Shown here: piece by piece, positions 1 to 64,000 of the stretch
Position numbering within the stretch: the stretch's first letter is position 1
Layout of the letters: each line of letters begins with the position of its first letter
Assembly: GCA_002840285.1 (NCBI GenBank)
Contig: PHAE01000006.1
Span: 1-64,000, forward strand
Direction: 5' to 3'
DNA: 64,000 nt
Origin: Firmicutes bacterium HGW-Firmicutes-11
Lineage (GTDB): Bacteria; Bacillota; Clostridia; Peptostreptococcales; Anaerovoracaceae
The notes under the pieces: generated by a model
What the model was told of the DNA's origin: nothing
What the model saw: only the letters and a program-made list of their open reading frames with translations
The model's database searches: none
Program-made: the position numbers and the translations under genes

Positions 1-1
1 T

Positions 2-24
2 AAAACTCATAGTGCAGAAATTAA
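2..24 (-). other. 3' half of the pre-16S rRNA processing stem
   Basis: Bases 8-24 are the exact reverse complement of 1756-1772 (17 of 17), and 2-7 complement 1774-1779, leaving one unpaired base at 1773. In the minus-strand transcript this segment lies just beyond the mature 16S 3' end, so it can pair with the leader and loop out the whole 16S. This is the standard substrate geometry for RNase III processing of rRNA precursors. The pairing is seen; the processing role is inferred from known rRNA operons. Confidence 0.8.
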
Positions 25-32
25 TGTCTCCC

Positions 33-1557
<1,525 letters not shown>

Positions 1558-1857
1558 GGTATGTGAGATCTTTCGATCGTGACACCATGCTCAGGAAAAC
1601 GCGTACGTTTTCCGTTTCCCATACCGTCGCTTTCGCTTCGGCACGGAAACCTGTTTTTTTTTCAAAGAATTGTACGACTGACCCGTCCAACTTGCGTTGA
1701 ACGTTTCTGTCCTTCACCGGGTTTCCCCGCTGAAAGTACATTGTCTTTTTTTGACTTAATTTCTGCACTATGTAGTTTTCAAGGTGCGCGGGAGGTGTTC
1801 CTCCCTGCCGGTCCTTCCGGCTCCACCTCGAGGTCTCCCTCGGTGAGTGGCTTAATT
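1558..1857 (-). other. rRNA operon leader
   Basis: This stretch has no protein gene. It is the transcribed leader between the promoter nearest the gene and the mature 16S 5' end. It contains the 5' half of the 16S processing stem (1756-1779) and GC-rich potential hairpins around 1785-1850. Short open frames here are not supported by ribosome binding sites. Confidence 0.7.
1756..1779 (-). other. 5' half of the pre-16S rRNA processing stem
   Basis: Pairs with 2-24 across the complete 16S gene: a 17-bp perfect helix, one bulged base at 1773, then 6 more base pairs. It is the upstream partner of the presumed RNase III site. Confidence 0.8.
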
Positions 1858-1887
1858 AGTATATCGCTTTCGCCCTCTTACTGTCAA
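1858..1887 (-). promoter_or_regulatory. rRNA promoter P2 (nearest the gene)
   Basis: On the minus strand, a perfect -35 TTGACA (complement of 1882-1887), an 18-bp spacer and a -10 TATACT (complement of 1858-1863). It is directed at the 16S gene and lies about 300 bp upstream of it. Confidence 0.75.
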
Positions 1888-1950
1888 GTCCTTTTTCTTC
1901 TGCCTGCGGCCTATTTTTCCCTGTGTTTCCACTGGTTTGACAGCTTTATC

Positions 1951-1979
1951 AGAATAGCATCCCCCTTATCCCCTGTCAA
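1951..1979 (-). promoter_or_regulatory. rRNA promoter P1 (distal)
   Basis: On the minus strand, a perfect -35 TTGACA (1974-1979), a 17-bp spacer and a -10 TATTCT (1951-1956). With P2 it forms the tandem-promoter arrangement usual for rRNA operons. It begins only about 20 bp past the stop codon of the upstream MFS gene, and no terminator is visible in between. Confidence 0.75.
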
Positions 1980-1999
1980 CACCTTTTTGCGAAATCCCT

Positions 2000-3193
2000 C
2001 TATAAATTCAAATGAAAATTGCGGCGGTGCAAACCGGATGCCAGATAGATCACGATTCCGGCCAGATTAAACAATCCAAAGAAGAAATAAACGCCGGGTC
2101 CTCCGAAGCTTTCCATGATGATCCCGCCCATCAGTTGGCAGGTGATGGTGCTGGCATTGGATGCGATCGCAGTATAAAGAGGAATGGCCAGGGATACCTG
2201 ATCCGGACGGACCAGTCTGGTTAGGTACTTGACGGCCTGCACAAGCACGATCCCGTTTGTGAACCCTTGGAGAAAGAAAGTGGCTGCAAGCAGACCAGGG
2301 CTGGGTGATGTGCTGTACCACAGAAATCGGAGCACCGACACGGCGAAGGCGATGAGAAGGATACGCTCCGTAGTGACCTTTGCCGATATCCGGTCCGCCC
2401 ATGCCATGACCGGCGCTTCGCAGATGACCATCAGCAAAAGCGCGAGCCCCATCCCAGAAACCGTCCCCCCCACTTCCACATAGAGAAAGCTGAAGTAGAT
2501 GTTGTGGGCCATGGAAGGACCCATATAGAAGAAAACACTGAAAAGCAACGCCATGTACTTGCGGTTTTTCAGCAGCTCCCGATAGCCGCCCTTTTGATGG
2601 CGGTCAAGGAACAGCTCGTCATCTTTCACCTTGTCCGGTGGCTCTTCTTGGCTGGGAAACAAGCTCCGTTTTCGCAAGGCCACTTCGAGAACCAGGCCAG
2701 TGGCAATGAGCATGGCGGCAAACAGCGGGAATATGGTGACAAGCCCCAAATGATCCGCGGCTGGCCCGGCAATACCGATTCCAAGAGCAAAACCCACCGC
2801 TCCCCATTTTCGGGCTGTGCCAAAGGGATAGTTAGCTTCCAGGGTGGTGGAATCGATCAATGGGAAGATGGGATTTTCAAAAAAGAATATTATAATGTAG
2901 AAAAGCAGGAAAACAAAAAAGCTTCGTATCGTCATCAGCGAGAATACCAGCACCGCCGTCGTAAAACAGAGCAGCAAGATGATCCGCTTGTTGCGATTGC
3001 GCTGGTGATACACGCCGCCCCAGAATGGATTGGCGAAAATTCCGACCGCAGTGGATGTGGATGTTATGATACCGATCTGCAGACCGGTGAAGCCAATGGC
3101 GGAGAGGTATTGTCCAATCAATGGAAACAATACGCCGATCGAAGCGAAGGCAAAGATATAAAGTCCGCTGAAGTGATTGATCTTGAGTCTCAT
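2000..3193 (-). CDS. MFS transporter (nucleoside/sugar-type, MFS_1_like)
   Basis: A 397-residue major facilitator permease with about 12 hydrophobic segments. It resembles the LacY/HcaT-like subgroup: the N-terminus runs KINHFSGLYIFAFASIGVLFP and a charged cytoplasmic loop lies near residues 185-210. The substrate cannot be read from sequence. The start at 3193 is preferred over the upstream GTG because GGGAGG sits 8 bases before it. It has its own promoter at 3229-3257 and runs directly towards the rRNA promoters with no visible terminator. No partner genes are in the same orientation. Confidence 0.85.
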   Translation of the reverse strand: MRLKINHFSGLYIFAFASIGVLFPLIGQYLSAIGFTGLQIGIITSTSTAVGIFANPFWGGVYHQRNRNKRIILLLCFTTAVLVFSLMTIRSFFVFLLFYIIIFFFENPIFPLIDSTTLEANYPFGTARKWGAVGFALGIGIAGPAADHLGLVTIFPLFAAMLIATGLVLEVALRKRSLFPSQEEPPDKVKDDELFLDRHQKGGYRELLKNRKYMALLFSVFFYMGPSMAHNIYFSFLYVEVGGTVSGMGLALLLMVICEAPVMAWADRISAKVTTERILLIAFAVSVLRFLWYSTSPSPGLLAATFFLQGFTNGIVLVQAVKYLTRLVRPDQVSLAIPLYTAIASNASTITCQLMGGIIMESFGGPGVYFFFGLFNLAGIVIYLASGLHRRNFHLNL

Positions 3194-3228
3194 CGTTTCC
3201 TCCCGCACTGCAATGGGCCGTGCAAATC

Positions 3229-3257
3229 ATTCTATCAAATTTACCGGCGAGAGGCAA
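3229..3257 (-). promoter_or_regulatory. Promoter of the MFS gene
   Basis: Minus-strand TTGCCT (3252-3257), a 17-bp spacer and TAGAAT (3229-3234), about 36 bp upstream of the MFS start codon. Confidence 0.5.
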
Positions 3258-3276
3258 AGAAACAGTGAAAATATTA

Positions 3277-3305
3277 TTGAAAAGACGAAATGAAAGTGGT
3301 ATTCT
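3277..3305 (+). promoter_or_regulatory. Promoter of the folT riboswitch transcript
   Basis: TTGAAA at 3277-3282, a 17-bp spacer, and TATTCT at 3300-3305. The predicted start near 3312 coincides with the first base of the riboswitch P1 helix, so the aptamer would be formed by the first nucleotides transcribed. Confidence 0.7.
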
Positions 3306-3311
3306 TGCGAC

Positions 3312-3425
3312 AGTAGAGTAAATATTGTGCGCTTGTCAGGTTTTCCGGCATGCAGTGTCGCGGGATGGGATGTAGCCCTCGAACGAACAACGATAGGTTG
3401 GCGATACAATATTGCGTCCGCTGCT
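3312..3425 (+). promoter_or_regulatory. Tetrahydrofolate (THF-I) riboswitch
   Basis: The segment matches the THF-I riboswitch pattern remembered from the Streptococcus folT aptamer. It opens AGTAGAGTA, has the internal ATGGGATGT motif (3365-3373) closed by GGG/CCC, then AACGA, and ends ATTGCGTCCGCT (3411-3422). P1 can form from AGTAG (3312-3316) with CTGCT (3421-3425), and AATATTGT (3321-3328) pairs with ACAATATT (3407-3414). The downstream gene is a FolT-type folate transporter, the classic target. The match is by eye and needs a covariance-model scan. Confidence 0.8.
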
Positions 3426-3439
3426 ACATTGAAGGAGTC

Positions 3440-3487
3440 AAGAGTTCCACTCTTCTTTAGTGTAGAGATACACTACGGGAAGAGAGG
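3440..3487 (+). promoter_or_regulatory. Mutually exclusive hairpins covering the folT ribosome binding site
   Basis: Two structures compete. One is a hairpin AAGAGT (3440-3445) with ACTCTT (3449-3454). The other pairs CTCTTC (3450-3455) with GAAGAG (3479-3484) around an inner TAGTGT/ACACTA hairpin, and would occupy the GAGAGG Shine-Dalgarno in front of the ATG at 3496. This looks like a translational expression platform for the riboswitch. No T-run follows, so it is not a transcription terminator. The base pairing is seen; the switching is inferred. Confidence 0.55.
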
Positions 3488-3495
3488 AATTTTTT

Positions 3496-3999
3496 ATGAA
3501 GAAAATCAGCACAAAAAATCTGGTGCTCATGGCGCTTTTAGCTGCTGTGAGTATCGTTCTGACCCGGTTCCTGGTCATATATCTGACCAACACGATCCGC
3601 GTCAGTTTTGGAGGGATACCGATCATTCTTGCCAGTCTTCTGCTGGGTCCGGTCGCCGGCGGTATCACCGGAGCGATCGCCGACGTACTCGGTGCTTCCC
3701 TGTTCTCCCCATTTGGCTATTATCCACCGCTGACGCTTCCTCCCGTGATCGTCGGCATCCTTCCCGCCCTTTTAAAACCTTGGCTCTTAAAAGAAGTTCG
3801 CTATTGGAGGATACTCGTCATCGTTTTGATCACGGACCTCGTTGCGCAGATCGGAGTCACCACGTATTTGCTTGCGGGAATGTATGGCACAGGATTCTTT
3901 GAACTTCTCGTCGTTCGCTTCCCTGTGGCATTGGCCATCGCAGTGGTCGAATCGATTCTTGTTTATGGACTTTACAAACGCCTTCCATCCAGGTTGTAA
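3496..3999 (+). CDS. folT: Folate ECF transporter S component (FolT)
   Basis: A 167-residue integral membrane substrate-binding (S) subunit of an energy-coupling-factor transporter, predicted to bind folates and to work with shared EcfAA'T subunits encoded elsewhere. It has about six membrane segments and the family pattern IRVSFGGIPIILASLLLGP followed by a conserved glycine-rich helix. FolT assignment rests on the family signature plus the THF riboswitch upstream. It is transcribed alone. It converges on rqcP with only 2 bp between stop codons. Confidence 0.88.
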   Translation: MKKISTKNLVLMALLAAVSIVLTRFLVIYLTNTIRVSFGGIPIILASLLLGPVAGGITGAIADVLGASLFSPFGYYPPLTLPPVIVGILPALLKPWLLKEVRYWRILVIVLITDLVAQIGVTTYLLAGMYGTGFFELLVVRFPVALAIAVVESILVYGLYKRLPSRL

Positions 4000-4001
4000 G
4001 A

Positions 4002-4244
4002 TCAAACGATCACTTCATACATCGCCGCAGCGCCGTCTTTCGTGACGTGCTCCGGAGTCGTCAACACACGCACCTTGTACTCGCCGGATCCAAACCGCAC
4101 GATGATGGTATCGCCTTCTTTGACCTCACTCCCGGGTTTTGCAGGTTTGCCGTTGATCAATACCCGGTCCTGCTCGCAGGCTTCTTTGGCTACTGTTCGT
4201 CGTTTGATGATCCTGGCGTTTTTCAGATACTTGTCGATTCTCAT
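4002..4244 (-). CDS. rqcP: RNA-binding S4 domain protein RqcP
   Basis: 80-residue single S4-domain protein (MRIDKYLKNARIIKRRTVAK...). It matches the RqcP/YabO family, which binds 50S-peptidyl-tRNA complexes in bacterial ribosome quality control with RqcH. GGAGGG lies 5 bases upstream of the ATG. It is the last gene of the minus-strand run after hup, separated from it by a terminator-like hairpin, so expression probably depends on readthrough or a weak promoter. Confidence 0.9.
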   Translation of the reverse strand: MRIDKYLKNARIIKRRTVAKEACEQDRVLINGKPAKPGSEVKEGDTIIVRFGSGEYKVRVLTTPEHVTKDGAAAMYEVIV

Positions 4245-4274
4245 ATTTCCCTCCGACGGTTTGTCAATTGGAAT

Positions 4275-4302
4275 GAAAAAAGGCAGCTTACGCTGCCTTT
4301 TA
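4275..4302 (-). terminator. Terminator or attenuator between hup and rqcP
   Basis: On the minus strand AAAAGGCAGC, a short loop and GCTGCC run into six or more T residues immediately after the hup stop codon. It should terminate most hup transcripts and limit rqcP expression. Confidence 0.8.
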
Positions 4303-4313
4303 ACGTGTTTATC

Positions 4314-4592
4314 TTATTTGTTCACAGCGTCCTTCAGTGCTTTTCCAGCCTTGAACACAGGAGCCTTTGCGGCTGCGATCTTGATCACTTCTCCGGGCTT
4401 TCTGGGGTTTCTGCCCTGTCTGGCTTTTCTTTGTCTGGTTTCAAATGTTCCGAAACCGATCAACTGAACCTTGTCTCCCTTGACGAGAGCGTCTTCCACA
4501 CATGCAACGAAAGCGTTTACCGCTCCTTCTGCGTCCTTTTTGGTAAAGCCGGTTTTCTCTGCGACACATGCAACTAATTCTGCTTTGTTCAC
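4314..4592 (-). CDS. hup: DNA-binding protein HU
   Basis: 92-residue histone-like HU protein, the normal family length. It starts (M)NKAELVACVAEKTGFTKKDA and has the DNA-bending beta-arm with the GRNPRKPGEV signature at about residues 60-69. The start codon is GTG at 4592 with AAGGAGG about 9 bases upstream. A dimeric nucleoid protein. It lies between mazG and rqcP as in many Clostridia and is followed by a strong hairpin terminator. Confidence 0.97.
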   Translation of the reverse strand: MNKAELVACVAEKTGFTKKDAEGAVNAFVACVEDALVKGDKVQLIGFGTFETRQRKARQGRNPRKPGEVIKIAAAKAPVFKAGKALKDAVNK

Positions 4593-4647
4593 TAATCCTT
4601 ACCTCCTTATTATAATTGCGTAACTATTAAGTATCTCATCATCCACT

Positions 4648-5460
4648 TCACAAAGACTTGTTTTCATTTGCCTTCGCCTCTTCCCAAAGTCGGTCCATTT
4701 CCGCAAGTGTCATTTCTTCCAGTTGCTTACCGGCAGACTCTTCGATGTGACGAAACCGTCGAATAAATTTTTGAGAAGTGAAATTCAAAGCGTCTTCAGG
4801 ATCTACCTCTAAGAATCTGGCCACGTTGACCACAGCGAACAAAAGATCTCCGACTTCTTCTCGAACACGCTCCCAGTCCCCATCCTGATAGACTTCCAGA
4901 AGCTCGCTGGTCTCTTCGTCCACTTTCGCAAAGGCGTCTCTCACATGGTCCCAATCAAAACCGACACTGGCGGCTTTCGCCTGGATCTTATAACTTTTTC
5001 GGAGTGCCGGAAGGGATTTTGGGATCTTTTCCATGGAGCGTGTAATAGTGTCGGAATTCTCTTTCTTCTTCACATTCTCCCATTTTTCAAGGGCTGTGTC
5101 AATACTATCCGCTTTAAAATTTGAAAAAACGTGAGGATGTCGGCGTATCATTTTTTCACATTCCCGGTTTGCGATCGAAGTGAGATCGAATCTTCCTTCC
5201 GTCGATCCCAGGTCTCCGTGAAAAATCACCTGCAGTAACACGTCGCCAAGTTCCTCTTCCAGATTGTCGTAGTTCTCATTCTCGATGGCGTCGTTTACTT
5301 CGTATGCCTCTTCAACAAGGCACACTCTCAAACTGTCATGAGTCTGCGCCTTGTCCCAGGGGCATCCCTCTTCGCTGCGCAAAAAAGCTATGATGCTTCG
5401 AAGTCTCTCGACGGCTTCTGCCGGTGTTGTCGCTTCTCTTATGAATTCTTCCCGTATCAC
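4648..5460 (-). CDS. mazG: Nucleoside triphosphate pyrophosphohydrolase MazG
   Basis: 270-residue MazG with two tandem MazG domains. The first carries WDKAQTHDSLRVCLVEEAYE and the EELGDVLLQVIFH metal-binding helix; the second has VREEVGDLLFAVVNVARF near residue 205. It hydrolyses non-canonical or excess NTPs to NMP plus PPi. Start codon is GTG, overlapping the stop of the upstream flippase gene (GTGA), with AGGAGG upstream. The E-E-D metal ligands are intact in both domains. Confidence 0.95.
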   Translation of the reverse strand: MIREEFIREATTPAEAVERLRSIIAFLRSEEGCPWDKAQTHDSLRVCLVEEAYEVNDAIENENYDNLEEELGDVLLQVIFHGDLGSTEGRFDLTSIANRECEKMIRRHPHVFSNFKADSIDTALEKWENVKKKENSDTITRSMEKIPKSLPALRKSYKIQAKAASVGFDWDHVRDAFAKVDEETSELLEVYQDGDWERVREEVGDLLFAVVNVARFLEVDPEDALNFTSQKFIRRFRHIEESAGKQLEEMTLAEMDRLWEEAKANENKSL

Positions 5461-7082
5461 TTTCGGATCCTCCTGATCAATCGTTCCAGACGTGCCCCTC
5501 CGGGCATCATCGCCAATTCTTCATCCTTTATCGCACGGAAGGCAAAGAGGAGAAACAGGTATAATAGCGCCCCCAATACGATTGCTATCAAAGTGGATAG
5601 GGCGTTTGCCATTCCCGTCCCAACGGAGGCGGAAAGAAATAGAAAATGAAGACCCTGATAAGCGACGACGACAACGATCGCCATGCAGGCCGCTGCTGCC
5701 AAAGGTCGTCCAAATGTCAATCCCGGAATGAATTTTGCTCCGGTGATTTTTTTGACTGCCAACAAGTTCAATGTAGATGCGACGATATACGCAGCTACCG
5801 TTCCGATTGCCGCTCCTTTGATGTTGACTGAAGGGATGCCGGTCAATGTATAGGTCAGCACCACCTTGACCAGAGCTCCGGCTGCCAGGTTTCTGACCGG
5901 GATCATCTGCCTGCCGATGCCCTGAAGCACACCAGTCAGCGTCTGAACCGTTGCCAGAAAGATCACGCCGAAGGCCAGAATAAAGAGACTCGGGGCCGCA
6001 TTGATCGCGCTTGCCTGTTGCGCCGGATAGAGAAGCAGCATGATCGGTTCCGACAGCGCCATCAGTCCAAATGCACTTGGCAGTCCTAAAATCAAAGCTG
6101 TCCGAAGCCCAAGCTCGACATTGTGTCTGAGATCATCCATTTCCTGTCGTCGAAACGCTGCCGCTACCGCAGGGACGAGGCTCATAGAAATCGCTTGTGT
6201 AAGAACCTGCGGGAAGTTGATCAAAGGCCCAGCCATCCCGGTCAATTGTCCATAAAGACTGTTCGCTGCTTCTCTGGAAAATCCACTGTCTGCGAGCCGG
6301 TTGATGACGATGGCAACATCAATGGTGTTCATGATAGGCATGATAGCGGCGCCGACGGTTATGGGAACGGCAATGATGAAGATCTGTCCAAGTATCCTGC
6401 CGCTTTTCTCATCAGAGCGCTGCGGGTTGCGGGAAATTTCGTCCTTCATCCCTTGCTGGCGACGCAAGAAAATAATCAGTATGGCAGCAAGTCCCGCGAC
6501 CGCACCAGCTGTTGCGCCGAAGGATGCACCGGCTGCCGCTTCCGGCAGTCCCTTCACAACCAAAAAAACAGCCAGTGAAAGCCCAGCGATCACACGAAAC
6601 AGTTGCTCAACGACCTGAGAAACCGCCGTTGGCTTCATGTCTTGGGTCCCTTGAAAGAAACCTCGTGACGCTGCCATCATAGGCACGATCAAAAGTGCCG
6701 GAGACACTGCCATCATAGCGAGTTTTGCGCCGGGATTCCCGAGACGCTCTACGATCATGCCCGCTCCGAAAAAAAGGACGGCAAAAGATATGAGTCCGAT
6801 CACTGACAAAAGAAGAAAGGAAACCCGGAAGACGCGGTATGCGTCATATGGGCTTCCCATGGCGTGGCGCTCAGCTACCATGCGGGAAATTGCGACCGGA
6901 ATGCCGGCAGTGGACAAGGTCAAAAGCAGTACGTACACAGGATAGGCCGTTTGATAATAGCCCATGCCGGTATCACCGATGATATTGGCCAGCGGGATGC
7001 GAAAGACGGCTCCCAATGCTTTGATGACCAAACCGGCAGCGCCAAGGATGACGGCGCCCCGGAGGAAAGATTTCTTATGCAT
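5457..7082 (-). CDS. SpoVB/MurJ-type polysaccharide flippase
   Basis: 541-residue membrane protein of the MVF/MOP exporter superfamily with about 14 hydrophobic segments. It begins KKSFLRGAVILGAAGLVIKALG, typical of SpoVB-like lipid II or polysaccharide flippases of Firmicutes. Its place between mfd/prsA and mazG matches clostridial spoVB/yabM. Whether it is the sporulation-specific SpoVB or a vegetative homologue cannot be told. The start codon overlaps the end of the amidohydrolase gene by 8 bases and its ribosome binding site is weak, suggesting coupled translation. Confidence 0.88.
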   Translation of the reverse strand: MHKKSFLRGAVILGAAGLVIKALGAVFRIPLANIIGDTGMGYYQTAYPVYVLLLTLSTAGIPVAISRMVAERHAMGSPYDAYRVFRVSFLLLSVIGLISFAVLFFGAGMIVERLGNPGAKLAMMAVSPALLIVPMMAASRGFFQGTQDMKPTAVSQVVEQLFRVIAGLSLAVFLVVKGLPEAAAGASFGATAGAVAGLAAILIIFLRRQQGMKDEISRNPQRSDEKSGRILGQIFIIAVPITVGAAIMPIMNTIDVAIVINRLADSGFSREAANSLYGQLTGMAGPLINFPQVLTQAISMSLVPAVAAAFRRQEMDDLRHNVELGLRTALILGLPSAFGLMALSEPIMLLLYPAQQASAINAAPSLFILAFGVIFLATVQTLTGVLQGIGRQMIPVRNLAAGALVKVVLTYTLTGIPSVNIKGAAIGTVAAYIVASTLNLLAVKKITGAKFIPGLTFGRPLAAAACMAIVVVVAYQGLHFLFLSASVGTGMANALSTLIAIVLGALLYLFLLFAFRAIKDEELAMMPGGARLERLIRRIRK

Positions 7083-8367
7083 GGATGCTTCCGATCCGTT
7101 TCAGCGAACGCATCACCTGAAACTTCACTTGTTCCAGGTCGATCGTCGGGAATTCGCCGTCTTGGTACAGTACTTTTCCATCCACCATCGTAAGAACAAC
7201 ATCGCTTCCGGAAGCAGAATAAACAAGGTTCGTAGCAATGTCATGAACCGGAAACATGTGTGGACCGGAAAGATCAAGGACGATCAGATCCGCCTTGTTC
7301 CCGACGGCCAGTTTCCCGGTGTCAGTTCTTCCCTGGCTGAATGCTCCTGCCGCCGTTCCGGCGTGTATGGACTGCTTAGGAGTGATCACGGTGGGATCCA
7401 TGCTGTTCTCTTTGTGGAGCAGTGCAAATAGTTTCAATTCCTCGATGTAATTTAAACTGTTGTTGCTGGCAACGCTGTCGGTTCCTATCGTGACATTGAC
7501 TCCATGCTCCATCAATTTCGGTACATTGCAGATGCCGCTGGCAAGCTTCAGATTGCTGACCGCATTTGAAGCAACCGTCACGCCCTTTTCTTTCAAGACG
7601 GAAAAATCTTCACCTTCGATCCAGACGCAATGGGCAGCTGTTGTCTTTGTGTCAAACAAACCCAGTTCGTTGAAATAGGCGACCGGCGTCTTTCCTCCAT
7701 GTCGTTGCTTGCATTCTTCGTGTTCCGTTTTCGTTTCCGAAATGTGCACATGCATCTGAGCTCCCAATTTTCTCGAGAACTCGGCAAGTTGCTTTGCTAT
7801 CTTTGGATTTGATGTGTACTCCGCATGGAGGCTCATATCTATGCGCACTCTGCCATTGCCGGACCCATGATAGGTTTCGAACAATGATTTGGACTCCCGA
7901 TAGGCAACGAGTGCTTCGAGGTCATCATCGGTAAAACAGGTGATGCCCCGGCTGATATTGTTCTTTGCACCGCTCGCTAAAACAGCCTCTGCCATACGAT
8001 CGCAGAAGTAATACATGTCGGTCGTGGAAACGATCCCGAAGCGAAGGGACTCTGCGATCCCGAGCAGCATGGCGTAATAGACATCGTCTCCCGTTAGATT
8101 TGTCTCAAATGGAAAAATGCGGTCATTGAGCCATGATTGAAGAGACATATTCTCTCCGTATCCTCGCATCAAAGTCATCGGTGTATGCGCATGTGTATTG
8201 AAAAAACCGCTCATCAGCAACCGATTTCTTCCGTCGTAGATGGCTCCAAAATCGCCGGCTGGCTTCTTGTCGCCAATGTATGTTATGCGGTCTTCCTGGA
8301 CACCGACATACATTCCCTGGCGGTCTTCCAAATGTTCATCCAGAATACGAATGTTGTGAAACAGCAT
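7075..8367 (-). CDS. Amidohydrolase of the MTA/SAH deaminase family
   Basis: 430-residue metal-dependent hydrolase. Ligands visible are the NTHAHTP motif near residue 65, HVHISET, TAAHCVW and GTDSVASNN. This order is that of the 5-methylthioadenosine/S-adenosylhomocysteine deaminase and chlorohydrolase group. It probably deaminates an adenosine-type compound, but substrate is inference. Start at 8367 is chosen because GGAGGAG precedes it by 5 bases. It begins 32 bases inside the 3' end of the YibE/F gene, implying coupling. Confidence 0.88.
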   Translation of the reverse strand: MLFHNIRILDEHLEDRQGMYVGVQEDRITYIGDKKPAGDFGAIYDGRNRLLMSGFFNTHAHTPMTLMRGYGENMSLQSWLNDRIFPFETNLTGDDVYYAMLLGIAESLRFGIVSTTDMYYFCDRMAEAVLASGAKNNISRGITCFTDDDLEALVAYRESKSLFETYHGSGNGRVRIDMSLHAEYTSNPKIAKQLAEFSRKLGAQMHVHISETKTEHEECKQRHGGKTPVAYFNELGLFDTKTTAAHCVWIEGEDFSVLKEKGVTVASNAVSNLKLASGICNVPKLMEHGVNVTIGTDSVASNNSLNYIEELKLFALLHKENSMDPTVITPKQSIHAGTAAGAFSQGRTDTGKLAVGNKADLIVLDLSGPHMFPVHDIATNLVYSASGSDVVLTMVDGKVLYQDGEFPTIDLEQVKFQVMRSLKRIGSIHA

Positions 8368-9580
8368 TTTTCTCCTCCGTTTCATCCTGGTTTTGGTCAG
8401 CTTTCAGCAATTTCTTTCTTGTATACAGCACCCCACAAATGAACGAAGTGAACGGCATCGCTAATAAAATCCCAAAACTGCCGACCAAAGCCTGTAGAAT
8501 CTCTACGACAACCATTTCTCTGTTCAGAAGATATGAGATCGAAGTGCTGTAAGCGGTCAGTAAAAGCACCACCGACAGAGAACTGCCGATATAGGCCAAT
8601 ATCAAAGTATTGGCCATAGTACCCATGATGTCTTTGCCGATATTGATTCCCGATCGGTACAACAAATCAAACGATACTACCTGCACTTGTTCGCGAATCT
8701 CCCAAAGAGAGGACGAGATCGACATTGCAACATCCATGACGGCGCCCATCGCGCCTATTATGATTGCTGCAAAGATGATTGCGCGCAGATCGATCGTCGC
8801 GTCAGGGAAAAGGTACGTCAGATAAATGGATTCGTCGTCGACGATACCGGTCAATCCAAGGATTCGATCCATAATGACCGTCATAAGTCCTGCCAAAAGA
8901 ATGCCGCCGATGCAACCCAGCGATGCTGCCAGTGTTTTTCGGTTGTACCCATTGACGATGAGATACGTCATTAGAATCGTATAAAGACACGTTAAGATCG
9001 ACCAAAAGTAGATGTTTCTGCCTGCCAGGATGGAAGGGATGAATACTGCAAAAACTGCCATGCAAGTAAACCCAAGAGACAATATGGTATTGAAACCCTT
9101 TTTCTTTCCAAAGATCAGCAGGCAAACAGCGAGAAGGATCCCAAGGTACAGGAGACGGTCCGTTCGAACGAACTCAGCGAATTGCCAGGATCTCTCCTCC
9201 GTCTCTTCTCCGTAAGAACGGTCTGCATAATAGAGTAATATCCGATCACCGACTTCGATTTCTGCCATCCCAAAAAGAGGCTGGCTACTATCGATGAGTT
9301 GGGAAGCGGAAACAGTTTCATTCTTTTGATTTCCACTCAACAGTTTTGCAGTAAAAATGATTTCGATGGTTTGGACCGGATCACTGCCGCCCATGGCATA
9401 CTCGTCCTCGACCCTTGCCTCGACAGATATAACTTTTGCTTTTGCGAATTCCTCTTGCATGCCCTCTTCGTCAAACAGGCTGAGACCAGAGGTCACGACC
9501 AGATGGCCGACCCAAAGCAACACTGCGGCGAGTCCCACGGTTATGAGATAATACGCCTGTCGGTTTCTTTTGGTTTTCAT
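8336..9580 (-). CDS. YibE/F family membrane protein
   Basis: 414-residue protein. An N-terminal anchor (about residues 11-31) is followed by an extracytoplasmic domain to about residue 140, then seven or so membrane segments with RSGINIGKDIMGTMANTLILAYIG, the YibE/F hallmark. Function is unknown in general. It sits between prsA and an amidohydrolase, where most clostridial spoVB loci have no such gene. AGGAG 10 bases upstream supports the ATG at 9580. Confidence 0.85.
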   Translation of the reverse strand: MKTKRNRQAYYLITVGLAAVLLWVGHLVVTSGLSLFDEEGMQEEFAKAKVISVEARVEDEYAMGGSDPVQTIEIIFTAKLLSGNQKNETVSASQLIDSSQPLFGMAEIEVGDRILLYYADRSYGEETEERSWQFAEFVRTDRLLYLGILLAVCLLIFGKKKGFNTILSLGFTCMAVFAVFIPSILAGRNIYFWSILTCLYTILMTYLIVNGYNRKTLAASLGCIGGILLAGLMTVIMDRILGLTGIVDDESIYLTYLFPDATIDLRAIIFAAIIIGAMGAVMDVAMSISSSLWEIREQVQVVSFDLLYRSGINIGKDIMGTMANTLILAYIGSSLSVVLLLTAYSTSISYLLNREMVVVEILQALVGSFGILLAMPFTSFICGVLYTRKKLLKADQNQDETEEKNAVSQHSYSG

Positions 9581-9586
9581 GCTGCC

Positions 9587-10528
9587 TTACTCCTGCTTGT
9601 AGGCCTCGCTGTACTCGATGCCGAATTCGTCGCGCAACTTTGTGATCCACTCCAAATATACTTCTGTCAAAGCGTTGTTTTCCAGATTCGCCCTGATCGT
9701 CGCCGAAGACTCCTCAAACGACTCCTTGCCCTGCTTTTTGTCTGTTACTTTTATGATGTGATATCCAAACTGTGATTGGACGACATCACTGATCTCTCCC
9801 GCTTCCAAAGCGAATGCCGCTGTTTCGAATTCCGGAACCATGGCGCCTCTTCCGAAGGTTCCAAGACTACCGCCATCCGGTGCGCTGCCGTCAATGCTGT
9901 GTTCCTTTGCCAATTCGGCAAAATCAGCACCGGCCTTGAGGTCGGCGATCAGTTCTTTGGCCAGTTCCTCGTCTTCTACGAGGATATGGCTGGCAGTTAC
10001 TTCATCGATCTCGAACTGTTCCGGGTTGTCCGTATAGTACGCAGCCACTTCTGCATCTGTGATTTCCGGCATTTCAGCCCTGATCGCATTGAAGAAGGCT
10101 ACGCTGTAAAATTGGCTGATATAAAAATCCTTCAGCGCCTCTTCTGATATCCCGTTCTGCTCCATATAAGCATTGGAGGCTTCTTCGTTTTTCACCATTT
10201 CGAGGAAGCTTGCTGCTGTCGTTTCGTGATCCTCGGGCAAAACGCCAGGCTCATCCTTGTACTTCAATTCCATGAGTTTGATGGCGATCAGATCTTCCAA
10301 TATCATCTTTTTTACAGTAAAGAGATTCTCCTCGGTCATCCAGCTGGTATCGATGCCGTTGACGAACGCATATAAATATGTGTACTGGGTCAATTGGCTC
10401 TCAGTGATCTCCAGATCTCCGACGTTTGCCACGACCGCATCCGCGTCATCCCCGGCTCCGCCGCATCCGGCCAGGGCCAGTACCAGAATGAGGGCCAATA
10501 CCAACGCGATCATCCGTTTTTGTTTCAT
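9587..10528 (-). CDS. prsA: Foldase lipoprotein, PpiC-type peptidyl-prolyl isomerase
   Basis: 313-residue PrsA/SurA-like lipoprotein. It has a signal peptide with lipobox LALAGC at about residue 22, a SurA_N-like helical domain (40-160) and a parvulin domain starting ASHILVEDEELAKELI and ending SQFGYHIIKV (about 180-270). It is anchored outside the membrane and assists folding of secreted proteins. Its position directly downstream of mfd is conserved in Clostridia. Upstream AGGAG supports the start. Confidence 0.93.
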   Translation of the reverse strand: MKQKRMIALVLALILVLALAGCGGAGDDADAVVANVGDLEITESQLTQYTYLYAFVNGIDTSWMTEENLFTVKKMILEDLIAIKLMELKYKDEPGVLPEDHETTAASFLEMVKNEEASNAYMEQNGISEEALKDFYISQFYSVAFFNAIRAEMPEITDAEVAAYYTDNPEQFEIDEVTASHILVEDEELAKELIADLKAGADFAELAKEHSIDGSAPDGGSLGTFGRGAMVPEFETAAFALEAGEISDVVQSQFGYHIIKVTDKKQGKESFEESSATIRANLENNALTEVYLEWITKLRDEFGIEYSEAYKQE

Positions 10529-10596
10529 TTATTGTTTCTCCTATCTGTCTGTCGTCTCAAGATTGTCGGTTTTTCACCGAATCAATCAATTATACG

Positions 10597-13500
10597 TTAC
10601 CTTGCCAGCTTTGTCAAAAATTCTCTGGCTTCCTTCAAGCGGTCGTTGGTCTTGGGATTGACACGAATAAAAGGCTGTCGTCCGCCATGGATCAACATTC
10701 CCATGCCATAGTCTGCTGACAGTTCCGTCATTCCTTCCGGGTGAAGCCGGCTCATCTGTTCGAAATCGAAAATCAGCTTTTTCTGTTCCTCTCTTACTCT
10801 GGTGATGCCTGCTTTCTGGCTTGCCGCCTTGATGCAGGCGATATCGATCAGGTTCATGGTAGCTTTTGGCATGTCGCCAAATCGGTCCAGAAGTTCATCG
10901 ATGATTTCGCTTCGATCCTTTTCTTCACGGATGGAAGCGATTTTTTTGTATACCTGAAGCTTCAATAATTCATCTTCGATATAAGACGATGGGATCAACG
11001 CTTCCACAGGAAGTTCCACTGACGTTTCCTGTTCGGGACGATGCTCCTCCGACCCGCCGGACATTTCTCTCACTGCATCTTCCACTAGTTTGCAGTAGAG
11101 CTCGTACCCGACCATCATCATGTGACCGTGTTGTTCGGTTCCCAAAAGATTTCCTGCGCCCCGGATCTCCAGGTCTCGCATGGCGATGTGAAAACCTGCT
11201 CCGAACTCAGTAAATTCACGGATCGCGCGTAGTCTTTTTTCCGCTGTTTCTGTCAGCACCTTGTTCTTCTGGTACATCAAATAGGCATACGCCATGCGGT
11301 TCGATCTACCGACTCTTCCCCGTAACTGGTACAATTGAGACAGTCCAAAGTGGTCTGCATCCAGAATGATCATGGTGTTGACGTTAGGGATATCCAACCC
11401 GGATTCGATGATCGTAGTGGCGACCAGTATATTCGTGGCACCGCTGACAAAGTTCAGCATCACGTCTTCCAGCTGTTTTTCATCCATTTGCCCATGGCCA
11501 ACGGCGATCGAAGCCTCCGGCACGAGATCCCTGACATGGGAAGCGACTCGCTGGATCCCTCGAACTCGATTATAGACGATGTACACTTGTCCGCCTCTGT
11601 CCAGTTCTCTTTGTATGGCTTCCTTCAGGATCGCATCTTCTTGTTCCATGACATAGGTCTGGACCGGATACCGTTCTTCCGGGGGTTCTTCGATCAAACT
11701 CATATCCCGTATCCCGAGAAGAGACATGTGAAGCGTTCGCGGGATCGGCGTCGCCGAAAGGGTCAATACGTCTACGCTCTTTCGTAGCTGCTTGATCGCT
11801 TCTTTGTGCTGAACACCGAATCGCTGCTCTTCATCGATGACGAGCAAGCCCAGATCCCGGAAAACGACATCCTTTGACAGAAGTCGATGGGTCCCGATCA
11901 GGATATCGATCGTCCCTTTTTTGGTCTTGTCGAGGATGGCTGTCTGCTGTTTCTCGTCACGAAATCGACTGAGCATTTCTACCTGGAAAGGGAAGGATTC
12001 AAATCGTTCCTTGAAGGTGTAGTAGTGCTGGTTTGCCAACAGCGTCGTCGGCACCAGGATGGCCGCTTGCTTACCATCAGCGACGCATTTGAAGACAGCT
12101 CTTGCTGCTACCTCCGTTTTTCCGTATCCTACATCACCACAGAGCAGACGGTCCATCGGAACCACCTTTTCCATGTCCCGCTTGATTTCACGGATCGATC
12201 TCAGCTGATCCGGTGTCTCTTCATAGGGAAATAAGTCCTCAAACTCTCTTTGCCAAAGGCTGTCCTTTGAAAATGCATGCCCCTGCTCCAGCTGTCTTGC
12301 TGCGGAAAGAGCAATCAATTCAATGGCCAGATCCTGGACCGCAGCTTTGGCCTTGGCCTTGGTTTTCTTCCATTCTCCACCGGAAAGCTTGCTTATCTTA
12401 GGGGTTGCACCATCGGCTCCGACATATTTTTGGACGATGTCCATCTGCTCCACCGGTATGTAGAGCAGATCTTCCCCGGCATACTTGATTTTCAGATAGT
12501 CCTTACGAACGTCCTGCACTTCCAGTTGAACCACACCAAGAAATTTGCCGATCCCATGGTTCTCGTGAACTACAAAATCACCATGACGGATGTCGGTAAA
12601 AGCTTTGATGGAACCATGACCGTCTGCGTCCCTTCGACCGGCTTTCTGTTTGACTCGGAGAAAGATATCTTTGTCGGAAAGCAAAGCAACTTTCTCTTCA
12701 GGAAACTCCATTCCTCCGCTGATCTGACCGATTTCGACCGATACCGTTTCCTCCATGCCGATCCGGTGAAGGAAATCTCTCATATTGTTGGCTCGATCTT
12801 TGGTACTGCACAAGATGCGGATCTGGTAATTCTGTGAGCCATAGCGCAGCAGCTCAGTCTCCAAAAAATCCATACGGCCGTTGAATACAGTCGCTTGTCT
12901 GGATGCGACAGAAATGCTGTCAACAAGTTGTGTTACTCCGCGGATCTGCTTTTGAAACGGAGTCAATAAAAACACAGGCTTCTTCCGGTACAGATCGCTG
13001 TATTCCCCGGAACCGGAAAATGCGCTGACGTCGCTGGGTATTGCATCTCCACGTTCCAACAAGGTCTTGAAGTCTTCCATGAATTCTGTCTCAGCAGCGT
13101 CTAAAGTCTCCGCAACTCTATCCGGGTCATCGACGATCACACAAGATCCCGGGACGAGATAATCCCATAGAAAAGTTGGTTCTGGATAGAAATAGTGTGT
13201 GTGGTTTTCCAGAAGTTGTAGATTGGTTCCGGTTTCTATGGCCTCTAGGATCTTTGATTCTCTTGCAGCCAAACGCTCCCGTTTTTCTCCCGAGAGTTTT
13301 TTTCCGAAAGACTCATGGCTTTCTCGTATTCTGGTCGCTGCCTGCTCAAACAGGAATTCAGACCGAACGATCAGTTCTGCCGGGAAGATTCGTATCTGTG
13401 GAATCGACTCCACCGAGCGCTGTGTGGTTGGATCAAACAGACGAAGCGAATCCACCTCGGTATCGAAAAATTCAATTCGACAAGGGTGTCGTTGGTCCGG

Positions 13501-14043
13501 AGGAAAGACATCGAGTATCCCGCCCCGAAGGCTGAATTGCCCCTTGGCTTCTACGAAGCCGGTTCGCTCGTACCCCATCTGGAACAGCCGGTTCTTCACA
13601 TCTTCCAGATCCATTTCCAAACCGGGAGTGACCTCGATGACATGTTTCAGAAACAGGGTTCGGGGAGCAATGCTCTTCAAGGCACTTCCAATGGACGAGA
13701 CGACGATGACGTCTTTGTTTTGTGCAAGGGGAATCAAGACAGACAGCCGGTCGACGAGTGCTTCGTGACTTTTCGCGTCAAAAGCGAACAATGACCGTTC
13801 TTCTTCAGGCATCAGATGGATGTTGTTTTCCGGCACAAAAAAAGAAAGGTCCTCTGCCAGCCGCTTTGCCTTTCCGTAAGTCGAAGTCAACAAAAGTGTC
13901 TGGCCGCCCCGTTCGGTTGCGATCAGACCAGCGATCGCCGCAGATCTGCTTTCCGCAATGCCGGAAATGTTGACCGCTCCTTCACGGATTCCCGCCAGTG
14001 CGCGAATCCTCTGAAAACGGCTTTGGGTCAATGCGTCACTCAT
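10597..14043 (-). CDS. mfd: Transcription-repair coupling factor Mfd
   Basis: 1148 residues, full length. Order of parts: UvrB-homology module (to about 330), RNA polymerase interaction domain beginning DIRHGDFVVHENHGIGKFLG, then a RecG-like translocase with Walker A GDVGYGKTE, DEEQRFG in motif II, SATPIPRTLHMSLLGIRD and GRVGRSNRMAYAYL, and the TRCF C-terminal domain. It displaces stalled RNA polymerase and recruits UvrA. The first bases overlap the pth stop by 8, so the two are co-translated. Confidence 0.98.
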   Translation of the reverse strand: MSDALTQSRFQRIRALAGIREGAVNISGIAESRSAAIAGLIATERGGQTLLLTSTYGKAKRLAEDLSFFVPENNIHLMPEEERSLFAFDAKSHEALVDRLSVLIPLAQNKDVIVVSSIGSALKSIAPRTLFLKHVIEVTPGLEMDLEDVKNRLFQMGYERTGFVEAKGQFSLRGGILDVFPPDQRHPCRIEFFDTEVDSLRLFDPTTQRSVESIPQIRIFPAELIVRSEFLFEQAATRIRESHESFGKKLSGEKRERLAARESKILEAIETGTNLQLLENHTHYFYPEPTFLWDYLVPGSCVIVDDPDRVAETLDAAETEFMEDFKTLLERGDAIPSDVSAFSGSGEYSDLYRKKPVFLLTPFQKQIRGVTQLVDSISVASRQATVFNGRMDFLETELLRYGSQNYQIRILCSTKDRANNMRDFLHRIGMEETVSVEIGQISGGMEFPEEKVALLSDKDIFLRVKQKAGRRDADGHGSIKAFTDIRHGDFVVHENHGIGKFLGVVQLEVQDVRKDYLKIKYAGEDLLYIPVEQMDIVQKYVGADGATPKISKLSGGEWKKTKAKAKAAVQDLAIELIALSAARQLEQGHAFSKDSLWQREFEDLFPYEETPDQLRSIREIKRDMEKVVPMDRLLCGDVGYGKTEVAARAVFKCVADGKQAAILVPTTLLANQHYYTFKERFESFPFQVEMLSRFRDEKQQTAILDKTKKGTIDILIGTHRLLSKDVVFRDLGLLVIDEEQRFGVQHKEAIKQLRKSVDVLTLSATPIPRTLHMSLLGIRDMSLIEEPPEERYPVQTYVMEQEDAILKEAIQRELDRGGQVYIVYNRVRGIQRVASHVRDLVPEASIAVGHGQMDEKQLEDVMLNFVSGATNILVATTIIESGLDIPNVNTMIILDADHFGLSQLYQLRGRVGRSNRMAYAYLMYQKNKVLTETAEKRLRAIREFTEFGAGFHIAMRDLEIRGAGNLLGTEQHGHMMMVGYELYCKLVEDAVREMSGGSEEHRPEQETSVELPVEALIPSSYIEDELLKLQVYKKIASIREEKDRSEIIDELLDRFGDMPKATMNLIDIACIKAASQKAGITRVREEQKKLIFDFEQMSRLHPEGMTELSADYGMGMLIHGGRQPFIRVNPKTNDRLKEAREFLTKLAR

Positions 14044-14620
14044 TCTCTTCCGGGTCCTTTGTCTTTGCGTTGAATTCGTTCATGGCTCGTCCGATACCGG
14101 AAGATAAAATGCATTCCAGTGATTCTACTGCCCTGGTGATGATCTGCTCTATGATCGCCTTTTCTTCTCTTCGGAAACCACCAGTCACAAAGTCCGCCAG
14201 GTGCATCTTCCGTTCCCCACCGATTCCGATCCGAACCCTGGGGAAATCGTCAAACTGCAGATCGTAAATAATGGATCGCATGCCGTTATGGGTCCCTGCG
14301 CTGCCGCTCTCACGGATCCGCATTCTTCCTACCGGCAAATCGATGTCATCGTAGACAACGATCAACTCCTCCGGAGCGATCTTGTAATAAGCGACCACCT
14401 CCCGGACACTTTGTCCCGACAGGTTCATGTAGGTTTGCGGTTTGACGAGCAAAACCTTATGACCGGAAATCGTTCCTTCCCCGATCAGTGCTTTATGTTT
14501 GAGTTTGTTCACCTTGATGCCGTGCTTTTCTCCCAATAGATCCACTGTGAGAAATCCTACGTTATGTCTGGTGTTTTCATATCTTCTTCCCGGATTTCCG
14601 AGGCCAACGATCACATACAT
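14036..14620 (-). CDS. pth: Peptidyl-tRNA hydrolase
   Basis: 194-residue Pth with MYVIVGLGNPGRRYENTRHN at the N-terminus (catalytic His at residue 20) and KPQTYMNLSG. It releases peptides from peptidyl-tRNA. The start at 14620 is set by the family N-terminus; an upstream in-frame ATG inside prs would add 25 unrelated residues. It begins 4 bases after the prs stop with no clear ribosome binding site, so translation is probably coupled to prs. Confidence 0.97.
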   Translation of the reverse strand: MYVIVGLGNPGRRYENTRHNVGFLTVDLLGEKHGIKVNKLKHKALIGEGTISGHKVLLVKPQTYMNLSGQSVREVVAYYKIAPEELIVVYDDIDLPVGRMRIRESGSAGTHNGMRSIIYDLQFDDFPRVRIGIGGERKMHLADFVTGGFRREEKAIIEQIITRAVESLECILSSGIGRAMNEFNAKTKDPEENE

Positions 14621-14624
14621 CGGA

Positions 14625-15575
14625 TCAATCAAAGAGTCTGCTGATGGAGTCGTTGGTAAAGATCCGCAACATTGCTTCCGCGAAGAGTGGCGCAACCGAC
14701 AGTGTTGTGATTTTGTCCAATTTCTTCTCTTCTGGCAATGGAATGGTGTTCAATATCACAAGTTCCCGAATCACAGAATCCTGGATCCGCTCGATGGCAG
14801 GTCCCGAAAGGACCGGGTGAGTTGAGCATGCATACACGTCTTTTGCGCCCATGTCCTTGAGCACTTTACCGGCATTTGTGATCGTGCCGGCTGTGTCTAT
14901 CATATCATCCACCAGTATGACATTCTTTCCTTCTATGTCACCGATGATGTTCATGATTTCCGAAACGTTGGCCTTGGGTCGCCGTTTGTCGACGATGGCA
15001 ATGGGAGCATCCAGTGGATGTGCCATATTTCTGGCCCTGACCACGCTTCCATGATCCGGAGAAACGATGACCAGATCGTCCAGGCGCATTTCTTTGAAAT
15101 ACTTCACCAGGATCGGCATCCCCAGTAGATGGTCAACCGGGATATTGAAATACCCCTGGATCTGGGCTGCGTGCAGATCCATCGTAACGACTCGATCAGC
15201 GCCTGCCGAACTGATCAGATCGGCAACCAGTTTTGCCGTGATCGGGTCTCTCGCTTTCGCCTTTCTGTCCTGCCTTGCATATCCGTAATATGGTATGACC
15301 GCATTTATCCTGCCGGCTGACGCTCGCTTCATTGCGTCTATCATGATCAGAAGTTCCATCAAGTTGTCGTTGACCGGATCGCAGGTAGACTGAACGATGT
15401 AGGTGTCAATGCCTCTGACAGTCTCCCAAATATTGACGGAAATTTCTCCGTCGCTGAACTTGCTTACAGTGGAACGGCCTAACGGCTTTCCCATGATAGA
15501 AGCGATTTCCTCGGCCAGCTCCAGGTTGGAATTCCCGGTAAAAATTTTAAAATCTGCGAATGCTCCGCTCTTCAT
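14625..15575 (-). CDS. prs: Ribose-phosphate pyrophosphokinase
   Basis: 316-residue PRPP synthetase making 5-phosphoribosyl diphosphate for purine, pyrimidine, His and Trp synthesis. Motifs include [25 protein letters not shown], the metal site [15 protein letters not shown], and the PRPP loop [12 protein letters not shown]. Length and order are those of class I enzymes. It follows the glmU-like gene by about 30 bp in the conserved clostridial order. Confidence 0.98.
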
Positions 15576-15604
15576 AATCTTGACAGCCTCCGTTTCTTAC
15601 TCTA

Positions 15605-16330
15605 CTACTTTTTCTTCTTCAGAATTCCACGCTTCTCGACCCAACCCTCGATACATCTTGCCTTTTCTCTTCCAATACAGAGAGCACCCGGCGGCACATC
15701 TCTTGTGACCGTTGTTCCCGCCGCTACGTATGCACCGTTTCCTATTTTTACAGGAGAGATGAGATTACTGTTGCAACCGATAAATGCACCGTCCTCCACG
15801 ACCGAGCGGTGTTTGTCCTTGCCGTCATAATTGACGAATACGACACCACAGCCTAGATTGACCCCCGCTCCAACATCTGCATCGCCAATGTAGGTGAGGT
15901 GAGATGCCTTGGAACCATCGCCCATAGTCGAGTTTTTCACCTCAACGAAATCACCGACTTTCGCATCGGCACCGATTCGGCTACCGGGCCTCAAATAGGC
16001 GAAGGGACCGATCTTGCTTCGATCCCCCACTTCGCTGGAAAGAACGATGGACTGTTCCATCTCCACCCCGTCGCCAATAGTGCTGGCATTGATTCGGGAG
16101 TGGTGCCCGATCCGACAGTCGCTACCGATACGGGTTGCCCCCTCGATCACAACGCCGACTCCTATGATGGTGCCAACGCCGATCACCGTGTCCGGACTGA
16201 TATATGCGCTCTTCCAGTCAAAAAAAACCACGCCGGCTTCCATATGTATTTGGATGATCGCCAGCCGTTCCTTCTCTTTTTCCTGTTCCCGGGCAAGTAG
16301 CCGGTCCCAGGCAGATTCCTGTTCCCTCAT
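15605..16330 (-). CDS. glmU: Stand-alone GlmU acetyltransferase domain (no uridyltransferase half)
   Basis: 241 residues consisting of a short helical linker (1-36) and a left-handed beta-helix. It aligns with the C-terminal half of GlmU. The residues equivalent to E. coli R333, K351, H363, Y366, N377, N386 and K392 are R114, K132, H144, Y147, N158, N167 and K173, all with identical spacing. It should acetylate glucosamine-1-phosphate. The roughly 220-residue N-terminal uridyltransferase normally fused in front is absent; only a 105-bp spacer separates it from the upstream gene. The start at 16330 is supported by AGGAG 8 bases upstream. Confidence 0.85.
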   Translation of the reverse strand: MREQESAWDRLLAREQEKEKERLAIIQIHMEAGVVFFDWKSAYISPDTVIGVGTIIGVGVVIEGATRIGSDCRIGHHSRINASTIGDGVEMEQSIVLSSEVGDRSKIGPFAYLRPGSRIGADAKVGDFVEVKNSTMGDGSKASHLTYIGDADVGAGVNLGCGVVFVNYDGKDKHRSVVEDGAFIGCNSNLISPVKIGNGAYVAAGTTVTRDVPPGALCIGREKARCIEGWVEKRGILKKKK

Positions 16331-16362
16331 GTCGTTGCTCCTGCTCTTTTTCTTGCAAGTCC

Positions 16363-16391
16363 AGTATAGCACCTTCCCCGCGGTCGGGCAA
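16363..16391 (-). promoter_or_regulatory. Promoter in front of the truncated glmU
   Basis: Minus-strand TTGCCC (16386-16391), 17-bp spacer and TATACT (16363-16368). It would drive the glmU'-prs-pth-mfd run independently of spoVG and purR. Confidence 0.5.
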
Positions 16392-16406
16392 GTGGTCGGA
16401 AGTCCG

Positions 16407-16423
16407 GGTCCCCTCCGGGGACC
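16407..16423 (-). other. Perfect GC-rich hairpin between the GerMN gene and glmU
   Basis: GGTCCCC and GGGGACC form a 7-bp perfect stem with a 3-base loop directly after the GerMN stop codon. No T-run follows on either strand, so it is at most a weak terminator or an mRNA stabiliser. Confidence 0.5.
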
Positions 16424-16435
16424 GATTCAATCCAG

Positions 16436-16957
16436 TCATGAGGCGGGCAGGATCTCGAACTGTCCGATGGGACGATCCCACAGAAAACACCCATCGTCCC
16501 AAGGCTCTCCTTCGACTGTAACCTGTACAAGGATGATCGTTGGCTCCTGGGTCAGCGTTAGAATGATCGTGTCCATGAAAGCCAGACCGGGGCGATCCCA
16601 GGCACCTTCGCCTTCATAAACGGCAGAAGACAGATCGACCCGTGCGGTCCCTTCTTCCACCGAAACCGACCGGACTTCTGTGTCCGGTGGCACCGCGCCT
16701 GCCAGCCCTTTTTCCTCAGATCGTGGTCCTTTCGCCAGTTCTTCCAGCAAAAAGAGGATCCGCTCTTCGTCCGTGTCCGGGAGGTCGCCGGTACGTTCCA
16801 CTGCCTTGGCAAAACCGGTAAATGGTGACCGCTCTTCTTGCGAAAGCTCCGTGTCGGCAAAAAACAAGCGGTAAGTGTCTTCGCCGGCACAGCCAAAGGT
16901 CGTCAGCACAAGAAGGAGCAAACAGACGGCCAATATCGATCGATTTCTACCTTTCAT
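16436..16957 (-). CDS. GerMN-domain lipoprotein
   Basis: 173-residue lipoprotein. The signal peptide ends in a lipobox TTFGC at about residue 23. The mature part matches the GerMN (sporulation/spore germination) domain: LFFADTELSQEER, a central EERILFLLEELAKGP, and VSVEEGTARVDLSSAV. GerMN proteins act at the outer face of the membrane, but no specific role can be assigned. Start at 16957 chosen for GGAGG 6 bases upstream. It sits between spoVG and glmU, an unusual insertion into that order. Confidence 0.8.
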   Translation of the reverse strand: MKGRNRSILAVCLLLLVLTTFGCAGEDTYRLFFADTELSQEERSPFTGFAKAVERTGDLPDTDEERILFLLEELAKGPRSEEKGLAGAVPPDTEVRSVSVEEGTARVDLSSAVYEGEGAWDRPGLAFMDTIILTLTQEPTIILVQVTVEGEPWDDGCFLWDRPIGQFEILPAS

Positions 16958-17035
16958 GGGTATCCTCCGCTCCAATAGAAAGAAAAGACGCCATTCCGAC
17001 GAACAGCGTCCATGCATGCGATGTGCCAGTGAGGG

Positions 17036-17347
17036 TCATTCCTCCGGCGATGCGGCCACTTCTCCGGCAGGTACTGCCGGTTCTGCCTTTTCTTCCAGGA
17101 GTTTGTCGTATTCCTCAAAGATGGCTGCTTTGATCCGGTTTCTGGTTTCTGATGTCAATGGATGAGCGATGTCACGAAAGTCTCCCTCTCCCATTTTTCT
17201 GCTTGGCATGGCGATGAAAAGACCGTTCTGTCCTTCAATGATCTTGATGTCATGAACGACGAACTCCTCATCAAAGGTTACCGATACGACTGCTTTCATC
17301 TTCCCATCATCGTTGACTTTGCGAATCCTAACATCAGTGATATCCAT
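17036..17347 (-). CDS. spoVG: Septation/RNA-binding regulator SpoVG
   Basis: 103-residue Spo[22 protein letters not shown] at the N-terminus, [11 protein letters not shown] near residue 50, and a basic C-terminal helix followed by an acidic tail. A small nucleic-acid-binding regulator of septation, capsule and sporulation functions in Firmicutes. Start at 17347 follows the family N-terminus; GGTGG lies 9 bases upstream. Located 49 bp after purR as in Bacillus and Clostridia. Confidence 0.95.
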
Positions 17348-17396
17348 GGAATACACCACCTCTCCAAGACGATTATATCGTTAAATTCCGACGATT

Positions 17397-18221
17397 TCAA
17401 GCGCGATTCTCAAATTTAACATCTCGTTCTCTGAATATTTCGATTGTTTTTGCTTCTTCATCGACTTCACCCAGATAGAGTAGGGGGTAATAATCATCTA
17501 TCTTCTTCTTTTGTGGTTCAACTGAAGCGATGACTACACCGGTCCCAACCACAGAAACGTCAAATTCTCCAAGGATCTCGATGATCCCCTTGATGCTGCC
17601 TCCTGCTCGCATGAAGTCGTCGATGATGATCGCTCGTTTCCCCGGTTCTACTGCCCGTTTTGCAAGTGACATCTTTTGGATCCGTTCTGCCGAACCGGAA
17701 AAATAATTGATGCTGACGGTAGATCCTTCCGAGATCTTGCTTTCTCTTCTGACCACGACCAACGGCAGATTCAGCATATGTGCTGTCATAAATGCGATGG
17801 GTATCCCTTTGGTTTCGATCGTGACAACGTAATCTGCGCCCCGATTCATGAACTGTTCGGAAAACATCATGGCTACGCCGCTGACGATATTTGGATCAAA
17901 CATCAAATCCGAAGTGTAAAGGAAACCTCCTCCCAATATTCGGTTGCTGTCTGACAGCTTACTGCACAATTTTGTCAGAAGTTCCTCTCCGTGGCGGGGG
18001 GATACCAACGGAATATATTTGATCCCGCCCTTTGCTCCTGCCGTTGTTTCGATCCGGCCCAGTTCGGTAGCAAGAAGCAGTTGCCGAGCAGTTGATACGT
18101 CTTCGCTTACGGTTGACTTCGCTGCGGTGAACATATCGCTGAAATACCCAAGGGAGTAGATTTGATTGGGGTTCTGCGTCAGTATTCGTATGATTGCGCC
18201 GACACGTTCTGTTCGTTTCAT
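17397..18221 (-). CDS. purR: Purine operon repressor PurR
   Basis: 274 residues: an N-terminal winged helix (RTERVGAIIRILTQNPNQIY) and a phosphoribosyltransferase-like effector domain with the PRPP loop AIIIDDFMRAGGSIKG at about residue 200. In Bacillus-type PurR this domain senses PRPP and releases DNA. It heads the housekeeping run that includes prs, which makes its effector. Its promoter overlaps a PurBox-like inverted motif, so autoregulation is likely. Confidence 0.95.
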   Translation of the reverse strand: MKRTERVGAIIRILTQNPNQIYSLGYFSDMFTAAKSTVSEDVSTARQLLLATELGRIETTAGAKGGIKYIPLVSPRHGEELLTKLCSKLSDSNRILGGGFLYTSDLMFDPNIVSGVAMMFSEQFMNRGADYVVTIETKGIPIAFMTAHMLNLPLVVVRRESKISEGSTVSINYFSGSAERIQKMSLAKRAVEPGKRAIIIDDFMRAGGSIKGIIEILGEFDVSVVGTGVVIASVEPQKKKIDDYYPLLYLGEVDEEAKTIEIFRERDVKFENRA

Positions 18222-18245
18222 GCTGTATCCTTCCTGTTGGTAGCA

Positions 18246-18304
18246 AATACCGAATGTTCGCAGTGATTCTTTTTCATATTATTCGTTTTTTCATTTTTTG
18301 TCAA
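18246..18304 (-). promoter_or_regulatory. purR promoter with PurBox-like arms
   Basis: Minus-strand TTGACA (18299-18304), 17-bp spacer and TAATAT (18276-18281). Two inverted PurBox-like arms are present: 18246-18258 (AATACCGAATGTT) and 18278-18290 (ATTATTCGTTTTT). The second overlaps the -10. The gap between arms is 19 bp, slightly longer than the 16-17 bp known from Bacillus, so the operator call is tentative while the promoter is strong. Confidence 0.55.
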
Positions 18305-18338
18305 TTTCCTGATTTTGTGTGGCAGCAACACTTCATTG

Positions 18339-18347
18339 TGCTATAAT
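18339..18347 (+). promoter_or_regulatory. Extended -10 promoter of murC
   Basis: TGCTATAAT forms an extended -10 element; the -35 region is poor. It lies 36 bp upstream of the murC start and 35 bp from the divergent purR -35. Confidence 0.6.
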
Positions 18348-18382
18348 CAAGAGCAAGCAGACCAAAGTTCGAGGAGGAGTTC

Positions 18383-19777
18383 ATGTTGGATCTTACAGCT
18401 TACGATCATATACACTGCATCGGGATCGGTGGTATTGGACTATCCGCCGTTGCTGAGATTTTTCTTTCCCGCGGATTTCAGGTCACCGGATCTGATATGA
18501 AGGAGAGCGACGTGACCGAGCGGATGCGAGCCGCAGGTGCTGTCGTCCATATCGGCCACGAACCAGGGAATGTTGCGGGGGCAGACATCGTGGTATACTC
18601 GTCGGCGGTGTCCCTGGATAATCCGGAGCTTCTTGCAGCAGAGGAAAACGGCATCCCCATTGCAACCAGGGCCGAGGTGTTGGGATCGTTAATGAAAGAA
18701 TATGCCCACAGCGTTGCGATCGCCGGAACTCACGGAAAGACAACAACCACATCCATGGTCTCTCTGATTCTGGAAGACAGCGGCAACGATCCGACCATCC
18801 TTGTCGGCGGAAATCTGGCCGCATTTAACGGCAATGTCAAAGTTGGGCAAAGTTCCTATTTCGTCACAGAAGCCTGTGAGTACATGGACAGCTTTCTGTC
18901 GTTAGCACCGCAATATGAAATCATATTGAATATTGATTCGGATCATCTGGATTATTTCAAGGACATCGATCACATCGTTCATTCCTTTGCTCGTTTTACC
19001 GAGTTGGTGCCGGATGACGGTGTCATTATTGCGTATGATGCCAATCCCTTTGTGGCTTCCATATTAAAAAATGTGACACAGCGTGTCATCACCTTCGGCT
19101 TTAATGATACTTGTGATTTCTATGCAAAGGATATCGTGTTCAACGCAAGCGGAATGCCCGCGTTTGATCTGTTCGGCCAGCAAGGATTTCTGGCGCATCT
19201 TCAGTTGTCGATACCTGGTGAACATAACATCGCCAATGCTCTGGCCGCAACTGCCTGTTGCCTTGACATGGGAGTCGACATCCGACATATCGTTTCTACG
19301 TTATCCTCTTTCAACGGCACTCAACGACGGTTTGATTCCATCGGAACTACCAAAAAAGGCATTCGGATCGTTGACGACTACGCACATCATCCGACGGAGA
19401 TCCGCGCCACGCTTAAGGCCGCTTCCAATATTCCACACAACCGGATGTGGTGTCTCTTCCAACCGCATACTTATACACGCACCCTCGCATTGTTCCATGA
19501 ATTCGGCGAGGCCTTTGCTGCCTCAGACGTAGTGATCCTGGCCGAGATCTATGCGGCCAGAGAAAAAAACATCTATAAAATCAGTTCCCGGCAGCTGGTT
19601 GATGAAATAAAAAAAGCCGACCCCGGCAAAGAGGTCCGCTTTTTCGAGAGCTTCGATGGAATCGCAAGCTATGTACTGCAAAACGCTGAGAAAGGCGATC
19701 TGGTGCTGACCATGGGCGCCGGAGACATTTACAAAGTTGCTGAGCTCCTGATGGAAATGGATGCTTCGACTCAGTAG
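18383..19777 (+). CDS. murC: UDP-N-acetylmuramate--L-alanine ligase
   Basis: 464-residue Mur ligase adding L-Ala to UDP-MurNAc. Visible motifs: Rossmann HCIGIGGIGLSAVAEI, ATP-binding AGTHGKTTTTSM at about residue 113, and DDYAHHPTEI near 330. GAGGAGG upstream fixes the start. It is transcribed alone, opposite purR, and its last 7 bases overlap the convergent D,D-carboxypeptidase gene. Confidence 0.98.
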   Translation: MLDLTAYDHIHCIGIGGIGLSAVAEIFLSRGFQVTGSDMKESDVTERMRAAGAVVHIGHEPGNVAGADIVVYSSAVSLDNPELLAAEENGIPIATRAEVLGSLMKEYAHSVAIAGTHGKTTTTSMVSLILEDSGNDPTILVGGNLAAFNGNVKVGQSSYFVTEACEYMDSFLSLAPQYEIILNIDSDHLDYFKDIDHIVHSFARFTELVPDDGVIIAYDANPFVASILKNVTQRVITFGFNDTCDFYAKDIVFNASGMPAFDLFGQQGFLAHLQLSIPGEHNIANALAATACCLDMGVDIRHIVSTLSSFNGTQRRFDSIGTTKKGIRIVDDYAHHPTEIRATLKAASNIPHNRMWCLFQPHTYTRTLALFHEFGEAFAASDVVILAEIYAAREKNIYKISSRQLVDEIKKADPGKEVRFFESFDGIASYVLQNAEKGDLVLTMGAGDIYKVAELLMEMDASTQ

Positions 19778-21135
19778 GACCTACCGCCTTTATACTGCTC
19801 TTCCCAACGGGCTCTTTCCAGTTCTTTCTTTCTTCTCGCTTGCTCCGCCAGCTGCTGTCTCAGCAGCTTTTTTCGTTTGATCTGCCGGCGCTTGAAAAGA
19901 ATGTACAGCACCAGGGAAAGAATCAACGCTGCCATGATTCCAAAAGTCAGGTTGCGGATGATGTTGGCTGTGCTGTCCTCGATACCGAACACAGACAGCA
20001 AGCCACCTTCCTCGACTTCTTCCAACGCAACGGCTTTAAACTCTCCGAGAAGTTCCTCGCCGGCATAGATCTGTACGGTTCCTGCTTTCTGGCCTTGCTT
20101 GACCGGTGCCTGCAAGTACTCCTCCAGCAGGACCTCGGTTCGCAATATATGTTCCGATGCTTCAATTGGCAAGGTAGCGTAAGACTCTTCTGCGGTGGCA
20201 ACCTCGACCTGACGCACCGCGCCTCGTTTGACCTGCACCGATCCCAGCGGAGATCCGGCTTTCATGATGTTCACAGTTTTAAAGTTTGCGAATCCGTAAT
20301 CGAGAAGTGCAATGGAATCCGAGAATCGTCCCATGTCCGTCGATCCCAAAACGACGGCAATCAGTTCCGTTTCGCCCCTCTTCGCGCCGGCGACCAGGCA
20401 GCCGCCCGCTTTACTGGTATACCCGGTCTTGATCCCGGTTACGCCTTCGTATTTACACCCGCGAAGTACGCCATCAACGTACACTTTGTTTATGTTGTCG
20501 TACAGAAGGCGATTTGTGTTGTACAAATACCGGGTCTCCTGCATGTTGGTGGCGGCTACAGTGTATTGGTAAGTTGAAACGTAGTCACGAAAAATCGGGT
20601 TCTCCATTGCATATCTGGCAATCATCGCCATATCATACGCCGTGCTCAGATGCTCGTCATCATGGAGTCCGTTGGGGTTGACGAAATTGCTGTTGAGCGC
20701 CCCCAACTCCTGGGCTTTCGCATTCATCAAAACAGAAAAATCACTTACTGATCCGGAGATCATCTTGGCAAGAGCAACAGCAGCATCATTTGCTGATTCC
20801 AGCAGCAACCCGTAAAGCGTGTCCCGGACTGTGATCTGCTCACCTTCCAACAGATAGATCCTGCTTCCTTCCGTAAATGGAGTCTCGGCGTCAATGGGAA
20901 CAAGCTCGTCCATCTCCAGGTTTTCCATGGCAAGGATACCGGTGAGCATTTTAGTGGTGCTAGCCGGGTAGAGCTGTTGATGGCTATTCATTTCATACAA
21001 GATCTCTCCGGTTTTTGCATCGATCAGTATCGCGCTTTTCGCAATGAGAGACAAGGTCTGGGGTTGCCCGTAGGAAACAGGAGCTGAAGTCATAAACAAG
21101 AGGAACATCAGCAAAAAAGCTAAGATTTTTTTCAT
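19771..21135 (-). CDS. D-alanyl-D-alanine carboxypeptidase (PBP5/DacF type)
   Basis: 454-residue low-molecular-weight penicillin-binding protein with a signal peptide cut near residue 24. The active-site triad is STTK (Ser59), SAND near 118 and KTGYT near 243. A PBP5 C-terminal beta domain follows, then a membrane segment near 405-425 with a basic cytoplasmic tail. It trims the terminal D-Ala of peptidoglycan stem peptides. A C-terminal transmembrane anchor replaces the usual amphipathic helix. DacF-like genes serve sporulation in some species, which cannot be decided here. Confidence 0.93.
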   Translation of the reverse strand: MKKILAFLLMFLLFMTSAPVSYGQPQTLSLIAKSAILIDAKTGEILYEMNSHQQLYPASTTKMLTGILAMENLEMDELVPIDAETPFTEGSRIYLLEGEQITVRDTLYGLLLESANDAAVALAKMISGSVSDFSVLMNAKAQELGALNSNFVNPNGLHDDEHLSTAYDMAMIARYAMENPIFRDYVSTYQYTVAATNMQETRYLYNTNRLLYDNINKVYVDGVLRGCKYEGVTGIKTGYTSKAGGCLVAGAKRGETELIAVVLGSTDMGRFSDSIALLDYGFANFKTVNIMKAGSPLGSVQVKRGAVRQVEVATAEESYATLPIEASEHILRTEVLLEEYLQAPVKQGQKAGTVQIYAGEELLGEFKAVALEEVEEGGLLSVFGIEDSTANIIRNLTFGIMAALILSLVLYILFKRRQIKRKKLLRQQLAEQARRKKELERARWEEQYKGGRSY

Positions 21136-21149
21136 TAACAGGTTCCTTA

Positions 21150-22367
21150 TTATCGCTGTGCTTTAAAGAAATAATCGGCTAGTTCGTGCCCTCCGGGAAA
21201 AAACATGCCCCTTACCGCAGCGAATTCACAAAATGTTCGTTTTGGATCTTCTTCTTTCAGATCTCCGCTGTCGTACAAAACGAAAGGTACCGGCTCTCTG
21301 GAATGAGTCCTTGTTCGCATCGGTGTCGGATGATCCGGCAAAACCATGATGCGATAGGATTCTCCAGAGCCGGCAAGATAGCGAACGATCGGTCCGACCA
21401 CTTTCTCATCGATCAGCTCCAAAGAAAGCAACTTACCTTCAAGGTCTCCTTGATGGGAGCACTCGTCCGGGGCTTCCAGATGAAGGTAGACGAAGTCGAC
21501 TCCTCTTTGGAACGCTTCTACAGCAGCAGTCGCTTTCCCATCAAAATTTGTATGTATCGTGCCGGTCGCTCCCGGAACACTCAGCGCTTCCAATCCTGCA
21601 CAGACGCCAATTCCCTTGATGAGATCGACAGCGGATATGGTAGCACCATGGATCCCATACTTTTCATAAAAAGATGGCAAAGCAGGTTTTCTTCCTTCTC
21701 CCCAGACCCAAATGGAATTGGCCGGGCGTAGCCCTCGCCGTTCCCGGGACAAATTGACCGGATGCGTTTCCAGAATCGATACGCTCTTGCGCATCATCTC
21801 CTCCAGAAAGAAAGCTCTTTCTCCTTTGGGAAGATGTTCGCCGATCCGTTGGTCCAATATGTCATGGGGAGGTGTCAAGTCGTATCCCGTGTCTCCGTTA
21901 TGAACGATCATCGCATGGCGATAACTGACGCCTGGATAGAATCGGATCGCATCCGTACCCAGGGCATTTTGTATGGAGAGAATCAGGTATTTTGCCTCGT
22001 CCGTGGTGATGTCTCCGGCGCTGTGATCGATGATGATCCGATCCGCATAGTCGCCGTCGCCTTCCAGGGTGACGAGATTGCATCGGAAGGCAACATCGCT
22101 CTGGTCCATCTCGATCCCCATGCTCACTGCTTCCAAAGGAGAGCGGCCGGTGTGATACGTTGCCGGATCAAAGCCCATGACCGATAGATTCGCCGTGTCG
22201 CTGCCCGGCGACATGCCAGGCGGTATGGTTCGGACCATTCCCACAGTTCCCCTGGATGCAAGGGAATCGATGTTCGGAAGCTTTGCGGCCTCCAAGGGAG
22301 TTCGGTTTCCGAGAGCTTCCAGTGGCTCATCTGCAGCGCCATCTGTCAGTATGATAAGATACTTCAT
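21150..22367 (-). CDS. apgM: 2,3-bisphosphoglycerate-independent phosphoglycerate mutase (ApgM type)
   Basis: 405-residue enzyme of the alkaline-phosphatase superfamily, archaeal-type ApgM group. Features are IILTDGAADEPLEALGNRTP at the start, SDTANLSVMGFDP with the phospho-Ser, HLEAPDECSHQGD, and PDHPTPMRTRTHSREPVPF. It interconverts 3- and 2-phosphoglycerate. The start at 22367 follows the family N-terminus with AGAGG upstream; the longer in-frame extension is unrelated. It diverges from serC, so both use 3-phosphoglycerate. Confidence 0.92.
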   Translation of the reverse strand: MKYLIILTDGAADEPLEALGNRTPLEAAKLPNIDSLASRGTVGMVRTIPPGMSPGSDTANLSVMGFDPATYHTGRSPLEAVSMGIEMDQSDVAFRCNLVTLEGDGDYADRIIIDHSAGDITTDEAKYLILSIQNALGTDAIRFYPGVSYRHAMIVHNGDTGYDLTPPHDILDQRIGEHLPKGERAFFLEEMMRKSVSILETHPVNLSRERRGLRPANSIWVWGEGRKPALPSFYEKYGIHGATISAVDLIKGIGVCAGLEALSVPGATGTIHTNFDGKATAAVEAFQRGVDFVYLHLEAPDECSHQGDLEGKLLSLELIDEKVVGPIVRYLAGSGESYRIMVLPDHPTPMRTRTHSREPVPFVLYDSGDLKEEDPKRTFCEFAAVRGMFFPGGHELADYFFKAQR

Positions 22368-22484
22368 AAAGGCAGTTCCTCTCTTGATTATCTTTCGTCC
22401 TAGTTTATCATAAGAAGGGCTGGGCCGCAAACCCCGAAACCTCTCGAAATATTTCTTTTCTGCTCTTTTCATGAGTGTGGGTTG

Positions 22485-22493
22485 TGGTATAAT
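22485..22493 (+). promoter_or_regulatory. Extended -10 promoter of serC-serA
   Basis: TGGTATAAT, extended -10 with a weak -35; predicted start near 22500, 22 bp before serC. Confidence 0.6.
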
Positions 22494-22521
22494 AGGCAAT
22501 ATTGTACCTGGAGGGATCCAC

Positions 22522-23631
22522 ATGAACAAGGACGAAAGAGTTTATAATTTTTCAGCCGGACCGTCCATGCTGCCCCTTACCGTTATGGAGCAAGCGTCGA
22601 GGGAATTGGTCAATTACCGTGGCAGCGGCATGTCCGTCATGGAGATGAGCCACCGATCCAAGGAATTTCTCGGCATCATCGAAACGGCCGAGCAGGACCT
22701 GCGGGATCTGATGAACATACCAGACGATTACTCCGTCCTCTTTCTACAGGGTGGAGGGTCACTTCAGTTTTCCATGATTCCCATGAATCTATTTCGCGGG
22801 AGCAGGGTCGCTGATTTTGTGATCACAGGCTCCTGGGCATCGAAGGCGGCGGAAGAGGCAGCGAAGTACGGCAAAGCGAACATCATTGCGTCCTCGGAGT
22901 CCGACCTCTTTTCCTATATACCCGAGCTGGAGCCGGCCAGCTTCACTAAAAACGCAGACTACTTTTATATTACATACAACAATACCATATACGGCACCCG
23001 TTTCACTTCTCTTCCCGACACCGGCAGCGTGCCGTTAGTGTCCGATCTCTCATCGATGATCTTATCAGAAGTTTTGGATATCCGGCGCTTCGGACTGGTT
23101 TTCGCCGGCTCGCAAAAAAACATAGGTCCGGCAGGAGTGACCATAGTGATCGTTAGAAACGACCTCCTTGGCCCCGTGGATCCTTCGGTGCCGACGATGC
23201 TGAATTACAGGGTACATGCAGAAAACCATTCCTTGTACAACACACCACCTTGTTATTCGATCTATATGGCAGGACTTACATTTCAATGGATCAAATCCAT
23301 GGGCGGTGTTGAAGAAATCCAGAAACTCAATGAAGAGAAAGCGCGTTTGCTCTATCAGGCGATCGATGAAAGCGACCTGTTCCGATGTCCCGTCACGAGC
23401 AAGGATCGATCCTTGATGAACGCGGTGTTCGTCACCGGAGACGAGGGCTTGGACAAACGCTTTATTGCAGGAGCCGAGCGCGAGGGGCTGATGAACCTGG
23501 GCGGCCACCGATCCGTCGGCGGCATGCGGGCCAGCATTTACAACGCGATGCCGATGGAAGGCGTCCTATCCCTGATATCCTACATGGAGCGGTTTGAGTC
23601 GGAACACAAAAAAGGAGGATCCCATGATTAA
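22522..23631 (+). CDS. serC: Phosphoserine aminotransferase
   Basis: 369-residue class V aminotransferase. Diagnostic motifs are YNFSAGPSMLPLTVMEQA and the PLP-lysine region FAGSQKNIGPAGVT, ending GGHRSVGGMRASIYNAM. It converts 3-phosphohydroxypyruvate to phosphoserine (and the B6 precursor reaction). The start is set by GGAGGG before the ATG at 22522. Overlaps serA by 8 bases. Confidence 0.97.
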   Translation: MNKDERVYNFSAGPSMLPLTVMEQASRELVNYRGSGMSVMEMSHRSKEFLGIIETAEQDLRDLMNIPDDYSVLFLQGGGSLQFSMIPMNLFRGSRVADFVITGSWASKAAEEAAKYGKANIIASSESDLFSYIPELEPASFTKNADYFYITYNNTIYGTRFTSLPDTGSVPLVSDLSSMILSEVLDIRRFGLVFAGSQKNIGPAGVTIVIVRNDLLGPVDPSVPTMLNYRVHAENHSLYNTPPCYSIYMAGLTFQWIKSMGGVEEIQKLNEEKARLLYQAIDESDLFRCPVTSKDRSLMNAVFVTGDEGLDKRFIAGAEREGLMNLGGHRSVGGMRASIYNAMPMEGVLSLISYMERFESEHKKGGSHD

Positions 23632-24802
23632 AATAGCAATTTTGAACAAAATATCTCAGAAGGGACTGTCCTGTTTTAGTTCCAACTTCACACAAGTGGA
23701 TGACGTCAATGAGGCGAATGGTATCCTGGTTCGAAGCCAGGATCTGAGATCCATGGAATTCTCTACCCATCTTCTTGCCATCGCCAGGGCGGGAGCAGGT
23801 GTCAACAACATTCCGCTGGATCGCTGCTCGGAAAGCGGTATCGTTGTGTTCAACACGCCCGGTGCCAATGCAAATGCCGTAAAAGAGTTGGTGCTGACAG
23901 GTCTGCTTATGGCAGCCAGAAATCTCACCAGCGCAATTGCGTGGACGAAAACGCTCACCGACGATATCCCCAAAGCAGTCGAAAAAAACAAGTCCAAATT
24001 TGCGGGTCATGAAATCAAAGGAAAGACCATCGGCGTCATCGGTTTGGGATCGGTTGGAGTCATGGTCGCAAATGGAGCGGAATGTCTAGGGATGCGTGTC
24101 TTAGGTTATGATCCCTATATCTCTGTGGTCTCTGCCCACGACCTCTCATCCAACGTTCATCTGGTGGAGACTCTTGATGCTCTGTTGCCACTTTGCGACT
24201 ACGTCACGATCCACGTTCCTTTCATGGAAAACACCAAGGAAATGATCAACCGCGAACGGTTGGCCATGATGAAAAAAAATGTCTGTCTTTTGAATTTCTC
24301 AAGAGATCAGTTGGTTCACGAAAATGATGTGCTGGAAGCGATTGAAAATGATATCATCCGTTCCTACATCACCGATTTCCCAAGCCATCGTCTATTGGAA
24401 AACGAAAAAGTGATCTGCATCCCTCATCTCGGAGCATCCACCCACGAATCGGAAGAAAACTGCTCTATGATGGCGGTGGAAGAAATCATCGACTTTCTGG
24501 AAAACGGAAACATTCGAAATTCCGTCAATTTCCCTGCAATCAACCTGGGAGTGTGCACCTCCAGCGCCAGGCTCGTTGTCTTGAACAAAAATGTACCGGC
24601 CATGCTTGGCAGCATCACCGGTTGTCTTGCGGAAATGAACATCAACATCAGCAACCTGATCAATCGAAGCAAGGGGGACTATGCAGTCACACTGGTCGAC
24701 ATCGATTCTTATGTAGACGAAGCAGAAATCAAATCAGTCCTCGAATCGGTCGACGGCATCATTTCTGTGCGGGTTCTTCCGAATGATAGAGACTCGCATT
24801 AA
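23624..24802 (+). CDS. serA: D-3-phosphoglycerate dehydrogenase, short ACT form
   Basis: 392 residues: a D-2-hydroxyacid dehydrogenase core (Rossmann GVIGLGSVGVMVANGA near 143) with the catalytic His in CIPHLGASTHESEENC, and an ACT domain (about 315-392: NVPAMLGSITGCLAEMNINI) for likely serine feedback. It lacks the extra ~140-residue domain of long SerA forms. First step of phosphorylated serine synthesis. The last 44 bases overlap the convergent YihY gene. No serB is nearby. Confidence 0.95.
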   Translation: MIKIAILNKISQKGLSCFSSNFTQVDDVNEANGILVRSQDLRSMEFSTHLLAIARAGAGVNNIPLDRCSESGIVVFNTPGANANAVKELVLTGLLMAARNLTSAIAWTKTLTDDIPKAVEKNKSKFAGHEIKGKTIGVIGLGSVGVMVANGAECLGMRVLGYDPYISVVSAHDLSSNVHLVETLDALLPLCDYVTIHVPFMENTKEMINRERLAMMKKNVCLLNFSRDQLVHENDVLEAIENDIIRSYITDFPSHRLLENEKVICIPHLGASTHESEENCSMMAVEEIIDFLENGNIRNSVNFPAINLGVCTSSARLVVLNKNVPAMLGSITGCLAEMNINISNLINRSKGDYAVTLVDIDSYVDEAEIKSVLESVDGIISVRVLPNDRDSH

Positions 24803-25598
24803 CGACGATCCCGATCACAAAGACATAGCCCAGAAGATAAAACCAGACCATCAGACCCACCACAGTTCCAAGGCTCCCATAGAGCACATTGTAGTCAAGA
24901 AATCGTGCAGCGGCAATCGAATAGACAAAAGTGACCACCATCATCCCGGCGGAAGTAAACAAGCTGCCCGGGATGAGTTTTTTATATGGGATCCTGATCG
25001 TTGGCAGCAGGTAAAAAATCAGACTGACCGTGAAAAAAAAGAAGGCGATGCCGATCGGCCATCGGGCAATGTACCAAAGCTGGCTGAACTGGAATGGAAA
25101 AAGCAGTACCAGTTCGACGTAGAGGCCCACAACGCGCATCAGTTGCTCTCCATACACTAATATGACCAGACTGAACACCAACAGCGCAACGGTGATCACA
25201 ACGCTTCCCATCGCGCGAACTCGCTCCTTGAAAAACCCTTTGCCGTTGGAACTTCCGGTGAACGTGTAATTGGTGATCCGAATCATCGCATACTGCGCTT
25301 GGGACGCAGACCATAAGGAGATTGCCAGCAGGACCAGATTCCATGTTCCGGAACTGTCGTGGTACACATAGCCGGTGATCGCCGATGCGATATCTGCTGA
25401 TACATATTCCTTCACAAATTCTGTGATCAGATTCGAAGAGATGGAAAAGACACCCAACAATTCTGCCAGCAAAAAAGACAGCGGCACCATCGACAGCAGG
25501 AAAAAGAACGACAGCTCTGCCGCCACACCCTGGTAATAAGGTCCTCGCATCTGTGAAAGCACTTTGCCAGCAATACGAATCGTCTGATCCTTTGTCAT
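24759..25598 (-). CDS. YihY/BrkB family membrane protein
   Basis: 279 residues with six membrane segments and the family pattern GVAAELSFFFLLSMVPLSFLLA near the N-terminus and a polar GTVVGLMVWFYLLGYVFVIG near the C-terminus. The family was once called RNase BN and is now of uncertain function. Its start lies 3 bp after the rdgB stop, so the pair is an operon. Its end overlaps serA by 44 bases on the other strand. Confidence 0.88.
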   Translation of the reverse strand: MTKDQTIRIAGKVLSQMRGPYYQGVAAELSFFFLLSMVPLSFLLAELLGVFSISSNLITEFVKEYVSADIASAITGYVYHDSSGTWNLVLLAISLWSASQAQYAMIRITNYTFTGSSNGKGFFKERVRAMGSVVITVALLVFSLVILVYGEQLMRVVGLYVELVLLFPFQFSQLWYIARWPIGIAFFFFTVSLIFYLLPTIRIPYKKLIPGSLFTSAGMMVVTFVYSIAAARFLDYNVLYGSLGTVVGLMVWFYLLGYVFVIGIVVNASLYHSEEPAQK

Positions 25599-25601
25599 GG
25601 G

Positions 25602-26198
25602 TCATCTTCCTCTCAACTGCAGTTGCCTTGAAAGTTCTTGAAGTGCTCTGGCTCTGTGACTGATTTGGTTTTTGACACCAACACCCATCTCTCCAAAGCT
25701 TTTATCGTAACCGTCGGGAACGAACAACGGGTCGTAGCCAAAGCCGCCGGCGCCTCTCTCTTCATGGAGAATATGACCTTCGCATTCTCCTCTGGCAACC
25801 AAAATGTCATCTTCGGAAAATACCACTGTGATGACCGACACGAAACGTCCGGTCCGACGTTCCCGGGGAACTCCTTCCAGGAGTCGTAACAGCTTTTGGT
25901 TGTTTCTTTTGTCGTTGCCATCTTCACCGGCGAATCGCGCCGAATGGATGCCCGGCATTCCGTTAAGCTCGTCGACTTCGATTCCCGAGTCATCAGCAAT
26001 CGTGACTGCACCGGTTTCTTTATGGATCGCCATTGCTTTGATGAGGGAATTCTCTTCAAAAGTGGTACCATCTTCAATGATATCGAATTCTGCCACGCCG
26101 GCATCGCTTCTTCCGATCACCGTCAGCCCGAAGCTTTTGGTGATCGCGTCGATTTCCTTTATTTTATGTGGATTTTGTGTTGCTGCGATCATGTTCAT
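25602..26198 (-). CDS. rdgB: XTP/dITP diphosphatase
   Basis: 198-residue Ham1/RdgB family pyrophosphatase that removes ITP, XTP and their deoxy forms from the nucleotide pool. Motifs: AATQNPHKIKEI substrate loop, ADDSGIEVDELNGMPGIHSARFAG, GYDPLF and NQISHRARAL. AAGGAG upstream supports the start at 26198. It lies just past the oppA terminator and probably needs its own or readthrough transcription. Confidence 0.97.
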   Translation of the reverse strand: MNMIAATQNPHKIKEIDAITKSFGLTVIGRSDAGVAEFDIIEDGTTFEENSLIKAMAIHKETGAVTIADDSGIEVDELNGMPGIHSARFAGEDGNDKRNNQKLLRLLEGVPRERRTGRFVSVITVVFSEDDILVARGECEGHILHEERGAGGFGYDPLFVPDGYDKSFGEMGVGVKNQISHRARALQELSRQLQLRGR

Positions 26199-26218
26199 GC
26201 ATTCGTTCTCCTTTGTAG

Positions 26219-26251
26219 AAAGAGACGCCTTCCAGCGGAAGGCGTCTCTTT
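26219..26251 (-). terminator. Strong hairpin terminator after oppA
   Basis: A 15-bp perfect stem (arms 26219-26233 and 26237-26251, AGAGACGCCTTCC core) with a 3-base loop, starting 17 bases past the oppA stop. T-rich flank is short. It sits immediately before the rdgB ribosome binding site. Confidence 0.85.
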
Positions 26252-26267
26252 GATCACAGTTGTGTGC

Positions 26268-27908
26268 TTACTTTGAAGCGTAGCTGAAGAAGAAATATCC
26301 CAGCGGAGAATAGTACCAACCTTTGAGGTCGTCGGAGACCATGTATGGGACGGTGTAATAGTAGATGGGAGCCACGACCGATTCGCCCATAAGAATGTCT
26401 TCTGCATCATGCATCGCCTTCATTCTTACAGCAGGATCCGAAGAAGTCTTTGCCGTCTTGATCAGTGAGTCGTAAGCAGGATTTTCGTACTGAGCGTCAT
26501 TGTTTCCGCCGCCGGTGACCCACATGTCGAGGAAGGAGATCGGATCATTGTAGTCTGCGATCCATCCATTTCTAGCAATCATGTAATCGCCGTTCTTTCT
26601 GGTTTCCAGGAACACAGCCCAATCCTGATTCGTCAGAGTGACCTGAACGCCAAGCTCTTGCTGCCACATATTCTGAAGGGCTTCGCCTACCGCTTTGTGA
26701 CCGTCGTTGGTATTGTAGATGTATTCAACGATCGGGAATCCTTCACCACCGGGGAATCCTGCTTCAGCCAAAAGCTCTCTTGCCCGCTCCGTATTGGCTG
26801 CATAATCATCTTTTGACATGCTGTAATAGTCGCCGCCAACCGCACGGAAGTCGGTTCCTGGTCCGCCGGCATCATAGATTCCGGAAGGAACGTATCCACC
26901 TGCCACGACCTGTCCGGCGCGTGTGATCTGTTCTACGATGTAGTTTCTGTCGATTGCCAGGGAGAAAGCTTCTCTCACTCTGGGATCGTCAAATGGTGCC
27001 ATCTTCGTCTGATAGCTGACATAATAGGTGCCGATATAGTCACCGATCTTCAGCTGTCCGGATTCCAGCAACGCAGGAACTTCGTCGATGGGATAGCCTT
27101 CGTTGAAGTCCAGTTCGCCGCTGTTGAAGGCGGCCAGCATGGCATTGTCGTCATCCATCAGGGCAAACTTGATGGAGTTTGGTCCCAGATTTTCAAAATC
27201 GTAATGATTCGGGTTTTTGACCATCGTGATGTAAGAGTTGTGTACCCACTCGCTCATCATGTAAGGTCCATTTCCAATGTAGGTCTCAGGTTCAAATGTC
27301 CATTGGTCGCCATTGGCTTCGATGATGTCCTGGCGAACCGGGAATGCGGCCGGGAAAGCAGCGATCTCTGCGAAATAAGGGATCGCAGTATGGAGAGTGA
27401 CTTCGAAGGTCATGTCGTCCAGTGCCACTGCTCCTAGTTCGGAGGGTTCTTTTGTTCCGTCATAGATGATTTCTGGTCCGTTCAATACGCAATCCAGCAT
27501 ATAGCTGTAATCCGCTGCGGTTGCCGGATCAACGACTCTTTTCCATGCATATTCGAAATCATTGGCGGTGACAGGCTCACCGTCGGACCACAAGGCCCCT
27601 TCTCTGATGTGGAAAGTGTAGACAGTGCCATCATCGCTGATGTCCCAGCTTTCCGCCATACCGGGAGCCAGCATTGCATTGCCATCGCCGTCATCGACCC
27701 ATTTGATCAAACCTTCAAAAGCGTGGTGTAGCATAACTGCGCCATCGACCGCACTGTTGAGAGCCGGGTCTATGGTCGAAGGCTCGGATGCAAAGCAGAC
27801 TGTGATGTCCGCACCCACTTCACCTTCAGGCTCGGTTTCTCCTCCACCGCATGCAGCAAAGGTAAACACGATGCTGAATACGAGAAGCAAGACTAATAAT
27901 TTCTTCAT
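26268..27908 (-). CDS. oppA: Oligopeptide ABC transporter, substrate-binding lipoprotein
   Basis: 546-residue SBP_bac_5 lipoprotein. Signal peptide with lipobox FAAC (Cys20), an acidic linker, then the peptide-binding fold with PALNSAVDGAVMLHHAFEGL and the family signature GDGTVYTFHIREGALWSDGEPVTA. It captures peptides outside the cell for OppBCDF. It is last in the opp cluster and has its own promoter at 27984-28012, which would allow the binding protein to be made in excess over the permease. Confidence 0.95.
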   Translation of the reverse strand: MKKLLVLLLVFSIVFTFAACGGGETEPEGEVGADITVCFASEPSTIDPALNSAVDGAVMLHHAFEGLIKWVDDGDGNAMLAPGMAESWDISDDGTVYTFHIREGALWSDGEPVTANDFEYAWKRVVDPATAADYSYMLDCVLNGPEIIYDGTKEPSELGAVALDDMTFEVTLHTAIPYFAEIAAFPAAFPVRQDIIEANGDQWTFEPETYIGNGPYMMSEWVHNSYITMVKNPNHYDFENLGPNSIKFALMDDDNAMLAAFNSGELDFNEGYPIDEVPALLESGQLKIGDYIGTYYVSYQTKMAPFDDPRVREAFSLAIDRNYIVEQITRAGQVVAGGYVPSGIYDAGGPGTDFRAVGGDYYSMSKDDYAANTERARELLAEAGFPGGEGFPIVEYIYNTNDGHKAVGEALQNMWQQELGVQVTLTNQDWAVFLETRKNGDYMIARNGWIADYNDPISFLDMWVTGGGNNDAQYENPAYDSLIKTAKTSSDPAVRMKAMHDAEDILMGESVVAPIYYYTVPYMVSDDLKGWYYSPLGYFFFSYASK

Positions 27909-27983
27909 AAAAAATTCTCCTCCTTCTGTAACCGTTTTGCTGCATGTAACTCGTTGATTTCCACCGACTTCATGCTGCTATTA

Positions 27984-28012
27984 AGTATACATCACCGCGT
28001 TTCTTAAGTAAA
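27984..28012 (-). promoter_or_regulatory. oppA promoter
   Basis: Minus-strand TTTACT (28007-28012), 17-bp spacer, TATACT (27984-27989), in the 126-bp gap between oppF and oppA. Confidence 0.65.
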
Positions 28013-28034
28013 GCGGGGAATGCCGTCTCAAAGC

Positions 28035-28997
28035 CTACAGAATATGGCAGGCAGCATAGTGCTCTGGCGCCAATTCCCTCCACTCGGGGACCTCCTCCGT
28101 GCAGCGGGGAATGGCGTAAGGGCAACGGGTATGGAACCGACATCCTGACGGTGGATTCATCGGGCTGGGGATGTCTCCCTGAAGAACGATCCTCTTTCGA
28201 TCCCGGCTTACTCTTGGGTCTGGGATGGGGACTGCGGAAAGTAGGGTTTGCGTATAGGGATGCAACGCATGACGGTACACCTCGTTGCTTTTTCCCAGTT
28301 CTACCATGTTTCCCAGGTACATGACGCCGATTCGGTTTGAGATGTGTTTGACGACCGAGAGATCATGGGCGATGAACAGATAGGTCAGTCCCATTTCACT
28401 CTGCATATCCTCCAACATATTCACGATTTGAGACTGGATCGACACGTCAAGAGCTGATACCGGCTCGTCGCAGACGATGAATTCCGGTTCTACCGCAAGA
28501 GCTCTGGCAATACCGATCCGCTGTTGCTGACCGCCGGAGAACTCGTGAGGATAACGATTAGAGTGCTCGCTGTTCAAGCCCACCTGAATGAGAAGTTGTT
28601 GGACTCGCTTGGTACGATCACTCTTGTTGTCGGCAAGCCGGTGGATATCGATGGCCTCGCCGACGATTTCGCCGACGGTCATTCTTGGGTCCAAAGACGC
28701 GGATGGATCTTGGAATATGATTTGCATCTTCCTGCGGTAAGGCAACATCTTTTCATGGGTGATGTCGACTCCGTCATAGATGATTTTTCCAGCGGTTGGT
28801 TCATGAAGACGGAGAATTGCGCGACCTAGCGTGGTCTTTCCACAACCGGATTCGCCGACCAGCCCCAACGTCTCTCCCCGGTTGATGAACAAGTTAACGT
28901 CTTCGACCGCCTGCACATATTTATGTTTCAACAGTCCCGTTTTGATGGGAAAGTATTTTTTCAGATGCTCGACCCGAAGTAGTTCATTACTGGGCAT
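28035..28997 (-). CDS. oppF: Oligopeptide ABC transporter ATP-binding protein
   Basis: 320 residues. Walker A GESGCGKTT, signature FSGGQQQRIGIARAL, Walker B FIVCDEPVSALD, and the C-terminal oligo_HPY extension with CRFHTRCPYAIPRC (iron-sulfur or zinc-type Cys motif of OppF/DppF). Start at 28997 is chosen for AAGGAGG upstream; it overlaps the end of oppD by 11 bases. Confidence 0.95.
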   Translation of the reverse strand: MPSNELLRVEHLKKYFPIKTGLLKHKYVQAVEDVNLFINRGETLGLVGESGCGKTTLGRAILRLHEPTAGKIIYDGVDITHEKMLPYRRKMQIIFQDPSASLDPRMTVGEIVGEAIDIHRLADNKSDRTKRVQQLLIQVGLNSEHSNRYPHEFSGGQQQRIGIARALAVEPEFIVCDEPVSALDVSIQSQIVNMLEDMQSEMGLTYLFIAHDLSVVKHISNRIGVMYLGNMVELGKSNEVYRHALHPYTQTLLSAVPIPDPRVSRDRKRIVLQGDIPSPMNPPSGCRFHTRCPYAIPRCTEEVPEWRELAPEHYAACHIL

Positions 28998-30000
28998 CAG
29001 CGGCCTCCTTCTCTGCATCATCTACCAAAAGCCAGCAGGCGGCGGTGTGGCAGTCCCCGACTTCGATTTGGGGAGGCTCTTGTCTGAGGCATATTTTCAT
29101 GCAAAACCCGCAGCGGGGTCCAAAAGGACAACCGGGGGGTGGATTCAACATATCTACGGGAGTTCCCTCGATCGGGATCAGTCTCTCGTGCTGTTCTTCG
29201 TCGACGCGGGGCATCGATTTGAGAAGCCCAAGCGTATATGGATGCTTTGGTTTATAGAAGATGTCTTCCACACAGCCTTGTTCCACTATCTTGCCGGCGT
29301 ACATGACCGACACCTTGTCGCAGATTTCAGCAACCACACCCAAATTGTGGGTAATGAAGATGATCGCCATTCCGGTCAATTTTTGTATTTCCTTCATCAA
29401 CTCTATGATCTGTGCTTGTATGGTCACATCCAGAGCGGTCGTCGGTTCATCAGCGATCAGTATCTTTGGATCGCATACAAGTCCCATAGCGATCATGACT
29501 CTTTGGCGCATCCCGCCAGACAGTTCGTGAGGGTATTGTTTCATCCGTTGTTCCGGGTTGTTGATGCCCACCAACGTCAGCATTTCGATAGCCCTTGCCT
29601 CTGCCTGATTTTTCGGTATCACGTCGTGGCAACAAACTGCCTCGATCAGTTGATTCCCGATGGTGTAGACCGGGTTCAGGCAAGTCATGGGATTTTGGAA
29701 AATCATGCTGACTTCGTTTCCTCTGAAGCTTTGTTGTTCTTTGCTAGTGAATGCGAGCACATCCCGCCCTTCAAACTTGATGGAACCGCCGGTCACCCGG
29801 CCTGGACTCTGAAGCAATCCCATGATGGCATAGGCTTCTACGCTTTTCCCACTGCCGGATTCACCCACGATGCCCATGACTTCTCCGGAATAAAGATCAT
29901 AGTCGATCCCGCCGACGGCCTTGACCTCGCCGGCTGGAGTGAAGAACGATACATGTAAATTTTTGATTTCCAGCAGTTTTTTATGCATGTTGATTTCCAT
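28987..30000 (-). CDS. oppD: Oligopeptide ABC transporter ATP-binding protein
   Basis: 337 residues. Walker A GESGSGKSV, LSGGMRQRVMIAMGL signature, Walker B LIADEPTTALD, and C-terminal oligo_HPY with CPFGPRCGFCMKIC. With OppF it forms the ATPase heterodimer. GGGAGAGAG upstream supports the first ATG. Confidence 0.95.
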   Translation of the reverse strand: MEINMHKKLLEIKNLHVSFFTPAGEVKAVGGIDYDLYSGEVMGIVGESGSGKSVEAYAIMGLLQSPGRVTGGSIKFEGRDVLAFTSKEQQSFRGNEVSMIFQNPMTCLNPVYTIGNQLIEAVCCHDVIPKNQAEARAIEMLTLVGINNPEQRMKQYPHELSGGMRQRVMIAMGLVCDPKILIADEPTTALDVTIQAQIIELMKEIQKLTGMAIIFITHNLGVVAEICDKVSVMYAGKIVEQGCVEDIFYKPKHPYTLGLLKSMPRVDEEQHERLIPIEGTPVDMLNPPPGCPFGPRCGFCMKICLRQEPPQIEVGDCHTAACWLLVDDAEKEAADAQ

Positions 30001-30013
30001 GATCTCTCTCCCC

Positions 30014-31069
30014 CTACTTCTTCAATCTGGGATCCAGTGCGTCTCTGAGGCCGTCTCCGAACAGGTTCAGAGTCAGGATCATTACGGACAGGATAAAGGA
30101 TGGGATCAGGAGTCGATGTGGATAGCTGTACATGCCGCCCAATGCATCTGAAGCCATTGATCCGAGACTGGTCATCGGCGCAGAAACTCCCAGTCCAAGG
30201 AAGGACAGAAAAGATTCCAAAAAGATGGCGGAAGGAATCTGAAGACTGGTTGTGACGATGATCTGCCCAATGCAGTTTGGCAGCAGGTGGCGACGGATCA
30301 GCCTGGCATTGGATGCGCCGAGGGCTCTGGCAGCTGTCACAAATTCCTGCTGCTTCAACATGAGCACTTGCCCCCGGATGATACGGGCCATGCCGACCCA
30401 GTATAACAATCCAAAGGCGATGAATATTGAGATCAGACTCGGCCCAAGGGTCGAAAAGCTTTTGACCAATGGGCTGGTGCTGGTATTGAACCAATCGTTG
30501 AGAGGATCCTTCAGAACCGTACTGAGCAGAAGTACGACCAAGATGTCCGGTACCGAATAGATCAGTTCAAGGAAGCGCATCATCACGTCATCTAATTTGC
30601 CTCCGAAAAATCCGGATATTGCCCCGTACAGCGAACCGATCACCAGCACGATCAAACTTGCGGCAATACCGACGATCAAAGAGACTCTGGCACCAAACAT
30701 CGTTCTGATCATGAGGTCTCTTCCATGATTGTCCGTCCCAAATGGATGGTCCCAGGACATAGGCAGATTTTCGTCGCCACGCACCTGGGTCGCATAATCA
30801 TTCTCCATGAAAAGCGGCCCGATAAAAGCGAACAGGAAGATGACAATGACGATAAACATAGATATCATGGCAACTTCATTTTTTTTCAGACGACGCCAGG
30901 CATCCTGCCAGTAGGATAGGCTTTGCTTCATTTCGATGAAGCTCTCTTTTTCCTCCGCTGTAGCAGGGAAAAAATCGTCTTGTTTATAGCTGTGTTGTCC
31001 TAGTATAGGTTCCACATCCGTCTGCCATGTGGGGAAGGAACACCATCCAAACAGTTTCATCGTCCTCAT
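30014..31069 (-). CDS. oppC: Oligopeptide ABC transporter permease
   Basis: 351-residue inner-membrane permease. An N-terminal cytoplasmic stretch of about 65 residues precedes the first membrane helix; this is longer than in many OppC proteins. The EAA loop reads EFVTAARALGASNARLIRRHLLPN. OppC N-terminal domain YWQDAWRRLKKNEVAMISMF is recognisable. Start codon overlaps the oppB stop (ATGA). Confidence 0.94.
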   Translation of the reverse strand: MRTMKLFGWCSFPTWQTDVEPILGQHSYKQDDFFPATAEEKESFIEMKQSLSYWQDAWRRLKKNEVAMISMFIVIVIFLFAFIGPLFMENDYATQVRGDENLPMSWDHPFGTDNHGRDLMIRTMFGARVSLIVGIAASLIVLVIGSLYGAISGFFGGKLDDVMMRFLELIYSVPDILVVLLLSTVLKDPLNDWFNTSTSPLVKSFSTLGPSLISIFIAFGLLYWVGMARIIRGQVLMLKQQEFVTAARALGASNARLIRRHLLPNCIGQIIVTTSLQIPSAIFLESFLSFLGLGVSAPMTSLGSMASDALGGMYSYPHRLLIPSFILSVMILTLNLFGDGLRDALDPRLKK

Positions 31070-32004
31070 GCTCCTTCACCTCCTTTTGTCAGATCGATTC
31101 TTGGATCTACAGTCTTGTACAAAATATCCACGACCAGGTTCATCGCGATCAGTAAGGCGGCGAGAAAGATCGTCGTGCCCATTATGATCGGATAATCCCG
31201 GTTTAGAATGCTCTGAATGAAGTAGCGGCCCAGACCCGGGATGTTGAATACCGATTCGACGACGAATCCACCGGTAAGAATGTACGCGGTGAGCGGTCCC
31301 AGATACGTCAGGACAGGAATAAAGGAGTTACGGAGGGCATGTTTGAATATGATGGATCTGGGAGATACGCCTTTCGCTCTTGCCGTACGGATGTACTCCT
31401 GATTGATCACGTCCAGCATGCTGGCCCTTGAAAGCCGCCCGATGTAGCACATCGGATAGAACGCGAGGGAAAAGCATGGCAAGATATAGCTTTTCCAGCT
31501 CAGCAGTCCAACCGTGGGCAGAACTTTCCAGACCGTTCCAAAGAGGATCAAAAGAACCGTCGCGACGACGAATCCCGGGATTGACACTCCAAGAGTCGTC
31601 ACCACTCGAAGCACACTGTCCACCCATTTCCCGCGGTGGTAAGCGGCAATCGATCCCATTGGCACCCCAAAGAGAATCGCCCATATCAACGCGATCACAC
31701 CGATCTTTGCTGAAACAGGAAACATTTCCATTATGATTTTCAAAACCGGGCGATTCTTTTGCATCTTAAACGAGACGCCAAGATCTCCCTGCACCAAGTC
31801 GACAATGTAATTTTTCATTTGAACCAAAAGTGGTTTGTCTAGTCCGTACTTGGCCTCCATTGCGGCCAATACTTGTGGAGAGGGAGACTTTTCGCTGAGG
31901 AAGGGGCCTCCGGGGACGAGATTCATGAGAAGAAATGTGACACATGTGATGATGAGAAGTATGATAGCTGCCTGAACGAAACGCTTGGCTATGAATTTTA
32001 TCAT
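31066..32004 (-). CDS. oppB: Oligopeptide ABC transporter permease
   Basis: 312-residue permease with six membrane helices. Starts IKFIAKRFVQAAIILLIITC, contains the EAA loop EYIRTARAKGVSPRSIIFKHALRN and the family GGFVVESVFNIPGLG segment. First gene of the oppBCDF operon, transcribed from a promoter at 32076-32104. Confidence 0.95.
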   Translation of the reverse strand: MIKFIAKRFVQAAIILLIITCVTFLLMNLVPGGPFLSEKSPSPQVLAAMEAKYGLDKPLLVQMKNYIVDLVQGDLGVSFKMQKNRPVLKIIMEMFPVSAKIGVIALIWAILFGVPMGSIAAYHRGKWVDSVLRVVTTLGVSIPGFVVATVLLILFGTVWKVLPTVGLLSWKSYILPCFSLAFYPMCYIGRLSRASMLDVINQEYIRTARAKGVSPRSIIFKHALRNSFIPVLTYLGPLTAYILTGGFVVESVFNIPGLGRYFIQSILNRDYPIIMGTTIFLAALLIAMNLVVDILYKTVDPRIDLTKGGEGA

Positions 32005-32075
32005 TGGAATCTTTGCTCCATTCGCGGATGTCCTGAAGTCCCGAAAAAAATGGCCGGATCGGACTTTGTGAGATT

Positions 32076-32104
32076 ATTCTATACTTCGATGAATAAAAGG
32101 TCAA
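32076..32104 (-). promoter_or_regulatory. oppBCDF promoter
   Basis: Minus-strand TTGACC (32099-32104), 17-bp spacer, TAGAAT (32076-32081). Its -35 is 16 bp from the -35 of the divergent acyltransferase promoter, so the two could share regulation. Confidence 0.7.
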
Positions 32105-32120
32105 GTGAAACAACTTGGTC

Positions 32121-32149
32121 TTGTAACCGTTATGGGAAACCCTTATAAT
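32121..32149 (+). promoter_or_regulatory. Promoter of the acyltransferase gene
   Basis: TTGTAA (32121-32126), 17-bp spacer, perfect TATAAT (32144-32149). Confidence 0.75.
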
Positions 32150-32182
32150 CATAGCTGTAAGCATCTGAATTTTGGAGGATCT

Positions 32183-33388
32183 ATGGACGGACTGCAACGG
32201 CATCGCGTGGTATACAAATTGATTCGCGCCCTTCTGATCCCGTATCTTCGTCTGCGGTTCCACTATCGTTGTCAGAAATCCGATGACCGACCTTCTCCCG
32301 CTTTGATCCTGGCCAACCATAACACCGATTGGGATCCGATGTTTATATCGATCGGGTTTCCTTCTCATATGTATTTTGTTGCCAGCGAGCACATTTTTCA
32401 TTGGGGCGTTTGGAGCAGGTTGATCAATTACCTTGCCGCTCCCATTCCACGGGCCAAGGCGACCAACGATACGCGAACGGTAAAAAAGATCCTTCGCGCC
32501 CTTAACGCAGGAATCAATGTCTGCGTTTTTGCCGAGGGCGACCGTTCCTTCAACGGCGAGACCACCGACATCGCTCCTGCGATCGGAAAGCTGGCAAAAC
32601 AAAGTGGCGTCGGACTGATCACCTATCGTCTCTCCGGCGGATACTTCACACAGCCCAGATGGGGGCACAGCATACGAAAAGGTCCGACCTACGGGATGCC
32701 GGCGGGACATTATACAAAGGAAGAACTCGCCGAAATGACCGATGAGCAGGTCAACGAACGCATTCGTCGCGATTTATATGTCAATGCCTTTGATGACCCG
32801 ATGGTAGAAAACGGACGCTATGTAGGCAAACAGCCGTCAGAGCATCTGGAAATCGTGTTGTATTGTTGCCCGGCATGCGGGAGCATCGCAACGATCACGA
32901 CTTCCGGGGACAGACTTTCCTGTTCCTGTGGCCTGTCTCTGCGTTACAACACGTTGGGAAGGTTCGAGACGACTGAAGGTGAACAGCTTCCCTTTGAAAC
33001 GATTCTGGAATGGGATCAGTGGCAGCAAGGCAAAATGAAGGAGATCCTGTCGGAACGTCTTCGCATAAACAACGCAAACCCTATTTTTGCAGATGAAAAT
33101 CAAACCTTGTATCGGATCAAGAAACGGGAATCCGAAGAGAATCTCGGCACCGGCCGCCTTTCCCTTTTCACCGACCGGCTTGAGTTTCAGCCGGAGGGAT
33201 CGGTTCCACAATTGTTCCTCTTCCGGCAGATTGCAGCGATGGCAGTCCACGGTAGAATGTCCTTGGTGTTTTCCACCGATAATGGCGATTACTATGAACT
33301 CCGTGCAACGCGGCCACGTTCCGCAACAAAATATATGGAATGCTATCGATTCCTTTTAAAGAGAACCCTCTGGAAGGAGAGTGATTGA
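32183..33388 (+). CDS. 1-acylglycerol-3-phosphate O-acyltransferase-like protein with C-terminal extension
   Basis: 401 residues. The N-terminal half is a PlsC-type acyltransferase with the catalytic NHNTDWD (HX4D) near residue 51 and FAEGDRSFNG near 115. After about residue 215 it carries a zinc-ribbon-like segment, CCPACGS...CSCG (about 233-255), and a further ~140-residue beta-rich domain I do not recognise. TGGAGG before the ATG at 32183 decides the start. Probably acylates a lipid precursor at the membrane; the role of the extension is unknown. It precedes the GltS-like gene by 3 bp. Confidence 0.8.
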   Translation: MDGLQRHRVVYKLIRALLIPYLRLRFHYRCQKSDDRPSPALILANHNTDWDPMFISIGFPSHMYFVASEHIFHWGVWSRLINYLAAPIPRAKATNDTRTVKKILRALNAGINVCVFAEGDRSFNGETTDIAPAIGKLAKQSGVGLITYRLSGGYFTQPRWGHSIRKGPTYGMPAGHYTKEELAEMTDEQVNERIRRDLYVNAFDDPMVENGRYVGKQPSEHLEIVLYCCPACGSIATITTSGDRLSCSCGLSLRYNTLGRFETTEGEQLPFETILEWDQWQQGKMKEILSERLRINNANPIFADENQTLYRIKKRESEENLGTGRLSLFTDRLEFQPEGSVPQLFLFRQIAAMAVHGRMSLVFSTDNGDYYELRATRPRSATKYMECYRFLLKRTLWKESD

Positions 33389-33391
33389 CCG

Positions 33392-34777
33392 ATGGATTTT
33401 TCATCTGCAAATCTGGCGCTTTGGAATGTGATGGTGCAGTTTGGATTTCTGGCCGGTGTTATGCTGATCGCCAACGCATTGCGTAGAAAAATACCGGTGA
33501 TACGAAGGAGTCTGATGCCTACCGCTGTGATCGCCGGCTTTCTTGCCTTGCTGCTCCGCATGTCGGGTTTTTTGCCGATCGACCGTGGATTTATGGAAAT
33601 GGTGACCTATCATACCATCGCCCTGGGCTTTATCGCCCTATCTTTGCGTATGCCAAGAAAAGCAGAAGCCTCGGTCGGTGGAGAAATGATCGCAGCAAAG
33701 AGTGGCGCTCTCATCGTAAGTTGCTATTTGCTCCAGGGGATATTGGGGCTTGGTATTTCCATCGGGCTCGCCTACACTTTTATGCCAGATCTGTTCAAGG
33801 CGTCAGGCATACTTCTCCCCATGGCCTACGGCCAGGGCCCCGGACAGGCAAATAATGTTGGATCGGCCTATGAGGTGTTGGGCTTCGCAGGAGGGCAATC
33901 CTTCGGGTTGTCTCTCGCTGCTGTAGGATTTCTGTGCGCCTGCATCGTTGGCGTATCCAGTTTGAATCTCCTATATCGCCAGGGTAAATTTAGTATCAAA
34001 CCTCACGACGTGATTTCCGGTTCAGTCACGCTGGAGACCTTTCAGAATGAAAATGAGATCCCGATCGAAGAATCCATCGACCGGTTTTCGATACAGGCCG
34101 CTTTGGTCCTTCTTGTGTATCTGTGTACTTTCTTTCTTTCCGATTTTGTGACTTCGCTGCTAAACCAGCGTGCTCCGGGGATCGGTGCCACGATATCGCC
34201 CTTGATCTGGGGATTCAACTTCGTCATCGGATCACTCTTGGCTCTCTTGTTCCGAAGGTTTTTCATCTGGCTGATGAACAAGAAAATAATGACACGTCAG
34301 TATCCCAACAACTATCTTCTGAGCCGCATCTCCGGCGCGGCGTTTGACATAATGGTCGTAGCCGGTATCACTGCGATCGAGATCAAAGATTTGGCAGGAC
34401 TGTTGGTTCCGTTTGCTCTGATGGCAATTGCAGGATGCATCGTCACCTACTATTACCTGAAGTGGATCTGTAAAAAATTATACCCTCAATATTACTATGA
34501 GGGCTTGCTTTCCATGTTTGGTATGATGACCGGGACGATCAGTTCCGGCGTGCTATTGTTGCGTGAGATCGATCCTTCCTTCCGCACGCCTGCCGCAGGA
34601 AATCTTTTGACAGGGACCAGCGCCGCCATTCTGTTTGCGGCTCCTATCTTGATTTTGATCGGCATGGCTCCAAAATCCACGCCCTTGCTTTTTCTTACTT
34701 TCGGGTTGTTGATCGTCTACTTTGTTCTGCTGCTGCTGTTCATGCTCAAAGCAAAAGGTCGCGTCAGGAGTAAGTAA
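33392..34777 (+). CDS. GltS-type sodium/glutamate symporter family protein
   Basis: 461 residues with about 11-12 membrane segments. The MAYGQGPGQANNVGSAYE loop corresponds to the conserved glycine-rich re-entrant region of sodium:glutamate symporters, and a second hairpin region MFGMMTGTISSGVLL follows near residue 375. It is distant from E. coli GltS, so the substrate (glutamate or another carboxylate) is uncertain. Co-transcribed with the acyltransferase. Its last 14 bases overlap the convergent Crp-family gene. Confidence 0.8.
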   Translation: MDFSSANLALWNVMVQFGFLAGVMLIANALRRKIPVIRRSLMPTAVIAGFLALLLRMSGFLPIDRGFMEMVTYHTIALGFIALSLRMPRKAEASVGGEMIAAKSGALIVSCYLLQGILGLGISIGLAYTFMPDLFKASGILLPMAYGQGPGQANNVGSAYEVLGFAGGQSFGLSLAAVGFLCACIVGVSSLNLLYRQGKFSIKPHDVISGSVTLETFQNENEIPIEESIDRFSIQAALVLLVYLCTFFLSDFVTSLLNQRAPGIGATISPLIWGFNFVIGSLLALLFRRFFIWLMNKKIMTRQYPNNYLLSRISGAAFDIMVVAGITAIEIKDLAGLLVPFALMAIAGCIVTYYYLKWICKKLYPQYYYEGLLSMFGMMTGTISSGVLLLREIDPSFRTPAAGNLLTGTSAAILFAAPILILIGMAPKSTPLLFLTFGLLIVYFVLLLLFMLKAKGRVRSK

Positions 34778-35435
34778 GAAGTTTCTTGCGGTCCTTGATA
34801 ACGACACCGCCGCGAAACAGTTCCACGATCCCTTCAGCGGCAAAATACTTCAGCATGCGGGTCACTACTTCTCTCGCTGTGCCCATGTGGCGTGCAATCG
34901 TGTCATGGGTGATCGGCAAGCGGTCACTGCCCTCTATATTTGATTGCTCAAGCAGGAACAAAGCCAGTCTTCGGTCAAAACTCATAAACAAGGTTTGTTC
35001 CATGATCCACATCACATCAGAAAAGCGGGAAGCCATCAACTGATTCGTGTATTCCGATATCGGAAGGGACTTATGTTGAAATTCCTGATACAGCCAGGTC
35101 GGGATCAGATAAGCTTCCGTGTCTTTGACCGTTTCCACCATGACGTCGAAACTGATATTTTTGAACGCACAGGAAGCGGAGAAGATGCAGATGTCCCTTT
35201 CAAAAAGGCGATAAAGCGTGATCTCTTTGCCCCCTTCCGAGACGATAAACACTCGCACTTGTCCATGACGCAACAAAAAAAGCCCGTCGCAATCACCGGT
35301 ACCGCCGTGGATCACCGTTCCCGCAGGCAGTTGACGCAAAGAGATTCCCTCTTCCAGCCGTTGCTTCTCCTCTGGTCGCAGTTCCTTCCAAAAGGGCAGC
35401 GCCCCTTCTATGAATTCCCGATCTATTTCTCTCAT
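34764..35435 (-). CDS. Crp/Fnr-family transcriptional regulator
   Basis: 223 residues: a cyclic-nucleotide-binding fold (about 20-130) with the Firmicute subgroup motif DICIFSASCAFKNISFD, and a Crp-type winged helix (HDTIARHMGTAREVVTRMLK) near 168-188. The two cysteines could be redox sensors, which is inference. Start at 35435: no ribosome binding site exists, and a promoter places transcription start at the A of this ATG, so the mRNA is probably leaderless. Divergent from the CoA-disulfide reductase gene, its likely target. Confidence 0.88.
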   Translation of the reverse strand: MREIDREFIEGALPFWKELRPEEKQRLEEGISLRQLPAGTVIHGGTGDCDGLFLLRHGQVRVFIVSEGGKEITLYRLFERDICIFSASCAFKNISFDVMVETVKDTEAYLIPTWLYQEFQHKSLPISEYTNQLMASRFSDVMWIMEQTLFMSFDRRLALFLLEQSNIEGSDRLPITHDTIARHMGTAREVVTRMLKYFAAEGIVELFRGGVVIKDRKKLLTYS

Positions 35436-35441
35436 GTTTCG

Positions 35442-35470
35442 ATTATCGCACACCTACAAAAAAATCGCAA
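35442..35470 (-). promoter_or_regulatory. Leaderless-type promoter of the Crp-family gene
   Basis: Minus-strand TTGCGA (35465-35470), 17-bp spacer, and GATAAT (35442-35447) preceded by TGC as an extended -10. Counting 7 bases on gives a start at exactly 35435, the A of the ATG. Confidence 0.65.
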
Positions 35471-35476
35471 TGTTCG

Positions 35477-35489
35477 GTGACTTCGTCAC
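35477..35489. promoter_or_regulatory. Candidate operator for the Crp-family regulator
   Basis: Perfect inverted repeat GTGAC-TTC-GTCAC. Its centre (35483) lies about 41 bases upstream of the predicted start of the CoA-disulfide reductase mRNA, the position of class II Crp/Fnr activator sites, and just upstream of the regulator's own -35. It is one base shorter than the classical TGTGA-N6-TCACA spacing. Confidence 0.45.
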
Positions 35490-35511
35490 GGAAGGACTTG
35501 AAAAGATAAAT

Positions 35512-35531
35512 TATAATCAATGTAGTTGATT
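35512..35531 (+). promoter_or_regulatory. CoA-disulfide reductase -10 element and overlapping palindrome
   Basis: TATAAT at 35512-35517 with no recognisable -35 (CGGAAG at 35489-35494), as expected of an activator-dependent promoter. The palindrome AATCAA-TGTAG-TTGATT (35515-35531) covers the predicted start and could be a second protein-binding site. Confidence 0.5.
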
Positions 35532-35568
35532 TTTTAACAATCATGCAGAAATGCGACAGGAGGCATAA

Positions 35569-38007
35569 ATGAAAGTATTGATCATTGGAGGCGTTGCAGG
35601 CGGCGCCACCGCAGCAGCCAGGCTTCGCAGGCTGGACGAGAGCGCAGAAATCATCATGTTTGAACGTGGCGAATATATTTCCTTCGCCAACTGCGGCCTT
35701 CCCTATTACATTGGTGGTGAAATCACAAATAAAGCGGATCTGACGGTACAGACACCGAAAAGCTTCTATGACAGATTTCGTGTCGACGTCAGGATCAAGA
35801 ACGAAGTGCTGTCGATCGATCCCTCAGCAAAGGTCGTTGATGTAAAGGATCTTCAGACTGGCGATGTCTACCATGAAAGCTACGACAAACTGATCCTTGC
35901 CCCAGGAGCCGCGCCCCTCAAGCCGAATATGGAGGGTGTCGATCTCTCGCGGGTGTTCACGTTGCGAAATATTCCCGACACCTACCGGATCAAGGAGTTC
36001 ATCGACAACAATAAGCCAAAGCGGGTTTTGGTGGTCGGTGGTGGCTACATCGGCGTTGAAATGGCAGAAAACCTTCATCTCGCAGGACTTGACGTCACCA
36101 TCGTCGAGTTTGCAGATCACGTGATCGCGCCGCTGGATTACGATATGGCAGCAGACGTTCACAATCATCTCCGCCAGAAGGGCGTCACTCTGATCCTTGA
36201 AGATGGTGTCAATAAAATCGAGGAACAAAACGAAGAACTGCTTGTTACTCTCGGCAAAGGCCAGGTCAGCACCGACATGGTCATTCTGTCCGTCGGTGTC
36301 CGACCGGAGAACACCCTTGCGATGGAAGCCGGACTCGCTTTGAATCCCAGAGGTGCTGTCATCATCAACGACCATATGCAGACCTCTTCGCCGGACATTT
36401 ACGCAGTCGGCGATGTCACAGAGATCATGGATTATATCACCGAGGGGAAGGGATACATCCCCCTCGCCGGCCCGGCCAATAAGCAGGCCAGAGTAGCGGC
36501 AGATCACATTTTCGGTCTTCCAAGTGTGTATACCGGCACCCAGGGCACCGGCATACTTCGTTGTTTCGACCTTACCGTGGGGACCACTGGTCTGACAGAA
36601 GCAAGAGCAAAGCAATTGGGCCTTGATTATGAGAAGTCCTATACCTATTCCGCATCCCATGCTTCCTACTATCCTGGCGCTACCAATATGTCGATCAAAA
36701 TCATCTTCCAGAAAGAAGATGGACTCCTGCTCGGCGCCCAAATCGTTGGATATGACGGCGTAGACAAGCGGATCGACGTGATTGCTACCGCGATGCGGGC
36801 CAAGATGACAGTCTATGACCTGACCAATCTGGAGCTTGCCTACGCGCCCCCATTCTCTTCGGCAAAAGATCCGGTCAATATGGCAGGGTATGTTGCAGAG
36901 AACATCCTGACCAATAAAATCAAAATGTTCCAATGGAACGAGATCAACGACTTGCCCAGAGATGGAAGCGTGAACCTGCTTGACGTGCGGCCCAAAGTAG
37001 CTTTCGAAAACGGAGCAATGGAAGGATTTATCAACGTCCCGGAAGAAGATGTCCGGGAAAACATCGGTCTTTTGATCCCAGGGAAACCGGTTTATGTCGT
37101 CTGTCAGATGGGACTCAAGGGATACGCCGTCAGCCGTCTCCTTTCCCAACACGGGTTTGAGGTTTACAACCTCGCTGGCGGCTACCGCCTGTGGGCCAGC
37201 ATTTTCAAAGGAACGCCCAATAAAACTGAGGCAGCGGGAGGAAAAAAATCGATGGAAACTCTGATGAGCGAATCTACGGTCAAACTAACACTCAACACCT
37301 GCGGAATGCAGTGCCCGGGACCGATCATGAAAGTCGCGGAGGCGTTTTCCGATGCTGTCGACGGCGACGTCATTGAAGTACTGAGCAGCGATCCGGCCTT
37401 CGGTGCGGATATCGAAGCCTGGTGCCGCAGAACCGGCAACACCTTCCTCGGTCTGACCTCAGACAAAGGAATTTCTACCGCGCTACTGGCAAAGGGTTGC
37501 AGAGATGGATGCGTCCTTCCGGTGGTCAGCCCCAGCGGAGACAATAAAAACATCATCGTTTTTTCCGGAGATCTGGACAAGGCTATCGCTTCCTTTATCA
37601 TTGCCAACGGAGGCGCCGCGATGGGCCGAAAGGTTTCCATGTTCTTCACCTTCTGGGGATTGAATATCCTTAGAAAGTCAGAACCCGTTCCGGTCAAAAA
37701 AGATTTCATCAGCCGCATGTTCGGCGCAATGATGCCACGAGGCTCGAAAAAACTTTCGCTCTCCAAAATGAATATGGGCGGAATGGGAGCGATGATGATC
37801 CGTAGCGTCATGAAGAACAAGAACATCGATAGCCTGGAAGATCTGATTCGTTCCTCCATCGAAAACGGTGTTGAGCTGATTGCCTGTTCCATGAGCATGG
37901 ATGTCATGGGCATCAAACCGGAAGAATTGATCGAAGGTGTAAAAATGGGTGGAGTAGCAGCAATGTTAGGCAACGCAGAAGAATCCGATATGTCCCTGTT
38001 TATTTAG
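35569..38007 (+). CDS. cdr: CoA-disulfide reductase fused to rhodanese, TusA and DsrE-like domains
   Basis: 812 residues in four parts. Residues 1-450 are an FAD/NAD(P)H disulfide reductase with GGVAGGATAAARLRRLDE and the single redox Cys of CoA-disulfide reductases (SFANCGLPYYIGG, Cys42). Residues 455-548 are a rhodanese with loop VVCQMGLKG (Cys512). Residues 570-645 are TusA (NTCGMQCPGP, Cys578 and Cys582). Residues 658-812 are a DsrE/F-like domain. It likely reduces CoA persulfide or polysulfide and relays sulfane sulfur. AGGAGG fixes the start. A hairpin terminator follows. Confidence 0.93.
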   Translation: MKVLIIGGVAGGATAAARLRRLDESAEIIMFERGEYISFANCGLPYYIGGEITNKADLTVQTPKSFYDRFRVDVRIKNEVLSIDPSAKVVDVKDLQTGDVYHESYDKLILAPGAAPLKPNMEGVDLSRVFTLRNIPDTYRIKEFIDNNKPKRVLVVGGGYIGVEMAENLHLAGLDVTIVEFADHVIAPLDYDMAADVHNHLRQKGVTLILEDGVNKIEEQNEELLVTLGKGQVSTDMVILSVGVRPENTLAMEAGLALNPRGAVIINDHMQTSSPDIYAVGDVTEIMDYITEGKGYIPLAGPANKQARVAADHIFGLPSVYTGTQGTGILRCFDLTVGTTGLTEARAKQLGLDYEKSYTYSASHASYYPGATNMSIKIIFQKEDGLLLGAQIVGYDGVDKRIDVIATAMRAKMTVYDLTNLELAYAPPFSSAKDPVNMAGYVAENILTNKIKMFQWNEINDLPRDGSVNLLDVRPKVAFENGAMEGFINVPEEDVRENIGLLIPGKPVYVVCQMGLKGYAVSRLLSQHGFEVYNLAGGYRLWASIFKGTPNKTEAAGGKKSMETLMSESTVKLTLNTCGMQCPGPIMKVAEAFSDAVDGDVIEVLSSDPAFGADIEAWCRRTGNTFLGLTSDKGISTALLAKGCRDGCVLPVVSPSGDNKNIIVFSGDLDKAIASFIIANGGAAMGRKVSMFFTFWGLNILRKSEPVPVKKDFISRMFGAMMPRGSKKLSLSKMNMGGMGAMMIRSVMKNKNIDSLEDLIRSSIENGVELIACSMSMDVMGIKPEELIEGVKMGGVAAMLGNAEESDMSLFI

Positions 38008-38027
38008 AAATCGCTCATGCAATAAGA

Positions 38028-38063
38028 GAAAGACCATGGCAGTTGTACCTACCATGGTCTTTC
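38028..38063 (+). terminator. Terminator after the CoA-disulfide reductase gene
   Basis: 12-bp perfect stem (GAAAGACCATGG with CCATGGTCTTTC), 12-base loop, T-rich tail. It may also serve the opposing lipoprotein gene that ends at 38108. Confidence 0.8.
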
Positions 38064-38107
38064 TTTCGTTCTATTAAAACCCCTTTTGATATCCTTTGGA
38101 GGATAAC

Positions 38108-38890
38108 CTAGATTTCTCTCGAGACGATGATCGTGACCCATTCATCGCCCGGTCCGTCATAATTGCTGATCGTTGACCTGCAGACATATCCTTGGCTGGT
38201 CCATTGAAATTCCAGGCCATACTCATGATCATTCTCGATCAGATTGTCCGCGCCACTGTATTTGGCTGAGTAGAAGTCTTTGAATTCCTCTTCCGTCACA
38301 TTAGTGACGTGGGATTCCGTGTAAACTTCCTCCAATCTACTGTAATTTCTGACTTCATATCGTTGTTCAGAGAAAGCCGCCCTTCCGAAGGGTTCCACCA
38401 GATCACTCGGATAGTTGACGAAATATGGATTTTCTGTGACGTATTCTGACGGCTTTGATCCTATGATCAAGGACACCTGGGACTCTCCGTCTTCGGTCTC
38501 ATATACCATCACTCCGACCGGTTGTTCTCCGATCATCCCCTGAAGTGATTCATCATTGCTGTATTCTTCATCCATTTCCGTCAACAACCCTTTGTAGTAT
38601 TCCATGACATCCTTCAGGTCTGCGTCGGAAGTATAGGAGACGTTGTAAATGTCTTTCCCAAAGACCCAATTGGCATCTGCGCGGACTGCAAAGGATGTGC
38701 TCTCAACAAACCGGGCCTTGAACAGCGGCAAAACATCTTTCGGATATCCGGAAAGCAGCTCTACTCCTTCTGTTTGCTGTTCTGCAGCTGGCGGAGCAGG
38801 CCCTGTCGCGTTTTCATCGCTGCAGCCAGTAGCAAAGACAAGCAGGACAAGCAGACAAATTACGATTGCTTTTTTCATTCCACGATTCAT
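38108..38890 (-). CDS. Unknown lipoprotein, last gene of the 38-45 kb cluster
   Basis: 260 residues. Signal peptide with lipobox VFATGC at about residue 23, a Pro/Ala/Glu linker, then an acidic alpha/beta domain (LFKARFVESTSFAVRADANW; SDADLKDVMEYYKGLL) I do not recognise. Surface-anchored. The start at 38890 is set by AAGGAG 7 bases upstream and lies 12 bp after the preceding gene's stop, so it belongs to the same operon. Confidence 0.75.
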   Translation of the reverse strand: MNRGMKKAIVICLLVLLVFATGCSDENATGPAPPAAEQQTEGVELLSGYPKDVLPLFKARFVESTSFAVRADANWVFGKDIYNVSYTSDADLKDVMEYYKGLLTEMDEEYSNDESLQGMIGEQPVGVMVYETEDGESQVSLIIGSKPSEYVTENPYFVNYPSDLVEPFGRAAFSEQRYEVRNYSRLEEVYTESHVTNVTEEEFKDFYSAKYSGADNLIENDHEYGLEFQWTSQGYVCRSTISNYDGPGDEWVTIIVSREI

Positions 38891-38901
38891 TTGCAACTCC
38901 T

Positions 38902-39804
38902 TTACAATTCCGGGCATGCCAGAAATCCTTCGATGGTTTGCATCATCTCAAGACCGGCAACCGCTTTCAGTTCTACTTCTTCCGCATCGACCAGAAAAAA
39001 TACATGGTCGCAAACACCAGCCGTCAGACCAAGCCCGCCGCCGATCACCAGTTGTCCTTCTGCATCGATTGAGAAGCTTTCCACGAGAAGGGAAGTAGCC
39101 GGCACCAAGAAGCTCTTCGCAAACAGGGCATATTCGGGACGCAGACGATAGCCGTCTTCCTTTGTGACGATCTCTTTTTTCACAAGCGTGTCCAGCACTC
39201 GACTTATTTGGTTTTCTTCCGGCGCTTCATACCCGAAGCTGATGCGGAACAGATCCGTCAAGCTGCTGTCTCCGGTTGCTGCGGCTTGCCTTTGGATATC
39301 TTCCAACAACACCGTGTCTGCGACCTCTTCTCCGAGGTAGGAACGTAGCGTCCAGTGACGGTATACATCGATCAATGCCAGAAGCGTCATCGCCTCCTCC
39401 TCGGGCAACAGGACTTCAATTCCTGTGGTTTTTCGAGCAGACGTTCCGATGTATTGCGATACATCGTATCCAATGTGCGAAAAATCTTCCGGCAGACTGA
39501 TGTCAATATCCTCTCCTTGATTTTCCACTAACGCGATTGTCTCTCCTAAACGGTAGGCATAGGCTTCCAGAACCGTAAGTCCATCCCGAACAATCAGCCT
39601 CGCTGCCTGCTTGGCATCGGCAAGGATTTCCAGAACCGGACGGGCCGCAGCGGCTATGACTCCATCCTCCAGTACTCCCTTTGCTGCCAGTGTTGCCGCC
39701 TCGTTGCCATTGGTCGCGGCCCGGGTCGTTTGAAACAGGCTGATTGTGGTAGCTTGTGGAAACCGGTCAGCCAAATAGGCGATCTCATTCATTGAAAGCT
39801 TCAT
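38902..39804 (-). CDS. Unknown cytoplasmic protein of the 38-45 kb cluster
   Basis: 300 residues, no signal peptide or membrane segment. Two alpha/beta parts: residues 1-140 (MKLSMNEIAYLADRFPQATT, Ala-rich helices) and a middle with a winged-helix-like stretch (SRVLDTLVKKEIVTKEDGYR) near 205-225, then a beta-rich end that ends FLACPEL. Not recognised. Being cytoplasmic between a secreted protein gene and a lipoprotein gene, it might be a chaperone or immunity-type partner, which is speculation. Start at 39804 preferred for AAAGGGA upstream; 4 residues later is an alternative. Confidence 0.7.
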   Translation of the reverse strand: MKLSMNEIAYLADRFPQATTISLFQTTRAATNGNEAATLAAKGVLEDGVIAAAARPVLEILADAKQAARLIVRDGLTVLEAYAYRLGETIALVENQGEDIDISLPEDFSHIGYDVSQYIGTSARKTTGIEVLLPEEEAMTLLALIDVYRHWTLRSYLGEEVADTVLLEDIQRQAAATGDSSLTDLFRISFGYEAPEENQISRVLDTLVKKEIVTKEDGYRLRPEYALFAKSFLVPATSLLVESFSIDAEGQLVIGGGLGLTAGVCDHVFFLVDAEEVELKAVAGLEMMQTIEGFLACPEL

Positions 39805-39823
39805 CGTTTTGTTCCCTTTCTCT

Positions 39824-42472
39824 TTACATTCTTGGCTTGATGACGTATTCATTGGTGAGGTTAACCACAGTCTTCACGCCAGTCTGGACCAATTGCCTGT
39901 CGGTTTTCTGCTTTATAAAGTTTTCTGCAACATTTTTTGTCACCACTTTGCCGGACCACTGACCCACGGTGTTTCTTGCCAATCGAACTTGGCCATTCTT
40001 TAGTTGCGTCGTGAGCACATCGCCACCGAACCCTTTGCTTGTTGCATCAGGAATCGCGTCGAGCCCGGCCTTTACGACACCCTTTTTCAATCCTTCCACG
40101 AATCCTTTGCCTTTGCTGCTGGTGGTTTCGCCGAAGATTTCGCTTCCGATTTGCAGTCCGCTCTTCACCGCCTGCTGTGTCTTTGCGCTCCATTTGGGAT
40201 TGGTGAAATCGCTCGCCGCATCCAGGCCGCCCTTAACAAATCCGGAGCCTACGTTTTGCCAGCTGAGTCCCTGCTCTGCAGTGGTTTCTGCGATGCCTTT
40301 CGCTGTTTTGTATCCTGCACGGATTGCTCGTCCCGTCGGTCCAAGGGCATTGCCCATGCCGTCAATCGCCGCATCCGCAACATTTACCGTCACCTTGGCC
40401 GCTTGTTCGTAAGCGTTAGCGACATGTCCAGCTCTTATGTAAGCCTTGGCAACCGCCTCGTCCGCTGCTTGGTGTCTGCCAAGTGCGTCCAATGTGGTCT
40501 GCTTATTCGTCGTTCCATATTTGGACATGATTTTTGCCTGCACATTGGCGACTTCCAGCGCTTCTTTCCTCGCTTTGTTATCGTTTCGAAGCTTTTTGTC
40601 CCATTCGCTGCTGCTGGCATCATTGACCTCCCGATTTTTGGCCAGCGCTTCCCTGTCTTTTTCAAAACCCAGTTCCGCCGTCTTTTGAATTTCCGGGTTG
40701 AACGTGTTTCCCGTCTCCGGATTGACCCACTCGCCTGTGACCGGATCTTTGACAAATTCCACCGTAGTGCCCTTGGCGTCGATCTGCACGTTCATGGTTT
40801 CCGGTTTCGCCGGCGGCTCCGGCTCTGGCTGAGGTTCAGGCGCAGACTCAGAAGCCGGTTCAACCGGAGGTTCCTGCGCCGGTGGCGGTTCTGGCTTGGT
40901 CTCCTCTGGTAACGCCTCTTCTTCCGCAGACGCTTCGTACTCATCCTCTGCGGGTTCATCGTATTCGTCCCGCGAATCGCCGGCGCTGTCGCCTTCGGAT
41001 GCCCCAAAGGTTTCATTGTCGCCGACAGAGTTTGGATCGTCATCCGGATTGTCGGTGCTGCCCATCGCGTCGGCCATCATGATCATCGCCAATTCCGCAT
41101 CCGTTTTTCCGGGATATTTGTCTTTATACCAGTCCTTATCCCTCTGTCCGGATTTTTTCTTTGCTTTTGCTTTCGCTTTTTTTGCTTGCTCCTGTTTTAA
41201 CAGAGCACTTTGGATCGCATTTGCCACAACGGCTGCCAACGGTGGGAACAAGGCTCCGACTGCTGCTTGTCCTGCATTGTCGGGACCGGGAACGTTTCCG
41301 GCTTTGCTCATGAGACCAGCAAGCGCTGCTGTCACATATGGCGGAAGATCCTTTCCCGCAAGGACGCCGGACGCCTGCATGTTGTAAGTATTGTAGTCGG
41401 CCCCCTTGTCTGCGGAAGCTGCCCTTTCGTAGGTTCCCTCGCCGAGCAGTTGAAAGACTGCTGGACCACTGTCTGGTTTTTCCAAAGTGATCAATCCAAA
41501 CCCGGCGATTCTGGCTTTATAAGGAAGTCGTGTCAGGTCCATCTCCGCTTCCAGAGAAGCGGAAACAAAATTTTCTGTCCGCTCGATTACGGGGCACATC
41601 TGGGAAAACGGGAGTCCTTCATACTTTCCGATCAGTTGTATGACCTCGCCCTGATCTAACACCGTCAACTCAAAATCCTTCAGACTCATGCTGATGGACG
41701 GCGGGTTGACCGCGCCCATGAGCGTGCTGGTTTTTAACGTTTCAAAATTGATGCTGTATCGTCCCGTGAAGTCATAAGGCTCAACGATCCCATAGGATTC
41801 CATCGCTTCCATATACTTCAACCATGCATCGTAGTCGACACCGACGACCATAGCCGCCCCGTCCTGACCGGTCTGCCCGTTACGTACGATCCTGCTGTTG
41901 TCGGTCGTATGAATAAAGTATTCACCTTTTTCCACGAGAAGTCCATCTTCGATGGAAGCCGTATAGTTGACATATATGTCTTGGGGCTCTGCTTCTGCTA
42001 CCACCTCATTGCCGTCAGCGTCGGTGGTGAAAACCGGATCTGCTTCCCCCTGTACAAGGTAAGGGGTCATTAGAAACGGCCCGTAGGAATTCCCGGCGGA
42101 GTCGATCACCATTGCATTGACGGCATCCAGGTCCGGCAATTCCGATGGATAGGAATAAGGAACATGGATCGCAGTAATAAAACTGTCGCTCCGAATCGTT
42201 ACAGGAATCGGCGCTGCAGGATCTGGTATAGAATATAAGCGTTCTGGGTCCGTGACCCAGCTTCCCCGATAGCCGACGACTGCGCGGACATCACCGTTCA
42301 GGTCTACGTATTCCAAATTCCAGCTTCCGTTCTGATGCAATGTCTTCTCGTAGGGCGGAATCGGCGCCTCACCGGCGTCTTCCGCGAAGACGGAAAGCGG
42401 GAGCAATGAAACCAGCAGCAGGAAAGTAGCCGCTAACGCACAGATCCTTTGTTTTCTCTTTTGCGTTTTCAT
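39824..42472 (-). CDS. Large secreted modular protein of unknown function
   Basis: 882 residues. Signal peptide (cleavage near Ala30); beta-rich region 31-350; Ala/Gly-rich helix 365-425; Lys-rich stretch 427-445; acidic low-complexity 475-525; Pro/Glu-rich linker 524-558; a short DPVTGEWVNPETGN module near 576-589; charged helical region 595-700; Gly/Ala-rich small helices 695-810; basic C-terminus. The architecture resembles exported proteins with a delivery half and a separate C-terminal half, but I recognise no family. AGGAGGTGA upstream fixes the start. Central gene of the cluster. Confidence 0.8.
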   Translation of the reverse strand: MKTQKRKQRICALAATFLLLVSLLPLSVFAEDAGEAPIPPYEKTLHQNGSWNLEYVDLNGDVRAVVGYRGSWVTDPERLYSIPDPAAPIPVTIRSDSFITAIHVPYSYPSELPDLDAVNAMVIDSAGNSYGPFLMTPYLVQGEADPVFTTDADGNEVVAEAEPQDIYVNYTASIEDGLLVEKGEYFIHTTDNSRIVRNGQTGQDGAAMVVGVDYDAWLKYMEAMESYGIVEPYDFTGRYSINFETLKTSTLMGAVNPPSISMSLKDFELTVLDQGEVIQLIGKYEGLPFSQMCPVIERTENFVSASLEAEMDLTRLPYKARIAGFGLITLEKPDSGPAVFQLLGEGTYERAASADKGADYNTYNMQASGVLAGKDLPPYVTAALAGLMSKAGNVPGPDNAGQAAVGALFPPLAAVVANAIQSALLKQEQAKKAKAKAKKKSGQRDKDWYKDKYPGKTDAELAMIMMADAMGSTDNPDDDPNSVGDNETFGASEGDSAGDSRDEYDEPAEDEYEASAEEEALPEETKPEPPPAQEPPVEPASESAPEPQPEPEPPAKPETMNVQIDAKGTTVEFVKDPVTGEWVNPETGNTFNPEIQKTAELGFEKDREALAKNREVNDASSSEWDKKLRNDNKARKEALEVANVQAKIMSKYGTTNKQTTLDALGRHQAADEAVAKAYIRAGHVANAYEQAAKVTVNVADAAIDGMGNALGPTGRAIRAGYKTAKGIAETTAEQGLSWQNVGSGFVKGGLDAASDFTNPKWSAKTQQAVKSGLQIGSEIFGETTSSKGKGFVEGLKKGVVKAGLDAIPDATSKGFGGDVLTTQLKNGQVRLARNTVGQWSGKVVTKNVAENFIKQKTDRQLVQTGVKTVVNLTNEYVIKPRM

Positions 42473-42483
42473 GACTTCACCTC

Positions 42484-43032
42484 CTACTGCAACGGGTTTC
42501 CAACAAGGGAACCCAATAATTGTATTCCGCCTTCAATATAAGGCGGCACCATGCCTGCGAATCGTATGCCGATCGTCCAGACTGCGGCAAATGCGCCACA
42601 GACGACGGAAGTCGCTATGCTGTTCTTGATCGAAGTCGTTCCTTTGAGCTTATCGATTTCCAAAGAACTAGCCACGCCGGCGGTCATGAGTCCGGCAGAC
42701 AGGAATCCTCCCGGCACCGACCATCCCAGCAGGAAGGTTGCCAGAGCGGCCATCGTGGCGAAGGGAACCAGATAGGTCATCCCCTTACCTACGGCATAAG
42801 ATACCGCTTTTTTCCCGTGCTCTTTCTTCAATGCTCCGTTCATAGATCCTACGATCCCAGACAAGAAGGCGCGGCATACGATACCGAAGAGCACACCGAT
42901 CACTGCTCCAAAGATCAGATTGACCGGATTGAAGGGATTTGACATGTCAATCAGCGCCGATACTCCGAAAGCAGCGAAGCACAAGTGTCTGATAAAACTT
43001 CGCATACCCTTGCCTTTTGTTAATTCTTCCAT
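42484..43032 (-). CDS. Small glycine-rich membrane protein, unknown
   Basis: 182 residues with four or five membrane segments rich in Gly and Ala (NLIFGAVIGVLFGIVCRAFL; VPFATMAALATFLLGWSVPG). Unknown function. Start at 43032 chosen for GGGGGTGGG upstream. It overlaps nothing and precedes the large secreted gene by 11 bp, so it could support that protein's export or anchoring; this is inference from position only. Confidence 0.75.
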   Translation of the reverse strand: MEELTKGKGMRSFIRHLCFAAFGVSALIDMSNPFNPVNLIFGAVIGVLFGIVCRAFLSGIVGSMNGALKKEHGKKAVSYAVGKGMTYLVPFATMAALATFLLGWSVPGGFLSAGLMTAGVASSLEIDKLKGTTSIKNSIATSVVCGAFAAVWTIGIRFAGMVPPYIEGGIQLLGSLVGNPLQ

Positions 43033-43048
43033 ATGACCCACCCCCTTT

Positions 43049-43621
43049 CTATAACGCTGCAAACAACGACCAGGAGAAGAGAATGATTGCTCCTATGATC
43101 GTCGCCAACACGATCCCCAGCGCACTTTTTTCTTTGGTCATCTCCCGTATGGTCGCGATGATCGGTCCGGTGGCCCAGAGCACTCCGGTGATTCCAAAGG
43201 CCACAGCCGTCTTCCAGCCAAGCACGACGGAGAAGAGGATCCCAAGGACCCCATAGATCATGGCGCCGCTGTAACTAAGGCAGAAAGAGGAAATCGCCCA
43301 GCTGATGCTTTTCTCCGTTTTCACCAGTTTCATGATGAGCCAAAGGATTCCTCCAAGCAAAGGTATGATGATAAGGCCGTAGGCGATTCCGGCTCCGGCA
43401 GAAAACAGGGCAAAGCTGAAGCCCTTTTGACCAGTTTTGTACAAATCGAACCCGGTCTGAAAAAAGAAAAGTCCAAACGCCAGCGCCGAAACAGCGACAG
43501 AAAAGTACCAGGGCACCTTTGCCACCGATGACTTCAATGCCTTTGCCGGACTGACCATCATGGAAATGATCGTGCTGATCAGTGGTTTTTTTGCAGTTTG
43601 TGCAGTATCCAATTCATTCAC
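43049..43621 (-). CDS. Yip1-like membrane protein
   Basis: 190 residues with five membrane segments and the overall pattern of bacterial Yip1-domain proteins: a short cytoplasmic head KPLISTIISMMVSPAKALKS, then helices with LFSAGAGIAYGLIIIPLLGG. Role in bacteria unknown. GAGGTGA directly upstream of the ATG. Second membrane protein of the cluster. Confidence 0.7.
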   Translation of the reverse strand: MNELDTAQTAKKPLISTIISMMVSPAKALKSSVAKVPWYFSVAVSALAFGLFFFQTGFDLYKTGQKGFSFALFSAGAGIAYGLIIIPLLGGILWLIMKLVKTEKSISWAISSFCLSYSGAMIYGVLGILFSVVLGWKTAVAFGITGVLWATGPIIATIREMTKEKSALGIVLATIIGAIILFSWSLFAAL

Positions 43622-43632
43622 CTCGCTTTTCT

Positions 43633-44031
43633 TCAGGAATCCGCTTTGGTCAGTTCCAGCGTTAGTTCATTGACCCAACCGGTTTCCGAATGGGTCTGTA
43701 CGATGGTTCCTTTGGCCTTAACGATGGTGCCCTCCTCATAGAACTTCAGCGATAGTACCGTATCGTCGAATCCTTCTTCTCCTGGCATCGTGTAAACGAA
43801 CTCATTGTTGTCTGTTCGATAGTCGCTGGGTTCCTCGGGCTGATAATACCGTTCTTCATCATCGGTATCATATACCACTTCCACCTTTGTAAATGTCATA
43901 GTGCCGCTATAATCACCGGCGACGTCAAGGCTCTCCGGAGAAGCTGCGGTTTCTTCTCCCCCGCACCCGACACTCAAGGCGACGAGTAAAATCAAAACAG
44001 CAACTGATAACTTACGAATACCCATCCTCAT
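43633..44031 (-). CDS. Small lipoprotein, unknown
   Basis: 132 residues. Signal peptide with lipobox ALSVGC near residue 23, then a small beta-rich domain (DVAGDYSGTMTFTKVEVVYD ... GTIVKAKGTIVQ), suggestive of a lipocalin- or barrel-like fold. The start at 44031 is supported by GAGGAGGAG; the longer in-frame extension lies within the upstream gene. Confidence 0.75.
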   Translation of the reverse strand: MRMGIRKLSVAVLILLVALSVGCGGEETAASPESLDVAGDYSGTMTFTKVEVVYDTDDEERYYQPEEPSDYRTDNNEFVYTMPGEEGFDDTVLSLKFYEEGTIVKAKGTIVQTHSETGWVNELTLELTKADS

Positions 44032-44054
44032 GTTTCTCCTCCTCATTCTTTGAT

Positions 44055-44618
44055 CTATTTCAACAGCGGGCATTTGCAGCGAAAACACAGATCGTCCTTG
44101 ATGTCGTTCTTGCTGGCGCATGCATTGCAGAAAATGATCGTGTCGTTGGATTTGTCGTATTTTTCGAAGGAATTGAGACCTTTGTGGTGACGGACCCTGT
44201 CTCCGATCTCGTAGTAGTCGTAGACTGTGCTGTCGTCGTCAGCGGTCAAATGAACCAGTCTCCCATCTTCGCTTTCGATCGTGACCGTATATACCAAAAC
44301 ATTGATCCAGTGTTCGTCACTGCCGCTTCCAATGTTTTTGCTTTTCTTTTTAATTTTTTTATCTGTAACGTACCCGTCCCAGGTTTTGTTTCGTCTCCGT
44401 TTTCGAGTGGATGATCGGCCAATCAACAGGAACATGCATGCTATGATTGCTCCGATTCCTGCGGATTCCGGATTGTCCATTTCAGAAGACGTCTCTCCGT
44501 AGATATAAAAGCCGGAAAGTGCCACGATGGCCAGGAACGAAGCAAACCACATCGACCAACGATTGGAGTCCTTCACATATTTCGAAAAAGCCGGATCAAG
44601 AATCTTGGATGAGTACAT
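44055..44618 (-). CDS. Membrane protein with cytoplasmic zinc ribbon (DUF7489-like)
   Basis: 187 residues: two membrane segments (about 24-45 and 57-75), a basic patch, then a small beta domain (TWDGYVTDKK ... YDYYEIGDRVRHHKG) and a C-terminal CNAC/CFRC zinc ribbon ending PLLK. This pattern is shared by a family of uncharacterised clostridial proteins, which I associate from memory with DUF7489. Start at 44618 lies 23 bases inside the upstream gene with GGGAG 9 bases before it, so translation is coupled. Confidence 0.75.
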   Translation of the reverse strand: MYSSKILDPAFSKYVKDSNRWSMWFASFLAIVALSGFYIYGETSSEMDNPESAGIGAIIACMFLLIGRSSTRKRRRNKTWDGYVTDKKIKKKSKNIGSGSDEHWINVLVYTVTIESEDGRLVHLTADDDSTVYDYYEIGDRVRHHKGLNSFEKYDKSNDTIIFCNACASKNDIKDDLCFRCKCPLLK

Positions 44619-45132
44619 ACATGTCGTCTCCCAACTCCGGCTCGACACCGGTCTCATAACGAAACGCTTCAATGATAGCCTGGAGCTTCTCCTTTTCTAA
44701 TGACTGAAACAACAAAGTAGCCTCATGTATCCTCTCCCCTGCGCCATAGCGCAAACCAATGGAGTCGGCACCGATTTTAACTGATAACAGTTTGATCCCA
44801 TCCTGATTGAACCGTATCACTTTGGAGTTCATCAGAATTCCAAACCCGGATACCACCATTTGCATATCATTCAATAAGGTTCCGTCGAGTTTGGCGACGG
44901 GTATTTGTAATATCTGGTTGTCCCAGATAAGTCGGCCTGTGGTCAGATCGCGCACCGATCGGAACAGCCATACGATTGCAATGGCTCCTCCGACCGCAAA
45001 GAACAGCATCAATATAAGCACCTGCGGATGATCCGATGCAGAAAGCCAAAAAAGCATTGCCGCGAAGAAAGCTATCATACAAATTGCAGTCAAAGAAATG
45101 GCCTGAATAAAACGATACCGAATCTTTCGCAA
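44596..45132 (-). CDS. Two-helix membrane protein with PH-like domain, first gene of the cluster
   Basis: 178 residues: two membrane helices near the N-terminus (about 10-60), then a cytoplasmic beta-rich domain (LTTGRLIWDNQILQIPVAKL ... IRFNQDGIKLLSVKIGADSI) ending in an alpha helix, which looks like a bacterial PH-type domain. The start is probably TTG at 45132, since AAGGAGGGG lies 6-7 bases upstream; no ATG fits. The ribosome binding site is clearer than any promoter in front of it. Confidence 0.65.
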   Translation of the reverse strand: MRKIRYRFIQAISLTAICMIAFFAAMLFWLSASDHPQVLILMLFFAVGGAIAIVWLFRSVRDLTTGRLIWDNQILQIPVAKLDGTLLNDMQMVVSGFGILMNSKVIRFNQDGIKLLSVKIGADSIGLRYGAGERIHEATLLFQSLEKEKLQAIIEAFRYETGVEPELGDDMYVLIQDS

Positions 45133-45177
45133 TGGAATCCCCTCCTTACGCTGTTTACATAGTACTGCGAATGTCAT

Positions 45178-45207
45178 AAAAAAAAACTCACCCGTTTGGG
45201 TGAGTTT
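45178..45207 (-). terminator. Terminator after the MFS-LuxR gene
   Basis: On the minus strand AAACTCACCC, loop, GGGTGAGTTT then nine T. It isolates the HD-GNAT-LuxR operon from the unknown cluster that starts at 45132. Confidence 0.9.
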
Positions 45208-45218
45208 CAAATAAAGTG

Positions 45219-46646
45219 TCATAATTTATTCGCTCTGTCATCAAGAAACCGACGTAGAAGTTCCGTTCGGCTTTGCACTTCAAACTTCCCGTATATGTTC
45301 TTGACATGGGTCTTAACTGTGTTTTCGCTCAAGTGCAGCTCTGCAGCGATCATCCGATTTGTCCTGCCGGTCAACAGATGATTTATGATTTCCTGCTCTC
45401 TTTTTGTCAGCAATGAAACCGCTGCAGAATTCTCTACGTCGTGATCATCACCCTGTGCGATGTACTCAGCGGCCCTCGATAAAAATGCATGGTCTGATCG
45501 GACTGCAGACAGTTGCCGGTTCATGACAGGCAGGAGAATCAAAACCGCAAAGACAACAAAAAGTGCTACGATAGAGGGCTCAGCGATTCTGGATGCAATG
45601 GAACCGCCGATCAAGATCCCTAAAACATTGGCGGCGAGTCCGGCGCCAAAAAGTCGTGCGCGATTCGGCCAGTCATCCAGCATCTCTCCCAGAATGCTCC
45701 ACCAAAACAGATCGAAAACCCCGCTCGCCCCCATCATCAATGTATTTACAATGAGATAGGATGCTACCGATCGATCCAGAATCATGAATCCCAAGAACGA
45801 GACTCCGATCATCGAGATCGCAATGTAAAGGAAGTAGGTACGGTCGATCCGCCCGGGAAGATTTCTCAGCAGTAACAACACTGCCACATAGGGAACCGCC
45901 CAGTACCATCCGGCGAGCCAATCCAAATGGGCATAGTTCGGATTGACGACCCGGTACATCAGGCCCGAGTCAATCGTAACGACAGCGATAAAAAGGCAAA
46001 GAATCAAAAGCGGTCGTAAAGGATAAATGCCGATCGATCCTTTTCCTGAACTTCCATTACCAAAAACATCATCTGAGACCGCTTGCGGCAATCGGAAAAG
46101 ACGGCCGGACAAAAGAAAGGAAAACAAAAGCAGCAGAATGGCGATCGAGAGCATTAGGGTCGGCGGCGCTTCCATCGAAGTTACATTTAACAAGATCATG
46201 AGAATGTTGGAAGCGATCAGCATATCCGCTGCAGTCCGAAATCGTTGCCCCCGCACCGTTAGTCGATGAAAGAAGTATCCGAAGGAGGCCAGGCAGATCC
46301 CTGCTGCATAACCGGCAACCGGCAAAGCAATGAACCAGTGGAATCCCGGCGAAGTGAAGTAAAGGGAAGTGCATGCTGCACAGACAAGTAGCATCGCCTG
46401 AACGACGATCTCGGCCCGTTGGGATGTTCGCACAATAATTCCTGCTGTCAATAAGCCGGCAAAGTGGCAGGCAATGACAACCAGGGCAAATCCGCTCGCT
46501 TCGATGCCCTTTGACTCGAACAAGGAATACAGTATGCGTCCTTCGAAAGGAAATGTAAGTAGCCATCCGGAAAACAACGCAAAAACAAGGACAAAATATC
46601 GCTGTCCCTGGAGATTTGCGCTGCTGTCTTTTCTGGTACTCGGCAC
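45219..46646 (-). CDS. Membrane-integrated LuxR-type regulator with MFS-like sensor
   Basis: 475 residues. Residues 15-395 form about 12 membrane helices in an MFS-like arrangement. The C-terminus is a LuxR/GerE helix-turn-helix: LLTKREQEIINHLLTGRTNR and LSENTVKTHVKNIYGKF (about 408-465). Such fusions are known in Clostridia and Eggerthellaceae and are thought to sense a ligand at the membrane. Start codon is GTG with AGGAG 9 bases upstream. Third gene of the HD-GNAT-LuxR operon. The adjacent unknown cluster is an obvious candidate target. Confidence 0.88.
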   Translation of the reverse strand: MPSTRKDSSANLQGQRYFVLVFALFSGWLLTFPFEGRILYSLFESKGIEASGFALVVIACHFAGLLTAGIIVRTSQRAEIVVQAMLLVCAACTSLYFTSPGFHWFIALPVAGYAAGICLASFGYFFHRLTVRGQRFRTAADMLIASNILMILLNVTSMEAPPTLMLSIAILLLLFSFLLSGRLFRLPQAVSDDVFGNGSSGKGSIGIYPLRPLLILCLFIAVVTIDSGLMYRVVNPNYAHLDWLAGWYWAVPYVAVLLLLRNLPGRIDRTYFLYIAISMIGVSFLGFMILDRSVASYLIVNTLMMGASGVFDLFWWSILGEMLDDWPNRARLFGAGLAANVLGILIGGSIASRIAEPSIVALFVVFAVLILLPVMNRQLSAVRSDHAFLSRAAEYIAQGDDHDVENSAAVSLLTKREQEIINHLLTGRTNRMIAAELHLSENTVKTHVKNIYGKFEVQSRTELLRRFLDDRANKL

Positions 46647-46661
46647 GCCTGATTCTCCTGT

Positions 46662-47114
46662 CTATCTTGATTGCTTTCGTATCATATGTAGATTGGGCGC
46701 TTCTTCAAAGCCGATCTGCCTGTAAAATTTGATTGCGTTCATATTGGAATGGGATGCCTCCAGCTTCAGCGCGCACCCCTTTGGATACATCAGAGAGAGG
46801 CTCTCGATGAACATAGTTGCGATGCCCAACCCCCGGGCTTCGCTTTTTACGTAGATCTCATCGATGTTGACGATGTCTCCTCCGTACTCGTTGCTCCAAA
46901 AAAAGTTCAGTATGCCATAGCCTGCAACGATACCCTTGCGTCGAAAGATCCAGATCGCCAGTTTATCTTTATGCTTTTCAGCCTCCGTCACAGTGAGTCT
47001 TATTTTCTCAAGAGTCAGGCGCTCCCCTTCCGGATCCTCGGTATAGAGGGCGAAGATCATAGTAGCCAGTTCTTCAAAATCAGGTTCTTGATAGAGTTCA
47101 AACGTTATGTCCAC
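46662..47114 (-). CDS. GNAT family N-acetyltransferase
   Basis: 150 residues with the acetyl-CoA-binding pattern VNIDEIYVKSEARGLGIATM near residue 95 and the C-terminal LEASHSNMNAIKFYRQIGFEE. Substrate unknown. Start codon is GTG at 47114 with AGGAGG upstream. It begins 11 bp after the HD gene stop. Confidence 0.9.
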   Translation of the reverse strand: MDITFELYQEPDFEELATMIFALYTEDPEGERLTLEKIRLTVTEAEKHKDKLAIWIFRRKGIVAGYGILNFFWSNEYGGDIVNIDEIYVKSEARGLGIATMFIESLSLMYPKGCALKLEASHSNMNAIKFYRQIGFEEAPNLHMIRKQSR

Positions 47115-47125
47115 TAGAGAACCTC

Positions 47126-47788
47126 CTACATCAATCCGACGCCGTTGGCTACGAGTTTGAACCGAAGTCCAAGAAACTCAGCAGCTTGACGGCAGAGCTT
47201 CATCCGTCCAAGAAATATCTCAAAGTAATCCATGACGGAGCTGAATTCCGTATCGATCTCCAAGTGAAGCGATATCGTACCGTTCTTCTCATCCAGTTCA
47301 AGCTCTGATTTTTTCACCGCATGGTTGACACGGTCATGGATATCAAATCCATCGATCGTTCCCCGGTTTCGAACCCGGGATTCCCGCACATCGCTCTTGT
47401 CCGCCAGGATCAGTGCCGCGGCGATCGCATTGACCGGCACCGCCGACCCTTCGTCGTGATGTCCGATGGCCGTCACCACCATTGCGATCTCTTCAGGATC
47501 CATTCCCAGCTTGTCTAAAATACGGAATGCCATGATAGCTCCGCTTTGTGCATGAGCCTGCCGGTTGATCACGTTGCCGATGTCGTGCATATATCCGGCG
47601 ATCTTCGTCAACTCCAGTACGCGCTCCGGGTACTGGAGAACCTGGAGAATCTCTGCCGCCCTGACAGCGCTTTTGGTGACATGAGCAAAGGAATGCTCCG
47701 TATAACCCATGGCCTCCATGGTTTCGTCCGCTTTTGCTATATAAGTATTGATTTCTTTGTTGTGTTTTACGTCTTTAAATGTGACCAT
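47126..47788 (-). CDS. HD-domain metal-dependent phosphohydrolase
   Basis: 220 residues. HD motif residues are visible: HVTKSAVRAAEI (first His), GYMHDIGNV (HD pair) and AIGHHDEGS (later His pair), followed by ADKSD. A C-terminal small alpha/beta domain follows. Probably a nucleotide or phosphoester hydrolase; substrate unknown. The start at 47788 gives a 9-10 base spacing to GGAG; an ATG three codons earlier is too close to it. Confidence 0.85.
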   Translation of the reverse strand: MVTFKDVKHNKEINTYIAKADETMEAMGYTEHSFAHVTKSAVRAAEILQVLQYPERVLELTKIAGYMHDIGNVINRQAHAQSGAIMAFRILDKLGMDPEEIAMVVTAIGHHDEGSAVPVNAIAAALILADKSDVRESRVRNRGTIDGFDIHDRVNHAVKKSELELDEKNGTISLHLEIDTEFSSVMDYFEIFLGRMKLCRQAAEFLGLRFKLVANGVGLM

Positions 47789-47837
47789 ATCATTCATTCT
47801 CCATTCATAAGAGCCCTTGGGCAAATTCAACAGTGTT

Positions 47838-47843
47838 ATTATA
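47838..47843 (-). promoter_or_regulatory. -10 element of the HD-GNAT-LuxR operon
   Basis: Minus-strand perfect TATAAT with a weak TTATTC 16 bases upstream; about 50 bp before the HD gene start. Confidence 0.5.
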
Positions 47844-47908
47844 GCATGTTTTTTTATACGAATAACTGCTTTGTTCAAATTTTACTTACTCTTAACAAAG
47901 GCCCGCGC

Positions 47909-49562
<1,654 letters not shown>

Positions 49563-49584
49563 TTTTCGGCTGCGAAAGGGAAGC

Positions 49585-50901
49585 ATGATGTCGAATCTTA
49601 CCGTCGGGATCTTCAATGATTCTTTCCCGCCAACCATTGATGGTGTTGCAAACACCACCGTCAATTATGCAAAGGAGATCCAGAAAAGTCACGGCAACGT
49701 CATTGTCGCTACACCTTGGTACCCCAGAGTTGTTGATGACTATCCATTTGAAGTGATTCGCTATCCTAGCGTTTATGTCAACCGCAAACTCGGATACCGT
49801 GCCGGAAACCCTTTGGACCCCCTGGTTTTGAATCGACTCATCAAGGCAGAAATGGATATCATCCACACCCACAGTCCCTTCATGTCGACCATTTTAGCCC
49901 GCAGCGTTCGTTTCAGCAGTTCGGCGCCTGTCATCCTGACGTATCATACAAAATTCGACATCGAATTCCGGCGTGTCTTGCCGTTCAATCATTTCCGCAG
50001 CGCTTCCATGCGCATCCTCGTAGCCAACATCAATACTTGCGATGAAGTCTGGGTCGTATCCGAGGGTGCGGGGGAAAACCTCCGAAGCCTCGGTTACGAG
50101 GGTGACTATATCGTTATGGACAACGGCACGGATTTCCCGAAAGGTCGGTCGTCCCAATCGGAAATCGACCGGCTGGCCAAGCAGTACGACATTGAGCCGG
50201 GCACGCCAGTATTCCTCTTTGTAGGCCGTATGATGTGGTACAAGGGAACACGTCTGATTCTTGACGGCTTGAGAATCGCAAAATCAAAGGGATACAACTT
50301 CCGTATGTTTTTTGTCGGTGACGGCTATGACAAGCCTGAGATCGAAGCCTACATGAAGGAATGTGGACTAGAGGAAGAATGCGTCTTTACCGGCGCGATC
50401 TATGACCGCGAGTTGCTGCGTGTGTACTTTTGCCTTGCGGATCTGTTCCTGTTTCCTTCCACCTTCGACACCAATGGCATCGCTGTGACGGAGGCTGCCG
50501 CCTGTTCCTGTCCCAGCCTTTTGATTCAGGGAAGCTGTGCCGCCGAACGGGCCGTCCATGAGCAGAATGCTTTGTTGATTCGGGAGGACGCAGAGGACCT
50601 CGCCAATACTGTGATGTTTGCTTGCGACAACCGGATGTTTATACGTAAATTGGGGGATGCGGCAGGTGATTCTTTGTACCTGTCCTGGGCCGATGCTGTT
50701 GCAAAAGCAGTCGAGCGATACCGCGGCATCCTGACCGCACAAATCGAACGCAAGGATCCGGTCTCTGCACGCCTTGCACTTCTCAGTGAGATCCAACAAC
50801 TAAAGGAAGATCTCGTCCAACGCAAGGACATCTTCGTCACGCGCTACCGGGAACGGGAGATCCGTATCATCAAAGATATGTTGGATCAATTGATGAAGTA
50901 G
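49585..50901 (+). CDS. Family 4 glycosyltransferase
   Basis: 438 residues with a GT-B fold. The N-terminal domain has NDSFPPTIDGVANTTVNYAK and HTHSPFMSTILAR; the C-terminal domain has LFVGRMMWYKGTRLILDGL and PSTFDTNGIAVTEAAACSCP (the EX7E-type site). It resembles diacylglycerol glucosyltransferases, so glycolipid synthesis is plausible but not proven. A charged coiled region closes the protein. Starts 22 bp after pyrG. Confidence 0.88.
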   Translation: MMSNLTVGIFNDSFPPTIDGVANTTVNYAKEIQKSHGNVIVATPWYPRVVDDYPFEVIRYPSVYVNRKLGYRAGNPLDPLVLNRLIKAEMDIIHTHSPFMSTILARSVRFSSSAPVILTYHTKFDIEFRRVLPFNHFRSASMRILVANINTCDEVWVVSEGAGENLRSLGYEGDYIVMDNGTDFPKGRSSQSEIDRLAKQYDIEPGTPVFLFVGRMMWYKGTRLILDGLRIAKSKGYNFRMFFVGDGYDKPEIEAYMKECGLEEECVFTGAIYDRELLRVYFCLADLFLFPSTFDTNGIAVTEAAACSCPSLLIQGSCAAERAVHEQNALLIREDAEDLANTVMFACDNRMFIRKLGDAAGDSLYLSWADAVAKAVERYRGILTAQIERKDPVSARLALLSEIQQLKEDLVQRKDIFVTRYREREIRIIKDMLDQLMK

Positions 50902-50903
50902 GC

Positions 50904-50932
50904 TTGTATTTTTTTGAAACAAATGATACAAT
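50904..50932 (+). promoter_or_regulatory. Promoter of the acetate-type transporter
   Basis: TTGTAT (50904-50909), 17-bp spacer, TACAAT (50927-50932), directly after the glycosyltransferase stop. Confidence 0.7.
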
Positions 50933-50977
50933 TTGAAAGTTAGGCAAATATCATCTGTTTTGAAAGGACGTAATCAA

Positions 50978-51541
50978 ATGTCTCCACAATCCATTCCATT
51001 AAATACTGCAAATCCTGCGCCTCTTGGTCTGTTGGGCTTTGGCATGACCACCTGTTTGTTGAACTTGCACAATGCCGGTTTCATTGAGCTCTCTATCGTC
51101 ATCGTTGCTATGGGATTGGCGCTTGGTGGAGCCACACAGATCATCGCCGGAATCATGGAATTTAGAAAGAACAACACCTTCGGTGCAACGGCTTTTACAG
51201 CTTATGGTTTCTTCTGGTGGTCGCTGATCTTGATTTGGACAACTCCTTTCAAAGGAATCCAAGCCGCTGATGCTACCAGCATGGGATTCTATCTGGCGCT
51301 TTGGTGTCTGTTCACCGGGTTTATGTTCATCGGGACGTTTAAACACAATCGTGCCCTTCAAGTCGTATTCGGTTCCTTGACGCTCTTGTTCCTTTTGCTC
51401 TCAGAGGCGAACTTCACCGGTTCTGCAGCGGTGCACACCGTCGCTGGGTACGTGGGAATCTTCTGTGGACTTGCAGCGATTTACAGCGCCATGGGACAGA
51501 TCATCAATCACGAATACGGTCGCGTCGTGATGCCACTATAG
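50978..51541 (+). CDS. Acetate uptake transporter (GPR1/FUN34/YaaH family)
   Basis: 187 residues with six membrane helices and the family motif NPAPLGLLGFGMTT near the N-terminus. Known members (SatP) carry acetate or succinate. Start at 50978 chosen for AAAGGA upstream and the motif position. Followed by a hairpin terminator, so monocistronic. Confidence 0.95.
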   Translation: MSPQSIPLNTANPAPLGLLGFGMTTCLLNLHNAGFIELSIVIVAMGLALGGATQIIAGIMEFRKNNTFGATAFTAYGFFWWSLILIWTTPFKGIQAADATSMGFYLALWCLFTGFMFIGTFKHNRALQVVFGSLTLLFLLLSEANFTGSAAVHTVAGYVGIFCGLAAIYSAMGQIINHEYGRVVMPL

Positions 51542-51575
51542 GCAAGAATACGTTCCTGTTTAGAATTTCAACATC

Positions 51576-51607
51576 GCCATCTGCCAAGCAAAGGAGATGG
51601 CTTTTTT
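51576..51607 (+). terminator. Terminator after the acetate-type transporter
   Basis: GCCATCT and AGATGGC form a 7-bp stem with a 12-base loop followed by six T. Confidence 0.85.
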
Positions 51608-51627
51608 GATTTTTGCCATAGTTTTTC

Positions 51628-51812
51628 TTGACATTAACGATGAGATCGGCCCAGATCGACCGACTGCAGCAGATCATGTTTTTTCGTGAGTTGGAGGTTC
51701 CCCTCGGAGACATCAAATCCATACTGGAGCAGCCCGGGTTTCATGCAGAAACCGCCTTGCTGGAGCACCGGAAGGCGCATTGGCGCAAAACGCCGCCGAT
51801 CTCCATCGCCAA
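51628..51812 (+). pseudogene. Remnant of a MerR-family (TipAL-type) regulator gene
   Basis: A 42-residue stretch encoded at 51649-51774 (AQIDRLQQIMFFRELEVPLG then DIKSILEQPGFH) matches the second half of the MerR DNA-binding domain and start of the linker. The first helix-turn-helix part is missing, and after HRK the frame no longer matches. The segment is preceded by TTGACATTAACG (51628-51639), which looks like one half of a MerR-type promoter/operator. This suggests a deletion fused the promoter to the middle of the gene. Confidence 0.65.
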
Positions 51813-51856
51813 AAGTAGACCGATCGTTGTCTTTGTGTACCTCCAAGTATATTTCA

Positions 51857-51865
51857 TGGTATAAT
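51857..51865 (+). promoter_or_regulatory. Extended -10 promoter of the EAL-hemerythrin gene
   Basis: TGGTATAAT, extended -10 without a good -35; start of the coding region is 28 bp downstream. Confidence 0.55.
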
Positions 51866-51892
51866 ATAGCAGAAAGTTGATTGGAGGTGCTT

Positions 51893-54058
51893 ATGGATTT
51901 CAAAGAGCGCTTGGATGGCAAGGTCGGAAGTGCCTTCGACGCCGTCCATTCTCACGTCGAGTTTTATAAAACGATCATCGATCGGATGACAAATGCCTTC
52001 GCGTTGCACAAGGTGATTCTTGATGATACGGGCACGCCTTGCGACTATGTATATCTGGAAGTCAATTCCCATTTTGAAACGCTCACCGGTCTAAAGAGAG
52101 AGAATGTACTCGGCAAAGCGGTCAGCGAATTGCTTCCGTCTCTCAAAGAAGACAAGACCGACTGGATCGGACTCTATGGCACCGTCGCAATGAAAGGAGA
52201 ATCGATCTCGTTTGAGTCCTATTCTGCTCCGCTGGACAAATGGTTCCTCATAAACGCCTATTCACCTCAGCAACAGTACTTTGTGACTGTGTTCAGCGAT
52301 GTGAGTCAATTCAAAGAGAATGAAAACCGATTACGCTACCTTGTAAACCATGACGAATTGACAGGGCTGCGAAACCGACTCGGTCTGCACGAAGATATCA
52401 AGAAGGTTCTGCAGAATTCGCCAGATTCCTCCTGTGCATTGCTCTATATCGATGTCGAGAATTTAAAGTCGGTCAACAACACATTAGGGTATTCTGCCGG
52501 AGACAAATTCATCGTAGAGATAGCAAAGCGGCTCACTGCATTCTTTGAGAGCACGTACACGTTCTATCGATTGAACGGCGGCGAATTTGCGCTTTTGCTG
52601 CCGGAACATGTGACCGATGACGAACTGCTCGTCTGCGCCAAGCGAGTGATCCAGTGCTTTAAGGATCCGATCGTTTTGCTATTCGGCTCGATCCATACGA
52701 CGGTCAGTATTGGTATCGTCCGATACCCGGAGCACGGAGCCAACAGCGAAGAACTTTTGCGCAACGCCGACGTCGCGAGGAATTCGGCAAAAGGAATCGG
52801 CAGAAACAAGTGCACGGTTTACGAGCCCTCCTTATCACGGCTCATTGAAAAGCGCACAACCATGGAGAGAGAACTGTACTCTGCATTGGGAAATAATGAG
52901 TTTGAACTGTATTACCAACCGCAACTGGATCTTTCGACAAAGAAAATCACCGGTTTTGAAGCTCTGATACGCTGGAAGAATCCCAAACTGGGATTGGTGT
53001 CTCCAGCAGAATTTATCAGCATCGCCGAATTCAACCATCTGATCATACCTATCGGCGCATGGGTGATACGAAATGCCTGCTTCTTCGCAAAGCGCCTGCA
53101 TGCAAAAGGGTATTTCGGATTTACGGTCTCGGTGAATGTGTCTGTCATACAGTTGCTTCAGGATGATTTTGCGGACTCTGTGCTGGCCATTCTCGAATTG
53201 ATTGGCCTTGAGCCAAAGTACCTGGAGTTGGAAATCACCGAGTCCGTATTGCTTTCTTCATTTGATGCCATTTTCGCAAAAATCGAGACGCTTCGTTCTA
53301 GAGGGATACGATTTGCATTGGACGATTTTGGAAAGGGCTACTCCTCTTTGAGCAATTTGAATGCCCTCCCGTTCGATGTATTAAAAATTGATAAAGTCTT
53401 TGTTGATGCCATCACAGAGAGAGAAGATCGTTTGTGTTTTACCGACATGATCATCGCACTCGGCCGAAAACTGGGAATGACCGTTCTCGCCGAGGGTGTC
53501 GAAACACAGGAGCAGATGGACTATCTGATTCAAAACCAATGCCATCAAATGCAAGGGTATTTGTTCAGCAAACCTCTTCCCGACTCTGCCATATGGGATC
53601 TTATCAGAGAAACGACACCGCCTGAGAAAGCGATCCCCGAGTTTGAATGGAATGACAAATACTGCATTTGTATCAAAGAGCTCGATGACCAGCACAAGAG
53701 GATGTCTGCAATCGGCCGCAAATTGGCTCATTTGGCGTTATCCGACAGTCAAGATGTGAGAGATGATGAGTTGGCGGTTGTCTTTTTAGAATTGAAAGAG
53801 TATCTAAAATACCACTTCGAGTTCGAAGAAGCATTGTTTTTGAAAAACAATTATCCGTTCTCCATCACACATATTGGCGAGCATCACGGCTTTATTGCTC
53901 AAGTGGAAAAGGCATTTAACGATACCTCCGTCGACAAAGGGAACCACTACTATGGATATCTGGTCGACATGATATCGGTCTGGATCACCAACCACATTCT
54001 GAAAGAGGACCGACGCTACGGCACGTATCTGACCGGGCATGGGGACAAACCCCAATAG
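51893..54058 (+). CDS. PAS-GGDEF-EAL protein with C-terminal hemerythrin domain
   Basis: 721 residues. PAS about 20-140. GGDEF domain 150-310 is degenerate: the signature is RLNGGEF (226-232). EAL domain 325-575 keeps the catalytic set: FEALIRW, VSVNVS, ELEITES, ALDDFGKGYSS, KIDKVFV and EGVET. Bacteriohemerythrin 585-710 has all seven di-iron ligands (His601, His641, Glu645, His660, His664, His701, Asp706). Predicted cytoplasmic cyclic-di-GMP phosphodiesterase controlled by oxygen or redox through the di-iron site. GGAGG upstream fixes the start. Confidence 0.93.
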   Translation: MDFKERLDGKVGSAFDAVHSHVEFYKTIIDRMTNAFALHKVILDDTGTPCDYVYLEVNSHFETLTGLKRENVLGKAVSELLPSLKEDKTDWIGLYGTVAMKGESISFESYSAPLDKWFLINAYSPQQQYFVTVFSDVSQFKENENRLRYLVNHDELTGLRNRLGLHEDIKKVLQNSPDSSCALLYIDVENLKSVNNTLGYSAGDKFIVEIAKRLTAFFESTYTFYRLNGGEFALLLPEHVTDDELLVCAKRVIQCFKDPIVLLFGSIHTTVSIGIVRYPEHGANSEELLRNADVARNSAKGIGRNKCTVYEPSLSRLIEKRTTMERELYSALGNNEFELYYQPQLDLSTKKITGFEALIRWKNPKLGLVSPAEFISIAEFNHLIIPIGAWVIRNACFFAKRLHAKGYFGFTVSVNVSVIQLLQDDFADSVLAILELIGLEPKYLELEITESVLLSSFDAIFAKIETLRSRGIRFALDDFGKGYSSLSNLNALPFDVLKIDKVFVDAITEREDRLCFTDMIIALGRKLGMTVLAEGVETQEQMDYLIQNQCHQMQGYLFSKPLPDSAIWDLIRETTPPEKAIPEFEWNDKYCICIKELDDQHKRMSAIGRKLAHLALSDSQDVRDDELAVVFLELKEYLKYHFEFEEALFLKNNYPFSITHIGEHHGFIAQVEKAFNDTSVDKGNHYYGYLVDMISVWITNHILKEDRRYGTYLTGHGDKPQ

Positions 54059-54074
54059 AAAAGGAGTGTACAAC

Positions 54075-54950
54075 ATGTTTGATCAAATCATCTATCTTGT
54101 AATCGCGCTGGTCGTTGTGGCCATCTTCACCAAGGGCGTCCGAATCGTCCGCCCGACCCACAGGGGGTTGATCGAAACCCTGGGAAAGTATAGCAAGTAT
54201 GCAGAGCCGGGTTTTCACTGGATCATCCCCTTTGTTCAAAATTTATACAAAGTCAATGTGACCGAACAGATGGTGGATGCAGAACCCCAAGTAATCATAA
54301 CCAATGACAATCTCAATGCCACTGTAGACGCTCAGGTCTATTTCCGAGTCAAACCGGTGGAAGAAAGCGTAAAAGCTTCTCAGTACAATGCGAACGATTA
54401 CCGGTATCAAGTCGTCAATCTGGCAAGAACAACGCTGCGAAACATCATCGGAACCATGTCACTGCGATCCGCCAACAGCGAGCGCGGCGTCATCAATTCT
54501 GATCTTCACGCGACCTTAGAACACGAAACGCAAAAGTGGGGAATCGAGATCACTCGAACCGAATTGAAAGAGATCGATCCTCCAAAAGATGTCCAGGAGA
54601 CAATGAATAAAGTCGTCAAAGCGGAAAACGAAAAAATAGCTGCAATCGATTTTGCGACTGCCGCAGAAACCACCGCTGACGGCGTCAAGCGCGGAGAGAT
54701 CAAACGCGCGGAAGGCATCAAGCAAGGCAAGATCTTGGAAGCCGAAGGAGAGGCACAGGCAATCAAACTTGTCAACGAGGCAGCGCAAGAGTTTTTCGTC
54801 GGCAATGCACAACTTCTACGAAAACTCCAGGCGATGGAAACGGCCTTGAAAGACAATTCTAAAATCGTGGTCCCAACAGGCAGCGACCTGGTGAATGTCA
54901 TCGGCGAAATGGCTGGGGTGTTGCCCATCAATACCCAGAAAGAAAAATAA
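54075..54950 (+). CDS. SPFH/Band 7 membrane-scaffold protein
   Basis: 291 residues: one N-terminal membrane anchor (about 3-23), SPFH domain (GVRIVRPTHRGLIETLGKYS), then a charged alpha-helical stretch (about 185-250) and a C-terminal hydrophobic segment. Related to QmcA and slipins, which form large assemblies on the membrane. AAGGAG fixes the start. Lies 16 bp after the EAL-hemerythrin gene, so it may be co-transcribed. Confidence 0.92.
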   Translation: MFDQIIYLVIALVVVAIFTKGVRIVRPTHRGLIETLGKYSKYAEPGFHWIIPFVQNLYKVNVTEQMVDAEPQVIITNDNLNATVDAQVYFRVKPVEESVKASQYNANDYRYQVVNLARTTLRNIIGTMSLRSANSERGVINSDLHATLEHETQKWGIEITRTELKEIDPPKDVQETMNKVVKAENEKIAAIDFATAAETTADGVKRGEIKRAEGIKQGKILEAEGEAQAIKLVNEAAQEFFVGNAQLLRKLQAMETALKDNSKIVVPTGSDLVNVIGEMAGVLPINTQKEK

Positions 54951-54954
54951 AAGT

Positions 54955-54992
54955 AAAAAACCGTCTCCTGGTCAAAAGAGACGGTTTTTTTT
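54955..54992 (+). terminator. Bidirectional terminator between the SPFH and cupredoxin genes
   Basis: CCGTCTC and GAGACGG arms with a 10-base loop, A-run before and eight T after; works for both converging genes. Confidence 0.92.
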
Positions 54993-54998
54993 AGTTCT

Positions 54999-55358
54999 TT
55001 ATTCTGTTACGATCACAGTCCCTTTCATGTAAGGATGCGGTGTACAAATGTAGGCGTAGGTTCCGGCTTTGTCAAAAACTTGTGTAAAGGATTCGTCCTT
55101 GCCAAGCAAGCCGCTGTCGAAGTCGTCTCCGGTCGCCGTATGCCGGACCGCATCTTTATTGATCCATGTAACGGACTCACCCACTTGGATCGTTATTTCT
55201 GCCGGTGCGTATTTGTAATTTTCGATCAGCACTGTATTTTCTCCAACCTCAGGTTCTTCTTCCAAAGGCGGATTTTCGCCGGTTGTTTGACAACCGGTCA
55301 GAATCGCTAGCAACAGTACTATCACCATGATCAATATCCATGTTTTGTTTTTCTTCAT
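54999..55358 (-). CDS. Cupredoxin-domain lipoprotein
   Basis: 119 residues. Signal peptide with lipobox AILTGC (Cys23), acidic linker, then a plastocyanin/azurin-like domain. All four type 1 copper ligands are present: His73, Cys105, His108 and Met111. A membrane-anchored electron carrier or copper-binding protein outside the cell. GGGGGTGG upstream sets the start. Confidence 0.92.
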   Translation of the reverse strand: MKKNKTWILIMVIVLLLAILTGCQTTGENPPLEEEPEVGENTVLIENYKYAPAEITIQVGESVTWINKDAVRHTATGDDFDSGLLGKDESFTQVFDKAGTYAYICTPHPYMKGTVIVTE

Positions 55359-55405
55359 CGTAACCACCCCCGTGCTGGAAATTGATTTCATACGGTTTTA
55401 TACCC

Positions 55406-56521
55406 TCATGGCAAAAAATGAAGCGTGAACATAGTAATGAATAGGTTGCGACTTAGCTTACGGTATAAATAGTCACTTTGAAACGCCCAGTATGACATCG
55501 CATCCATTTTCATCACTTCTTCAGCGATGATCAGGCTCACAGTTTTGGCGGGCGACCATACGCGATCAAAATCTTCATCCGGATATGGATAACTTCCCAC
55601 ATACTCGCAAAGTTCGATCGTTAAAATCGGCTTATGGAATGTGGATCGAATGTGGTCTCCAAACGTCCCGTAATTATTATCGCTGGTACCAGTCAACTTC
55701 CGAAACCCGCTCTCTTCCATGATGCGAGCAACCATTGAATCGAGTTGCTGGGAATACCATTCGCCTGGATCGTTCCAACCGTAAATTCCCTCGCCCTGGG
55801 AGTGAAACGAGATGTATGCCCAGCTCATGTTCGAGTTTAGGTACCTCATAATTGCAATCGACTCCGGCTCGCTTAAAGGAGTGTATCCCTTAAACCGGCT
55901 GGAGGATGGCGCATTCACGGCTCGGTCCACGTTCCAATTCGCTGGATAATTGCGATTCAGATCGACTCCGTTTATATTTGCTTTCCAGGAAATGTAACCT
56001 TCTCTGTCGTATCGATGGATCGGGATCCTTGCCACAGCAGCAGGATCCTGTGTTGAGTACAGTCCGTTTTGCACCAGGTTCACTCCATCTGGATTGACCA
56101 TGGGAAGGATGGCGAATGTTACACCTTCCAGGACCGTCTTGATATCAAAGTTTTCGTAAATTCCACCATTTGCATAAGCATGAGCATACTGATCGATCAT
56201 ATACATCAAGTAGGACGTCGTAATGTATTCACGAGCATGGGTCGCTCCATTCAGGAAGATCCTTCTGTCACCGTTGCCGAATTCGATCAGCAAAAGATTC
56301 CGGCCTTCCACCGATGTTCCTATGGTTTTAAGACGGATCAGTTCCGGATACCGTCGTTGAAGTTCGGTCGCATCCTCCAGCATCGTTTCATAGCTGTACG
56401 CCTGGTATGGATCTACTATCCCATCAGTTGCCGCTCTCGCCTGGATCGTTGTTGTTGCCAGAGAGATGGCAACAACAACGGCAAAAAAGCATAACGTAAA
56501 AGCCGTTAGAGTTCGATTCAT
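55406..56521 (-). CDS. Secreted M14 zinc carboxypeptidase
   Basis: 371 residues with a signal peptide cut near Ala30. Zinc ligands HARE (His95, Glu98) and His240, and the catalytic Glu303 in TIELCEY, are present, with NRNYPANW near 190. It may act on peptides or peptidoglycan stem peptides (gamma-D-glutamyl-diamino-acid peptidases belong here). The C-terminal 30 residues are short and unusual. GAGGAGG supports the start. Confidence 0.9.
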   Translation of the reverse strand: MNRTLTAFTLCFFAVVVAISLATTTIQARAATDGIVDPYQAYSYETMLEDATELQRRYPELIRLKTIGTSVEGRNLLLIEFGNGDRRIFLNGATHAREYITTSYLMYMIDQYAHAYANGGIYENFDIKTVLEGVTFAILPMVNPDGVNLVQNGLYSTQDPAAVARIPIHRYDREGYISWKANINGVDLNRNYPANWNVDRAVNAPSSSRFKGYTPLSEPESIAIMRYLNSNMSWAYISFHSQGEGIYGWNDPGEWYSQQLDSMVARIMEESGFRKLTGTSDNNYGTFGDHIRSTFHKPILTIELCEYVGSYPYPDEDFDRVWSPAKTVSLIIAEEVMKMDAMSYWAFQSDYLYRKLSRNLFITMFTLHFLP

Positions 56522-56607
56522 GGTGGCCACCTCCTCGATAGTTTTTATACCCACATTTACACTATATCACAGCACAGTGCTGAAATGTTCTGTCACGGAA
56601 ATTCTCC

Positions 56608-56635
56608 TTGCATCCCAACCTCTTTGTAGTATAAT
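56608..56635 (+). promoter_or_regulatory. Promoter of the 5TM diguanylate cyclase
   Basis: TTGCAT (56608-56613), 16-bp spacer, perfect TATAAT (56630-56635). Confidence 0.65.
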
Positions 56636-56684
56636 TAGAAAAATGTTTCACATGTTCCGCTCATGCGCTATGACGGGAGGCCAC

Positions 56685-57770
56685 ATGCTTCAAGATCTGT
56701 TTATCAATGCAGTCGTGCTCGTTGCCTTTGTGGCAGTGGGCAACCATTTCCTTAGAGAACGGAATTTCGGGCGCTCTTCTCCCATCCAGTATCGTCTCCT
56801 CTTCGGGGTGATGTCAGGGTTGCTGGCTAGCTTGCTGATGGCCTTCAGTGTGGAAATTATGCCAGGGATCATCATCGATTATCGTAACATCCCTATCATT
56901 ATGGCATCCATCATCGGAGGACTGCCGGCATCCTTGCTTGCCGGCGTTATCATCAGCTTATATCGCTTTCTTCACTTCGGTGCTACCAATGTCACTCTTG
57001 TTGCTACGATCGTGGCGTTGACGATGGGACTTTGCATCCCTTTGCTGGAAGTAAAAATCAAATCGCTTGTACACAAATGGCTGTTCTCTGGGTTTTTCAG
57101 TGTTGTGATCGGCACCATCGGGTTTCTCATCCTGGTAAAAGATCATACCCTGTTGCTACAATTGCTGAGTGCCTACTGGATCGGCAGTCTATTGATTGCT
57201 CTTATGCTCGGATATTATACAAACACTCTTGCCAAAACGAACACCATGTTCCGAAAATACAAGGCGGAGTCCTCTTTGGATTTTTTGACAGGATTGTACA
57301 ACGTCAGACAATTTGATCGCATTTACAATGACATCACCGAACGAATCGTAGAAAAGGAAGAGCAACTCTCTCTGCTGTTTATCGACATCGATTTTTTCAA
57401 GCACATCAACGACACTTACGGTCACGCAGAAGGGGATCTCGTGTTGAAAGAGCTAGGCAGAGTCCTAAAGAACACATGTAGAGACTTTGACATCGTTTCC
57501 AGAAATGGTGGAGAGGAATTCTCTGTGATCCTGCTGGATTGCCCCCCCGAAAAGGCAGTCCTTATCGCAGAACGTGTTCGCTCGACCATCGAATCTCACC
57601 CATTCTCGCTCTCTAATGGCGAAACGGTCAACATTACCGTGTCCATCGGCATCTCTTCTTACGACAAGGATTCCATGGATTTTGACGAGTTGTTGAAACA
57701 GGCAGACCGATCCTTGTACAAAGCAAAACAGACAGGCAGAAATAGAGTCGTTTACGAAAACGCAGAATGA
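56685..57770 (+). CDS. 5TM-linked diguanylate cyclase
   Basis: 361 residues: five or six membrane helices (about 5-190) of the 5TM-5TMR_LYT sensor type, then an active-looking GGDEF domain with DIDFFKHINDTYGHAEGD and NGGEEF. An RDFD inhibitory I-site lies five residues before the GGEEF. It makes cyclic-di-GMP in response to an unknown membrane signal. Start at 56685 is chosen for GGGAGG upstream; a long in-frame extension overlaps the carboxypeptidase gene and is not supported. Confidence 0.93.
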   Translation: MLQDLFINAVVLVAFVAVGNHFLRERNFGRSSPIQYRLLFGVMSGLLASLLMAFSVEIMPGIIIDYRNIPIIMASIIGGLPASLLAGVIISLYRFLHFGATNVTLVATIVALTMGLCIPLLEVKIKSLVHKWLFSGFFSVVIGTIGFLILVKDHTLLLQLLSAYWIGSLLIALMLGYYTNTLAKTNTMFRKYKAESSLDFLTGLYNVRQFDRIYNDITERIVEKEEQLSLLFIDIDFFKHINDTYGHAEGDLVLKELGRVLKNTCRDFDIVSRNGGEEFSVILLDCPPEKAVLIAERVRSTIESHPFSLSNGETVNITVSIGISSYDKDSMDFDELLKQADRSLYKAKQTGRNRVVYENAE

Positions 57771-57772
57771 TG

Positions 57773-60241
57773 TCATACCCCTTTATTGTAATGTCCTTTC
57801 GTATACCCCTTTTGCTTTGATGGATTGCTGTTCTCTCCCAGAAGCATTTTTTGTAAGAGCGCTCCGATCCGTATGATTTCTTCGGGGCTCTCATCATCTA
57901 TGTACTGCCGGTAAGTGGTCACACCTGCCAGCGTCAAGTCAGTTATCCGCTCCGGCACATACAGTTTGTCGCAATGCAAAAGCGTGCATCTGCAGCTGAT
58001 CGGATCTCCGATCAGCGGAAACTCCGCTTCCATTCGATCTTTGAGCAAATACCTTCCACTGAGGCACAAGCCGCAGTTGATACTGTCCGGTCGATCCGAG
58101 AGTTCACTGCCGATCGGGCAATGCTCGCTGATCATGACCGGCACCCTACCATACACCGTTGCCTCGATCTCGATTCCAAAGCCATCCATCTGCTGAATTT
58201 CTGCAAGGTTCAACTCATGGGACAGAGTACCGCCTTTCAGCCCGAACTCTGCCACCTTCTTTATCGACTCGCTGTTATATATATTTAAAGAATGATCACC
58301 AAATAACGGAAGTCTGGCATCCGCCAGCAATTCCACTTGACTCAGATTTCCGATCAGGATCCCCTCGATGCCAATCTTTTGCAGACTATCTGCCCGCTCT
58401 TTGAGCATATGATCCTCTACTCCCCTGGTCACCGCAGGAACCGCGGCGAAAACTTGTATACCTCGCTCTTTGAACCGCTTAACGGCAGCCGCGTGGTCAT
58501 CATCAAAGAGTGAAAACACCGGCAGATAAACCCGATCCGCGGTGATGCTCTCCATCACCTCTTTGTTTTTCCACTGGTACAGATAAACCGAAAGGATCCG
58601 CGGTGTTGCAGAGCCGATTTCTGCGATGTTTTTGCACTCTGCGCTTTTGCCATTTGTGCCTGTAACGATCTGCGGAGCCGTCCTGTTAGGGTAGCGGTTC
58701 CTTCGAATTTCAATCAAATCGTCTAATGCCTTTCTACGAATCGAGTTGATTTCCGATAAGGGGACCGAGACATTTTCTCCGATCACAAAGGTGCATTCTG
58801 CCATAGCAAACGGCGTTGATCCGGTCTTGGCGATTTGCGTCTTTGCGGTTTCCGGAAGCAAAGGGGTATTGATGGCTGATACGGGGACGTAGTCGCCTAT
58901 GATCTCGATCTGATTGCCATCCGGATCACTTATCTGAAATCGCAAGGGCTCTCCCAACAGCGCGGTCAAGTGTCCTGTGACAGGAACTCGATGTAAGTAT
59001 TTGCCCGAGAAGGTTTCTCCCGCCTTCTTGTTTAATGCTTTATCGGAAATTTTGTATGCCAGATCGCCGCGTTTGACCGGCCCATCGACATAGCCGATGT
59101 TGATGGTTTCTCCCGGTTCTGCATGCTGGATCCTTTCCCCGTTTTTTTGCATCATCGTGACGAGATTGCCCGGCAGGGCATCATTTACGATTTCGATCCC
59201 ATCGCCCATGGAAAGCTCGTCCTCCAACTTGATTTGAACAGAGCGCATGCGTTCGTCCCGGCCAACGACCTTCCCCAAATAGACTCCCTCGTGCTTGGCT
59301 CTGTCCCGTGTGATCAGATCTCTTCCGGGCTTGGAAAAGAGATAGCCGGTGGTAAATCCACCCCGGTTGTAGATCTGCTTGACTGCCTTACTGTCTGCCA
59401 ATGACGGTGTCACAGCAGAACCGGCCCCCTCAGCAAGGGCGTCCAGATACTTACGGTAGGTGCCTGTGACGATGGCCACGTATTCCGGTGATTTCATCCT
59501 GCCTTCGATCTTTAGGGAACGAACCCCGGTTTTTACCAGCTGGCTCAAATGCTCGAGACTGGAAAGATCCTTGGGACTAAGCAAATACCCCTTGCCAGAA
59601 AGTGTCTTTCTTCCGTCCCCACCTTCTGAAAGAAGCGAATAAGGCAGCCGGCAGGGTTGTGCGCAACTGCCGCGATTGCCGCTGCGTCCACCGATCATGC
59701 TGCTCAAATAACACTGACCCGAGTAAGATTGGCACAATGCGCCATGGACAAATATCTCAAGTTCCATATTGGTCTGCTCTGCGATCTTTTCGATTTCATT
59801 CAGTGAAAGCTCTCTGGCCAGCACGACTCTGCGAGCTCCCAACCGCTCCGCCATTCTGACTCCTTCAAGATTATAGACAGTTCCCTGGGTGCTGAAATGC
59901 ATGGAAAAATCCGGGAGGTGCTCACGCAACAGACCCGCAAAACCGATGTCCTGTACGATCAGCGCATCCGCCCCAACCTTATAGACAAAGGCCGCATATT
60001 CCAGCGCTTGTTCCATTTCCCTGTCATTCACCAATGTGTTTAGAGTGATATATACATTCGCTCCACGAATGTGGGCAAACTCAATGGCGCTTCTCAGATC
60101 CTCGTTTTCAAAATTTGACGCATTGATTCGGGCGTTGAACAGCTTGCCGCCAAGGTAGACTGCATCTGCTCTGTTTTCGATTGCGGCAATCAGCTGTTGC
60201 GGCCCCCCGACGGGAGCAAGCAGTTCCGGTAGTTTTATCAT
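57773..60241 (-). CDS. U32 family protein with DUF3656 (RlhA-like)
   Basis: 822 residues. A TIM-barrel U32 core begins LPELLAPVGGPQQLIAAIEN. FeS-type cysteines occur in GNRGSCAQPCR near 190 and in the C-terminal CGLCLSGRY and CRCTLLHC. The central insertion corresponds to DUF3656/collagenase-associated. E. coli RlhA of this group hydroxylates 23S rRNA C2501, and other members modify tRNA; they are not proven proteases. Start overlaps the D-cysteine desulfhydrase stop (ATGA). Confidence 0.88.
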   Translation of the reverse strand: MIKLPELLAPVGGPQQLIAAIENRADAVYLGGKLFNARINASNFENEDLRSAIEFAHIRGANVYITLNTLVNDREMEQALEYAAFVYKVGADALIVQDIGFAGLLREHLPDFSMHFSTQGTVYNLEGVRMAERLGARRVVLARELSLNEIEKIAEQTNMELEIFVHGALCQSYSGQCYLSSMIGGRSGNRGSCAQPCRLPYSLLSEGGDGRKTLSGKGYLLSPKDLSSLEHLSQLVKTGVRSLKIEGRMKSPEYVAIVTGTYRKYLDALAEGAGSAVTPSLADSKAVKQIYNRGGFTTGYLFSKPGRDLITRDRAKHEGVYLGKVVGRDERMRSVQIKLEDELSMGDGIEIVNDALPGNLVTMMQKNGERIQHAEPGETINIGYVDGPVKRGDLAYKISDKALNKKAGETFSGKYLHRVPVTGHLTALLGEPLRFQISDPDGNQIEIIGDYVPVSAINTPLLPETAKTQIAKTGSTPFAMAECTFVIGENVSVPLSEINSIRRKALDDLIEIRRNRYPNRTAPQIVTGTNGKSAECKNIAEIGSATPRILSVYLYQWKNKEVMESITADRVYLPVFSLFDDDHAAAVKRFKERGIQVFAAVPAVTRGVEDHMLKERADSLQKIGIEGILIGNLSQVELLADARLPLFGDHSLNIYNSESIKKVAEFGLKGGTLSHELNLAEIQQMDGFGIEIEATVYGRVPVMISEHCPIGSELSDRPDSINCGLCLSGRYLLKDRMEAEFPLIGDPISCRCTLLHCDKLYVPERITDLTLAGVTTYRQYIDDESPEEIIRIGALLQKMLLGENSNPSKQKGYTKGHYNKGV

Positions 60242-61227
60242 AAAATCGTTACTCCATCGATCAATTCCCGTTCCATTTCGATCCTATGGGCGTGGGTATA
60301 AAGGCCGGGAAATCCACCGGTATGAATAAAAACGATCTTTTCTCCAGGTTTGATTTCACCGGATGCGATCATGTCCCTCACTGCAGCATAGGTTTTCCCT
60401 GTGTAGCATGGATCCAATAAGATCCCTTCAGCCCTGGCCATCTCGTAGATCGCCTCGCGGACCTCTTTGACCGGATTGTTATATCCGCCTCGAATGTAGT
60501 TGTCCCGAATGTCAAACTCGGATTTCGTTACATTCAAATCCAAATTCCAGGCTGCTTTGCACTGCGTAAATTGTGTCAGTGCGTATTCCCTGACATCTTC
60601 ATAAAAAGGACCGATCAACACGCCGGTCAGACGGAAGTCAGAGCCGTGCAAGCCGCAAAAGAGTCCCATATAAGTGCCCATGCTGCCGACGGTCACGATC
60701 ACACGTCCGTCCTTTACTTGTTCGAGCAGTTCCAGGGCACATTCGTAGTAACCAAGATCTCCCAGCGCGTTGGAACCTCCCATGGGGATAAAAAACACCA
60801 CCTCGCCCTGGTCCTCGTATCTTTTTTTGACCGTTTCCACCACATCCATGAGATCGGTTCCATTCTCTTTGTGCAAGACGACTTCGGCACCCATGATCCT
60901 GTCCAACAGAAGGTTGGCAGAAAGCTCTCCCGGATACTCATCCATCGCAACGATCACGCACTTCATTCCAAATTTTGCTGCGACGGCAGCTGTCAGTCTT
61001 CCATGGTTCGTCTGAGCGCCACCTACTGTCAGAAGTGTGGTCGCACCCTTCTTTTTTGCAGCATGGACGAAATATTCCAGCTTTCTGAGTTTGTTCCCCC
61101 CGGCTCCGAATTCCGTCAGATCGTCTCTTTTCATATAGAACTCAACGCCCAGTTTCTTCGATAGTGAAGGAAGATAGTGGATCGGTGTGGGAAGATGGAG
61201 AAAGCTTTCTTTTTCATATCCAAACAT
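60238..61227 (-). CDS. D-cysteine desulfhydrase / ACC deaminase family enzyme
   Basis: 329-residue PLP enzyme with the family motif RDDLTEFGAGGNKLRKLEYF (PLP-Lys about 46) and VGGAQTNHGRLTAAVAAKFG. It probably breaks D-cysteine to pyruvate, sulfide and ammonia; other small amino acids are possible. First of a pair with the U32 gene, overlapping by 4 bases. AAGGAG supports the start. Confidence 0.9.
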   Translation of the reverse strand: MFGYEKESFLHLPTPIHYLPSLSKKLGVEFYMKRDDLTEFGAGGNKLRKLEYFVHAAKKKGATTLLTVGGAQTNHGRLTAAVAAKFGMKCVIVAMDEYPGELSANLLLDRIMGAEVVLHKENGTDLMDVVETVKKRYEDQGEVVFFIPMGGSNALGDLGYYECALELLEQVKDGRVIVTVGSMGTYMGLFCGLHGSDFRLTGVLIGPFYEDVREYALTQFTQCKAAWNLDLNVTKSEFDIRDNYIRGGYNNPVKEVREAIYEMARAEGILLDPCYTGKTYAAVRDMIASGEIKPGEKIVFIHTGGFPGLYTHAHRIEMERELIDGVTIL

Positions 61228-61242
61228 AAGGGTCTCCTTGTT

Positions 61243-62328
61243 CTACTTCACTTCAATACCTGCTGGATTTGTATACTGCCCATCCAGCCCGTCTGCCATG
61301 TCGATCTGGACAATGATCCCATCCTGGATCATAAACATAATAGAGCGGTTGGTCCCTTCTGGCGCGTATACCCAAACTCCGTCGTATGCAATCGCTTCTG
61401 GATAGGCGGTCTTCAAGGCCTCCACTGAATCGCCGACGCTTATGCCTCTCGAAGTCTCACAATCCGGCTGAGTCACGGAAATATACTGATTGACCGCAAA
61501 ATCAGGTTCTACATCATTGTCCCCATAAAAACCACCTAGGGAAACCACGGAGAATCCATCATAGTATCTCCGGATCACGTTCTCAAACGAAAGGGAAACC
61601 AGATCTGCTGACGGTTCGGAATCGTAGGAAATGAACTCATAGGGAATTCCAAGTCCCCACTCATGCGCGTAACCGAGTCCCACCGACCAAGTATCGCCAT
61701 ATCCCTTATCACTTGGCATAGTGAAACTCCACTCCGGCTTATATTCCCAGTACTTGCGCATTGTTTGGATTTCTTCTTCTGTTGCACTGAAATTGACACC
61801 ACGCGGATAATTATAATAAGCAAGTAGGTCCTCACACCATTGGTCCGACAGCAGCTCTGCTCTTCGGATCCCCAGACTTGTCAGCTCACTATCCTGATTG
61901 TTTATCAATAGGTACAGCTGCCCTTCCCTCTGTTCCATTCCCGTAGCGTCGCTGTAATTGAAATTGTTGTCAGAAAGGATCCAACCTTCCGCATCCAAAT
62001 CAAAAGTGGCGTCTTCTTTCAAATCTCCTGGACGCAATTTGAAATTGAATTCATAGAGATCAATGGTGCTGCTATCATGAAAATCAAGACTTTTTGTCAA
62101 CTGGAGATTTATGATCTCTCTGTCGAGAACCTCGATCGGCAGACTTTGAACCAAGGAATCTATCTCATATTGCGCCCAGTTCACAACCTCTTCCGGCGCT
62201 TCCACTTTATAGTTAGTACTAGGATCCAACGGATCCGGCAAGGGCTCCGTATCATCAGGCACCGCGCCGCATCCGATCAGGATAGCCAGTAGCAAAACAG
62301 AGGATAGTGCTAGTAGTTTTTTTTCCAT
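61243..62328 (-). CDS. Unknown lipoprotein
   Basis: 361 residues. Lipobox AILIGC near residue 20, Pro/Asp linker, then a large soluble domain with acidic and Tyr/Trp-rich character. The C-terminal part (GISVGDSVEALKTAYPEAIA then a short beta strand MFMIQDGIIVQIDMAD) resembles the repeat found in many Firmicute surface lipoproteins. Function unknown. Start at 62328 for GGAG upstream. Precedes the D-cysteine desulfhydrase by 15 bp. Confidence 0.75.
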   Translation of the reverse strand: MEKKLLALSSVLLLAILIGCGAVPDDTEPLPDPLDPSTNYKVEAPEEVVNWAQYEIDSLVQSLPIEVLDREIINLQLTKSLDFHDSSTIDLYEFNFKLRPGDLKEDATFDLDAEGWILSDNNFNYSDATGMEQREGQLYLLINNQDSELTSLGIRRAELLSDQWCEDLLAYYNYPRGVNFSATEEEIQTMRKYWEYKPEWSFTMPSDKGYGDTWSVGLGYAHEWGLGIPYEFISYDSEPSADLVSLSFENVIRRYYDGFSVVSLGGFYGDNDVEPDFAVNQYISVTQPDCETSRGISVGDSVEALKTAYPEAIAYDGVWVYAPEGTNRSIMFMIQDGIIVQIDMADGLDGQYTNPAGIEVK

Positions 62329-62347
62329 TGGATATTTCTCCACTCAT

Positions 62348-62902
62348 CTATTTCGTATCGCTCTGCGCGCAACTTCCCACCGGCACCTTCCCATCGATAG
62401 CATCAATGATTGCCTGAGTTTTGTTTGGTTCAAACCAGCCACATAGTTCAATAAGATCAACTCCAGACTCGACCAATTCTGCGGCGGCATCACAGGCCAT
62501 ATCTATGTCCTTGACGAGGAAGATATGGGTATTGCATTCGTCGCTTAAAAGCTCCAGTCGCTCGATCCGATCGATCCCTGGCATCAAGCTTATGAATCCA
62601 TATTCTTTTAGGGAAGTCAAAGCCTCAAGCTTCATCAATTCTTCGGGAGCGTACCGGGCAGCACTGACCTTTGTCTTGCCTTCTCCAATTTCAATAAATT
62701 TCTGCAAAATTTCATCGTCAAAATCCCCGCACAGATTTACCGTTTCAAATTCCTCCGCCACAAGTTGCTTCATCAAAATCGTAGCCATCTCCATATCGCC
62801 AGTGCCAACGTACCAATCGTAGTTTTCTGGAGTTTCATACACTTTGGAATAGGTTGCCGGGCTTTGTCCCGGGACATTGATCATCAAGGCATATCGAATC
62901 AT
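62348..62902 (-). CDS. DUF6506-like tandem-repeat protein
   Basis: 184 residues containing two related halves: the segments EFETVNLCGDFDDEILQKF and GVDLIELCGWFEPNKTQAI occupy equivalent positions. This matches the DUF6506 pattern as I remember it. Cytoplasmic, function unknown. TAGGAG upstream; ATG overlaps the stop of the preceding gene (ATGA). Confidence 0.7.
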   Translation of the reverse strand: MIRYALMINVPGQSPATYSKVYETPENYDWYVGTGDMEMATILMKQLVAEEFETVNLCGDFDDEILQKFIEIGEGKTKVSAARYAPEELMKLEALTSLKEYGFISLMPGIDRIERLELLSDECNTHIFLVKDIDMACDAAAELVESGVDLIELCGWFEPNKTQAIIDAIDGKVPVGSCAQSDTK

Positions 62903-63258
62903 AATAAATCTCCTATCTCTGGTTTTAATAGGCTTTCAAACCGTCCCACCAGTTCTTCGCTTTCCGTCAGTCTTTCACACTTTTTGTCCAGTATCTCAAA
63001 TTCTGCTACGAACTTTTCTTTGAAGACCTTATAAGCAGCCTCCGATTGCCACATATCAACTGTGGTATAGGCACCGGGCACATCCAGATCCTTGAGAAGA
63101 AGGGTTTGTACGTAGCCTGCTCCCTGACGAAATAGTTGGACCCATTCACCCTCTGGTCCATAGATCCTCCGGAATTCGGTTTCTTTGCCCAGTAGCACCT
63201 TGAATTTCCATAGATACAGATATAAATGCTCCGAGTTAGGCAGAAGAATGCTGTCCAT
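62899..63258 (-). CDS. Small antibiotic biosynthesis monooxygenase-like (ABM) domain protein
   Basis: 119 residues in the dimeric alpha/beta barrel style: YLYLWKFKVLLGKETEFRRI and a later YTTVDMWQSEAAYKVFKEKF. Such proteins are often small oxygenases or ligand-binding partners; no activity can be assigned. First gene of a five-gene minus-strand run (ABM, DUF6506, lipoprotein, D-cysteine desulfhydrase, U32). Confidence 0.65.
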   Translation of the reverse strand: MDSILLPNSEHLYLYLWKFKVLLGKETEFRRIYGPEGEWVQLFRQGAGYVQTLLLKDLDVPGAYTTVDMWQSEAAYKVFKEKFVAEFEILDKKCERLTESEELVGRFESLLKPEIGDLL

Positions 63259-63302
63259 GCGCGCTCCTTTCCAACCTGTTAGTGTTATTTCCGTCTTGTT
63301 TC

Positions 63303-63331
63303 ATTATAGATCTACAACCCGGAAGCATCAA
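63303..63331 (-). promoter_or_regulatory. Promoter of the ABM-DUF6506-lipoprotein run
   Basis: Minus-strand TTGATG (63326-63331), 17-bp spacer, perfect TATAAT (63303-63308). Confidence 0.75.
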
Positions 63332-63337
63332 TGAAAA

Positions 63338-63358
63338 GGTAAAACAGAGAACCGTCCC
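63338..63358 (+). repeat. Short dispersed repeat, copy 1
   Basis: GGTAAAACAGAGAACCGTCCC; identical at 20 of 21 positions to the reverse complement of 63976-63996. Lies between the -35 of the ABM gene and the GNAT stop codon. Confidence 0.7.
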
Positions 63359-63372
63359 TTTATTCGATATGT

Positions 63373-63897
63373 TCAACTAAGGATTGCAGCTTGAAGAGAA
63401 ACTTGCTTTTTCCCATCGCAAACCGCCTGGGTACCCACTTCCGAAAAGCCAAATTCTTTATGGAATTTCATTGATCCGGGATTGGGTGGTTCGATGTCGA
63501 TTTCCGCCGTGATCACCGGAATTTCCGAGAGCGCGGCACGTTGAAATGCGTCTTTATACAACAGCGTTCCCAGACCCTTTCCCTGGTATTTTTCAAATAC
63601 AACGACGCGGTCGATGTAGAGAAATTTTTCATATCGTGCCGCAAACCATGTGTAATTGACGCTGTCGTAGTTGCTCCCTTCGCGAAAAGCGATCAGAAAT
63701 GCCCCGACCTGACCATCCACCTCCACGACACTACAAAATTCCGATTCTTTATGCAACCATTGCAGTTTTTCAACAGTCAAGGGCGATAGAAAATGAACGG
63801 ATTCTTCATTCATCGCTAAAATTGCTTCATGATCCGCCGGTGTCGCTGGCCGAATCACTACTCGATCCATCTCCAGCTCCCTATTCTTATGATTCAT
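63373..63897 (-). CDS. GNAT family N-acetyltransferase
   Basis: 174 residues. Acetyl-CoA loop IDRVVVFEKYQGKGLGTLLY near residue 92 and C-terminal NPGSMKFHKEFGFSEVG. Substrate unknown. The first ATG has GGAG 6 bases upstream; an internal Met nine codons later also has GGGAG, so the start could be 63870. Flanked on both sides by inverted copies of a short repeat. Confidence 0.88.
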   Translation of the reverse strand: MNHKNRELEMDRVVIRPATPADHEAILAMNEESVHFLSPLTVEKLQWLHKESEFCSVVEVDGQVGAFLIAFREGSNYDSVNYTWFAARYEKFLYIDRVVVFEKYQGKGLGTLLYKDAFQRAALSEIPVITAEIDIEPPNPGSMKFHKEFGFSEVGTQAVCDGKKQVSLQAAILS

Positions 63898-63938
63898 TCC
63901 CTTCTCCTTTTCATCACTGCCTATTCCTACTTTAGTCT

Positions 63939-63947
63939 ATTATACCA
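63939..63947 (-). promoter_or_regulatory. Extended -10 promoter of the GNAT gene
   Basis: Minus-strand TGGTATAAT. The -35 region falls within the repeat that begins at 63955. Confidence 0.5.
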
Positions 63948-63954
63948 TCCAATA

Positions 63955-63997
63955 GTAGAACATGGGTAGAACATGGGGACGGTTCTCTGTTCTACCC
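63955..63997 (-). repeat. Short dispersed repeat, copy 2, with hairpin and direct repeat
   Basis: Contains a direct repeat GTAGAACATGG (63955-63965 and 63966-63976). GGGTAGAAC (63964-63972) pairs with GTTCTACCC (63989-63997) as a 9-bp hairpin. Bases 63976-63996 are the inverted partner of copy 1. Resembles REP-type palindromic elements. Confidence 0.65.
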
Positions 63998-64000
63998 TTC

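What the first reader, a model, noticed from the sequence alone, without database searches (positions are those of the whole stretch)
38108..45132. Eight-gene envelope cluster with no recognisable function
Seen: eight consecutive minus-strand genes with gaps of 10-25 bp or overlaps, reading as one operon. Order is PH-like two-helix protein, DUF7489-like zinc-ribbon membrane protein, small beta-rich lipoprotein, Yip1-like protein, Gly-rich membrane protein, 882-residue secreted modular protein, 300-residue cytoplasmic protein, 260-residue lipoprotein. Terminators bound it at both ends. Inference: membrane, lipoprotein, exported and cytoplasmic parts together suggest a cell-envelope assembly or a system that exports and anchors the large protein. 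This is the best candidate for an undescribed system in the window.
Basis: partly seen in the sequence, partly recalled or inferred. Interest (0 to 1): 0.78.

Follow-up and report, generated by a model that had tools for sequence, protein, structure and literature searches.

The report
EspG-fold chaperone with membrane-anchored surface protein
A Clostridia genome carries an operon that pairs a large, apparently membrane-anchored surface protein with a chaperone of a fold known from type VII secretion, although the genome shows no type VII machinery; relatives across Bacillota keep the pair while swapping the far end of the large protein.

Summary
In detail: eight minus-strand genes, gaps 11-23 bp or overlaps, strong terminators at both ends. 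"No recognisable function" does not. Gene 7 (38902-39804) folds (pLDDT 94) as EspG, the type VII secretion chaperone (Foldseek: only EspG with E<=0.001; VIA-align Z 14.2). Gene 6 (882 aa) is not simply secreted: signal peptide, beta ectodomains, one predicted transmembrane segment with positive-inside flank, then a helical domain predicted cytosolic. Across Bacillota the EspG-like gene lies directly behind a gene-6 relative in 24 of 31 loci, one gene away in 4 more, and the two trees match (Mantel r 0.71). YIP1-like g4 and membrane protein g5 precede gene 6 in about 17 loci. Carrier genomes, four of them single-contig, show no WXG100 protein or EssC/EccC ATPase over curated cut-offs. Best reading: a dedicated EspG-fold chaperone for a Sec-targeted, membrane-anchored modular surface protein, independent of known type VII secretion, probably regulated by the upstream MFS-LuxR gene. 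In relatives the C-terminus is swapped, in one case with a linked gene, as in polymorphic toxins; the window's protein has the plain short end. Chaperone-client binding, topology and role are inferred, not shown. New variant of a known kind.

The parts
   Evidence: PF00196 GerE E 2.6e-18; relatives beside the cluster in L009, L010, L027, L085, L088, L091, L102 and also in L031, L033
45183..45208 (-). Rho-independent terminator between g0 and g1
   Evidence: -16.6 kcal/mol, z -5.5
44596..45132 (-). g1: 178-aa protein, two TM helices plus soluble domain (TTG start, GGAGG site)
   Evidence: relatives in L010, L012, L027, L031, L033, L085, L088, L102
44055..44618 (-). g2: 187-aa two-TM protein with C-terminal CxxC...CxxC zinc ribbon
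   Evidence: relatives 44-54% identical in L009, L010, L028, L030
43633..44031 (-). g3: 132-aa small lipoprotein (lipobox LSVGC)
   Evidence: sequence; no homologue in related loci
43049..43621 (-). g4: 190-aa YIP1-like four-TM membrane protein, core gene
   Evidence: Pfam Yip1 15.9 bits, below cut-off; 52-68% identical relatives at the same place
42484..43032 (-). g5: 182-aa Gly-rich membrane protein, three predicted TM, core gene
39824..42472 (-). g6: 882-aa core protein: signal peptide 10-28, beta ectodomains about 42-225 and 230-375, TM 407-425, KAKAKKK flank, acidic linker, beta hairpin 559-591, helical domain about 593-805, short C-terminal tail
38902..39804 (-). g7: 300-aa EspG-fold protein, predicted dedicated chaperone of g6
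   Evidence: AF2 pLDDT 94; Foldseek top 18 all EspG; VIA-align Z 14.2 to EspG5 4kxr
38108..38890 (-). g8: 260-aa lipoprotein (lipobox FATGC)
   Evidence: sequence; no homologue in related loci
38018..38075 (-). terminator hairpin between g8 and the convergent gene 35569-38007
   Evidence: -27.8 kcal/mol, z -8.2

Best explanation
The operon builds a modular surface protein together with its own chaperone. Gene 6 is exported by Sec through its signal peptide, exposes beta-sandwich and beta-barrel ectodomains, and stops at a conserved transmembrane segment (motif IPGPxxxxQAxxGxLFPPL), leaving an acidic linker and a glycine-rich helical domain in the cytosol. Gene 7, an EspG-fold protein, binds that helical domain and keeps it soluble or inactive, as EspG does with the helical tip of PPE proteins and as EsaE and YfjC are proposed to do, but here without a type VII machine. 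YIP1-like g4 and g5 are membrane partners made just before g6; lipoproteins and g1/g2 are accessory; the upstream MFS-LuxR protein probably regulates the locus. In relatives the part behind the helical domain is exchangeable, so the family is a modular outside-membrane-inside scaffold; the window's copy carries the plain short end. Shown by computation: EspG fold of g7, g6-g7 pairing, gene order, absence of known type VII components over cut-offs. Inferred: topology, binding, regulation, biological role.
For: g7 fold: AF2 pLDDT 94; all 18 PDB hits with E<=0.001 are EspG1/3/5, the next hit is E 0.06; Z 11.6-14.2 for 14 EspG entries against 9.4 over only 97 residues for the next. Sequence hints agree: Pfam EspG, best E 0.057, in 3 of 13 members; PDB EspG1 E 0.28. 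Pairing: 24 of 31 g7 genes directly behind a g6 relative, 4 with one gene between; 11 genomes shared between two 398-genome scans that found 17 and 18; congruent trees, Mantel r 0.71, 0 of 5000 permutations, and the two pairs of genome G096 (L027) group by architecture. Topology: nearly every signal-peptide-bearing g6 relative has a further hydrophobic segment behind the ectodomain; in the window's subgroup the 15 residues behind it carry 2-8 positive charges. No WXG100 over cut-off in 20 carrier genomes, no EssC over cut-off, only FtsK-sized FtsK/SpoIIIE proteins and minor hits in five genomes, four of them single-contig.
Against: The EspG Pfam score is below the curated cut-off (13.5 vs 27 bits), so kinship rests on fold. 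No complex was modelled; g6 was predicted poorly (mean pLDDT 58.6), so its helical domain cannot be compared with PPE or LXG bundles. Topology is from hydropathy only, and relatives such as L034, L088, L093 and L099 have no positive charges right behind the segment. Congruent trees can come from shared inheritance as well as from contact. The window genome is a 95.85% complete draft.
Confidence: 0.6

Rival explanations
1. Polymorphic toxin system of monoderm bacteria. g6 relatives are toxin carriers: the C-terminal end is an interchangeable effector kept in the producer by the EspG-like chaperone and an immunity protein and released or injected on contact, in the manner of secretion-arrested CdiA. 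The window's copy would be a carrier with a small or no effector.
For: C-terminal remainders fall into separate classes of about 35-180 aa or 370-800 aa. L085, L086 and L098 share an end domain whose next gene is a shared 270-300-aa protein, inserted before g7, while L098's core and g7 group with L099 and not with L085/L086, as expected of a moved cassette. The end-domain profile's best, insignificant, PDB hit is an RTX-toxin module (E 0.16). EspG-fold chaperones serve T7SSb toxins (PMC10765036).
Against: The end domains have no significant Pfam toxin match, and in 299 genomes the L085-type end occurs only inside this system. The predicted topology puts the end in the producer's cytosol. The window protein lacks an extra end and has no candidate cytosolic immunity gene.
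Confidence: 0.22
2. Transmembrane receptor: the ectodomain senses an envelope or ligand signal and the cytosolic helical domain, held off by g7, relays it; enzymatic ends in relatives would be signalling outputs.
For: Predicted N-out/C-in topology; g6 230-375 resembles ligand-binding beta-barrels and the PknI sensor domain (Z 8.7, rmsd 3.8 over 129 residues); LuxR-type regulator next door.
Against: Barrel matches are generic and weak (Foldseek best E 1.4e-3); no known output domain in the window protein; EspG precedents are export chaperones.
Confidence: 0.2
3. Unrecognised type VII variant: g6 is a substrate of a divergent WXG100/EccC machine encoded elsewhere.
For: EspG-fold proteins also occur in some T7SSb and in T7SSc, h and i (PMC11217815).
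Against: All described variants keep the TsxC ATPase (PMC11217815); none was found over cut-off; g6 has its own signal peptide.
Confidence: 0.08
4. Chance neighbours: ordinary unrelated envelope genes in one operon.
For: g3 and g8 have no homologues in any related locus.
Against: Conserved order and pairing over distant Bacillota with 30-58% GC.
Confidence: 0.04

Closest known systems
EspG chaperones of ESX-1/3/5 (T7SSa)
   Same: Same overall fold along the whole of g7 (230 aligned residues, Z 14.2); no signal peptide; encoded with its presumed client
   Different: About 10% identity, below Pfam cut-off; client is a signal-peptide-bearing membrane protein, not a PE/PPE pair; no ESX genes found in carrier genomes; several relatives carry an added C-terminal zinc ribbon
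EsaE-EsaD (S. aureus) and YfjC-YfjB (B. subtilis), T7SSb
   Same: EspG-fold chaperone encoded beside a large client in Bacillota (PMC10765036); YfjC is directly downstream of its client, as here
   Different: Those clients are LXG-type or T7-associated toxins that use EssC and WXG100; here the client has a signal peptide and a TM segment and the machine was not found
TscG/TshG of T7SSc/T7SSh (PMC11217815)
   Same: EspG-like components found by structure comparison in Bacillota
   Different: They sit in clusters with TsxA and TsxC; this cluster has neither
Polymorphic toxin systems (PMC3482391)
   Same: Constant scaffold with exchangeable C-terminal ends and, in three relatives, a linked gene that goes with the end
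   Different: No known trafficking module (such as WXG/LXG or PrsW) was reported by Pfam in g6; the window's copy has no extra end

Membership tests
EspG chaperone family (PF14011) | Pfam score over the curated cut-off | tested here: not met
   13.5 bits against 27; EspG is nevertheless the only family hit for g7 and recurs in 3 of 13 members
EspG chaperone family (PF14011) | EspG fold | tested here: met
   Foldseek E 3.7e-10, prob 1.00, top 18 all EspG; VIA-align Z 14.2, rmsd 4.2 over 230 residues
EspG chaperone family (PF14011) | Binds the hydrophobic tip of a helical client domain in the cytosol | not testable with these tools
   No complex prediction available; adjacency and congruent trees are indirect
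Type VII secretion system | WXG100 protein (TsxA) | tested here: not met
   PF06013: none over cut-off in 20 carrier genomes incl. own; own genome is a 95.85% complete draft
Type VII secretion system | EccC/EssC multi-ATPase (TsxC) | tested here: not met
   TIGR03928: none over cut-off, best hits are FtsK-sized ORFs; PF01580 in 5 genomes, four on one contig: FtsK plus minor hits only
Polymorphic toxin system | Constant part with exchangeable C-terminal domains across relatives | tested here: met
   Remainder classes; cassette-like exchange L098 vs L085/L086
Polymorphic toxin system | Extra toxin domain at the C-terminus of the window protein | tested here: not met
   109-aa tail shared with nine relatives, no extra domain and no Pfam match
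Polymorphic toxin system | Adjacent immunity gene | tested here: inconclusive
   Linked gene in L085, L086, L098, none recognisable in the window
Yip1 domain family (PF04893) | Pfam score over cut-off (g4) | tested here: not met
   15.9 bits against 28.6, but matched over nearly the whole model
LuxR-type regulators (PF00196) | GerE HTH (g0) | tested here: met
   E 2.6e-18, 65.9 bits against 23.5

The most novel reading that the evidence does not exclude
A T7SS-independent, EspG-chaperoned polymorphic effector system: Sec puts the scaffold into the membrane, export stops at the IPGP...PPL segment, the EspG-fold chaperone and a linked gene hold the exchangeable end in the cytosol, and contact or a signal completes export into a neighbour.
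Probability: 0.17. Interest if true: 0.88.

Novelty: new variant of a known kind. Interest (0 to 1): 0.66.

Why it matters
In the papers read here EspG-fold chaperones are described only as parts or partners of type VII secretion. One tied to a signal-peptide-bearing membrane protein, in genomes where that machine was not found, would mean either that this chaperone class is more general than type VII secretion or that it was recruited away from it. It gives a concrete, testable chaperone-client pair, explains an otherwise blank operon whose core occurs in about 4% of sampled Bacillota genomes, and points to a modular surface or effector system not described in the papers found.

Tried and rejected
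Type VII membership: rejected on WXG100 and EssC/EccC searches. Phage or plasmid origin: no match to g6 in phage or plasmid records or IMG/VR; composition is native. Defence system: no convincing PADLOC match (g0 matches cover the HTH only) and only weak PHROGs matches of unknown function. PrsW-type toxin export, considered because of the zinc ribbons: the paper on it was read, but Pfam reported no PrsW domain in the proteins scanned. G034 hit to g7: lies in a transcription-repair-coupling-factor-like gene, spurious. Paralogue of g7 in the window's genome: none. Full-length g6 fold: poor model; searches with it gave only generic beta-barrel matches. Identity of the L085-type end domain: only an insignificant match. 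Literature: no paper found on EspG-fold proteins outside type VII or on the DFVTNSSS motif.
Full report
What is there. Eight consecutive minus-strand genes lie between 45132 and 38108 with gaps of 11-23 bp or short overlaps, and strong terminators lie at both ends. Base composition and GC3 match the neighbouring genes, so there is no sign of recent foreign origin. Upstream, just beyond the first terminator, lies a 475-aa gene with a LuxR-type HTH (PF00196 E 2.6e-18).

Sequence annotation. None of the eight products passes a Pfam or NCBIfam cut-off. The weak leads were Yip1 for g4, DUF7489 for g2 and, unexpectedly, EspG for g7 (13.5 bits, cut-off 27). Among 13 g7 relatives EspG was again found in three, the only family in several members apart from zinc ribbons, and the g7 profile has EspG1 among its few, insignificant, PDB hits (E 0.28).

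Relatives and gene order. Of 60 sampled relatives only one (G037, same order, 30% GC, single contig) has g6, with g4-g5-g6-g7 in the same order and 52, 37, 38 and 22% identity. A pattern scan of 84,980 species genomes and class- and phylum-level profile scans found more: g7 in 17 and g6 in 18 of 398 Bacillota genomes, 11 in common where about 0.8 would be expected by chance. Reading the loci closes most gaps: 24 of 31 distinct g7 genes lie directly behind a g6 relative, 4 have one gene or gene piece between, one sits near a contig edge, one lies in the same operon as its g6 but in another order, and one is a fragment. The triad YIP1-like, g5, g6 precedes g7 in about 17 loci. The MFS-LuxR gene, g1 and g2 recur in subsets. 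Lipoproteins without shared sequence are over-represented in the clusters, 16 of 88 other genes against 14 of 292 background genes (Fisher p 1.7e-4); g3 and g8 are of this sort. That count was made after the fact on ORF calls and is indicative only.

g7 is an EspG-fold protein. AlphaFold2 on a 30-sequence alignment gave pLDDT 94 and pTM 0.87. Foldseek against the PDB returned 18 hits with E<=0.001, all EspG1, EspG3 or EspG5; the next hit had E 0.06. VIA-align gave Z 14.2 with rmsd 4.2 over 230 residues to EspG5 in complex with PE25-PPE41, and the first non-EspG entry aligned over only 97 residues. In mycobacteria EspG is a cytosolic chaperone that binds the hydrophobic tip of PPE proteins, keeps them soluble and directs them to the right ESX system (PMC5311947). 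EspG-fold chaperones are also proposed for T7SSb (EsaE; YfjC, encoded directly downstream of its client) and for T7SSc, h and i (PMC10765036, PMC11217815).

No type VII machine was found. The described type VII variants share the TsxC ATPase and a WXG100 protein (PMC11217815; for T7SSi no clear TsxA gene was identified). WXG100 gave no match over cut-off in 20 carrier genomes including the window's own. The EssC model gave only matches far below cut-off, the best of them in FtsK-sized ORFs. FtsK/SpoIIIE ATPases in five genomes, four of them single-contig, are one FtsK each plus minor hits. Very divergent components cannot be excluded, but the known criteria fail.

g6 is a modular protein that probably spans the membrane. 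Residues 10-28 are a signal peptide. Residues 42-225 and 230-375 are beta domains; the second resembles closed eight-stranded barrels, including the PknI sensor domain (Z 8.7, rmsd 3.8 over 129 residues), but such matches are generic. A conserved stretch with the motif IPGPxxxxQAxxGxLFPPL ends in a hydrophobic segment (407-425) followed by eight positive charges in 15 residues, so by hydropathy and the positive-inside rule the C-terminal half is cytosolic (motif). That half holds an acidic linker, a KDPxTGEWVNPETG hairpin and a glycine-rich helical domain, the part most widely shared among relatives, including proteins with quite different N-termini. The whole-chain model has mean pLDDT 58.6 and cannot settle the fold of the helical part.

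g6 and g7 form a matched pair. Trees of the g6 helical domain and of g7 over 28 pairs agree (Mantel r 0.71, none of 5000 permutations as high). Genome G096 (L027) has two pairs, and each g7 groups with the g7s of its partner's architecture. This is what a dedicated chaperone-client pair would show, though shared inheritance contributes.

Exchangeable ends. Behind the helical domain, relatives fall into classes: about 35-180 aa, including the window's 109-aa tail shared with nine relatives, or about 370-800 aa. L085, L086 and L098 share one long end and a 270-300-aa gene right behind it, although L098's core and g7 group with L099, so end and linked gene appear to have moved together. This is the signature of polymorphic toxin-immunity cassettes (PMC3482391), but the ends have no significant Pfam toxin match, the best PDB hint is not significant (E 0.16, an RTX-toxin module), and in 299 genomes that end is seen only here. 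For the window's own protein a toxin role is not indicated.

How it most likely works (inference). Sec inserts g6 with its ectodomain outside; g4 and g5 assist or stay with it in the membrane; g7 holds the helical domain in the cytosol; accessory lipoproteins differ between lineages; the MFS-LuxR protein regulates. Whether the assembly is a surface structure, a sensor or an effector carrier is open; my shares are given under the rivals, which partly overlap with the best explanation because that one concerns the anatomy and the chaperone and they concern the role.

Novelty. The fold and the logic of chaperone plus client are known from type VII secretion; a signal-peptide-bearing membrane client in genomes without that machine is, as far as the papers found here go, not described. 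I class it as a new variant of a known kind.

Noticed in passing
L030 9058-10491, L100 10670-12205, L101 8138-9571, L102 10315-11826, L106 1038-2492: A subgroup replaces the signal peptide and ectodomain of g6 by an N-terminal motif DFVTNSSSxSF before a hydrophobic segment; a radical SAM/SPASM gene (identified by Pfam in L030 and L101) lies directly upstream, which suggests a maturase acting on the motif.
   Followed up: partly
L009 5676-8327 and L030 4216-7107: A second family of large exported proteins (883 and 963 aa) with an internal Ala/Gly-rich hydrophobic segment and different C-termini lies in the same clusters behind zinc-ribbon genes; the L030 copy holds an HHELCHAIEHQH stretch like a zinc metallopeptidase motif.
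   Followed up: no
L034 7009-12636, L104 6825-9146: g6 relatives with long runs of a YDxxG-type repeat (GYDKEGYDAEGYDKEG...) between membrane segment and helical domain.
   Followed up: no
L009 13108-14139, L028 1207-2205, L034 5881-6978, L093 14490-15818 and others: Many EspG-like proteins carry an extra C-terminal double-CxxC zinc ribbon that the window's g7 lacks.
   Followed up: no
window 35569-38007: 812-aa fusion with CoA-disulfide-reductase-like and DsrE2-like parts (NCBIfam), convergent with the operon.
   Followed up: no
window 51881-54058: 725-aa GGDEF-EAL protein with a C-terminal bacteriohemerythrin domain.
   Followed up: no
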